From the NCBI GenBank assembly GCA_034620365.1, contig JAQGEQ010000192.1:2475001-2539000 (forward strand): a stretch of DNA of 64,000 nucleotides, given 5' to 3'. Origin of the DNA: Pegea sp. RAD2-039 (taxonomy: Eukaryota; Chordata; Thaliacea; Salpida; Salpidae). Shown here piece after piece: positions 1-64,000 of the stretch (the stretch's first letter is position 1; each line of letters opens with the position of its first letter). The notes under the pieces are model-generated. The model did not search any database. It was given only the letters and a program-made list of their open reading frames with translations, and was not told the origin of the DNA. The translations under genes and the position numbers were made by a program.

Positions 1-3000
1 CTCATAATTTCAATTGTTTTTAACTTGAATGTTTAATTTTAATATTTGTGGTTTTACAGATGGTTTAGATCCTTCTTAAGTAAAATGATACGTTGAAGAA
101 AAGCACATGATATTAAATAAATAGCAAAGTAAAACTTTATTTTAAATTTTCACACGGTGGAAATATACCATCAGTATGCTTTATCTTACTATTTTTTATA
201 AAATGTAGTATCACAAGAGATACATTTACGTGCTTTGTCAATAATTATTTGTGTACCAAATTAAAGTAAATAAATCTTTAAATTGTAATAAAAGCTTTCA
301 ATGTTGACGATATTCAAATTCAACTTAAATTTCAACTTTTAATAAATACATGTAAATTTATCTGTGTATGTTTGGATTCCCAAATACTCGTTTTTAAAAC
401 GATTGTCTCCTTAAATTACATTGATTAATGGAATTTATTGGTTTATCCTCTAGTTTTTATCTTGTAATCGATGTTGTCACTGACTATTGTTGACTTGCTT
501 TAACATGTAACTTTAAACTACTCTCAAGTATAATTATTGTAAAGTTCTTATCTGATTAACCAACGGCTTCTTGAAGTGATTCATTGTTTTGCTTTTTACT
601 AAAGTATTCCATACTTACTTTGATTGCTTATAGGAATTTTATGTTTTCAATTGAACTTACACAACTTTGCTTTTAGTTATCCAAACTTTTCCATGTGAAA
701 CGGTAAATAAATGAAATGAAAATTGAGGTTAAAGTAATAAATAGAAAATAGTATACCGACTGAACACTTATGAGTATAAGCTAAATGGTTTGAGCTTGTA
801 AAAGCCGCAATTATTTTGGAATAAGAGATACAATTATGTTCAGTTTTTAAACGTATATTTCTAACAGCGAAAAATTAAGTAAAATTTTAAAGCAAACTTT
901 TTTATTTGTAAGTTTATAACTAGAAACTTTATCTGAATCCTATTCAAAACTTTATTTAATCTTCAACACTTGATTAAAAATAAATTGATTGTAAGATTTT
1001 AAATTTATAACAAATGATAGATAAAGATTTTTTGTTGAAATTAAATTAATGCTTTTAATCTAGCTTGCAAAATTTAAAGCTCTGTATTTTAATCATTCAA
1101 TTTAGACTGGCAAAGATATTATAATTGGTTACTTTTCCCAGACTTTAATCTTACCATAGAAAAGTTTGCAAAGTTTTTTTAGCCTTGTTGTTAACTTCAA
1201 AAAGATTGTTATTTTTAAGCCTCTGTTATCTTTTCATTTCACTAATTTGTAAGTATCAAGAGCTTACAGTATAAACAAACTCAAGTAATATTTACTAAGC
1301 AACTTTAATTTCAATTGATTCTTTCTAAAAGTATAAGCTTTATCATATTTCTACGGAATAATACTTCCCTTAACCTGGTGTAATTGTAACCATGTACTTA
1401 TGATTTATTCAACTAAAATAAACATAATTATTTGATTTAAGTGTTTGACCTGATTCCGCCAATTTATTTTTATTTAGCTGCATTAATGTCTCTTGTTATA
1501 AGTGGATTGAATTACCCAAGCAAACTTGTTAAGATTATTCAAAATATTTTCATAGATCAATAAAAGTTGAAGTTATGTATGATATTTGGCAAGTTATAAT
1601 GAAATAATTGCATAATGAAATAAAATAAATAGATTAAAAGATAAAGTTTAACGTTTTCCAAAATATTTTAACTTTTTCTAATTATCTTTAAGTAACAATG
1701 TAAGCCAGTTTTTTTATAAACTGAAAATTTATAAATATACATTTTTATAAGTAAGCTTGTAACAATTAAATAAACTTAGTGAAAAGTCAAATAAAAAAGG
1801 TTTTAAGAAGTTCTTAATGTATAGAGTTCAAAGATATTAGCAAAGATTTGATTATTCTTTAATTGCTCGTAATTGTCTGTTGATAAGTCTTGATTTTATA
1901 AATTTTTGATGATTACAACTAAAAACTATGAATAAAATCATACAATGTTATTTAAACTTTATTTATTCTAACTTTATTGAGGTTTTATAATCAAAAACAA
2001 ATACACTTTATAAAAAATCTTATCAAAACGGATTGACGTATTTTATACTCTCATTATAATGTTATGCAATATCATTGAGGAAATAAGTTATGCTTGCTTG
2101 ATATAAAATTTGTTGATTTGTTATTCATTTAAAACTAATGTTATTTGTACTAGGAATTGATTGCATATAAAAAATTGTTGTTTAATTATCAATAAGCATG
2201 ACTGCGAGGAGTTATTATCATCTTATAGTTGTTTTGATATTTATAAAGTTAGAAATACTGCGTATGAAAACACATTTATGAGTAAGATGAGAATTAAACA
2301 AGCATTTGATTGTTTTGTATTCCAATATTCAATCTAACACTGATGCAAGCAAAATATGTCGCTGTCTTTAAAGAATTGGTAAAACGTTTGATTATACAAT
2401 CCATTGGAATAATTATTCACAATATCTCATTTTCTATCATAATTTAGTTCTAAAAGAAATTATAGCATCATAAAATTAGCTAAATCACTAATTATAAACG
2501 GATCATTTGCTACCAGTACATTTATAAACACCACAGAGAATTCAGATGATTACTTTTGAAGAATGAGTAAAATTTAGTCACTCATCATTACTATTTACAA
2601 TAATTATCTTATTATTGTTGATCGAGAAAGCTTTAAGAGCCAAAAGATTTAAGGTGTTAAATTATCTCAGATAAGAATGATCTATTTAACCCTCTTTAAA
2701 AATTTATTTAAGCCTTGAACATAAGTTCCAACAGCTGGTAACATACAACTTATGGGTAAGCTCTATAACCTAAAAAGTTGCAGCCACAATTTCATTTGAA
2801 ACAACTTTTAAAATGTTTATCAAAATTTAATTTTTTTATTTTTCTGTTTACTTTTGAAATTAAAAAAGTCAAAATTACGAAGAAGTTAGGTTCAAAGTTT
2901 TAGTTGAATTTTAGCTTAAGTTTAATTTGATTCCCAAAACCCCCAAAACCTGTTTTTTATAGATTCTGGATTATTTCAATTAGTAATTGTTAAAAAATAA

Positions 3001-4958
3001 GTTTAACTTAAGGTTACTTGTCCCTTTTTTAATTATAACTTAATTTCCAGCCTTACATTAGTGTTTGTGGGTTTGAATATCCAAAGCAAGTTTCATCTTA
3101 ATTCTTGAACAAGTTTGCACTCAAACATTTTTTCTTACATTTATAACTGGTAAGTTATGCAAGGTTACTTTGTTCCTCTTTCATTATCACATGCTAGTAT
3201 TTTTCGCACAGAGTACGAAAAAAGACAACTGAATAGTTACACATCATTAAATATGAAAATAGTTATTCAGTAAAATTTTTCCAAGTTTTTTTTAAACCCA
3301 ATTTTGTTCATAATAAGTTTCAATTTAAAATAAAAACCATTGTGCTCAGCGCTTATACATGCTTATACATGCGTTCATTTTATACAGTAAATTTAGTAAG
3401 TTGGGAGTTTTGCAAAATTTATATTCTAACTTACACATCCAATATATACCTAAAGTTTAATATATTTTAGCTCAACATTATTTTACTGTTGTTGTCAAAT
3501 GATGCTTTTATTGAATAAAATGCACTATATATAGCTATTAAAATATCTAAGTAATAAAATATTCAGGTTTATATATAGGATACAATATGAATAGGTTTTC
3601 AATATAAAAGGATTTGAATTTGTGGAAGGTACAGTGTTATAGTACCATTTAATAAACACACAAACTTTATTATTCTTTTAATTTAGAAAATCTTTTGTTT
3701 GGTTAAAAATGTAATGCATTTGTTAGAAATAAATTTAAATATTGCTAAATATCATAAAGCGCCAAAATAAGATTACAAAATAACCAATTTGGAGTATATC
3801 GAAAATGAACTTTGTAATGATTGGGTATTCGTTGCTAGGAAAAAGCTGTACATACCTGGAAACAGCCATGCTTCAGAATATAAAGTTGTATGTTATGATA
3901 AAACATTTCTATTGTAACTTTATTAAGGTTAATTACTTTTTCTCAACATGAAGTTATTTAAATTTGTTTTTATCGTTTTTATAAGAATGAAGAAATTTAT
4001 AACATTTTTTCAAGTGCAACTCTTTTAAAATGTTGAATTATAAACATTTTTACAGTTTAATTTATAATATAATTTATAAAAAATTTAGATAAACTAATGT
4101 ATAAATTTAAAATATTATTTTCACTTTTTTCTTCATAAATAAAGATATATTTCTTACTTAATCATTAAGTTCTTACTCACTTCTATATTATCATCAAAAT
4201 TATTTTAATTTTTAATAGTTTAATAATTGATACTATTAAAATTATTTTATCTAGTTTATCATTTTTATCACTATTTTATAATTATGAAAAGGAAATGAAT
4301 GACTTAATATTAAAAGTGTTTTGTATTTGACTAATTACTTATATCTTTCATAAGTTAGTTTATTTTTTAAAAGTTTATTTTTTTATATCAGTTTTTTTTA
4401 CTAACTTATTTCAAATTTAAAATAATTTTACTTTAAAATTATTCATCATGAAAAGTATCCTTTTAATAAAAGTTTACTGAAAAGTTTTAATTAGCTGTTT
4501 AGTGATTTGAATTGTTCCTTCGATTTCAATTTATAAACTATTCAATTAGGATTTTATCAGATTTTTTATTCCATAACTTTTTTCATTGATAACTTCTTTA
4601 AAGTCTTTTAAAATAAAATAATTTGTGATTTAAACTTTATCATGGTGTATTAATTAGTAGAGTCTTTTTAAAATGTATTTTTTTAAAGTATTTTTTCTTT
4701 AAATAGATGTATATGCTCTTTAAAAAATAAATACATAGTCAGTTTTGATCTAATAGATTGCTTGACATGTCAACTTTATATATAGTTACTAGGTCATTGT
4801 TATAAAAAATTCTCTAAGAAATCTTTGTAAAGTCAAATCTTCAAGATATCATCAATATCTTTTCCTGATGACTTGCTTTTGTTGATTACTTTGTATGTTT
4901 CTTTTGTTTTTATTTTATATATTTTTATTTTAAGTTTACTGTTAAGTTAAAACTGAAG
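1..4958. other. AT-rich intergenic region
   Basis: No coding exon, RNA gene or mobile element was recognised on either strand. The stretch is low-complexity A/T sequence with short open frames only. A short direct repeat of GCTTATACAT occurs near 3351-3372. The last part (about 3780-4958) is the likely promoter and 5' region of the plus-strand gene that starts at 4959. Confidence 0.6.
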
Positions 4959-7349
4959 ATGTCATTGCATCTTGATCCAAATGTACTTGGATCAAAGATA
5001 AACAGAAATGATCTACATGCGACCAGTACTGGTAAAGGACATGATTTTACAAATGGATGCAACTTTCCTCCTTCTTTGCTTAGAGTAGGTATCTAAATAG
5101 ATTATTTTGATTACTATTCATAAAATCTTCATAATCTTCAAATAATTTCTTTTAGTAAGATTCTTTTTATTTTTTTAGCAAACTCGTCCTGATGTCTTAC
5201 CTCCTGTAAAGAATAACAGAGATCGGATCACTTGGTCTGATGAAATTTTGAGAGCATATGAAACTACTTCTGGTACTTTTCATAATCGCAAGAGCTTTGG
5301 AGTAAAACCTTTTAAAAATCCATGCTATAAAAAAGCAGCTGCACATTGGAATGTTCATTATATGAAAGATGTTTTGGAAAAAGTAAATCTGAAATAATTT
5401 TATCAATAGAAAGTTTTGAAAAACCACAGAACTATTTCTTAGTATTTTATTTTAATTAATTTGATTTGAAGGACTATTTAACTGTGAATTTTAAAACTAT
5501 AAGCAATAAGGTTGTTTAATTTTGATAAATTTAACTTTTTTAGCCTACCTAACAGACATGTTTCAAAACCTACTTTTTACAAATTGTTTATTTAAATTCA
5601 GCTAATATTAAAGACTAACAAAATCAAAAATTATAAATTCCTTAAGATATCATCTATCAACCTTTTATTACACAACTTAAGTTATTAAATAAAAAACGTA
5701 AATTCAATTTTACTTATAAAAGTTAAAAGTTTGTCATATGAGCAATCAATTGCTTTATTTAAGATGATAAAAAGACAATATTGAAGTAATTACTGTTGTG
5801 AAAGAATTTAATTATTCGATTTAAATTACTGTCATCATTTGATTACAAAATCTGTTGTATGTTGAATCTTCCGGCCTAAGATACAACCAATTTGCTGACT
5901 AGTTTAAAGGAGATTAAGTATATTTAAATAATAGTTTGAAAATAAGTTTTTTTATGAAATCAATAGTAAACTACTGATTGTAGTCAGAAGAATAATTCAT
6001 TTTCTGATTACAGCTACAAGCAACTGATTCAAAACGGGTCCCGCTAACAATGGGTTATCAAACAAGTGAAACAAAATCAGAATTCACAGCTAAAAACTCA
6101 GCGGTTGCTTCAATACCTGAAAGATCAGATTATCAACCATTCAACTTACGTCAGCACCATATTTCTGGACCTTCATCAAGAGTGATAACATCTAACAAAA
6201 ATCCTGCAGTATCTGGAGACCCTTACTATGTGCCAGAAAAAGGAACGTTCAAACTGAACGATATTTATTTAACAACAAACAATAAAGAACATCGGCGTTT
6301 TACAAAGTTAGTAAAAGTCAATCATAAAATTGTACCTTTTGTTATAAAATTTAATTTGATCTTTGTATAAAATTGATGTTTTATTGATGACTTTAAAAAG
6401 ATCTTTTTAACAAACACTAAGCCTGTTTTTTTATTATTATTTTAAATTTGATTGACCAAATAATTCTTTAAAACTTTTAAAAATAGTTCACAAATACTTA
6501 TCGCAATTAAACTTGCAGAAAAGAATTAATGAATTATCCTAAGAAAGATATCGCAACTTATTGGGAATGTGAACAATACCCAAAAGCATGGGGCCATGGC
6601 TTAAAGACAAATCCTTTGATTCTGGAATCAGATCCATCTTACCAATTACCAATGAGAGATGAAGTAGTTTTCAAATCTGCTACAAATATTCCAAATCTTC
6701 CAAAGCTAAAACCTAACGTCCCTCACAAAGGTTTTTTGAAACAATTTTTTTATCAATTTGATGTGAATTGGTTGCTTCAAAGTAAATTTGTTTTTCGTCA
6801 AAAACAAACTTTCAGTGAATACCAAATAACATTTAAAGTTTACATATCATTACTTGTTCTATTAACTTTTGTGCTCATTTCTTAATGAGATAAAAGCTTT
6901 AATTGTCAACACTACTAACCCTGGTTCAAACCTCACATGCAGTAAAACATTTTATTAAAAAATCCAATCTGGTTGATTTATATTCTTGATTTCTAAATCT
7001 TCTTCAAACTAACTTTTTCTACAAACAAATCTTGCGTTCGGTGATTGATAATGTGAGAATTGTTTGCCTACAAGCTGCCTTTTAGGGGTACTTTTTAAAC
7101 TGTTAATTATAAAATATCTTTGAAATTGTAAATTAAACGGAAATTTGTTTACAAACAGGAATGAAGACTTTGATGACTGACTCTTACAAAGGTGGCAATG
7201 GAGAAATGAATAAATACAACTTATTCTGTCCTATAGACACACCAAATGTTGCAACTGTATCAGGAGCCAAAGATATTATGACTGTTCCATTTATGTATAA
7301 AACCGAATATGGTGCTTATGGCAGTGGTCGACCAGTCACAGTTGCTTAA
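4959..7349 (+). CDS. Putative axonemal/sperm microtubule-associated protein, 341 aa, five exons
   Basis: Exons read at 4959-5084, 5179-5382, 6014-6306, 6519-6730 and 7159-7349. All junctions are GT-AG and phases agree, giving a 341-residue protein. It has no signal peptide or membrane segment. It is rich in Pro, Asn, Lys and aromatic residues, with short motifs such as WECEQYPKAWGHGLK, FKSATNIP and PHKGMKTLMTDSYKGG. The last exon ends EYGAYGSGRPVTVA. This composition, with conserved W/Y/G/P short motifs and no globular domain, is typical of ciliary microtubule inner or stabilising proteins, but I could not assign a named family with certainty. The ATG directly follows CTGAAG, so a (trans-)splice acceptor at the start codon is possible. 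A candidate poly(A) signal AATAAA lies at 7585-7590. The gene is convergent with the PTH-like gene. The gene structure is well supported; the function is a guess from sequence style. Confidence 0.75.
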
Positions 7350-8401
7350 CTATGTTGAATAGCTTGAAATTTTGTATGACTATTTAATTCCTTTCAAAGT
7401 TAAAATTTGTGTTTACTGTTTGAAGAAATTTGTTCAGTTAATTGCAATTTCATGCTTTGTATCTGCATATAAATTTAATTGAATAACTTAACACATTTTT
7501 AAAGCAAGTTTGTTTATGTATAAGAAACGATTACATCGAATGTCTAAACAACTCGTCTATCTGTAAGGTTATTGGAATTTAAGAAATAAAATATTTATAA
7601 ATGCTTGTTATAATATACAACTAATTTTATACTAAAAACTTAAATAGATAATTTATTTTATTATTTTATAATAAACTATTTTCATTTAACTGCAAAATTT
7701 CTATTGATAGTCCTAAATGTTGTAGATTTGTGTACATCGTGTAGTAAACATATAAATGTTCAAAATAAGAAATCTGATTTAATATGAGATTAATCTTACT
7801 AAAGACATTTTTGTAGTAAAGACATCTCAAAATGTTTTATTTATGATATAAAAATTTTTTACACAATGCTTACATAATAGTCAAAATTGACGAAAAAACT
7901 TAATTTACAAAAAAACATTTCAAGAAGATATAAAGAGTTATTTTGTTTTGTAAAATATGGACTAATAAATATAAACAAATTTTAATCGATAATATTTTCA
8001 TTTTTGAAGGCTCTTTAAGAATAATTAAAAATGACTCTTTGTGAAAACAATTTTAATTATTTAAAAATCTGAATGGTGATGATATTAAAGATGTTATTTT
8101 ATTGATAAATACAAGCATGTGAGTCACTTTACAGGTTCACGGTATTTCAAGAATAATTTAGAAGTTTACAATGAAAATCTCACGTGACTGGTGACAAGGA
8201 AGTGAAACTGACAACAGTCAATTCACCTAACATAGAAATGTCAGCGAAAAAATAGAATGAACACAAAATAACGAAGCATCTCTTTTGGATCTGATCGTTT
8301 AATAACAAAAAATTTGACGTGCCAACCACCATTTAACATTTTGATGAGAAAATTACTTCAACTAAGTAATTCTCATCATATAAAGTATTCTAACTAGAAA
8401 T
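7350..8401. other. Intergenic spacer between convergent genes
   Basis: It holds the 3' untranslated regions of the two converging genes, including AATAAA at 7585-7590 for the plus-strand gene. Nothing else was recognised. Confidence 0.6.
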
Positions 8402-9390
8402 TTAAAACCGGGAACCCCCTTTTTGTTTGTTACGGTAAGCCATTTTGTTACAAACACAATTTGAGTTGTTTTGTTTCGATTTTTTATCCACAAGTTTCAA
8501 CAGTTGTTCAACATCGCTTCTTGAAGATTTCTTAATTTGCTTTAAAGTGTTTTTTAACTTTTTAATCAAGGCTTTGATTTTTTTTCTTAATTTACGACGT
8601 TGATCTTTATGATCTACTCTTTTCTTATGACTGTTCTGTTTCTTGTTTTTCTTTCGCTTATTATTATAACTTTCAGTAACACTTAGAGATTTTGTAGCTG
8701 GTAAAGTGCTCGGTTGAACTATTGTATCTTCATTTGTCTTACTTTTTCGTTGATATTTTTCGTTTAAACTTGCCGAGTCACTTTCATCTATTGATGCTTT
8801 AGCAATTGGATCTACACTGCTTAAATCATCATTAGAGCTTTTATCTGGCTTCCATCCTAGTTTTTGTAACTTCTGAGCCAACCAAGCTCGTCGAATAAAA
8901 ATTTCTCGACGCCTACTTCTCATATGCCCAAAATCATCTTCAGCTATACCTCGTTTACTGTAAAAATAATTGGTGATGAGTTAAAGAGGATACTTCACTA
9001 AGCTAACTAGATAGAAATTATTTACTAGTTTGTAGTAATCAATCGTAGTTTAACTTTTACAACATGACAGCTATTTTTTGTAAAAACTGATTAATAGAAA
9101 TTTGAAATTAGCTGTCAACTGTAGATGAAAAGAACTTCTTTTGAAGTTTCATATTGAATAACGTCTTGAAGTTAATTTTTTATGTCCTTAGCAATTTTAC
9201 GTTTTTAAAAACAATTTATTAGTTTTTTATGACATGATATTTTATTTTTAAACATTTCATTGACTTGTAATAATATTTCATTGGCTTACCTGATAGTATG
9301 AGAGTAAGATGACTGTTGTTTCTTCAGCTTAAGTACTTGTGCTCTGCATGAACAGAATGCTAACAAAATGAAGGCAATTAATTTCCACAT
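8402..9390 (-). CDS. Parathyroid-hormone-family-like secreted prohormone, 218 aa, two coding exons
   Basis: Exon 1 is 9390-9290 and exon 2 is 8957-8402. The donor is CAG|GTAAG and the acceptor TTTTTACAG, joined in phase 2. Residues 1-17 (MWKLIAFILLAFCSCRA) form a signal peptide. A short propeptide ends in Ser-Lys-Arg at 34-36. The predicted mature peptide starts GIAEDDFGHMRSR and continues to RRAWLAQKLQKLGW. Counted from Gly1, it carries Glu4, His9, Arg20, Trp23, Leu24, Lys27, Leu28 and Gln29, all identical in position to human PTH without a gap; Arg21 matches PTHrP and RRxWL matches TIP39. Residues from about 70 on are Ser/Asp-rich, then strongly basic (KRKKNKK, KKRVDHKDQRRKLRKK), like the nuclear/nucleolar region of PTHrP. 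In that family the peptide acts through class B GPCRs. The intron lies one nucleotide before the Lys-Arg codons, as known for vertebrate PTH and PTHrP. The gene itself is well supported; the family call rests on the short N-terminal match plus intron phase. A different basic secreted peptide is the alternative. Confidence 0.7.
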
Positions 9391-12300
9391 ATTTCACTAC
9401 AAATATCTATATTTAAAAAATAATAAATAAAAAACTGTTAGCTAGAAGTGACTACAATAGAAAATATATAAATATACAAAATATAAGAAATTTTCTTGAG
9501 CTTTGTTTTAACTGACAAAAACTCTATATTTGAACATTTTAAAGATGATTTTTTATTAGATGTAGTGCTCTTATATAGCAAAAGAGACTTTTTCTCGCCA
9601 CTTTACTTAGCTCTCGCACTGATGATCATTTTTACCGTTAAATGACAGATTTTTAGACATGAGAAAAAATTATAACAGAAAACTTTACTTCTAAATATGA
9701 GAGTTTACTACATTTCAATAATTCTAAAACAAGATTCAGTGACAAGTACGGTATCATAGAAGATGTCGTAATTCAAACAGATTCTTTCCCAGTGATGAAC
9801 TACTTGTTATTCTATCCAGGTATGAAGATTCTTAAATTTATCTTTAAAAGTTCACACATCTTAACAAAATTGATAAGACAGACACTTTGAGTTAGAGCTC
9901 TCACATTTCCTTGACATCTTTAGATTCTTCTCAAATTTTAACTTTTAAACTTGTAATCAGAGTATGTCTGCAGTTTTATGATGAAGTTTGTTCTTTACGG
10001 ATTTCTAAATGTAAAAATATACTTTTCAAAAACTAATCTTTGATTAAAATTAAACTGCAGAGGTTAGAATGACACTTTGCACTTTCTAACAACTCAAAAA
10101 ATAAACCTCAATAATTAATAGCTACTTAAAAAAAAGTTGTTATTCAGTTTCATGACTTTGATGACAAAACTTGACTATCAGAAGAATAAAAATAAATTAT
10201 AATTTATAAAGATTTAAATATTTTTTTTCAAGATTATATGTTTATGTTTTTAAGGAATCCTTTTTTCACATAAGTATCAACATTTGTTCAAACCGTCACT
10301 GCCGGTATAAATCTATTTTTGTGAGATATTTATGTTGAGTTGACAGATAAATTTGAGGAGTTTATCGATCATATGCGTTCATGAGTAAAAACTATTTCCA
10401 GGAATTTCACAAGTAGTAAGTTTGAAGTTAGAAATATCACTAGTAGTGAACTTTGTTTGTAAGAAATTGAAAGTTCGCAAAATGTTGAATATAATTTTGG
10501 AGTTGCTAATACTGGCGTAAAATAAAGTCTTATACAATTATTTCTCAGTTTGAATATAATTTAATCAAATTGATGTTTTTTTAATCAACTAAATTTTATA
10601 ATTAGCAGATTTAAATATAATGAATTTACATATTGAAGATAAGATAAAGAATTTGTTAACTCTGCATTGATATTTGCATTGCTTTGTTGTACCTTAAATT
10701 AAAAAATTATGATATTTTATCAGTTTATAAAAATGGATTATATGTTCTCAAGTAATTATCTAAACCATCAACAGATACACATATCAACAACTTCATAAAT
10801 TTTGATTTAACATAAAATTGATAAATACAAAAATACTTTTTTATTCCAATTTTGATATCTTTAAATTATTTTGGTTTCATTGAAGTTTTATTGCAATTCA
10901 ATAAACATTTTATTATAACGACTAAATAGTTGATTCAATATTTTCATGACATTATGACAAAGTCAAAGAGTAACTTATTAATAACTACATTTGGTTTAAC
11001 CATTGAGTTTAAAAACGATTACTTCAACTAAACATGATCAATTACGATTATTTTTGAATCAAAACTACAAATTAATATTCCAGTTTTGAAAAGAAATTGA
11101 AGTTTATTTAATGATTATTTGCAGAAGCGACGACAATTTCATAGCAGTCTGTGTGGGATGTTATTTAAAAGTTGTTTAATGATTTTAACCAACTCTCAAT
11201 TAATGGTGTTTTCCATAATTAGATAATTTGGTAGTTTCTGCTTGCTAAGGTTTGTTTTACAAAACATTTATTACTTTATGTAAAACAAAACACCAATTAC
11301 TTTGGATTTTATATTTTAAAACAATCAAGTCATTATTTACTTCTTTTACACAAATTACTTTTGACAAAAATAAAGAAATTAAGAAAAATATCTTATATTT
11401 CCTATTTAATTTAAGTATTATATAAGAATTTAAGTCCGATAAGTAACTATTAGCATAAAAAGTATTTTAGTTTTATTTATAAAAAGAATCCCAAAGTTCT
11501 AATGAAATTCAATGTTTTTTAAATAGTTTGAAATAAACAATATCTAATTAAAATACATTTAATAAATTATTTAAATATTATTTTTCAGTTGAAATAAAAG
11601 ATTATAATAAAAAAACTTTATTAAAGTTAGCAAATACTGCTTTACTGTTACTATTAGTTGGTGTAAATAGATCCCCATAAAAAGATGAGAAGCAACTTGA
11701 TTTTATAGCGGAGTATAACGATTTAAGTTTTTAAGTTCAAACGTATCAGAAATAAGTCAGAAGTTACTTATTATTTATCTAATATCAAAATCATTGATTT
11801 TAGTTTAATTGTTTTTGTCTAATCAGTATTTAAGATACATCTTATATAAATAACTATATTACAGCAGACTTTCCGAAATTAATGTTTTATTTATTACACA
11901 AGTATCAGTATAGTTAATTAAAAGTTTTTGCTTGACAAAGTATTTGAAATATTTGTTCCTTAATAAACTTTTTAAGTTTAACAAATAACGTAAACTATCC
12001 CACAACAGTTTTCACACGTTTCTTAATAACTGGTACTTTTTTGTAAAAACGATGACCTTCTTCACGAGACCATCTCTATTTGGTAACATAAAGAAAATTG
12101 TTTAAAAATAAGAACTAAACGTCAAAGTGATATTGAAGGTAAGATGATGTCACTGAAATTTAGAATATTTCTTCCCAAACACATTTCTCTTTACGTGAAA
12201 CAAGAGATGAGGTTTTGCTCTTTTGATGTTTATAAATTATTTATATATACCATTTTTATCTCATTTAGCAAATTTACAGCTTTTATGTCAAATATTTGTT

Positions 12301-13539
12301 ATTACACTTCATTTATATGTTAGTGGTAGCAACAAATGTTGGAATTTTAATTTAATTAGACAAATTATATCAGTAATAATGTAACTTGTATGATATACAA
12401 AAAAAAATTGACTTATTATTTAACTCCATTAAAAATAAACCATTTATATCGAAAGTAACAGAAAATCGATTAATCAACTTCACGTCTATCAGTTGACTTT
12501 TTTAGTTTATTAACCTAACAGATTTATAGTTCACAACAATAACCAATACTTATAAAACTTGTATTTTCTATAATTTTTTAATATTTGAACTTGATAATGT
12601 TACAACTTTATAATAAGATTGAATTAAAGAATTCATTTTTTTATCAGCACTGAAAATGGTTGAGTGCTTTCTAATTTATTGATATCATTTTTGACATATT
12701 TTACAAGGTTGTAATTTTCGTCTTGATATTTAGATATTACATAATGTTTTTTAAATTAAGGTTTAAAATATATTATGCCGAAAATTTATGTAAAAATAAT
12801 TTCAACAAATTTTTGTAATAATAAAATAAATATTTTGATTTTACTTAAAACTAAGGAAATATGTAAATGAAGTTGATAGGAATTCTAAATTTGTATTTTT
12901 GTAGTTTTAATCTTCAAACTTTTTTCAGAGTTCAATCTTAAGTTTGACAAATTTATTTGAAAGATCAATATTTAATTTTACAACTTATGAAATTTTACTA
13001 TCTGTATAAAAGAAAGTCTAAAATGTCAATAATACTTCAAATAACTGAAAGTTATATTTCGTGAAAGCATAAAATACTTTTAATCATTATTTAATAAATT
13101 CTATATTATATATATTTACATAAGTTTAATTTTTAGAACTTTTGATTAGGCAAATTAAAACATTTTATAATGTTTTTAATTTTTGGGTAGATTAAAAAAA
13201 ATAATTTTATTATTAATATTCTTTATTATCGTTTTCGTTTTTCAAATAATATTAGTTTGTAAATTACCAAACTTCTAAATTACTAAAATGGTTGAAACTC
13301 ATTTAGACCTAAATTTGTTGTATATATTTACCGTAAATTACGAGATATACAGTGAATGTAGATAATTGAATCAAATTCTAAAAGATATTTACTCCATAAG
13401 ATTTACAAAAAATAAACACATGTATTAAACACAGAAAAAAACCACTAAAAAAAAACAACTAATTTTCGGTTGTATATATAATTATTTGATAACAATACTG
13501 AACAAAAAGTTACAAAAACATTTATTAGAAAAGTTTGAC
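9391..13539. other. AT-rich intergenic region, head of PTH-like gene and tail of hemopexin gene
   Basis: The part next to 9391 should hold the 5' untranslated region and promoter of the minus-strand PTH-like gene. On the plus strand at about 9663-9875 a frame stays open for roughly 70 codons without an early ATG and contains a good donor (CCAG|GTATG near 9820). I do not recognise its product, so it is not called as a gene. Nothing else was seen. Confidence 0.5.
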
Positions 13540-16500
13540 CTAAAGGATAGTCGTTAAGAAAGTTACAAGCCATATTAAAAGAGCTTTTTTTATAAAAGCA
13601 GCGCCAATAGAAGCACTATTATGAGGAGATAGATTAGAATCAAAACTTGATGTTTCTGTGGTGATTGAGTATATATATTGGTCTTCATTTTCTAGACCTT
13701 TATATTGTTTAATTTCATTTTCACGTTTTTTCCACCAGGTTGATATATTTTGGGGAAATCCCTTTTCAACTTCCAGTTTATCTTTATTAAGTTGCCACCA
13801 CAAATGACCTTTTATAAAATAGATCTCTCCATCAAATGGATTTTGAACTGCTGCATCCACACTTGAAGGAACATTTTTTAACTTTGAAATACTTCTTGGG
13901 TATGTTTTCTTCAATTGTGAATTTTTCTTTAAAAAATATCTGATTACTAAAAGTTAATGAATATCTAAGTAAAGATAATAACACTTTACAAAAAGCTGAA
14001 AAAGTTTTCTAACCAAATCAAACTTCCAGTATTGATTTTTTCTAAAGAAATAAGCACAATCATAAACCACATAAGCTGCGTCTACTTTATCTAAACGTCT
14101 CGGCAATCCAAAGTAAGTGATAGGACTTGGCTTTTCACTTATCTGTGTGTCCTTATAGATGTATACCCATTTACCTCAAATAAAAATGCGTGTTACTTTT
14201 ACTTTCATCATTAATCAAAGAATCTGAACAGGTTATACCAGTAAAGAAGTATATATTAGCATCAAATGAAAAAACTGCATTTATTTTGATATCTGGAAAG
14301 TCCATCCAAAAACTTTTTATTTTTGCTGAATCATATTTTGTTTCATAAGTTATTCTCCAAAATTGATCATCCTGTAAAGTTATCAAATCGTAATATAAGC
14401 AGTTTCAATTAGAAATAGATGGACAATTTAATTACAACTAATTTAAGTATCAAATATTCTATAAAAAGTTTATTTTATAATTTATCAATTACTTTGAAAA
14501 AATAAAGTTCTCCTCTGATATTTGCAACTGCATCAAAAGTTGATTCATAAAATTCTAAACTTTGATCATCATTTCTGTTTTGATTCTTTCTTATCTTATT
14601 TTTCCTATTTGATCCGTTAATTCGTTGACGTTTGTTTGATTTTGAGCGCAAAGAAACTGGGTAGATGGATTTGCTGGAAATCCTCTTTTTATCTGTTCAA
14701 TTAAAACAGTCACATATAGCTATCAGGTAATAACAAAATTGTTATATTAAATGTAAAAGCTCAAAAATGTATCTTCAGACTCCGAAAAATCTACTTTTAT
14801 TTAATTTATAAACAAATCAAAACAATTCTATAACTATTAAGCATTTTTAAAACTAACTAACATTAATTTCTAGCTTTACTGAACCAACACATCACTGTTC
14901 ATTGAAAATATAACCTGCTATATTTCTTAAGTTTCAGTTTAGCTCTTCTGAAATATTTAAGTAAATATAATTTAATCCTAGAAAATCTGAAACAGTTTAA
15001 TTTTAACACCTGCTGTTTTTTGGAACAAACGTTTGCTGAAAGATTTTACATTTAAGTAGAGCAAAACGAAAGAATAAAATAGTCCTAAGAGACGGATTAA
15101 TCTTCTATTTCTTCAGAGATTATTTTCTATCTGCTTTTATGAGCTTAGTGATTAGACAAAATCTTTACTTTAATCCAATTTAGATTTTAGCAGAAATTGG
15201 AAATTGATGAGTTGAAGATGATATAAACGATAAAACTAATTTATATATTAAACTTATTTTATAGAATTTGTTTATTAATTTATAAAACTGATTTTTGTCA
15301 AAACGTTAAATCAAGCCACTAGACAATTATTTCAATTATATCTTTAACTAATAAATTTCGTAACTTTCTTTTCTCCAAAATTTTTATAAAAAAATAATTA
15401 TTCAACAAACCCAAATTGTTTAACTTTCTTTTGTTTTTGTTGAAAACTGGTGAATGGTTTTCAACGGAATTTAAATTTTGGTTCGTTGTTGGAGCATCAT
15501 TATTCACCTCAGTGATTTCATCTTCATCTTTGTTTGAATTGTAAGATCTGTTTAAACTCTAAAAATTTGTTAAAATCTTTTATTATTTATCATTTTACCT
15601 TGATAAGATTGCTTTAATTAGTTATTAAATCAGAACTAACTTTATTTAGTTTTTAAATAAAAATACCGTTATTTTGTAAATATCAAACATTCTAGTGGCT
15701 AAACTTACAAAACAGTCTTTTGTACAATTAAAAAATCGGCCAAAAGTTTTTGGATCAAATCTAATTAAATGCTTAGTTGCAATTAAGCTTAATTTGACTC
15801 TTCAATTTAAACATCTTGGAAAGGTACCATGCATGTGACTGGTAGATTAACCTCTGATAGATTTAATTGCTTAAAAAGATAAATTATTTGTTGTGAATGG
15901 TCAAGGGAATTTGAAAAATAACATTTAAATGTTATGTTTGAAGCGTTTTATAATTTTAAACTGATATAACAGCAAATAAATTAAAAGTAATTAGATTGTA
16001 TAAAGATGTTTTGAAGAAATCAAAAGTTAATCGTGCAATAAACTTTACTTTCTCTAAAATTTGCTGATTTCTAAAAACTTTCATCTCTCATTAGATGTGT
16101 TTCAGGTACCAATTGAGTATCGATTTTCTATAATAACATTTAAAATGGAAAATGAAACAAAAAATCAGAAACTTAAGTTTGAGATTCGTCAATTATTCAT
16201 TATTTGGGCGATAATAGCAAAATCAAACGTCTGAAGACAGAATATGGCTCAATACCAAAGACTTTCTGCAAGTTGTCGGTTGAATATTTACACTAAAGTT
16301 TATATATCAATACACATTAAGAGTACATCCCTTTCATAAAGTTTGAAACATCATTTTTTTTAAATTTGATATAACTGTATATTGGTAAAACAGTTAAACT
16401 AACTACTTTATATACATTTTTCTCTTTTCTATGATATAACCCCTAATAGAAATGTTGGTTTACTACATTTAAAATATCAAACAACCATATTTAACAGCTT

Positions 16501-16851
16501 CAAAACCTTCTAAGGTTTTATTTAATGTTAATTAATATAAATGTAATGTTATTAAATATCTCATAGTATATCTAATTATTTATACAATAGAAGTTCCACT
16601 TTTAAATTATTATTTACAAACATTAGTCCATATGTTATCTAAAAGTTTATAAAGTTTTAGTTTGTTTTGTAATGAATAGTAATAAAACTTTGTACCATGT
16701 TCGTCTAACTTACTTTTGTAGAATTTTCTTTGGCAAATGTGTTATTTGTTGTCAAGTTACACGAAATGTGAGTTTGATTTCCATGAAGCATACATGCAGT
16801 TAACATATGAATTAATTCAATTCCAATAATTAACATTCCAATTCTAATCAT
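13540..16851 (-). CDS. Secreted hemopexin-domain protein with C-terminal GPI-type signal, no metalloproteinase domain, 388 aa
   Basis: Six exons: 16851-16714, 15558-15411, 14692-14493, 14371-14239, 14174-14014 and 13926-13540. Phases are consistent. The exon 2 donor (G|GTTTGT) is the weakest call. Residues 1-20 form a signal peptide (MIRIGMLIIGIELIHMLTAC). Residues 47 to about 145 are polar and basic (KKRISSKSIYPVSLRSK, RKNKIRKNQN). Four hemopexin blades follow, each opening with an AV/DAA-type strand: FDAVANIRGELYFFK, INAVFSFDANIYFFTG, VDAAYVVYDCAYFFRKNQYW and VDAAVQNPFDGEIYFIKGHLWW. TYPRSIS is the loop seen in matrix metalloproteinases. The last 18 residues (FIKKALLIWLVTFLTTIL) look like a GPI-attachment signal after a small-residue stretch. 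No HExxH zinc site or cysteine switch was seen, so this is an MMP-derived or hemopexin-only surface protein. A missed catalytic exon in the large introns cannot be fully excluded. Confidence 0.75.
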
Positions 16852-17383
16852 TATTTATGTATACTAGTTGTTCAATTGCTAGTTTTCATTACAATATAAG
16901 CTAAGCTAAAAAACAAAATTAAATTTTAGATAGATGACTTAAATAAAAAATAAAAAAATAAATGAATATAAGTAAAGTTGAGGATTTTCTATATAAAATT
17001 AAAGTTCAAAAATTCATAAGGTTAAAGTATTAACAAAAGCTTCTGAATTTAGTTTAAACAAAATCAACTTCTTTCAGTAAAAAGCAATAAGATATTAAGT
17101 TTTCAAACAAATTTCAATTGAAAACACATATATCTATATATAATATAACAGATAACTATATAAGCTATATATATAACATCAAAACTAAAACCTATAAAAG
17201 GTAACCAAATGTAATTTGATAAAATAAACTGAAATAAAACTCGAATTGAGTTTATTTATTCCTTAAAACTACATTCTCTTTAACTTAAAATTTTAAACTT
17301 TAATCAAAAATAAATCTGAATGTTTAAAGATTCAATTCAGAGAAAATGATTAAAAGACAACAAACCAAATCGCATTCTTAAAA

Positions 17384-17560
17384 ATGTCGAATTTATCAGT
17401 TGCTAAAATCAAAGCAGATGTCATTTTGAAGCGCCAAAACCTTCTTCGATTATTTTTCTTCTTTGTCTGTCTGTCTGCTTCACTTTTACTTGTTCTTCTT
17501 CCTCAAGGTGATCAATCAACTCTGAGAAACATCAAGAAATTTTACAAAAAAGGTCATTGA
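17384..17560 (+). CDS. Single-pass membrane microprotein, 58 aa
   Basis: An intact ATG-to-TGA frame with richer GC and more varied codons than its flanks. It encodes a basic N-terminus (MSNLSVAKIKADVILKRQN), one hydrophobic segment at about residues 20-43 (LLRLFFFFVCLSASLLLVLL) and a basic C-terminus ending IKKFYKKGH. The charge layout suggests a helix with Lys/Arg on both sides, as in small mitochondrial or ER membrane subunits. I do not recognise a family. The run AAAAAAG|GTCATT near 17550 could also be a splice donor, in which case the frame would be the first exon of a longer protein. It stands alone between the hemopexin gene (opposite strand) and ORC4. Confidence 0.45.
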   Translation: MSNLSVAKIKADVILKRQNLLRLFFFFVCLSASLLLVLLPQGDQSTLRNIKKFYKKGH

Positions 17561-20500
17561 AAATATATCTGAAGCGTTTAAATTAAATGATTATACATAT
17601 TTCACTTTGTTGCATTATTTAAAGCATAAGTAAAAAATATTGCTAATAAAAGCGATTCTTCTATCTGACTTATGTTCAGCTCGATAAAAAAACATATTTT
17701 TGAAGCAAATTTGTAATTTTTTTAAAATATCAAAGATTTAGCTTAATACTTAGTGTTCAAAAAATAACTTATGAAATTTGAATAATTAAATATTAAAATA
17801 TTTTCAGCAATAAATTACAATTTTCATATCGAGAAATTACAATTTTGTTTAAAACTTTTTTAATTTTGTGAAGGTTTACTGATGTTTGAATGTAAGTCAC
17901 TTTTGGAGACTAAGAAACAACAAAAACTTAAAATGAATAATTACTAAAGAAGTACAATTATGACTTATAGTTCTGTTGTGATGTTTCATAAGGTAAAACC
18001 AAATTATAAATATTAATTTTCAAGTTATAAGGAGTACTTTTGTAATATAAAACTCGATTTGGTTAGTAGGTCAACTCGACATAAATATAGTTTTTTTTGG
18101 CTTTTGTATATTTGTTGAATTATAACATAATAGAGAAAAGTTTATATAACTTAATACAATTTTGTGTGTTTTGAAATTGTAGTTGCTACAAATGGAAAAC
18201 TTGTTTAAAATTATATTTTTATATGAACTATTCTTTTGTTTATTTGCTGGTTAAATGCATTTTCAGCTAAAATGCATTCACTTTGAAAAGTATAAATCAA
18301 TTCTTTAATTCATACTTTAACTTTTCTTAATGACTTTTTGAATTTTCGATATTTTCTTTCTTCTAAACGCGTAAAGTAAAATGTGACATACCAGAAGGCC
18401 GAGAATGGACGAAATTGAAAAAAAACTTTATATTTTAAATATTTTTACTGTTTTTAAAGCACAAAATCAATAGCTTAACTTGAGTGACCGAGAAATTGTT
18501 TTTAACTCAACACCAATAACTGATTTGGTATTTTTTAAGCTTTTGCCAAAATATTAAGACTTTTAAATAATTGATAGTATAGGTTGTAGCATGATTGTGG
18601 CTAATTTCTAGACAATTAAAGAATGTTTGAATAACTTTAAATGTTACTTAATAAAAACTACATATATGTTACTAAAGTATTACTTTAAATCTAATTTTAA
18701 CTCCTCAGCATAAGTATTAAAGATATTTTCAGATTTTAAGATAAGTTTTTATTAAATAAATGGGCTCTTTTTTTTCTTTTTTTTTTGGATTTCTTTGCCT
18801 TAGTTTTTGCAACACTCTAACATTATTAGCTGATAATAAACCAATGGAGTTTTTTTAAACTAATTTTTCAATTATACAATTTGCAAGATTTTTTATTTTG
18901 TATTATTCAAACTTTTCTTCAATTTCTATGTCGCCGGCAACATTTTTAACCTAATTTCTTTCAGATATAATATTTAAATGGTGATAGTAACTACAAAGAA
19001 TTAGTTTTTTATTTTTAGTATTTGTTCAAATGTATTTACCTGTACAATTAATATTTTCATTAAGAATATTTTAATACAAATATTTCATTATAGCTTTTAA
19101 AGAAGCTTTAAAAACCCGTCTTTTCAATAAGTAATTTGTTCTTCTTTAATCCTTGCAATAGAAAAACTGTCATTTTTTATCTACTTTATTCAAACTTCTA
19201 CTTCAAAAAAAAAAACTTTTGTTAAATTTTACGTTTTTAAATGTACATAACTAGTATTAATTAACATTAGCTATACACTTAAAACATCTTTAGTTTTTTT
19301 CATAAAATAAATTTTGAGTCTTATAGTAAGAATTTATATATCGTTATACAGGTGTAGCTTATACCTTTAGTACTATTGTAAAAAACATTTTTCACCATCA
19401 GATTGATTGATTTAATTTTCACTGAATCCTTTTTATATAATGAAATATGTTACAACTTGTTACCAGTTTGTTATTCGAACATAAGCTTAAGTGAAACATC
19501 ATCTTATTTCAAAACTAGCATAACTTATTTAAAGAAAAAAATAAAAAAGTAGTTTTAAGCGACATATGAAAAAAAGTACTTAACTATCCTTGTTGGACAT
19601 AAAACTAAAATTTGGTCTTTAAAATTATATTTTCTCTAACAAATATTACCAGCAGGAAATTTCTAAGTGGGCTTACATTATGTAAACATTTATATAATGT
19701 TTTAAAATAGTTCTTAAGAAAAAAAATTACAAAATCAACATTAATTATTTCTAAATATTATTTATCGTTTATAATTATACTTTAAATTTTTAATAAATAG
19801 TTTATCTAGAATTCTATTTATATGTGATCTCTTGACATAATTTATTAATAATATTTATCAAAAACTTCTTCAAAATAAGCAGCAATTGTTTAATTCAAAC
19901 ACAAATTGTCTTCAGATCAAAATTGCCACTTCCACACCGCCAAATTTGTTTTACAAATTTCCAACTATTTCTATCATTAAAATTCACATTTATCTAAACT
20001 AAATTATTTGATTAGTTAAAAGAACTATCAATTTTAAGAAATTTTGAAGATAGAATAAATACGATTGGTACAATTGTTGTATATATTCAATTAATATATA
20101 TATTAACTAACTCATTTTATTTCTGACTTATTACAAAACTTTATATCAAATAATATAAACTTAGAAACATTAAACTATACTAAACTACTCTGTAAGTATA
20201 ATATGTTCATATATACAAGTATTTTTATATTAACAAAATTTATTATTGGTATTACTTAATAAATAGCTGTTAAGATAAGGTGATTATTACTTATTTATAT
20301 AATTTATGTTGGTTATATACAATAAAGATTTAGTTTCAGATTAGTAATAAATTAATAACTAAATTATTATTGTTGAATTTTCATTACAAGATATAAATAA
20401 TTCACTTTTGATGTATTTTATAATAATAAGAAAAGTACTGATAGTTTAATGGAATTATATTATAATTGATTTGTGTATTTAACTTATTATTTTGTCATTT

Positions 20501-20849
20501 TATTAATATTCCCAATAAATTCTTTATTTTACTTTGAATTATGTATGCAGTCTTTTAGTGTGTTTAATTTATTTAATTTTTAGTTATTTATATTTGCTGC
20601 TACATGCATATTATATTTATTGAAATAAATCTTAAAAAAACAATTAAAAAATAATTTTTATCTTTGTAATATGCACAACATTGTTTAGTTTTAATATTTT
20701 ATAAGTTTTCAAGTAATTTATCTATTGATGGTTTATTTGTTAAAATTTTATCAATTTTATAAATATTAATTATTGAACTTAAAACTAGATCAGATTATTT
20801 ATGTAAATATTACATAATTTTGATAAATAATTATAATTTTCCTCTTCAG
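17561..20849. other. AT-rich intergenic region upstream of ORC4
   Basis: No coding exon or RNA gene recognised. The distal end should contain the ORC4 promoter and perhaps a 5' non-coding exon, because the first ORC4 coding exon starts right after a splice acceptor (CCTCTTCAG). Confidence 0.5.
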
Positions 20850-22335
20850 TGGATAATCAAAAAATAGCTATTATAATAAAACCAAAAATGGTAGATTCTA
20901 TAAAATCTTATTTGTTTGAAAAAATCAGTGGAATCAAAGAAGCAACTCCTCTAAGACCTGATTTAGAATCTTCTTATCAAAACGTTTATAACATCATTTG
21001 CAGACTTTCAAATCTTGGTGAAAGTAATTCACTACTTATAATTGGGTCAGAAGGTTCTGGAAAAAGTTTTATTCTGAATAAAGCTCTATCAGATAATTTG
21101 AAAGCAAAACATAAATTTCTACTTGTTAAATTAAATGGTCTTCTACAGACGGATGATAGGTAGGAAGATTTTCACATGTTTAGTTTTTATCTTTTGATTA
21201 AGTTAATGATCATGTTAACAAAATATAGTTTTTTGTTAATTTTAATTCTTAAATAGTTAGCAGAATCATTAATCATTTTGTCGAACTTGTTTGATGCAGG
21301 GTTGCTCTTGAAGAAATAACTCGTCAACTTCAATTAGAAAATGTTGTGAAAGATAAAGTGTTTGGTTCATTTGCTGAGAATCTCAGTTTTTTGCTTGATG
21401 CTCTTAAAACTGGGAATAATTTGGAATCTATGCCAGTGTTAATAATCATTGAAAACTTTGAGATGTTTGCTGCTCATAAAAACCAAACTTTATTATATAA
21501 TCTGTTTGATATAAGTCAGACTTCTGCTACTCCTCTATCAGTGATTGGAACAACTTGCAGACTAGATGTGCTAGAACTTCTCGAAAAACGAGTCAAGTCT
21601 CGATTTTGTCATCGTCAGATTTTTATTACAAATAAATGGTCAGAAAGTGACTTTATAAACGCGTTTGTCACTATTTTGCATCTTCCATCTGACTTTAAAA
21701 TGAAAACTTTGGGGAAAACAGAACAAAAAAAAGTTATACAAAAATGGAACAAAAACGTTGAAAATCTCATAAAAAATAAACAAGTTATTGAAGTGCTGAA
21801 AAAACTATTTGTTATTTCAAAAGAAGTTCGATTGTTACTTGAGCTGATTGTCTTACCTCTTTCGAGACTTAATGATGAAGATCATTTGGAAATACTTCCT
21901 GACGATGTCAATGACTCCTACATCTCTTTGGTAACTTCTGATCCAAAAGCTAATCTTGTTCACAGCTTATCAATTGTAGAGTTATGTTTAGTAATAGCCA
22001 TGCAGCATTTATATAAACATTCACAAGAAACAGGATTAATTACGTTCAACTTTCATGAAGTTTATAATGAGTTTCTCAAGTTTTCGTCTAAGAAATCAAA
22101 CTTGCTTCATACCTGCAGCAAACATATGATTATAAAAGCGTTTGAAAGACTCAAGGAGCTTGAAATTGTTCGTCCTTACAAGTGTTCACTAGGTGGAAAA
22201 GGCAGAGTGTTAGTTGCAAAAGATTATATTCCAATGATGCTGTTATTAGATTCAAAACAAGTCGAAGAAGCTGTTAATAAGTATCCTGATTGCCCGACGT
22301 ACGTACAAAGATGGTCTCAGTCTTCACTTGCGTGA
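20850..22335 (+). CDS. ORC4: Origin recognition complex subunit 4
   Basis: Two exons, 20850-21159 and 21300-22335, joined AG|G in phase 2, give about 448 aa (human ORC4 has 436). ORC4 is an AAA+ subunit of the complex that marks replication origins and loads MCM2-7. The Walker A loop GSEGSGKSF is at 21044-21070. The LNGLLQ and EITRQL segments, VFGSFAENLSFLL, HKNQTLLYNLFDISQ and the arginine-rich EKRVKSRFCHRQI are close to human. The C-terminal winged helix ends YVQRWSQSSLA. The Walker B core reads IIIENFEMF where human has the canonical Asp-Glu pair. The exon begins TGGATAAT after CAG, so the initiator ATG may be split across a junction (A|TG). The first complete in-frame ATG is at 20888 and would give MVDSIKSYLF. 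Orthology is certain; the exact start is not. Confidence 0.95.
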
Positions 22336-25183
22336 TATTTTAAGCATTTACTATTTCAAATATACTTAATTAGACATTTTACCAAACTTTTATTTTTTTT
22401 TTAATTTAGTAAATCAGTATTAAAGTATTTTTACCTCCAAAATATACAAAAATCTCAATTTTGGATCAGAAACTAGTTGTATTAAGTGAAATTCCATTAA
22501 TCACAGCACAAATAAGCACTTTTTTAGAAAAAACAAATTGTAATTAGTAGTTGAGGGTGTTTAGAACCCTTTTAATAATCAAAAGACCCTCTTTAATAGA
22601 AGTATTCATTACAGTTTTGATGTTTAAAGAATTATACTCTTTTTTTCTTAATATTGATCTAATTTTTTCAGTTTGAGATTATTACTAATTTACTTAAATT
22701 TTATTTGTTCAATTACTTAATTAAAATGTTACAAAATCTACCAGCAAGCGAAATTTTATTTTAAAAAAAGCTAACTAACTTCTGACCAGTTAAGAAAGCT
22801 AGAAAAATTGATCTTATTAAGTATTGAATAAAATAGCTTCAACAATTTTAATTTTCTGAAATCGAATTAAAATTAAAAAGATATTAATTATACTGAATAC
22901 AAGCTAAAAACAATAAATACTAAAGTACTGAAAATCTAATAAAACATCAAAAATTAGCTTTGTAAATATTTAAAATTTAAATAGTTATTAGATCTGTAAA
23001 AAGCAAAAAAATTGTTGCAACTATCGAAAATAAATCCAACTTTTTTCGAAAGTTTGAAAAAAAAACTGATATTTTGGATAGCTTTATCTTTCGCAGTTAT
23101 CTTATAAATGGGATGAAACATTAATTTATGTTTTCTTAAAGTATTGTTAAGTTCAACAAACAAAATATCAATCATTTTTTAAAGATTCCTGAAAATTTAA
23201 CAAAAAACAAAGCCTTTTATATGTGAGAGAAAATTTTGAATGAGTTTAGATAATTTGAGTTGCAATTTTTGTTTTCATTTGAAAAAAATAATTATCTCAG
23301 CATTTTTAGAGACATGCTTACATTTCAAGTATGTTTTACATAGACAGGTGTGAACAGTTCCACAATTTATCCAGTGAAAGTTATCTTGAAACATCTATCA
23401 TTTTCAAAGATATTTAAAAATACATTAGAAGCAACTTTTACTTGATGAGCATTTTTCAACAAAAAACTTTTACACTACTAAAACTCGATTTAATTAGTGT
23501 TTTGAAAATGATCATTTGATTATATTTTAAAAACATCTTCATTAAAAACAGGAATTTAATTAAAAGATCTATTGTTAATTGTAGCTGATAAGATACATTA
23601 TTCATAAAAGATAAGATTATTCATCCTCTCATTCCAAACATAATTACTTTTCAGAAGAGTTTTAACAATTAATTTTAAAGATATCAAAAAATATTTCTCC
23701 TGAAAAACTAATCTTATAAATGATTCATGTTTTGCAAAGATTTATATCGGTGATGAATCAAGCTAATAAAATAACTATTAGTAAAAAGTTTGAATGATAA
23801 AAAATATTTCGATGATTCTATGATACATTTAAAAACTAGAGATTTAAAAACAAACAGGCTATTCATAAATTGCTTAAGGGCTTTATTGGTGTTGACATAT
23901 TTTACAATTGACCATATCTTATTGCTAGAATAATTTGCTAAGCATTTAGTTATTATCTTAGAAATTTTAAAACAAATGATTCTAACAAATAGATGGAAAT
24001 TTCAGATTAAGATTTTTATGAGGCTTTAAAAAAATCTTTAACAAATTATCATTAATCTTATCTTTAACAAATTATCACAAGAAGAATTGTGTAATTAATA
24101 TCAAGTAGATTTGACAGAAGGCTTTTGTGTAGATGACAGTAAATACTTCTATTTTGAATAACAAAATCAAGAATCTGCAATTCATCTATATTAACATTTT
24201 CACAAAGTTTGTTTGATTTTGAAATCATCTGATATGGATCAGAGTTAGATTTTATGATTTGGGAAGCTTGGACTTTTAGATCATCTAGCTCAGAACAACT
24301 AAAAGATATAAGAAATAAAAGATTATTTCATATACAAGAAGCAGTGCTACTTCATTCTAAAAATCATTAAAATTTCAAATGAAATTAGATTATCCAGTTT
24401 CTTTAAAATTCATTACCTAATCTTAAAGAAACTTTAAAATATTCATGATTTATCTAAATGAGAAAATATTTTCTAACTTTGATATAAAACATCAAAGTAG
24501 AAATAAAGTTTCTAAAACTAATCTTTAAACGAAGCAAAAATAACAAAGATAAAGAAAACTCGTTTAATATTTTCTTTATTATTTGTTCATGGTTAAGATT
24601 AGATGAAAAAAATTCTAAACTTTCTTAACACAATTGAAGTTAATTTGATAAATGTGTTACTGAGGCAATTACATATAGTAAGGAGTAACTATGAGCCGAT
24701 TGTGGGACACTTGATCCAATGTTGATGCCAACCAGCCCAAGTGCTTTTAGGTTCAAAATAAAAATAAATGATCGAATTGACTTTTAGATACTGCCCAAGA
24801 AAATCAAATTGAAGATAAATAGAACAGAATCAGGTTTTTAAGAAAATAAAGAAAATGTTTAAACCTTTATTTGAAAAAAGTAGTGATTAATTAGAAAAGT
24901 TAGTAAACACTTGTTATAGGATTACATTTGTAGGTTCAAAAACAAAATAACTTTCTCGATAATTAAAAAAAATGTCGATGATATACTTCATTTTGAATTA
25001 CAAGGTACCACAAACTGCTAGCAGCAGCCAATAAACACTGACAATTAGTTGTTAAGTATATATAGATGTAGTGTGGGTGAAAAAATGTTAAAACTCATGT
25101 CAGGTAGATATACAAGAACAGTAAAAAGATTGAAAAGACTTGATGCGGATTGAAGGAGCTCTTTAAACTGCCTCAACTGCTTT
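22336..25183. other. Spacer between ORC4 and EPS15 with one orphan exon
   Basis: The stretch contains the orphan minus-strand exon at 24064-24298, listed separately. A second minus-strand open stretch at about 24640-24775 reads KALGLVGINIGSSVPQ and ends at a possible donor TAT|GTAATT; it is too short to call. A near-perfect duplication of TCTTTAACAAATTATCA lies at about 24035-24076. A TTTATT at about 24867-24872 could be the EPS15 poly(A) signal on the minus strand. The rest is AT-rich and empty. Confidence 0.4.
24064..24298 (-). CDS. Orphan terminal coding exon, product not recognised
   Basis: The minus strand has a good acceptor (TATCTTTTAG) followed by 78 open codons ending in TAA. The translation looks coding in composition: CSELDDLKVQASQIIKSN, then DPYQMISKSNKLCENV, then IDELQILDFVIQNRS and a leucine-rich end. 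It suggests an amphipathic alpha-helical protein. There is no start codon, so upstream exons would be needed; I could not find convincing ones between here and EPS15. It could be the last exon of a small unrecognised gene or a decayed one. Confidence 0.35.
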
Positions 25184-28100
25184 TTATGATTGTTGCTTAC
25201 TGAGTTTGATTGCAAGTTCAAGATCTGCCTGTTCTTGCAGTTGGATTTTTTTCCTTCTCTCTTCTTCTTTCTTACTTTCAAGTTGTGCCCATGCTAATTG
25301 TTCAGCTTCAGTCATCGAGCGCTAAAACAAGTTTCAATTTGTGATTGATTCACTGCTAGAAGGTTAATGGTTGATTGAACTGAACAAGTTATTTCAGAAA
25401 CACATCAGCAAACATTTGCTGTTAAAATGCTGTTTTAATAAAACACAAACATCATAGAGGTTAACTAAAAGAAACTAACAAGTAGAAAGTTAGTGAGCAG
25501 CAGTAGCAGTTTAGGAAATCAAACATAAGTGTTTACTTTGGACTTCTCTTTGCTTTTTACCGACACCGCTTCACTTTTGACAAGCCGCTGACTACTAGCT
25601 GTCCATGGCATGCTTGCAGACTCATCAGAAGACTTGCTTTCAAAAGGGGTGAAGCTATCGAAACCACTTGCAGTTGAAAGACTGAATTTGCTATCTCCAA
25701 AAGGGTCATCAGTTGATGAAGAGGTAGCTTTGAAAGTATTGTTTCCATCTCCTCCAAATCCTGACCCCCAAGGATCATCAGAGCTAGTGTTCTCCTGTGA
25801 AAGATGAGATAGTGGATAGTTGATAAAGATGAGATGTTTACTTGTTTGACTGAGAATGAGAAGAAGTCATCTTGTGAGGCTCCCTTATTCGTATCAAATG
25901 AGCCAGCATCATTCGATCCTAATGATACAAGTTAAGATATTTGGTGATTTATAAATGAATCCTCACCAGAAAACGGATCATTTTTTGAAGAGGACTTTTT
26001 GGCTTCTACAGTTGCAGCAGCTTCTTCAGCAAGCGCTCGAATCACACCACCTCCTGTCTTCATCGTAGAATTGAACTTTCCTGCTGATATGGAAGAGGCA
26101 AATGCAGATTGATCTGAGGATTCTCCTCCAAAGGGGTCCGAGCCAGAAAAGGGATCTGACGTCATAAAAGGGGACTCGGTGGTGGATGGTGCAAATGGGT
26201 CAATATTATCCCCAGCAGTAGAAGTGAATGGGTCTTCATTACCCCCCAGATTATTTGCAGAAGCAAACGGATCTGCTGATGACGTAGCACTTGCTGCAAA
26301 CGGGTCTGCTGATGACGTAGCATTTGCTGCAAACGGATCTGCTGATGACGTAGCATTTGCTGCAAACGGATCTGCTGATGACGTAGCATTTGCTGCAAAC
26401 GGATCTGCTGATGACGTAGCATTTGCTGCAAACGGATCTGCTGATGACGTTGCACTTGCTGCAAACGGATCTGCTGATGACGTAGCATTTGCTGCAAACG
26501 GATCTGCTGATGACGTAGCATTTGCTGCAAACGGATCTGCTGATGACGTTGCACTTGCTGCAAACGGATCTGCTGATGACGTAGCACTTGCTGCAAACGG
26601 ATCTGCTGATGACGTAGCATTTGCTGCAAACGGATCTGCTGATGACATTGCACTTGCTGCAAACGGATCTGCTGATGACGTAGCACTTGCTGCAAACGGA
26701 TCTACTGATGACGTAGCATTTGCTGCAAACGGATCTGCTGATGACGTAGCACTTGTTGCAAACGGGTCTGCTGATGACGTAACACTTGCTGCAAACGGAT
26801 CTGCTGATGACGTAGCATTTGCTGCAAACGGATCTGCTGATGACGTAGCATTTGCTGCAAACGGATCTGCTGATGACGTAGCACTTGCTGCAAACGGATC
26901 ATCGATATTTGAATTTGAAAGTTCAAAAGAAGTCTTTGGTATTGTGGATGAAGTAATTGATGAAGTAATCGGAGTATTGTTACTGGTGAATACCTCAGCT
27001 GATAAATAATCAGTTTTGATAATAAGAATCTATATCAAGTTTTGACTAACTTTTAAAAGGATCATTTTCAGGTTTAAACATTGACTCATTTAAATCACTT
27101 TTCAAATCTTCAATCTTTTCTTGCATCCCTCCCATACTGAAAACACTCTTACTCGGTAAGATCTGCAGATATTTCAACTTGCTTTATTGACAAACTGCGA
27201 TTATGCAAATGAAGTACCGAGTTTGAAGATTCAGATTTTGAATAGTTAAAAAGACTCTCGGATGTTTCGCTTGCTGCAAAATCAATGGAAGGATTTATAG
27301 AAAGATGTAGATGTGAAGAAAGTACCTTGAATGGAATGAATCGCTTTATCATATTCTTTGATATTTGAAGACAGATCATTGGACTGTTTTTGATATTCTT
27401 CAATTTTACTTTTTATCTGTTAAATATGAAAAGTTTAATAAATAAAATATGATCGACTAAAGAGGCGCCTGAGAAAGATGAAGATTAGATCTCAGCTTCT
27501 GGGATACTCTAAGACTGCTAAGCTAGGAAAATGGATTCACAATTTGATCAGTGGATGTCTAATAAAGATCAACGTTTTGCGGATCGATATTCAGAGAATA
27601 AGGAAAAGACGATAAGTGGTTTAGACCAAGGCCCAGTGGACCCCATCACCAACCACCCCTTATCTTGGGTACCAGGGCAACACTAACAATTGACCAACAC
27701 ATGGAGATACATGGGTACTCCGCAAACAAAATGGACGGCCTAAGACAAATTCTTTTCAAGATATTCACAGACCACCTCTGCTTGATATAATTTTTCATAA
27801 AAACTTCAGATTAATCGAAATAAATTTAAAATATTCAGCTGAGTTTCAAAAGATGAAGAAGATTTTTGGAGATTTAATAATCAAACAAATGAATTGAAAA
27901 AAAGAAAAGTGGTTAATTTTCATGAGCATCTCTGAACTAGTTGAGTGTTGTTGTACAAGTCAAATAGAAAACCACTCACACTTTTACTTTCAAGAATAGT
28001 TTAGAGAAAAGTGTTAGCTAGAGTGAAACTTGTTGATCGATTTTTAAAAATAGTTTAGATGAACTAAAATAAAATCGATTATCTATATCTACTCAGTAAT

Positions 28101-31100
28101 GAATTCATTTTGTAGGATTTATTCTAACTTGCTTAAGTGATGAGGAAGTAAAAAGATAAAAGACTTTCAAACAATTGAAGTGAATATCTTAGAAAGTTAT
28201 CAGCAACCAACTTGTTCCTGTTCTTTTTTAACTTCTTCAATTTTATGATTCATACTATCATCTTGTTGTTTACCAGCATCTAATCTTTGTTCTAATTGCA
28301 TCTCTTCCTTTTTTAAATCTGATAATTCAATTTGTAGTTTCTGTAGTTCAGCTTCTTGCTGTTCAGCAGATGCTGCTTGACATGAGAGCTGTTCTTTCAA
28401 TTGTTTAATCTAAAAAGATCAAATAAACAACTAAAGCTAGAATATTTGATCAATTAATTTAATTTAAAAGGATAAATTTGAAAGTGAAGTGTGTTGTGCG
28501 TCACTATAAGCTTAATCACGTTTAGAAGAATTTTATTAGATAAAGAAATCAAGTTGAACAAACATGTTCTGTTTCTTGTTGCATTTTAAGTTTGATATCT
28601 GCCAACATGTCATCAAGTTTGCATTTATGTTGATCGAGTTCTTCCAATCGAGTTTGAGCTTCACCTTTTTCACTTTCTAACTGAGCCAGAGTGACATTGT
28701 CTTTGTCCAGTTTCTCTTGAAGCTCCTATAGAAGATAAAAAACAGTTTTTGAAAAAAAATATAAATAAAAGTGATAAAGTAAAACGATAGAAAACTTTCT
28801 TGTGGCTTTTCACATATACCACCCATGAAAAAGCTAAATTGATAAGCAGTTGGTGAAAGATGTAACATCTATTTGGAATAAATTGATGTAGATTCAGAAA
28901 AACAATCAAAAAATCTTCTGATTATATAAAGATTATATAAAGAGCTTTTATTCAATAAAATAATCTTCAAAAAATCTTTTAAATAAAATTTAAATGTATT
29001 TTTTTAGATAATTTATTTGTAAGAAAGCAAATGATTTTAATAAAAGTTGAAACTAAAATGGTTTTGAAATAAAATTACTAAAAAAAGATTCTTGAAAAAA
29101 ACTTAGAAATGATGTTAACAAGTTAGATGATATCATTTGTAGTAGAAATGAAAAAATTAGTCGCAAAAAGATGAAGTTCTAAACAAAAAAACCTTTTTTT
29201 TAAGCTAATTTATTCTTAGAAAAACTGAAAATTGAAAAAAAAAAAACTTTCTCATTTTCTTAGTTTCTAAAAAAATTGATATTTAACAAAAATGACGACA
29301 AAACAATTTCACTTCATTCATTTCAAGTTTAACATTCATTTAATTTCTTTTTTGTTTTTTCCAGTCTTTGTATAAAAAAATATCCTAAAACTGCTTCTTC
29401 TTAAAATTCTATTCTCTCAAATTCTCTGCCAGCTTTTTAGTCAACTGAAACACTATTGATGTCTCACTGCCAGTATTTTGTTGCAAGTAAAATTCTCTAA
29501 AACCATCTAATCAATATTTTAAAGCAAATACATAAAGCGCAATTTGTAAGTAAGTCCAACACCAGCTTGCTAACCAACTTTTGATTAAATATTTCAAAAC
29601 CAAACTGAGTAAAAAAGTTTAGAGGAAAATATCCAGAAAAAACAATCAATAAAATAACCTGAACTTTATAACTTGTTTGTTTTATCGTTTTTTCTTTCAA
29701 TTCAATCTCATTTCCAAGATTTTCTTTTTCTTGGCGTAGATCTTCGATTTCTTGATTCAGAGCATCGAGTTCTCGCATCGTAGTGTTGTCTCCGACTCCA
29801 CTACTACCATCCGAGACACTTCCTCCTTCCTGCTGATCAACAGATGAAGTTTTGGAGGAAATTTGTCAATTTTTAATGCTTTAGATGAAACTTATTTCCA
29901 ACATGAAACGATTTTGATGAAATTATTTGTGAAAAAAAAAGAAATTTTAATGAAATATTTATTTCTATCTTCAAAATATTTGTTGCTGTCTTAAATTAAA
30001 ACTGAAAAATTAAAAAAATTTTTGTTGAAGATAAAAATTGATGAAGAGAAAGAACTCACGCCAAATCCAAGATCCTGACTGATCACCAAGAAGTCAGGAG
30101 AGACAAGTTTCGGGATCTCAAGACCCTTCACGGTTTGTGCTATGAGATGCATGGCAAGGAGGAACTGATCATGCTTTAATCTTCCTTGCTGGAGAGGATC
30201 ACACATCCCCCTTGACATTCGAAATTAGTTTCAAAATCGTTGGATATGATTGGACGATTACCAGATATCAGCAAGAGTGGTTTGCGGTAATCCACTTCGG
30301 ATGAAGATCGATTTAGCGGATTCACCGCTGATAAATCCAAATTGATCTTTTTGTTGTTGGAAGATGTTACTGTATCTACTTTTGTCAGCTGGACTTATGT
30401 AAAGTGGAGTAGGAGTAGACTGTAAAAGAAAATGACAAGAAAAATTTAGTTTGTTTCTCACTGAGTTGGAATGAAACTAATTAACATTTGGATTGGATCA
30501 CTTTGATGTCCACTTGTTCACTGTGACACTAATTGAACTGAACAAGTTTACTTTCGAAAGAATACTTTTAAAAGAAGAACTGTCAAAGAAAACCAACAGA
30601 AAAACAAGCTAGTTGCTGATTAAAACTCCTGGTCGACAAAGATAGTGCGCGGATATGAAATGAGTTTAGTGGAATGAATTCAAATCGAACTTTGTGACCG
30701 GAACCGCGTCCAAAAATGGACACAGTTGAAGTTTGAGGCGATCAAAGGTTTGGTGGTAGATACAACTGACTGAGATAGTGAGTTAAAAAGCCAGCAAGTG
30801 AATAGATGTTTAAAGTTGTGAGAGGTTGATGTTAGCAGATGCCTCAAAAGCTATATCTCTTGCATACGTAGTGATGATGATTACAAACTGATTTTATGAG
30901 CTGAAATTGTCGAATTTTATTGAAAAATCTTCCAAATCTAACAGCTGATTTAGAAAAAGGAATCAAATTATTTGACCTTCACCGATTTCCTCTTCTTTTT
31001 GGCAGCCGAGTCTTCAGAATCTTCACAATGCTGAATATGGCAATTTTCCGAAAACTTTGACACTCCTCTTTTAGCTGTGTTCCGCCATTGTAAGTCCTTG

Positions 31101-33824
31101 GACGATCAATTGAGAGTTATTTGCATATTTTCATGCTTTGTGGTGTGAGATGTTAAGATAGTAAGTAATCTACAACCGAACAGCTCTGAACAGATTCACA
31201 TTCGCAAAAAATAATTAATCAAAATCAGTTTTGCAAAACCCATGCGCAAAAAGTAGTAGCATCTTTCTAACTGATATGATCTTATGATTAGAGTTATTAA
31301 AAACTACAAACAAAGCATGCCTTCAACCTTTATCGTAGCTGCCTCCTACTGCCTCATAATTTATTCAAACTTCTTTTTTAAACTAATTAACCTGACTATT
31401 AGAAGACAAAATCATTTAATGATCCGCCAAAAGCATTTAAATGAAATTAAAACTATAAAAGCATTAAGTTTAATGAATTTAGGTTGTGGCAATCATCAAT
31501 CAACATCTTTCATATTTCCTTCAAAGATAACTGGCTTTGTATAGAAAATGAAAAATATGAAGATGATTTTGTTGAATATGTACTTATGAAATTACTTAAG
31601 CATTAAACTAAATCATTTGTAAACCATTAAAAGCAAAAATCTTGTACTATTTGTTCTAATAGGTCTTTCGATATTTAAAAGAATAAAGAGATTAAAAACT
31701 GTTTTTTTTTCTGAAATAAAACAAACAAAAATTATAGGAGTACTATTTCAAAAAATCAAAATAATCTTGAGCATTTTGCAGTGCCATAACTTCATATAAC
31801 TGCTAAACAATCTTTCAAATTAAATTAAAAACAGATTATAATTGTGTCTGTCTCATCATAACTTCCATATCGAGTTGTTGGTTTCTATTACTGAAAATTG
31901 ATTTTAGTTTGCGACAAAACTTCAAATGGAAATTTAATAATCACGATTTTGCAGCAGTATAAGCAATACCACGGATGTTAATTTATGAGTTTAGATTTAA
32001 TAAAAAAAAAAACTGAAAATAAAAATGAAAAAATAAAAAAAATTTGCAAAATGAATTTTAGAGATTAATTATTATGTGAGCAGTAAAGAAAAAGTCTCTT
32101 AAGTTTGCTAACCAGATTATTAATAGCAAACTTAATAGTAAGTATGATACTTACTTGAGATTAAATTAAAGTTTTATGAAAGTATTAATTTGCTGATTAA
32201 AAATTATCATAAAACCAGTTGTAGCTGGTTGAATAGAGGGAAATTGTAAGTAATATTAATGCTTGTTAACTATAAATACTGCATAAAAGATATAGCAATG
32301 CAAAAGATAGAAAACTAGTTTAACTTACAGTAGAAGTGACAGGTGAACTAGATGAATTTGTTGGTGTTGGTTTGGCAGCAGTATTTTTGTTTAAAGGCAT
32401 CACGCAAACAGAACCTGAAAATTAATAAGAGTATAAACATTGATGTTTTATATATACACAGTATCTTCTATGTAATAAATATTTGTACTGAGAAAAACCA
32501 ATAAAAGTCAATTTATAAGCACCTGGTAAGTTGGGTTTGGAAACTTGTGATGAAACAGACGTAGAAGGTATACTAGACCTTAAAAGCTTGCTTGGAGGAA
32601 TTAAACTTTGTGGTAAAGTAGGAGGTACTGGTTCTTTTTCAATTGCTCGATACACTAAATGCATCGCCTATCATAAAATGTTTTTATAATTTAAATTTTC
32701 TGGAGGATTGAAAATAAAATTTTCAGAAAATAATTTGTATTTGAGTATTATCAAATATATCTTCATGTGTTCTTGTTTGAAAATGTTTAATTTGACCAAA
32801 ATTTCAACAACTTGTCCTTAAGAGACAAGCAAACCTTGTGGTATGTCCTTGTTATTAAAATTTTGTTTATAAGCTTATTAATAACATATTAGCTACACAT
32901 TTTTGTTAAAATATTTTGAAAAATCTAAAGTGTAAATAAAGCTTTATTATAAGATAAACTAACATATAAACACAACTAAATAAAACTGAATATGATAATA
33001 CTACATCTATTTCTACTTTTTATGCAAATATTATTTTTACATATGATATAAAAAGCTAAATCTAAAAATTTCAAAAAATAAGTTTAAACAAATGTTTTTA
33101 TAAACATTTTCACCAAACAGAGTAATAAAGTAAGAAACCTGAGTAGCTGGTTTTAAAGTTACATTCAAATAACAACATTGTCATAAAATAGATATCTGAC
33201 ATCAATTGAATTTTTTATCTTTTTAAGTTAGAGAGAAACTTTTGAAAGATTTTAAATGATTTGAAAAAATTATAAAATTGTAAATAATGACTTACTATAC
33301 AAAATTCATCTTTATCTAAAAGTCCATCTTTATCAATATCTGAAAGGTCCCACACTTTACCAAGAGTTTCAATGGATAATTTTGAATTTAAAAGCACTGG
33401 CCTCACCTAAGATAATCATTATAATCAATTTATTTCTTCAATTGAATTTTACAAATAAAAATTACTCAAATTATATTAATGTTTAGCTTATTTCAATAGA
33501 AACTTTTCTTAGCAGACTTATATGTTACTTGAAGATAAAATAACTTTTAACAAAAATCTAATAATATACTTCAAAATTAATTTTCAAAAATATATGTTAC
33601 ATAATTACTAACATTATTTAACTTACTTAGAAAATAAATAAAATTAAGAACAGTTTAGTAAAAATGTTTATTCTGTTGTAATGTATAGACCTAAAAATAA
33701 AACAGACCTTATCACCAGGTAGTTTACCAGATATAGGTTCAAGACTATTAAAAATCTTTTCATATTTGATTCTCTCATTTGCTTGTATTATCCACATATT
33801 GCTACTTGAATATCCTACGGACAT
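25184..33824 (-). CDS. EPS15: Epidermal growth factor receptor substrate 15 (EPS15/EPS15L1 type), about 1026 aa, 16 exons
   Basis: Exons: 33824-33708, 33406-33296, 32667-32523, 32414-32329, 30419-30262, 30210-30060, 29832-29659, 28725-28564, 28409-28212, 27416-27326, 27273-27153, 27136-27051, 26998-25967, 25918-25842, 25794-25561 and 25321-25184. All phases agree. EPS15 is an endocytic scaffold at clathrin-coated pits. Residues 10-100 are an EH domain (KPVLLNSKL-like core, EF loop [13 protein letters not shown], then EKEPVP). A second EH domain ([11 protein letters not shown]-like start, [11 protein letters not shown], degenerate loop) follows at about 160-255. These match human EH2 and EH3; EH1 is not seen. 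A coiled coil spans about 275-500, then a DPF-rich region binding AP-2 with a tandem repeat. The C-terminus ends in a ubiquitin-interacting motif ([14 protein letters not shown]). The junction at 27137-27152 needs a 16-nt intron or a weaker alternative. The start at 33824 is provisional. Confidence 0.93.
26264..26899 (-). repeat. 33-bp tandem repeat coding for DPF motifs, about 19 units
   Basis: On the plus strand the unit is CGGATCTGCTGATGACGTAG plus GCA(T/C)TTGCTGCAAA, repeated about 19 times with only a few substitutions. On the coding minus strand each unit gives the 11-mer [11 protein letters not shown] or [11 protein letters not shown], so each adds one Asp-Pro-Phe motif for binding the alpha-adaptin ear. 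The near-identity of units points to recent expansion or homogenisation. The unit length is a multiple of three, so copy-number change keeps the reading frame. Confidence 0.97.
27137..27152 (-). other. Candidate 16-nt intron in EPS15
   Basis: The coding strand reads GA|GTAAGAGTGTTTTCAG|TATG. It has a strong GTAAG donor and a TTTTCAG acceptor, and removing it joins the flanking frames in phase (Asp codon GA+T). Without removal the frame ends at GAG TAA. Longer alternatives of about 67-72 nt use weaker sites: CAA|GTTGAA to AAAAG|ATT, or A|GTTTGT to GGGAG|GG. Confidence 0.4.
27590..27790. other. GC-richer tract inside an EPS15 intron
   Basis: About 180 bp of clearly higher GC (for example GGCCCAGTGGACCCCATCAC and CTCCGCAAACAAAATGGACG) lies in an otherwise AT-rich intron. 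It has no long open frame on either strand. It could be an intronic structured RNA, a repeat fragment or a regulatory element; the sequence alone does not decide. Confidence 0.3.
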
Positions 33825-38843
<5,019 letters not shown>

Positions 38844-39062
38844 AAAAGCAATTTTTTGAAGCAACAGTAAAATTAATCTTTATTTGCTGTTTATCTTTGA
38901 AATCTTATTTATATTAACTGTATGGTTGTATTAGAAAAATAAATATTTCTTATTTATTAGGCATATTCTAAACTGACAATATATCAATAATTACTTTTGT
39001 ACTATTATAACAACTTTTACTTTTTTTACATCAAAATAATTACATCTGATATTTTTCTGCAG
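38844..39062 (+). promoter_or_regulatory. NUDT2-EMC7 intercistronic region with poly(A) signal and acceptor-like site
   Basis: Only 219 bp separate the NUDT2 stop from the EMC7 ATG. The spacer holds AATAAA at 38938-38943 and a pyrimidine-rich TATTTTTCTGCAG directly abutting the EMC7 ATG. This is the layout of an operon resolved by cleavage and spliced-leader trans-splicing, though a short independent promoter with a cis-spliced leader exon is possible. Confidence 0.4.
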
Positions 39063-39698
39063 ATGAAATTATTAATATTTTTGTGTTTAATTGGACTACC
39101 TTATATTTCCGGATTTAAGGTAGAAGGTAGGATAGTTGTTCCTGATAAGAAAGAACTTACCAAAGTAAGAGTAGTTTTGGATGATGGATCTTATATTGGA
39201 TTTGTAAAACCAGATGGTCGTTTCACTATCTTTAACGTTCCATCAAAAGGTTCTTATATCGCACAAGTCTTATCACCAACCTATGTGTTTGAACCTGTTC
39301 GAGTTGAGATCACTTCAAAAGGACAGATTCGTGCGAGAAAACTGAGCCATTTAAAGCCAAGTGCTGTCAGCTTAGTTCATTATCCTTTAGAAATGAGAGC
39401 AATTGGAACACCAAAATACTTTCAACAACGAGAAAAATTTAGTATTTTTGATATGTTGAAAAATCCGATGGTTTTGATGATGCTGGTCCCAGTGTTAGCT
39501 TTAGGAGTCCTTCCTAGAATGGTAAACACTCAAGACCCAGAAGTTCGAAAGGAGATGGAAGAGCAGATGAAGATGTTTAATACAAATCAAAATCAAATCC
39601 CGGATATGTCCGATATGTTCACTAAATGGTTTGGTAACTCTGCCGCTAGAAAACCGAAACCAGCCATCCGTAGCAGTAGATCTTCGATGAAACGATAA
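39063..39698 (+). CDS. EMC7: ER membrane protein complex subunit 7, 211 aa
   Basis: A single intronless frame. EMC inserts tail-anchored and multi-pass proteins into the ER membrane; EMC7 is a lumenal beta-sandwich subunit with one membrane anchor. Residues 1-18 are a signal peptide (MKLLIFLCLIGLPYISG). The beta domain has FKVEGRIVVPD, GSYIGFVKPDGRFTIFNVP and SPTYVFEPVRVEITSKG. The amphipathic linker and membrane segment are FDMLKNPMVLMMLVPVLALG. The cytosolic tail has VNTQDPEVRKEMEEQM and a basic end RSSRSSMKR. Human EMC7 is 242 aa with a longer N-terminal linker. The start chosen is the ATG after CTGCAG because it opens the signal peptide; the upstream open frame contains an acceptor-like tract. 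Confidence 0.96.
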   Translation: MKLLIFLCLIGLPYISGFKVEGRIVVPDKKELTKVRVVLDDGSYIGFVKPDGRFTIFNVPSKGSYIAQVLSPTYVFEPVRVEITSKGQIRARKLSHLKPSAVSLVHYPLEMRAIGTPKYFQQREKFSIFDMLKNPMVLMMLVPVLALGVLPRMVNTQDPEVRKEMEEQMKMFNTNQNQIPDMSDMFTKWFGNSAARKPKPAIRSSRSSMKR

Positions 39699-42600
39699 AA
39701 TTGTTAAAGTTTTGATATTTGTCGTAAACATAAGTTTTGTCTGAAGTAACCCCTTCTTCTTTTATCGACTGTTCAAAACTTTTTTACAAACAGTTCCTTG
39801 ATTTTACTGTTGATACATTTTTCTTTGTGAATAATAATTAACTCATTAAATTAAATTGAAAAGTTCTCTTTCGTACAACTGGAATAGATTGAGCTTCTGA
39901 CTGTTTTAAATCTCAGATGGTTTGAATTTGAGAGGAAGTTTAAGATGTTAGAGAGTTTTTTAACTTTCTAATTAGTTTAATTACTTGTGTAATAACTTCT
40001 GCTTCTTTGCAGATCTTCATTTCAATTTTTTAAATTATTTTGCGAACAATAATATTTAAGATTTCAGCTATAATAATTGCAATTCATAATTCTGCAGTTT
40101 TATTAAACAGTTTAACACAAATATTACGCAGTTAAAACAGAACTTTATATTTAAAAAACATTTTAAACAAAATTCAAATAAAATCCTCTAATTATATTTA
40201 AGACTTATAAGCTGATAGTAATTGCAATTACTTAAAGAAACGCAGTTCAAAAAATGTAGTTACAATTTTGCTTAAAATCGAATTGTAAATTGTAGAAAGC
40301 TGTCTAAAAATAGCTTTTCAACTTTCATTTCAAACTTTTGGACCAAAAAAAGTCTAAAATTTTGGCACAAAAATGTGAAATAGAAGTTATTTTATTTTTA
40401 TAGATTAGCTTAAAGAGTTTTCTTATAAAAAATCAGTTGAAGTCAAGCTCTTGGTGAATGACAAATGAAGTTTAAAAAAATTAAATCTCAAAGTTAATGA
40501 TGGAAAAATGTAAGTTACTTTAATGTCAATGATTAGAAAAATTAAATTAAGCAATATAAAATATTTTAAAAGTCAAATCATCGAAATAAATATGTTTGGT
40601 TTGATAAACCTACATTAGAGTCTCACTCTTAGCTCAACTTCTTAACTTTCAAAATAGGCACTTTATTCTGGCATTTTTTCATTATTTAGAAGCTTTACAA
40701 TAAAATTGAACCAATTCATACTAAGCGCTAACTACTTTTAATCCCAAAACAATGAAAACGCTTCCAAATTTAAATACATTTTGATTTTAGATTTCACTTC
40801 TTACTTATTCTATTCCTATCACAATCTCTAGATGTATGCGCTGAAATAAAGCTCTCTTGTATTTGATGCATTTTTCTTTTAATTCTTTATTTAATATTTC
40901 CTTATTCTACATTCCAAAGGAACGTTTCTCTATATATTTGCATGAACACTTGCAAATTCAGAAGTTTTATACTTGCATAAAACCAAAGTTTAATGTTGAC
41001 ATCAAAGATTGAAGAGACAAGGATCTTGCTGAAAGTATCTATCTGCAGTAACCGACGACATTTTACAATTTACATCTATTTCACTTCTGCGAGTGGTTTT
41101 GTAGTTGATAGTTGATCAGACTTATCACTTCAAAAGACTACAATTTTATTTTTTTGTTGAGCTTGATAGTACTGAAAGTTATAAGTATTCAAAATAACTT
41201 TTTGATAAGTTACAAAAGGGTGAAACCTTAATTACAGTAATTGTATCTCTTAACTCTTAACTGTGTTGATAGTACAGATTTTTGCTCAAAGTAATTCGAT
41301 TCAACTTGCTTCTGTTTAAACTTTTGGTATTCATTCGATGTATGTAATGATGATGTATGTAGTATGAAATCTATATCAGAAGAGTAAATTTTGTTAAGAG
41401 TAAATATATTATTAAGTTATTATGGTGCCTCCCACAATACTAGTTTAGTCTGTCGTCGTTTTCATTTAGTCGTTGCGTACCGTTGTTATTAGCCGCCTTT
41501 TACAATTGAATAAAGCTCTTAAAGAGTTAGTTTGATTAAAATGTCCGAATTATTTCATTTATAGTTTAAATGAAATGTTAAAGTACAATTCCTGCCATAA
41601 AAAAGTTTGTTTATTTCTTAATAGGTTATTGCCATAATTACAAAGAGTAGCAAAATGTCTTCTGAATGATGTTTATTGGGCTTCGTCACGGAGATCTTCA
41701 AAAGTCCACAAGATCACTCAACAATTATCATTAGTGAGAAAATATGCAATGAAGAATTGATAAATGCTTTAATAAATCTGATATCACGTACAAAGATAAA
41801 AGCTATAAGATCTGATACAGATTTTGTAGATTTTGGAAAGTCATATGGTCACCAGGTTTAACTATCTTCATGTATGCCGAAATGTAAGTTTAGTTTTCCA
41901 CATGTTGATAATTTTTAGTATTTCACGCACTAACTATTGTCCTTATGATTGAACCCATTTAAGTTCAGTGTAGGTACCTACAAGTAATTTTCAAGACAAA
42001 AACACGCAGATTAAGGTGAGTGTAACGTATGTAGGAGCGTTTATAATAAAAAAATTGTGTCAACAAAGCTTATGTGAGCTACTCACTATTTTTGAAAGCT
42101 TCAAAACTACAGAGTGGTAAATGATATCATGTTTAAAAACTTTTTAAGTTTAACAAACAAAATCATTTTGTGTATTCTTACAACCCTATAAAAGTTTTAA
42201 ATGAGTAAATCTAAACGTAGTAAAGCTTATAGAGCTCAGTTTATTGAGTTATTAAGTCGATATTTAAAGCTAAACCCGTAGATAATATCGTAAGCTAAAG
42301 TTTGTAAAACATTTTGTCAAGTTTACGACAATATACAGCTAAAGTATAAGCCGTTGGTTTGCTTACTTGTTATAAAATTTTAACATTTAAGTTTGAAAAC
42401 TTGAGGTAAACTTTGTAAGGAATGTACAGCCGACATCTAAAGAAAGATGTTTGTTGCCTTTAATAGTAGTAAACAAAGTAATTCAAAAAATACAAAACAG
42501 TTGCAAGACAAGTCAGCGTCAAAGTATTAGCAACAGACACAAATAATTATTCTATTTTGATTTGTAAAAAGAGATTAACAAATGTGAATATCGTAACAAA

Positions 42601-43451
42601 ACATATAATTTCTTTTCTGTACTCTACATATTGTTGGTAAGTTATTATTCTCTACAAGACAATTTCTGATAAATTGTTTTTAAAACTGAAAGTACTTGAA
42701 AAGATGAAAAGATTGTTTGAAAATTTTAATGAAAAGCTTAAAATGTAAAAATTACAAAAAAATCAGTTTATTATGAAAACTCATGTTGAAAATCAGCAAT
42801 TTTGATTAAAATAGTTCAATTGTTTGAGATGTTTAAACATTGCGATAAATATATTGTAACTTCTCATTGAAACTTATCTTAATTTAGAAATTTGACAACG
42901 GCAGCTCTTTTGAGTAAATATGAAATTTGTAAAATGAAAACATTTATAAAACTGTTCTAAGAAATACTGACAGCTTTTTGTAGTGTTCAGCTTTTGTAGA
43001 AATAAGTATACAACATCCAACAACATTAACTTTAAAGCCACTCACTGTTCTAAGCCACCTCAGTAACTTAATGGGAGATTTGAATTTAAATATGAACAAA
43101 AAATTCATAAATTACCTTTAAAACTGCCTAAAATCAAAATTTTGTCTGATTCGAAAAAATATATTTTTGTTGACATAATTAGCTAACAACTTTACAAAAA
43201 TAAGAAAAAGGGTAGAAACTACACCCAAAGAAAGTTAATGGTAAAACTTCTTTCTAAAATATTTAAATAGTAGATTTTAAGGAAGCCATTAGCTTAATAA
43301 TAGGCTATTTGAAGAGCTAACTAAAAACCAGATCAATATCTATTGGTTGTTCTGTTTACAAGATGTCTAAAATAGTTTGAACTTTATACCTTTAACTTGG
43401 TGTATTGTTAAGTGTTTAAACATTCGCAACAAAAAGTTCAAAAATTAAATT
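39699..43451. other. AT-rich intergenic region
   Basis: No firm gene. At 41676-41861 (+) a frame reads KSPQDHSTIIISEKICNE and AIRSDTDFVDFGKSYG and ends near a CAG|GTTTAA donor-like site. It lacks an ATG and a clear acceptor and is not called. A small cluster with higher GC at about 41420-41520 (GTCTGTCGTCGTTTTC, TAGTCGTTGCGTACCG) could be a promoter or a short repeat. Confidence 0.4.
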
Positions 43452-43616
43452 ATGACAGAATGTATTAAAGTTGAAGCAAATTGGAATAAGGAAGCAAAAC
43501 AAAACAAGATAAAGCGAAAAGAAAATGAATTGAAACTACAAAATAAACTGTTAATAGAAGAGCACGACACAAATGATGTGCTTAAAGGAATGAAATCAAG
43601 ACAAGTTAAGAATTAA
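43452..43616 (+). CDS. Hypothetical 54-aa charged helical protein
   Basis: An ATG-to-TAA frame preceded by an in-frame stop. The product is very polar: MTECIKVEANWNKEAKQNK, then KRKENELKLQNKLLIEEHD, ending MKSRQVKN. A single long helix is likely. It may be a genuine small protein or a chance open frame in A-rich DNA, which favours Lys/Glu/Asn codons. No relative was recognised. Confidence 0.25.
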   Translation: MTECIKVEANWNKEAKQNKIKRKENELKLQNKLLIEEHDTNDVLKGMKSRQVKN

Positions 43617-44120
43617 TTTATAAAATTTCAATTCGATTTTTTATGATTTTTAAAATTAGAAAGAATAGAAATCACCTAATAGATAGAATACTTTGAATAT
43701 TCTAAATATAAAGTTCATTTTAATTAATATTTTTACAAAAAGCCTTAGTTCGAATATGGAGTACTCTAAAGAAATTGTTGATAAACATTTTTATTAAAAA
43801 GTAATTTCATGAGAAGTAAACAAAAAATCAAGTAAACCGATTGAAACGTCAAGATCACAAATTGGGAGATGATATCGGGAATATCCAAGGACATAGAGAT
43901 TCGATTTTATGCAAATTGAGTTTTTGGATCTTCAGCTAAAAAAGATTTTTCTTAATTGTAAAAAATGTATCAATAAGTATGAAAAAGGTTAACTTTTAAA
44001 GCTATGAGCAAACAAACAACACATGATATAAGATATCTGTGGTTTTAAATACCCAAAATAACAAGTTAGATTATTGCTTTGAAAAATTGGAAAGTAATCA
44101 GCTATCTATTTCAACTGTCA

Positions 44121-47100
44121 CTAGTAAGTACCTGTTGAATTTTTATTGATATTTTCACTTTCTTTTGGCTTGTCTATTTGCTGTGAAAAATTTGATTCTT
44201 CAAGCTCTGATTCGTTTATGTTTCTAAAAAAGAGAAAAATTTGAAAAAAATATGCTTTCAAAGTAATGAAACAAAACCTTGATTCTTAATTTTATATTTT
44301 AAATTTAACCACCACAAGCATTTAATCAATTCAAATCATTTTTTCAATAAAATATCAAATAAATTGTTTCGTCTGTCGAAGAAACGTTTAAAAAATATAT
44401 TTAAAAATATTTAAGATTAAGCAATCTGTGGAACCTGTTAGATGTGGATGTAGTGCGATCAGCATGTTTGCGAAGATGTCTTTCTAGATTTGTATGCTGA
44501 CCAAATGCTCTTCCACAGAGGTGACAGGAAAAAGGGCGCTCCTAGAAAATTTATTTTAGGTTAAAAAACTTCATCAGCAAGAAAATAATGAGAAAAACAA
44601 ATCATTTTATTCTACTAAAATTTTGCCGCATTACTATAAAGTATAATAATTTTAAATGAAGAATAATCAGAAAGTTTTCACTCACTTTATTATGAATGTT
44701 TCGGACATGTCGTTGAAGATTTGAAGAAATTGAAAAGCTTCTGTCACAGAATTTGCATCGATAAGGTTGTTCACCGGTGTGAGTACGAACATGACGAGTT
44801 AAGTTAGCACTTCGAGGAAACACTTTCCCACAAAAATCACAAGTATATCGCTCTCTATAATGATGACGAGCTCCAAGGACATTGCTGTTCATATACGAAG
44901 TCGGTGGAACAGTAGGAGGTACAGAAAACTTTGATCTTGCATCGTTCTGCGCATGCGCCAAATAATAAGGTCTTGTGAACGAAGAAGTGGCATTATGTGT
45001 GGTGAAAGGAGGAAGAAGCAAGGTTGAAGGTTGCTTTAACAAAAAAGAGTCTTTTATCGACATTTTAGTGTCTTCTGCTCCGTTTAATGATGGTGATGAA
45101 CTAATCGTGTTTGGAGAATGACTTTCACTGTTGCTAAAATCATTACTCTCTTCTTGAAGTGATTCCTTTGCAAAATTTTGAACATCAGTTGCATAGCTGT
45201 CATTTAAGTTCGTAACATTTTCAGCAAGAGATTCAAAGAAGCTATTCGGTTTCGAATTCAACTTTGCTACTAGTGCTTGTTTGCAATTCAGTGATTCAGC
45301 AAGTAAATTGAAAGCGTTTGAATGAGTGCTTGCTGGTACGGTAGTCATAGGAAACTGTCGTCGATATTGCGAAAGAAGATTTGCATAGTACAAAGTCTCG
45401 CTTGCTGCAGAAAACATCCTTGGTAATTGATACATACTTGCAGCTGATTGTTTTGTCAGGTTTGTTTTGCTACTTGATGTTGAGGTCGAATCATCAGAAT
45501 CTAATTTTCTATCACAAGTTGTCGCTGATAAGTCTAAAGGGACGTTTGACCAACCCGCTGCCGGATTAAAGCTACTTGAAGTCGGCGATTTGTCGCAATT
45601 ATTGCCGTTGTTAAATGGAAATAATTTTGCAGCAGCTGCCATTGCAATGGTAGAGTAAGAATTGAAAATTCCGTTCGGTGCAAATAAAGAGAGAGGGTTG
45701 AAGGCAGGGCTGGGTGAAAAGGGGTATTGTTGTAAGGGATTGATAAATCTGTTTGCTGCTGTTGCATGTGTGTTGAGAGATGTCCAGGGCCAATTAGATT
45801 GAGGAGTTTTGTTGTAAAAATTTGACAGAAACTGCTTCTTATAGTCGATACTTGCATCTTGGTTAGAAGTAGAAGACATCTTTTCATCTACATCAATTTG
45901 GAAGTTAGAAGGAGATTTTTTAGCTGCTAAGTTATCAGAAGATAGTTGAAACTCATCATCACTTCTATTCAGATCAGCTTGTATAGCACGATCTGATCTT
46001 CCTGGGATTCGATTTACTGAGATCCCTGCTGTGCGGAATCGTTGAGGATTGGTAACGAGTGAATAGGGAAATGTAAGTTTAGATGAAGAGGGGAAACCTT
46101 CAACTACACTCATGTTGGTATTAGTTGCTGATGGATTGTTGCATTGAATCTGTGCGTGTGCCATAAATGGTTTGTGTGATGTGTTAATGTTTGAAGATTG
46201 ATTTTTGCCATGAATAGAGCTAGATGAAGTTAACCCGAATATAGAGTTGGCAATCGAGTAGGGTATTCCAAAATTGTTTACAGCTAGGATATTTTCAATC
46301 CCGTTTTGGGCTGAGTTTATGATGGCAGAAACTGGTGTTTTTCCTGGCTGGCCTGTCGGTAGAAATGGTGTCACCGGCGCATGTTGTTTCCATAAATCTA
46401 GAAAATTAACAATCAAAAATTTTTTAAGAAATAATATTAAAAATTTATTTGTATTAAAAGATGTTTAAAATTTTAATCAAATACACAAAGAATTTTTGTT
46501 ATTAAAATATAAAGATACATTTATAATAGAAATGTACATTTTAATAAACATTTAACGAAAATTATGATTTAGAAGTTAGATAATTTTTAAACTGACTATT
46601 TGGTAGACAACTGTAGATCATTCTGTTTCCAGCTTTGTATTCACAAAATCTTTTATGTTTTGTTAATGAGCTTGAATTAGAGAAGATTTGATTGCAATCA
46701 CTACATTTTGTTTGTGTTCTACAATCAGCATGCATACGTTTATGCCGACATAGATTACTGAACTGTAAAATACAACAATAAAATACTAATTATCAAAATA
46801 AAAGTTGAATGGACAAAAATCTATTGAAAATCAAACATAAAATTTTAGCTGCTTAGTTGTACTTTAATATACATTAATAAGCAAAACTGAAGTTTAAAAA
46901 TAACAAAAATGTAAATACAACTTAGCAAAGTACTTATAAGTCAGACTGGTTGAAAGCAAACATTTTTAAAATTAAAATTGAAAAATTAAAAAAAAGTCCA
47001 TGATTATCTGATTTCATTCTTGATAAAACTTTATTAAAATAAAGTAAAGTTAAAATAAAAGTGAAGAAGTTTTGTATATGACAAATTATCTAATAACTTT

Positions 47101-50100
47101 TTGGTTAAAGAAATTAATTTATCTTTATTGTCCTTACTAATCATTTTCATTGTCTGTAATTTACTTCTTATAATTTCATAATGAGTTTTACGAAGGTGTA
47201 TTTCTAAAAGACCTAATATTAATTTGTCATTCAAAGTTATTAAAAGATTTAAATGTATGAAGCACACTCTTTTATTTATCTACGAGACAAAATCGAAAAG
47301 TTTTAAAGGCTTCTGTTTGGATTGTTTTTAAGGTGAACAAGAAAAAGAAACAAAGGACTTATTTTGTTCACAATGTCATAATCTTTTTAGGAGTGGTCAG
47401 ACTGACCTTTTGGAAGCATTATTATAACCAAGAATGAATACAATTAACCAAAATGTGATCTATTAGGTCACGATAATTCGATGTCACACAACTATCATAT
47501 ACCTGAGTGTACGACTTTCGGCAAACTTCACAAGTAAATGGTTTGACACTACTGTGTATATGCTGATGCTGTTTCAATCCACTTGATGTGGCGAAAGTCT
47601 TTCCACATTCAGGACATGGATGTGCTCTAGCTCCTACATGTTGTTGACGAATGTGTCTTTGAAGATTAGAGGAATCAGAAAATCTTTCGCTACAATGTTC
47701 ACAATTGAAACTGAAAAAATTATTTTGCGAGAATAAATTTATTGATCACGTGATGATGATTTAGTAGAAAGACGGAGGAAAAGTTTAATTGATGTAATGA
47801 CTCATATAATTTAACAGGTTTTGTCTTTTGGTAGTTAAAATTTTCATTTTTTAATTACAAATTTGGTTTTTTGATTGCGCAAAAAATCTCTGCTGACTCA
47901 TGAAAAATATAAAATTTGCTCACTAAACTAACTCCATATAAGGCTTACAATTTTATTCAAAACTTTCTTATATATTAATTATGACGTTTAGAAACTGAAA
48001 TATTTTTTGCAAAATTTGCGTTTTGTTTTATTGCAAATTCGGAAATTTAGGATTTCTTTTTCTAACTTATTAATTATGCTTTTTTTCAAACACTAACCCT
48101 TAAAATAATTAGATGACAATTTATTTTGTTATAAATGGCCGTTTGTGTATAAAGTAAGACTTAAAAAGAATTTTAATAAAATCACAATAAGTGGTTTTTC
48201 TCATGACTTTCATTTTTATTTAAAATGGCTGCTCTTAAAGATATTTAAGTTGTTTTGTTTACATTAAAACGAAACAGAACAATCTAGAGCTTAAATTAGA
48301 ATTAAGATTATTTTAATTTGACTATTTTTTTTCCGTTTCGAAGTTGGTAAACAAGCTAAATCTCAAGAAGCACTTCAAAACAAATACAATACATTTTCAA
48401 TACATAATTTAACAAAGCAATTGAAGTACTTCTAAAATTAAATTCTGAAAGTATAAAACTGAAGAGATAAATATCAAATAAAATTCTGATATTTTTTGTC
48501 ATAAATTGCTTGTTATAAATTTAAGAAATTAAAACTAAGAAAAAAACTTTTGGATAAATGCTACTTAACTTAACAGTAAAGTAATCGATTTAATTCATTT
48601 TTAACGCATACTAATAAAAGAATAACATTTCTATTAAGTTTTTTGTAGTATATTTTCTAAAAAATTACCGACACTATATTTTAGTAATCACTCAAATAAA
48701 TAAATACAGGTTTTGCTAAAAATTAATCCATATTGGTGATTTTTGAATAAAAACGTAATACTTACATTTTATCTGAAAGCCAGTGCTTGCTAGAGTTTGG
48801 AAGATTTAGATGAAAGTTCGATTTAGAATAAGAATCAGCTTCATCTGAAAAGTAACAATTAATCTTTAAAATCCTTTTTAAACTTAAGATATAATTTAAC
48901 ATTAGCTATTCTAAATAATGTTATTCTGTACAATGATTTTCAAACAAGAAACCTCATTAAATAGGGAAATTCTGGCTATTCGTGTTTTCAACGAGCAAAA
49001 AATAAAACTATCTTTTCGACATTAGTAGAAATAATTCAACACTTTAAATTGAAAAACTTTAACACCAATAATTACACCATCATGTTTGAATGATGCCTTC
49101 AATGATAGTGAAAAAATATTATATATCAGATTTATATATCGTTCATGAAATAAATACTTTTAATAACTTTCTAATTTTTCTTTTAATTGTGTACAGCAAT
49201 AAGAAAATTAAAAGTTAGTTAAAAATTTAAAACTAAAGTTAAAATAAAAAACTAGTCAATAATTATTTGAAAATCTAGAAAGATGCGATTTGTAATTACA
49301 AGTGACAATGTAATTAATAAAATGCTGAAGAAATGCATTTTTTTTGTTATAAATATACACATATATAATTGGTTGATTTCTTTGAAGTATTTTTTCGTAA
49401 AAAATTGCTGAATTGTATTTGGATTGTTATTTTATGCTTTTAACTTCAATTGACAAATTCAAAAGTTTGAAAAACCTCAAACTCACTAAGCATCACTTTT
49501 AGTTTTTGTTTGAATTTGTGAGTTTTGGCATTAACGTATTTAGTTAAATGTTGAATTTCTTACAATAAATATTACGGAAGAAAAACCAAATGTTGCTATA
49601 AAAGCTCTATTTAATTAGAATTTTAACTTAGCTTTTACCAATTGTTTTAGTTAATTCTAATCTAGTTTTATTATTTGATTGGTTTAGAATCAACAACAGA
49701 ATTTAGATTTACAAGAAAAGTATGATTTTATCAGTGGCACAAAATAAATATTTAACATTGGATTGAAGACTGATTGGCTAATACTTAACAGTAAGAAAAT
49801 AAATTAGCATTTGTTATATACATTCTGTTATTATAAATTTTCTTCAAACTTTAATAGTTCATTTTCATTCATTTAAAAGTTATCAGAATAGCTGATATCA
49901 TAAAAATTAAACTTTAAAAATTTTAAATGCGAAATTTTTCATTAGTTATTTTTCGGTTTTTAATTTTTGCGGTAAATAAATTGTCATTTTTCAAGCTAAC
50001 TTAAACTTTAGATAATCAATTTAGATTTAAAAAGAACCAGTGGTTAGAAACAGTGGTACGAAAAAAACTTCTTATGTTAATCATGCAAAAAATTCAGTAA

Positions 50101-51075
50101 AATAAATTGTATTCTTAAATTGATATGAAGTTTAATTGATAATATATAAGAAGAAAATCTTAAAACTCAATTTTATTATATTTTTTGTTGCTTAGTGACT
50201 TATTTTTCTAATCTGAAATAGTTTAAAATAAAATAAAATTTCATCAACAAAATACTTTTTCATTTAAGAAGGTTGATGAACTTTTAGTTTAAAACAAATG
50301 ATTTTTGGTTTAACATCTCTTAATAAAATTAAACCATTTTGTCAATTTGACAAAAATAGACCTTGAGTTGCAAACGACAGGGTGATAGTCGTTGAAACTC
50401 TTTTCAAATAATAAGTCATTCAAAAAAGTTTCGTACCATCATCTGAAGACTTTTCATCATTTCTACGTACTGAAGCTTGTAGAGGCCAAGTCATTTCCGA
50501 TTGTTTCTTTTCAGTTTTCATACGAACGTCATTTCCTAGAGAAATCTTGACTTCGTTGCAATGCTGCTCTTCTGTGTCTTTTACTTTTTTAACTCCATTT
50601 TCTTTGTGTTGAATACCGATCACTACAAAATTGTTTAGTTTAATTTGAAATGATTTAATATATCGGAGGTGTTTTATCAGAAAAATCTTTAAGGGTCTCG
50701 CTTAAGTGTTTCGCTTTTTTTCTGGTTTCATCAAACAGTTATACAATAAAAATTCACAATTACTTGAATCGCTGTTTTCATCTTGTTTATTTTCGATTTC
50801 TGGAGTCAAGCACTGAAAGATGTCAATAAAGATTCAAGTTTAAATAATATGTTTTTATGAATAATAAATTTATGAAAACTATTATCATATTTAGCTAAAT
50901 AAAAACAGTAATTTGTACAATCGTCTAGTCACCGTAAATTTAAGCAATTTGTTTCCTACTAAGATTCTAAATCAAATAAACAAGTTCTACTAACCTTTAG
51001 GATATGCGGCGGGTATGGTAGAAACTTTGAATTACTCAAAAGTTGAATACTTTCTTTAGTTGTTGCTTGCTTCAT
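44121..51075 (-). CDS. MECOM: MECOM/PRDM16 (EVI1, Hamlet)-type zinc-finger transcription factor without PR domain, 896 aa, nine exons
   Basis: Exons: 51075-50995, 50812-50764, 50622-50437, 48844-48766, 47710-47503, 46762-46597, 46397-44686, 44541-44435 and 44223-44121. All phases agree. Four C2H2 fingers lie at about 133-238 ([54 protein letters not shown]). A long Ser/Asn/Pro-rich region carries the CtBP-binding motif PLDLS at about 543-547 (45526-45540). Three C-terminal fingers follow: [38 protein letters not shown] and [19 protein letters not shown]. These match the EVI1 second finger cluster almost residue for residue. The family represses or activates developmental genes and recruits CtBP. 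Vertebrate EVI1 has ten fingers and the long isoform a PR/SET domain; here the first three fingers and the PR domain are absent. The start codon at 51075 follows an AT-rich leader without an acceptor. Confidence 0.93.
45526..45540 (-). other. CtBP-binding motif PLDLS
   Basis: Codes for Pro-Leu-Asp-Leu-Ser inside the MECOM-like gene, the canonical short peptide that docks the CtBP corepressor. MECOM and PRDM16 carry the same motif between their two finger clusters. Confidence 0.9.
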
Positions 51076-53633
51076 TTTGTATTAATAAGAAATAAAAATT
51101 AATTCTAACAAGTTAAGTTAAACATTTGTTAAACTGGAAAATAAAATTCAATTAAAGCAATGATCACTCATAAACAAATTCTTTCGTTCCACTAATAATC
51201 AAATCACTTATTTGAATATATCAAGAAAATTATCTCTTTACAAATTATAACAATTTTATGACAATAATAATTCCAAAGTAAATCATTAGCTTAGATACAG
51301 TTTAAACCTTTAAATTTTAGTTTCAACGCTATCTATAATGAAAAACCCAAGTAATTATCTTCTAATTACTTCCTAAACACTATTTGCTCACAATAATTTT
51401 TCTTTGAAGTGAATCACAGTGTATACAAGCACCTGTATCTTCTATCTAAGTAAAGTACAAATGATAAGTGACAAATTTGTCACCGACACCTCAGCCGTAA
51501 CACACCGCCTTTCTGATTCTCACTTCCCGGTTCACATCGTTAGATATGGAGGCTTTTTTTCTACAAGCCTCTCTCATTTGGCAGCCAGACTTTATCACCC
51601 ACGTGTTGTTTCAACTCAATGCTAATGAACGGTTTGCTAAATCGGTTTATCACCTCAAAATAAAATCCGAGAAAAAGTTTTGTAATTGATGGTCTAAACA
51701 ATTTCAGTTTACAAAGCAAACGAACATCCAGAAAGTTCTTGCTCCACAAGTCAAAGCTTCAAAAAGCTGGTAGCAATTGGTTAAACTACCGAAAAAACCG
51801 CAATAATATATACTGACAAAAAAGTAAAGGAATTTATTGCAACTGAAGTCTTTAGTTGATTGATTATGATAAATGTTTTAGTGGTTTGATCAGATTAAAT
51901 AGTCCTAGCAATTCAGTCTTTCAAGACAACATCATAAAGAAATTTCTACTGCTGCTTGATTACACAACCTTATTTCAATTTACTTTCAGCATTATACCCT
52001 GCACATTAATCACAGTTACATCATTTACAGCTTTTCAGTCATATAAGAAACTATTTTTCTAGTCACTAAAGTTTAAACTTCACACTTTTAACCTAAATCA
52101 CAATTATTATTTACATAAATTTCAAAGCTGTTATTATGATATGATGATTCAGTGGCTCATTTACTTGATATCTGAATAATATTTGATGCACACAAGAACC
52201 AAAGTTTATCGATAGGGCGTAGAATTGCTTAGACTTTTTTTAAACATAGAGACAATGAAACAAGAAGTTTTATGTTTATTTATTGGGCTATGAGCATGAC
52301 TAAACACAGGCTGTCTAAGAGAACAAAACCCATATAACCACCAATAGTAGCAAGGTTTATTCTTTTTAGGAAAAATAGAGAGTTTGTGAAGTAATGAAAC
52401 AAAAAATAAAAGATTCTCATCAAATATGAACGAGATTTCATCAAATTCAATAAGTTTTTTCTGAATAGAATATTTATTTCCCTTTATCTGTCATCTATAG
52501 TTGTTTGCTTGCAGAGGTTAGCAGCTGTACAATTTATCGGAAAATATTCTAAATATCAAAACTATTATTTGGCTTTACATTAAAACATATCTTAATTTAA
52601 ATCGAAATAAAGAATCTATAGGATCAAAACTCACAACGCTCTACTTAAAAAAGTTAATATATAATGAAAATTTTTATTTATTACCAAAGCTGGTGTTGTT
52701 GAAATTAAAAAGCAATTACGAAGTCTCAATATTACATTTTCAAAACAACACTTACATGTAATGAATTAGTAATAAACAGAAAAAGCTCAAATCTTTCTAC
52801 TATATTCTTTTAATCTATTTTTATCAAATAATTCTGCTTTCAATAACGTTTTGATACTCATAAGTATTCTTTTAATAAGTTTTCTTATACATGTAAATAA
52901 TATTTTATCGTTTTATATTTTATTTACACAACTATTAAGTCCAAATATTTCATTGTAATAAAATGTAAAATGAACTAGTTTAATGACCACTTATTAATGA
53001 GCCAATTAATTGGGAAAAACCTTCAATAATAAGAACCTTTTTGCTGTAAACTAATTAAGTAGAAGCAAAAAAGGTAAAATGTAATCGATTACAATATCTA
53101 TCTCTAATAGGCATAATTGAAAAGCTTTACTTTTCATGCAGACAAAAATATATAAAATGAAAGAACAATCGGGAAAAATATGAAAGAAAGATCAATTCTT
53201 TTATTATATAAAGATCCATAGAAGCACCTTTACTCACTCAATCAAGTAAAGTATAAAAGCAAAAGTCAGAACGACAAGCTGAAAATAGATAACCAACGCA
53301 AAAAATGAGCGATTGAAGCCCAATTTTAACATGACAATGTCGACTTTATTTATCTTTCCGACCCAAACCACTTCTTCTTTCTTCTCTATTAGTAGAACGA
53401 ACATCTAAGAACCGATATAGTTTTCCGCAAACTAGTGTTAACACAAACGAAATTTTGCGAATTTACAATTTCGCTTCTTTTTATATCAGCTTTATTAAAA
53501 TTACAATAACTCGTCAAAGCTAATTTTTTTTTTGCTTTTTTGTTTATAACTTTTTAATTTTCAGACAATGTTCATTCTGATCACATCACACGTTGTGCAG
53601 CCATCCATGACGAAACTGCATGAGAATGAGTGA

Positions 53634-53641
53634 TGACGTCA
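53634..53641. promoter_or_regulatory. Palindromic CRE (TGACGTCA)
   Basis: A perfect full-site cyclic-AMP response element within the GC-richer island GATGACGTCACACGTAACG. CREB/ATF binding is known for this 8-mer. Whether it acts on the MECOM-like gene 2.5 kb away is not shown. Confidence 0.4.
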
Positions 53642-56600
53642 CACGTAACGGACAATGAAAACATCTCAACGAAAAACTCGATGACAAAAAACGCATCTTC
53701 ATATGCTGAGAAAATGTAGTGATTGAAAAAACAATCCCCACAACAGTCTTCTTCGCCCTGTTCTTCTCTCTCTTGTGTCCTATGAGCAGATTGTTTGTAC
53801 TAAGACATAATTTCCCAGCCCACTTGATCATAGTAATCACTTCAACACCTTTAGTGACAACTGATTTGATGATGATATCTGCACATGAGGATCTGGACCA
53901 GTAACTCTTATCCATAGGGTGGTGTAAGTTGAGATACAATAGTTTTTAGTGATGATTTCATCAAGTACTGAGCTTTTATTATAAATAAAGATGATACTTC
54001 TCAATTATTTCCATTTGAAATTAGAAACCCTTCTAACAACTTCCTAGTTTCCCAACAGTTTTTTTTATCGAATCGAATATCATCGATTCCAAGAAAAACT
54101 GTTATCTCATCAACGTAAGAAATTTGAAGTTACGATTTCAAATGCCTGAAAAATAATCCCGAAAAGAAAATAAATGTCGAAGAACCTACTTGATGTGGAA
54201 ATAAAACTGAAATTTAAACAAATTGAAATTTATCTTTTCGTCAAATTTTAATACTTTGTAAAAGTAAAGCTTTTGAAAAGTGACTGAAAAAAAACTAAAT
54301 CAAAAAACAACATATTCGATAATTTGCCGTCAATTTAAACAACAATACCTTCAAGTTCGTACAACATGAGAAGCTATAAGAAGAAACAACAAGTATGTGG
54401 TTGTTAAGATGAAATCGTCGCAAAAAATCGTATATTGACGATCGGGGAGATGGAGAATCAGTGTATGAGTATTACGAACAAAAAGAAAAGTATTTTGAGT
54501 GAGTCTACAAGCCAATTAAAAAGGTTAAACAAGCTCTCATCTAACTCTTCTATTCATCAGATTACATCTTTTTTAACTTTAGTCATTGAGGCTGACATTT
54601 TAGTGTATCAAAAAAGACGATAGTGAAAAAGAAGCTGTGAATGTTGGAGGATAACAGATCTTCACCACTGTTCTTCAGAAGTTATAAAAATGAGAAAAAA
54701 AGATGCTCAAGTCGGTGATCAACTAAAGCTGGTGTTGTTATAAGACCAGGTGTTATTCTAATACCTGATACCAGCTTCAGTAACGTGCGAATTGGAGTTT
54801 TTGCTTTGAAATGATGCGCTCCAAGTTTCCGGTTCTTTTTATTCTTCTCTTTTAAATATTCTCTAGCGTTTGTCACTATCATCTGAACAAAGTTTTGTGA
54901 TTACAAGACAACTTACAAGAGTAGTACTTGAATCACTACTTATCCTTTCTGAAATACGTCTCCTGGAAAGACATAGATATTGTCCCTTTTATTCTTCACT
55001 TCACTTGTCGATAATTAAATTGAATGTTATATTGCGGGTATCTTTCAAGAACAACCACAGAACACCTTCTTCACTACTCTGATGATGTTTTATTTTTATT
55101 TTGGCTTACATCATTTTTAGGTCCTTTTAGAAGCTAAAAAGCTTTATTATCTGATTTCTGTTTCGTTTAAATGAAACCGTTTAGCAAACTTTATACAACA
55201 GAAGCTTTTCACAGGTGCTTATAATCTTCAATATCTCATTCAACTTTATTTATTCTTCTTGTTTTGTTCATTCATTTTTCAGATAATCTTGCTTTATTTA
55301 GTCGACGACAACAAAAGCCTCAATAATAATTTTTTTATGTTTCCATTTGTTAGTATTCCACATATGAAATTTCTTCTTGTATTAAAAGGTTTGTTATGAT
55401 TTGCCTACAAATATCACAAGAGCTAGTCCGTTTTCATTCTTCTTTGCGCAAACTTTACCTTGTACCTTTTTCACGCGTAGCTAAAATTATTATGCTACTG
55501 ACAAATGGTTAAAAATGAAGAGAGTATTCAATCAATCAAACAAAAAAACAAACAATGGTGACTTAGTGCAGATTAAGAGATGCTTATTTGCATTATTTCT
55601 GAGGGTAAAGTGTAAATAACCAACTGCAAACACCGCACCTTATGTAAACACCTCTAGTAATCTCAAAAAAGTTTTAATGATATACTATCCAAGGTCAGAA
55701 AACCAGGCAAGAAGGTTTGTTCCTTGTTTGAACGCTTGTTATTACAAGAATGTTAGTGACAACAACAATTATATCATCCTGTTTTTCACAGCAGAAATTC
55801 CTTTTGATCATTTAGTATCGATAATGAAAAGCCAAAAATAGTGTTTTGAAATTTGTTGGGTATTTTAGCACAAGTGTCAATCTAAACATTTGTTATCATT
55901 TCAAATAAGTAACAAAGTCTGATACTAGATTACCTTCGTGTGAAAATTGTAGAATAAAATGCAGTAAATTTTCATCTCAAACCAAAAATGATTTGATGTT
56001 GATAAGATAAATTATTTACATCGGAAATCAAATGTTCTGACAAATCGTTTCGGTACAAGATAACTAATTCAATAAACGTTCAAACAGAAAACTTTTTGCT
56101 CCCAGCTTAAAAATTTTTTATAATTTAATTTAAGTGTAGTTAAAAGTCTATTTTTGATGTTTACTTCACGATGTATGAAAATACTTTGTTTGATGTGAAA
56201 AATGCCAACTACTAATTGTAAAAATTTCAAAACTATACAAGCTAATATTAAATCGTAAATAAACCTTTTTACATGGCTTATAAAACATTCAATTCTGACA
56301 ATAATCAACATTTAATTTGATAATTTAATGTCAAAAAATAAACATAAAAACATTTCAAGGAGGAATTTGTTAGCTGAAAATTATGTTTTCCTGCAACAAA
56401 ACTAAACTTGAGTGTTTGTGAAATGTACGGATAATGTCAAATTAAACTTCAGGTTTGCTAATGGTATGTGTTCTTTGAAATTCTTATTTTGCCAAATAAG
56501 AAAAGCAGAGATATAAGGATAAGTTTACAAAGCATATGTAAAAATCTATCATCGGTTTCTGGTATGTATCATCCTCTTATTTGCATAAGATCGTTTAATC

Positions 56601-57549
56601 CAGCAGATTTTATCTGCATTGGATACAGACACTCCTTGTCTTTCTACTAGTTGCATCTTACATGTATACAATTACTTCTTTCTTCTTGTTCTGGAGACCC
56701 ACTCTTTGTTTCAAATAATTCTACAAAATCTGTAAGATGTATGTCATCACTTCTTACTACTTCTTGATTCAAAGGCAAAAAGAGAATATCAATTGAAAGA
56801 TGCAAGAAGAAGACACTGATAGTTGATAATGTTGTTAGGACTAAGGTAAAGGATGTAGGGATTGATTTAGAAGCTGTGAATTTTTGCTTCCAATTATTTA
56901 AGCCTAGCTTATAGTAGATAAGCAGAAAGCTGAGGATACAGTTTGTTTTTTAGGATGAGATATCAGTAAAAAAATGCAGTGAAAATAAGAAAGAAAATTA
57001 CTTTTTCCAGACATCAGACATTTCTGATAAGATTTTAACCTCCTTGTTTAGATTTGACAACAACATTTAACAGTTATCATTAAATTTTGCAGACAAATAA
57101 TTTCTGTTCGTTAATCGATAAGAATAGAAAAAAAATCTTACTATAAAAATATGATAAAATGTAACTGATTACAAAAATAAGTAAAAAAAATAATTAAATT
57201 ATTTATTCTTTGCGAAACTTACAAAGAACTCGTTTGTATTTAATAGAAGAAAAATTAAAAGTTGTTTTTATTTTACAAATCATACTTATTAGTCATTGAG
57301 CAATAATCTCGCAAAAATACTCCAAGAAAACTCTAGAAGCCAAATTTGTCGCTTAGTTTAATTGTTTCTGATAAGAATAAATTCAATCTGTTTAAAACGA
57401 AATAAGTCGGAAATACTGAAAGGTCACGCTGCCAACAAAACGTAAATTGGAAAAAGGGATATGCTTTGATGACAGTTTAATCGCTTTTCAAACCATCAAA
57501 TTCTGTTTTCTTCTATTTCTGATCTAAAATTCCAATTGAGTGCCTTATA

Positions 57550-57622
57550 GGCGCCAAAAAGTTGTAGTAGCTAATGACAGAGTTTCGATCATCTCCATGG
57601 CAACAAGACTTCGGCGCGGAAA
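57550..57622. promoter_or_regulatory. Paired E2F-type sites with X-box half site
   Basis: Minus-strand TTTTTGGCGCC (57550-57560) and TTTCCGCGCC (57613-57622) both fit the E2F consensus. Between them GTTGCCATGGAGAT (57591-57604, minus strand) matches one arm of an RFX X-box. Three such sites within 75 bp in an AT-rich spacer look like a promoter. No start exon could be tied to it: the plus-strand ATG at 57597 opens only 16 codons and the minus-strand ATG about 18. Confidence 0.35.
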
Positions 57623-58212
57623 TGGCGTCATTGTAGCACGTAGATAGTGAAGCTTGTGAAATTGAACTAATAGATCACTATAGCGGAAGATATTGGAAGA
57701 TTGTAATATAGTGACACCTGTGGCTATTAGAAGTAGAAAAGATTAAGTAATTTCCCCATTTCCAAACGTAACCAATTCAAAATGGGTATTTCTATGTTCA
57801 CATTGCAGTGTTTCAAATGAAAAAAATATTAATTCGTTGTAAAATTTTCATAATTTTAAAATGAAAGATGTAAAATTCTTGAAATTTGAGTGAACTTTAA
57901 ATAAAAGCTTTTCGAAGAGTTTCACTTTCATCTTTGCTTTCAAACGATTCAGCAAATAAAATAATGAAGAATAATATTTGTTAAGTATAAAAGACAGTTA
58001 TATGATATTGTTCGCTTGTAATGATCTCTTTAATGTTTGTGAAGCTCTAAGACGATCCCTAATCAAACACAGAAGATAAAAGAAGTAATTCGTCACTTTC
58101 ATGTGGGTTAAGTTCAAAGTCGCAGGAATCAACATTAAACAGTGAGACAAGAAATAAAAATTTCTTAAAGATCTAACTCATTTTGTACTTACTTATTTTG
58201 TCGCGTTTTCCA

Positions 58213-58653
58213 CTAATATTTTACAACGAAAAGTTTTTTTTTCTTTCCAAAGGCGCCATTGATTGGTAAAGAGCAGAGGACGGTGTATACAGGAGACAGT
58301 ATAATGACGTTTCCATAAGCGTGGGAGAAACATTCTGTCAGTACCTGGTACTTGGTATCAAAAAATGTAAAAAGGGAATAATCAAAATACAAGATTACAT
58401 TCCCATCTGTATTACCGTTCTTTGCCAATGTCTTGACGTTCAATAGAAGTAATTTAGTTACGTCTAGATCGATACATACAAACAAACAAATAAAAACGCC
58501 AAATACGTGGTGAGCTTCTTCGTTGAATTGGTAATAAAAGAAGAGGTCACGCAAAAAATCTACGCAAAAAGTCACTAAGGAAATTATCACATCTATTAAA
58601 TCCACGTACAGGATTTCCTGTGGTTTGTCGCCAGAAATCTTCCCATCGTATTT
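58213..58653 (-). CDS. Possible exon of an XK-related (XKR)-like membrane protein
   Basis: A minus-strand frame open for 146 codons with GC above its surroundings. After DGKISGDKPQEILYVD it has a hydrophobic stretch and the block VDFLRDLFFYYQFNEEAHH followed by VFGVFICLFV. The spacing Asp-x3-Asp, a following Tyr/Phe run, His twelve residues after the second Asp and then FG resembles the first two membrane helices of XKR proteins (phospholipid scramblase family). No ATG precedes it and the acceptor-like ATTGATAG is in a purine-rich context. The part after about residue 75 no longer resembles XKR and may be intron. I found no further exons. It may be a real exon, a decayed copy or chance. Confidence 0.3.
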   Translation of the reverse strand, partial: KYDGKISGDKPQEILYVDLIDVIISLVTFCVDFLRDLFFYYQFNEEAHHVFGVFICLFVCIDLDVTKLLLLNVKTLAKNGNTDGNVILYFDYSLFTFFDTKYQVLTECFSHAYGNVIILSPVYTVLCSLPINGAFGKKKKLFVVKY

Positions 58654-61600
58654 CTATCAATTTTTTTTGTTTCTTCTTTTAGGTAGTTAATATCAGTTCA
58701 CAAGTATGCAATGAGATTTTTTAAGTTATTTTATTTTTGTATTAGGTGACCAAATCTGTTATGAATTGTGTGCCGCTTGCTATATACTCTTAGAAGAATT
58801 GCTTGTCTCGAAAATTAGAACTTCTAAATAATGACTAGTTGGCTTGAATAGTTGGTTGTTGTAATCTGCTGCTCATTAAAAACCACTTTGTTTTTGTCTG
58901 TTTTAAAGCAGATTTGCTTCAGCTGAAACTTTCAAACGTTTTTAACCACCTTAAAATGTTCTTACCAACAAACAAATTTCAAGATGATTTCTATGATAAC
59001 AAACTGTTGTTTTTTGTACTACTAAAAGCATCTTTTGAGGACAAGTATTTTGTCTATCAACATTTGTTTTTACAGTGTACAAGATACAGTTATTTGCGTC
59101 TAAACCTTTTTTAGTATTAGTTTTTATGTACTATTTGAGATTTTAATTTCATAAATTAAACAATTATTACTAAATTTACATAAAGTTAGCAAAACTTCTT
59201 ATCAACATAAAGTTTAAAGCTAATGCAATATATATTTTTGTAAGTTTAAAAAAGTGGACTTATTGGTTCAAATAATAATTGTAAAGCTCATTAAAATGTA
59301 TTACTTGATTAGGTAATTAATAATAGTAATACGCTAGAATGTTTATGAAAATAAACTCAAAAACGTTTGTGAAATTTTTGTAATAAAAAGATTTGATGTG
59401 TTTTACTTAAGACGATGTTTTTTAAATCACATGACAGACAGAAACCTGATATAAATACATTTATCAAAGTACCAATTGTTAATCATATTAAAGCAATTGT
59501 ACTAAAGAAATCTTATCTGATGTGAAAAGGTAAAACCGTTTTTTAAATAACTGTGGATAATTTTGCAAGTCGAAGCAAGAACAAATGTGAAAAATAAATT
59601 GTTTACCTGAAATATACCGATATTGACATTTAACAATTGTTTTTGACTCGCTTAGGCGACTGTAAGAAAATAAGCTTGACAGTAACCGTTCATTTATTAT
59701 ATCAAATAGTGACTACTATATCAATATTTAAGAGGATGCAAAATAAAGTTTTCAGAAAAAATTTGAAATTCATAAGATAAATATGTTTTTAGGTGAATTG
59801 TATGAACAAAAAACTTTTTAGAAATAATTGAATATTTTAACAAAAACTCTTGCAAACAAACTTTAGGGGAATCATATTTTTTACCGTTTATTTATCTACC
59901 GCAAAACATTTTAGTTTAAGTTTAACAAAAGTGTAGCTACTGCTAATTTGTATTTCACAACTCTGAAAATAAATGATGAAAACGTCCATTGAAAATTTTC
60001 AAACCTTCAGCATGTTTTATTTGTTTACAATTTTTTTAAAAAGTTTTTTGTATTTATGTTTAAACTATTAGTTTGAACTTTTATAATTCCTGTTTTATCT
60101 ACAACTGATCTTTAACATTTCATTTTTAGTGACTATCTTTATAATTAGCAAGTTATTCATAATGTAAACAACCGTTTACTGGTAACTAACATAAAATCTT
60201 ACAAATATTTTCATCTATTCAATGTTTTAATTTTTCGATTTAAAATTCTATAAATGATGTGAACCAAACATAATTATTTGCATATTTAAAATGCATTTAC
60301 CCGATCTAGCGATGCGACAAGAGCTTTACTTTATAATACCAACTAAACTGATTTAAATCTCACTTAAAAGTTTATTAAAAAAGTTGCTATGTCAATATTT
60401 TATCTTGTCCTGTAAACCTCCGCTGATAAAATCAAGTTTGGATCCGTTAAAAATATATCTTGTAGACACTGTTTTACAGACAAATCTTACAAATGGTAGT
60501 CAATGGTGATGAGATAGCATACGGTCAACTTGATGGTAGTGTAAACCTTTCTCAAATATATTCTATCTGTTTAGTTTGACTAAGGTTTGAAGCTTTATAC
60601 AGGGCAGAGAGATATACAAAATGTAAGTGAATAATTTCAATACGTCTAATTAGACGAGATACAAACTCAGTTAAGTAACTCTTTTAAGTAGTCGTTAGTA
60701 TATGTTGACAACATACTATGTGTATAAACGCTAAATATTTCTTGTCAAAAGTTAGCTCGCTGTTTTTATCAAATTTAAGTATCCATCTTTAAATCATTTA
60801 TGTTAATGCAACAAACATTTTTTAAATTATTTCTAAATGAGCACAACTGATAATAATCAAATTTTAGTAAATAAATGCGTTTAAATTGAAATTAGTATCG
60901 TTGCCGATAAAAATCTGTGTTTCGATTTAATTAAATAAATTATATCACAAATAAATCGAGCAATATTTATTTAACAAATTAAATGAATTTATTATCAACA
61001 CCTTATTTATAAACCAACAATAAAAAAGAATGCAAAATGCTTTTTAAAAGTGAAAATTATGTGGTTGTATCTAAATAATGAAGTTTGAGTTTATCATAAA
61101 AATAAAACTTTGTAAAAGATAAAAGTTTATTTGCAAAATAAAAATTTAGTTATCTAAATCCAAATGTTAAAAAAATAAAAACGAGTACGGCTTTGTAAAA
61201 TTTTCTATAAGTAAATAAAAACTTATGGAAAATGATGGAAAATTTCCATTTAAATTAGATTTAGATCTAAATTTAAACTATTTAAAAGTTTCTTGTCAAG
61301 AAGCTAGATGTTTGTCGAAACTTTTATAAAATTATTTATGTCTAATCATAGTTCACTTTATTGACAGCAATTACAAAGTTTTTTATTTTGTCACATCGTT
61401 TATTTACAATAACAACTTTACAGTTAGCTAAGAAACAGTTGAACTAAAATAGTTTTATTCGTGGAGTTTTATGTTATAGAAATTTTATTAGTTCCACAGC
61501 TGTTTAGTCAAATAAATTTATGTATCGATTTTCTACAACCTACAAGAAAGGTGAAAGTAAATATAAACTTAATTACATAAAATTATGTTGCAAAACATTA

Positions 61601-64000
61601 TTTTTCAAAACTAATACAGTTTTAGTCCTTTTTAATACTTGGTTGTTTTATAATTTCAATGTCACAAATAGAATCTATATATTTTTAAATATTTTGTTGA
61701 TGGAATCATGCATGTCATCATAAGTTCTTAGAGTAAATTTTAAAGGTTTCAACTACTTTAGATAAGGCTGAGTAGATTTTTAATAATGACAAATTGATTT
61801 GAAAGCTTTTCAAATAAGTTAAAGTATTTTGTAAACAAAATTATTCAGATTATTGTCAAAAATGAAATCTTATTTATCATTATTTGATAAATTGATGATG
61901 GCAACTCTTTTCAAATACATGAGCACGTTTTGAAGATGAATCTATTCAACAAAAGAAATATTTTGTTAATCAAACATCATTTAATACAAGCAGCACAATT
62001 TGTAGATAACACTTTAAATACTTTTATCTATAAAATCAATTGGTTTTCATATAACTCCGAGTTACAAATGCAGCTAAGATTTAATTACTATCTCCTTTTA
62101 AGAGAGCTTACTACATCTTAACTTGAGTTATTGTTGAAAGCCTAACAAACACGGTATCAACCACAAAAAAGAATCGATCCTAACTACTACTTCAATAATT
62201 TTCAATGATATTACAAAAATGATCTCTCATTTGCTAAGCACAAAAGATTATTTGGTGTTTGCTGAGGAGAGTATGAAAAGAAAGAATTTTGATCAAGTAA
62301 GTCTTCCTTCTATACCGACTAAAACGAAGTGAGTTGAATTAAAGATAGCTTTCTAGGTCTCCAAGTCAACTGATAGTGGTTTACTGCACAAACATTTTTA
62401 AAAGACAAGTAAAACAACTCTTAGAAGTTAGTAAATTTCAAGATAAAAGTACTAATATCGCCTAAACCTAAATTGTTGAAGGTTAGTTTAAACAATTTTC
62501 ATATACTTCATTTTTTACCACCCGTTTAAGACAACAATGAAAATCTACAGCAGTCAGACAATTCTGCGGCCAATGCATATACCATCTTTACCCCTCCAGC
62601 CAGCCAACCTACGTACTACTCTTTCGCCCTTTTCTACATGTTTACAGTTAGTCCGAACTTTTTGTCTACATTGCCTTTGTCCTTCAAGCGCACGTGTGAC
62701 ACGTTGCTCTTGATTCATTCACTTGCTTAACAGACTTTCTCGTTAATCAACTGTGGACATCAACTCTGATCAACAGATTGATTCTTCTTATAGAAGACCA
62801 ACACCTTTGGAAAATCAATTTCAAAGAGATGTAAACGCTATAGGCTTCTATGAGCATGAGTAATGTCGTTTGCTAGATTTTGGAGAAGCTGGTATTTAAA
62901 TGATAAAAGTTTATTTTCTCTTTTTTATTCATTGATATTGAAAGGTGAGTATGGGAGTAAATAGAAGTTCTAAGTTCCTTTTCTACCTTGGTGTCATCTT
63001 ATTAAATTTGCTGATACGCCTAACAACCAAATGTGACTGCTGGTTGTAACAGCTCAAAAGAAAAAGAGAGATAAAAACTTCTGTATTTGCTAATGGATAT
63101 AACAATAAGTCGAAATGATTGTTAGTTATTAAATAGCATGTTAGATCTTTCTATCTTTAAAATTATTTTCTATTCAAATAAGTTTTTCTCTCAAACAAAA
63201 AACAATTTCAGAAGTCTTACAAATGTCAATTTCGTTTGTTTGTCAACTGTAAATAAAGCGACAAATCATTTCAGCTGTTCCAGATGATTGAAAATCACTT
63301 TTACAAGGATGATTTAGATTTAAAGTTTATTCTCTCTTCATCAAAATGTCGCCTCAATTTTCAATTTAAACACAAGAAACAATTTGACAAAATGAAAATA
63401 AACATCGATAGAAATAAAGAAACATTACAGTGCTTTTTGAGGCGAATTCCAGCTGCTTATTGAGTCTATTACAAAGTATTTACTCATCTATTCTTCAACC
63501 TACTAGTTGTAATGTTAAGTAGTAGCTGAAGTAGAAAGAAATTAGTGAGAATTTCAATATCGATGGCAAAATGTGAACATCTAGAGACCACCCCAAGCAA
63601 ACACTTACTTGCTTCCGGGAAGTTGTTCAGGAGACAATCATTTAGAAGCTGTATGAAGAGAACAACTTGGTAAGTATCAAGTACTTGAAGTCCTTTTTAT
63701 TATCTGGTTAAACGATTATCAGGATTGTGATGCAAGCAGAGGAAATTTGCGGTCACTGAGAATTGTCTTCTGAAATAAAACTCTTCAAGACGTTAATCCT
63801 ATTCTCCTATTTCGTTCATTGTGTTCTCAGGTTACATGCTAACAAAAACTTAGAGACCAACTATGTTACTTATTTGTGTGACTGGAACAAGTTTTATCAG
63901 ATGTTAATATTTTGTAATGACTTACGAAATCGGGAGCTGTTAGTTCGAATTTTCCTGTTAAATTTCGAATCGCCTTTTTAACATCTATTAATTTACAATT
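58654..64000. other. AT-rich region to window end, no firm gene
   Basis: No exon recognised. A patch at about 62550-62720 is GC-richer and holds a CCAAT box (GCGGCCAATGCA) and an E-box (GCACGTGTGAC), so it could be a promoter or enhancer. The frame at 63763-63981 (+) starts at TTG, has no known relative and is not called. Confidence 0.45.

Follow-up and report, generated by a model that had tools for sequence, protein, structure and literature searches.

In vertebrate PTH, R20, W23, L24 and L28 as well as the N-terminal segment have established roles as receptor contacts. PTHrP is a long precursor that carries a basic stretch behind the hormone part, and together with TIP39 these hormones are among the closest known counterparts of the gene analysed here. 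PTH-like peptides outside the vertebrates are not without precedent: as far as the available text of two reviews goes, they have already been predicted in tunicates and amphioxus (both reviews cite Mirabeau and Joly, 2013). A sequence-only reading of the present DNA had rated a PTH-like hormone outside vertebrates as highly surprising, which the two reviews show to be overstated. According to the citing reviews, the genes of Mirabeau and Joly (2013) are of the kind described here and belong to the same group of animals. No tunicate PTH sequence in print was found in the literature examined, the sequences of Mirabeau and Joly (2013) lying outside its scope. The accessible parts of PMC5818035, PMC12441681 and PMC8936170 (the latter two on Ciona peptides) contain neither the term PTH nor parathyroid, and an earlier paper, in the portion available, reports that no TIP39 gene was found in Ciona or amphioxus (PMC3483286).

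Here we describe a gene in a window of 64,000 nucleotides (the window being the whole stretch of DNA that was analysed) which very probably encodes a tunicate PTH-family hormone that mixes TIP39-like and PTH-like traits. We base this identity on a Lys-Arg site followed by a gap-free alignment to three human hormones, on the position of the intron and on three PTH-receptor-like genes in the same genome. The gene appears to be a new, well-supported example of the tunicate PTH-like hormones; since such peptides had been predicted earlier, it is not a new kind of hormone.

Gene model and precursor

Open reading frames and GT-AG signals define a two-exon gene on the minus strand (9390..9290 and 8957..8402) that encodes a precursor of 218 amino acids. 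The start ATG lies at 9390, a GT donor follows 9290, an AG acceptor precedes 8957 and the stop codon occupies 8402-8404. Coding exon 1 (9290..9390, minus strand, GC 0.36) contributes residues 1-34, i.e. the signal peptide and most of the pro-segment, and its last codon takes its third base from the start of exon 2. The predicted signal peptide (residues 1-17, MWKLIAFILLAFCSCRA, 9340..9390, minus strand) is hydrophobic, as read by eye, and is separated from Lys-Arg by a pro-segment of 17 residues, QVLKLKKQQSSYSHTIS. Coding exon 2 (8402..8957, minus strand) comprises the Lys-Arg pair, the mature peptide, the C-terminal tail and the stop. By base composition, a run of 192 codons without a stop, as seen in this exon, would occur 0.0004 times in the window. 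The predicted prohormone cleavage site, Lys-Arg at residues 35-36 (8951..8956, minus strand), is a reading of the sequence; directly behind it are the PTH-like positions 1-34, GIAEDDFGHMRSRRREIFIRRAWLAQKLQKLGWK (residues 37-70; 8849..8950, minus strand), which were delimited by alignment to the human hormones. The product is thus a secretory-type precursor with its predicted mature peptide immediately behind a dibasic site, as in the PTH family. GC content is higher in the exons (0.33–0.36) than in the intron (0.24) and the flanks (0.25–0.27). The splice junction was placed from GT-AG and the reading frame, and transcription and splicing are presumed. The two-exon model of the sequence-only reading holds, with the junction as a prediction. 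A second copy of the precursor was not found in the genome, where the sole further match had E = 2.2.

The intron (332 nt, GT-AG, phase 2; 8958..9289, minus strand) ends one nucleotide before the Lys-Arg codons, and the human PTH exon may likewise begin one nucleotide before Lys-Arg. The tunicate intron is inserted after the second nucleotide of codon −3 and, as in vertebrate PTH, separates a prepro exon from the exon that encodes Lys-Arg and the mature hormone. A figure legend, the part of PMC9974466 consulted, states that human PTH exon 2 covers residues −6 to −3 and runs one nucleotide into codon −2; taken literally, this places the tunicate and human introns within two nucleotides of each other. 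In elephant shark pth2, too, an intron precedes the KR site and resembles those of other pth genes, according to the available text of PMC4354418. The resemblance to human PTH extends over signal peptide, short pro-segment, KR and an intron adjoining the KR codons.

Behind the hormone-like part the precursor continues into a long basic tail, in which K or R account for 24 of 50 residues between 131 and 180 (8519..8668, minus strand). The C-terminal region of human PTH is shorter and far less basic, whereas a basic stretch also follows the hormone part of the long PTHrP precursor. The tunicate tail may act in nuclear targeting, serve as a spacer or hold a second peptide. Internal RR pairs and the basic tail offer many possible cleavage sites for the C-terminus of the mature peptide. 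The tail also includes a candidate cationic amphipathic helix, KALIKKLKNTLKQIKK, with a hydrophobic moment of 0.67.

Likeness to the human hormones

The letters of human PTH, PTHrP and TIP39 were verified against PDB chains, and TIP39 was aligned with its residue 3 at position 1 of the peptide. Over 34 positions in a single gap-free register the peptide shares 8 residues with PTH (24% identity), 5 with PTHrP and 10 with TIP39 (29% identity). Human PTH and human TIP39 have only 5 identities with one another, fewer than the tunicate peptide has to either. The residues common to human PTH(1-34) are E4, H9, R20, W23, L24, K27, L28 and Q29, exactly the eight listed in the sequence-only reading; the two peptides differ in their start (SVS in PTH, GIA in the tunicate) and at position 8 (Met8 versus Gly8). 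E4, H9, R20, R21 and L24 are shared with human PTHrP(1-34), which has F23 in place of W23 and an 'LHD/MHD' motif that the tunicate peptide lacks; position 8 is Gly and there is no 'MHD' at 8-10. R20 and L24 are the sole columns that are invariant across the three human hormones, and both are kept. That R21 is shared with PTHrP and RRxWL with TIP39 had been noted correctly. The likeness to TIP39 goes further than that account, to ten identities (A3, D5, R11, R13, R20, R21, W23, L24, K30 and L31). The N-terminus of human TIP39 also has L-A-D-D where the tunicate peptide has I-A-E-D. However, the Ala/Leu-rich middle of TIP39 is missing, the tunicate peptide is two residues shorter ahead of the common register, and it is followed by a long basic tail behind the helix. 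Taken by its sequence, the N-terminal half thus appears TIP39-like (I-A-E-D versus L-A-D-D) and the binding half PTH-like (R-x-x-W-L-x-x-K-L-Q).

BLOSUM62 scores in this register are +23 for PTH, +13 for PTHrP and +28 for TIP39; the seven other registers (−3 to +4) all give −14 or less against each hormone, with one-residue shifts ranging from −14 to −44. The summed score of 64 is unmatched: across 60,899 34-mers read in six frames from the window and the fetched loci the runner-up has 35, and across the 1,016 that stand behind two basic residues it has 14. When further loci were included, the strongest of 65,392 competing 34-mers reached 43. Only 7 of 4,000,000 composition-keeping shuffles attain 64. 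Ranked by one hormone at a time, the peptide leads for TIP39 only (28, next 25). Its 23 for PTH is exceeded by three or more other 34-mers (27, 25 and 24), and the 13 for PTHrP falls well short of the top 34-mer (31). The PTHrP identity count of 5 in 34 is by itself not significant (shuffle p 0.09). Over positions 1-34, the gap-free match stands above chance when the three hormones are combined, and also when TIP39 is taken by itself. Segment 16-31 is not unusually amphipathic, and the same measure gives a like result for the human hormones.

Profile searches gave weaker results. Pfam reported no family above its cut-off in the precursor, with neither PTH profile (PF01279, PF14980) among the matches. 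A PF01279 search of the genome was empty, as it was in every control genome, and phmmer with the peptide against PDB chains returned nothing up to E = 10. However, human TIP39 goes unreported by PF01279, as do human PTH and PTHrP by PF14980, which is likewise silent on the tunicate peptide, so that the Pfam miss is not diagnostic. A phmmer search started from TIP39 similarly missed PTH up to a limit of E = 1. With an unfiltered HMM of the three human peptides, the ORF of exon 2 was 12th among 6,737 ORFs, some of them duplicated (6.0 bits, E = 5.1), and the isolated 34-mer came first (10.3 bits), but at E = 0.22. With an HMM built from PTH and TIP39, the 34-mer ranked at the top with 13.9 bits (E = 0.014), followed by its own ORF at 9.9 bits. 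In leave-one-out controls human PTH obtained 15.6 bits and PTHrP 16.5 bits, both above the tunicate peptide; an HMM of PTH and PTHrP gave 7.4 bits to human TIP39 versus 6.1 to the tunicate peptide, and the TIP39-only HMM ranked the latter 10th. From the leave-one-out, Pfam and phmmer controls we conclude that the peptide is about as distant from PTH and PTHrP as TIP39 is. It provides a calibrated case of how distant members can escape curated PTH profiles.

Receptors and the tunicate genome

The class B receptor family accounts for 49 matches in the genome, many of them on the same genes, and 13 regions were compared with human PTH1R; the query pieces were literal translations throughout. Three PTH-receptor-like genes (L052, L050 and L051) lie close together on contig C258, at ∼ 1.74, 1.77 and 1.78 Mb and within ∼ 45 kb. 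For the joined exon pieces of each, PTH1R is the best match (L050 334, L051 218 and L052 201 bits) and PTH2R the second (300, 212 and 186 bits), ahead of the next receptor type (236, 162 and 166 bits). By comparison, L053, a receptor of this genome that served as control, scores higher with GLP1R (226 bits) than with PTH1R (192 bits) and is GLP1R/GCGR-like. The sequence-only reading had asked for a PTH-type class B receptor and named its absence as the main point that would tell against a PTH-family hormone; given the three PTH-receptor-like genes, that point falls away. Ciona has two PTH receptors, according to the available parts of PMC2396169 and PMC3483286. As the present genome has three within ∼ 45 kb, one more than Ciona, the cluster suggests local duplication. 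A further candidate class B receptor, L054, was also seen.

The sequence-only reading had argued for a compact, trans-splicing, non-vertebrate genome, and this is borne out by a spliced-leader array and by a cellulose synthase/GH6 locus. In the genome (105.7 Mb), ATTCTATTTGAATAAG occurs 99 times as an exact copy directly before GT; the reversed control gave 0. The available text of PMC7986045 and PMC3407064 gives this 16-nt sequence as the spliced leader of Ciona. One-third of the exact leader + GT copies (33 of 99) form an array on contig C4 (1135044-1142219) with units of mostly ∼ 199 bases, and in the eight array copies read (L049) the leader continues with GTAAGT, a normal donor. A GGAG/CTCC hairpin lies downstream of the leader in the array copies read. 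Among 15 copies from eight loci, the Ciona Sm motif AGCTTTGG was absent within 60 nt of the leader start. Seven copies outside the array (L042-L048) continue with GTTATA- or GTTTT-type sequence, not GTAAGT, and look like dispersed repeats.

A fusion of cellulose synthase with GH6 is a mark of tunicates. On contig C14, at ∼ 71-76 kb (L065-L066), a GH6 domain (identified by profile match) lies behind cellulose-synthase exons (motifs recognized by eye) in the same orientation, and the two apparently form one gene. Judged by the Ciona-identical spliced-leader array and the cellulose synthase/GH6 locus, the genome is that of a tunicate, a member of the animal group nearest to the vertebrates. Homeodomain matches number 71; among the 30 loci translated are Cdx-like and posterior Hox-like homeodomains, which we take to fit a chordate. 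A rotifer origin, considered for an AT-rich genome with trans-splicing, was rejected: the rotifer spliced leader had no match at up to three mismatches. Mitochondrial COX1 had no match in the assembly. TEAD, the single marker tried for synteny with the vertebrate PTH neighbourhood, is located on a different contig (C115), but one marker says little in a genome that is probably scrambled.

Rival readings and proposed action

One alternative is that the gene encodes a class B hormone of the glucagon/GIP-like or secretin/PACAP-like branch, its PTH likeness reflecting only a shared helical ligand design. Human GIP on its own indeed reaches an ungapped score of 23 with a shuffle p of 5.9 × 10−4, which ranks between TIP39 (3.6 × 10−4) and PTH (8.8 × 10−4) and ahead of PTHrP (6.2 × 10−3), and the GLP1R/GCGR-like receptor L053 is present in the genome. 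Yet the GIP likeness is a C-terminal run (LAQK...WK) offset by three residues from the register of the N-terminus, and residue 1 is Gly, not the N-terminal His or Tyr typical of the glucagon/secretin branch. The families as wholes also separate, with summed scores of 3 for glucagon and 5 for secretin/PACAP versus 64 for PTH. When each hormone family was scored alike with seven registers allowed, the family score was reached by 45 of 2,000,000 shuffles for PTH, compared with 43,672 for glucagon, 47,234 for secretin/PACAP and 269,975 for CRF. We consider membership of the glucagon or secretin branches improbable. We assign a similarly small likelihood to a chance resemblance, in which the gene would encode an unrelated secreted basic peptide such as a tunicate-specific neuropeptide or a cationic host-defence peptide. 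Such a peptide would suit the very Lys/Arg-rich tail with its amphipathic cationic helix candidate and the failure of family profiles to recognize the sequence, and the sequence statistic, taken alone, would lose weight if every hormone family were tried at each dibasic site. On the other hand, few dibasic sites would presumably follow a signal peptide as well; the first rank of 60,899 34-mers on summed score coincides with a PTH-like intron position, and three PTH-receptor-like genes need a ligand. The register, the summed-score rank, the shuffles and the receptor genes together uphold the PTH-family assignment made in the sequence-only reading.

Two further readings concern short motifs and distant relatives. 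DDFGHMR at positions 5-11 (8918-8938, minus strand) is like the core of arthropod sulfakinins, and the sulfakinin profile PF08257 is the best sub-threshold Pfam match of the precursor, at residues 5-11 (14.3 bits, E = 0.036, cut-off 20). Sulfakinins have a C-terminal Phe and a Gly amidation signal. Here, however, DDFGHMR runs on into S-R-R with neither, and the alignment covers only 2-8 of the nine profile residues and leaves the last one unmatched. The available text of PMC8149874 gives the Ciona CCK/gastrin homologue as cionin, a different peptide. The motif is probably a chance feature of the mature peptide, and a sulfakinin/CCK-type hormone is extremely unlikely. Just as implausible, in our estimate, is that the gene belongs with the protostome iPTH/PXXXamide peptides, the known ligands of insect PTH-like receptors. 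According to the part of PMC7224569 consulted, iPTH/PXXXamide activates PTH-like receptors in the beetle Tribolium, and iPTH is amidated (GXX signal), has a conserved SD near its N-terminus and is < 12% identical to human PTH, PTHrP and TIP39. Against this stand a precursor without Gly and two basic residues, a mature peptide without SD at its start, and the higher identities to human PTH and TIP39 (see above) than the < 12% given for iPTH in the same text (PMC7224569).

For a PTH-family hormone we propose the following action. The precursor would be secreted and cut after Lys-Arg by a furin/PC-type protease, freeing the peptide. Residues ∼ 20 to 31 (R20, W23, L24, L28 and L31) would dock as a helix in the extracellular domain of the receptor, while the N-terminal I2, A3, E4 and D5 would enter the transmembrane bundle. 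Through at least one of the three receptors, this entry may switch on Gs/cAMP. The ligand and the three PTH-type receptors form a concrete set for two questions: what role the hormone system had before calcium and bone control, and which receptor selectivity, TIP39-like or PTH-like, is the older.

The sequence-only reading further placed the gene close to the ancestral form. This is possible, though a single sequence without an outgroup is insufficient to show it. A bolder version, in which the gene is the sole surviving, little-changed descendant of the ancestor of PTH, PTHrP, PTH-L and TIP39, jointly with dual action, tripled receptors and a PTHrP-like tail, seems to us rather doubtful. If it were true, a TIP39-like activating N-terminus on a PTH-like helix could act on both PTH1R- and PTH2R-type receptors, the hormone would serve a locally tripled receptor set in a boneless animal, and the basic tail might match the nuclear-targeting region of PTHrP.

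Two observations were made elsewhere in the window. Several short ORFs adjoin the hormone gene (4872-7346, plus strand) and resemble, by eye, small microtubule-inner proteins of sperm or cilia. An EPS15-like gene, also named by eye (25522-33000, minus strand), contains a long tandem run of SSADPFAA(N/S)AT units, a large expansion of DPF-type motifs.
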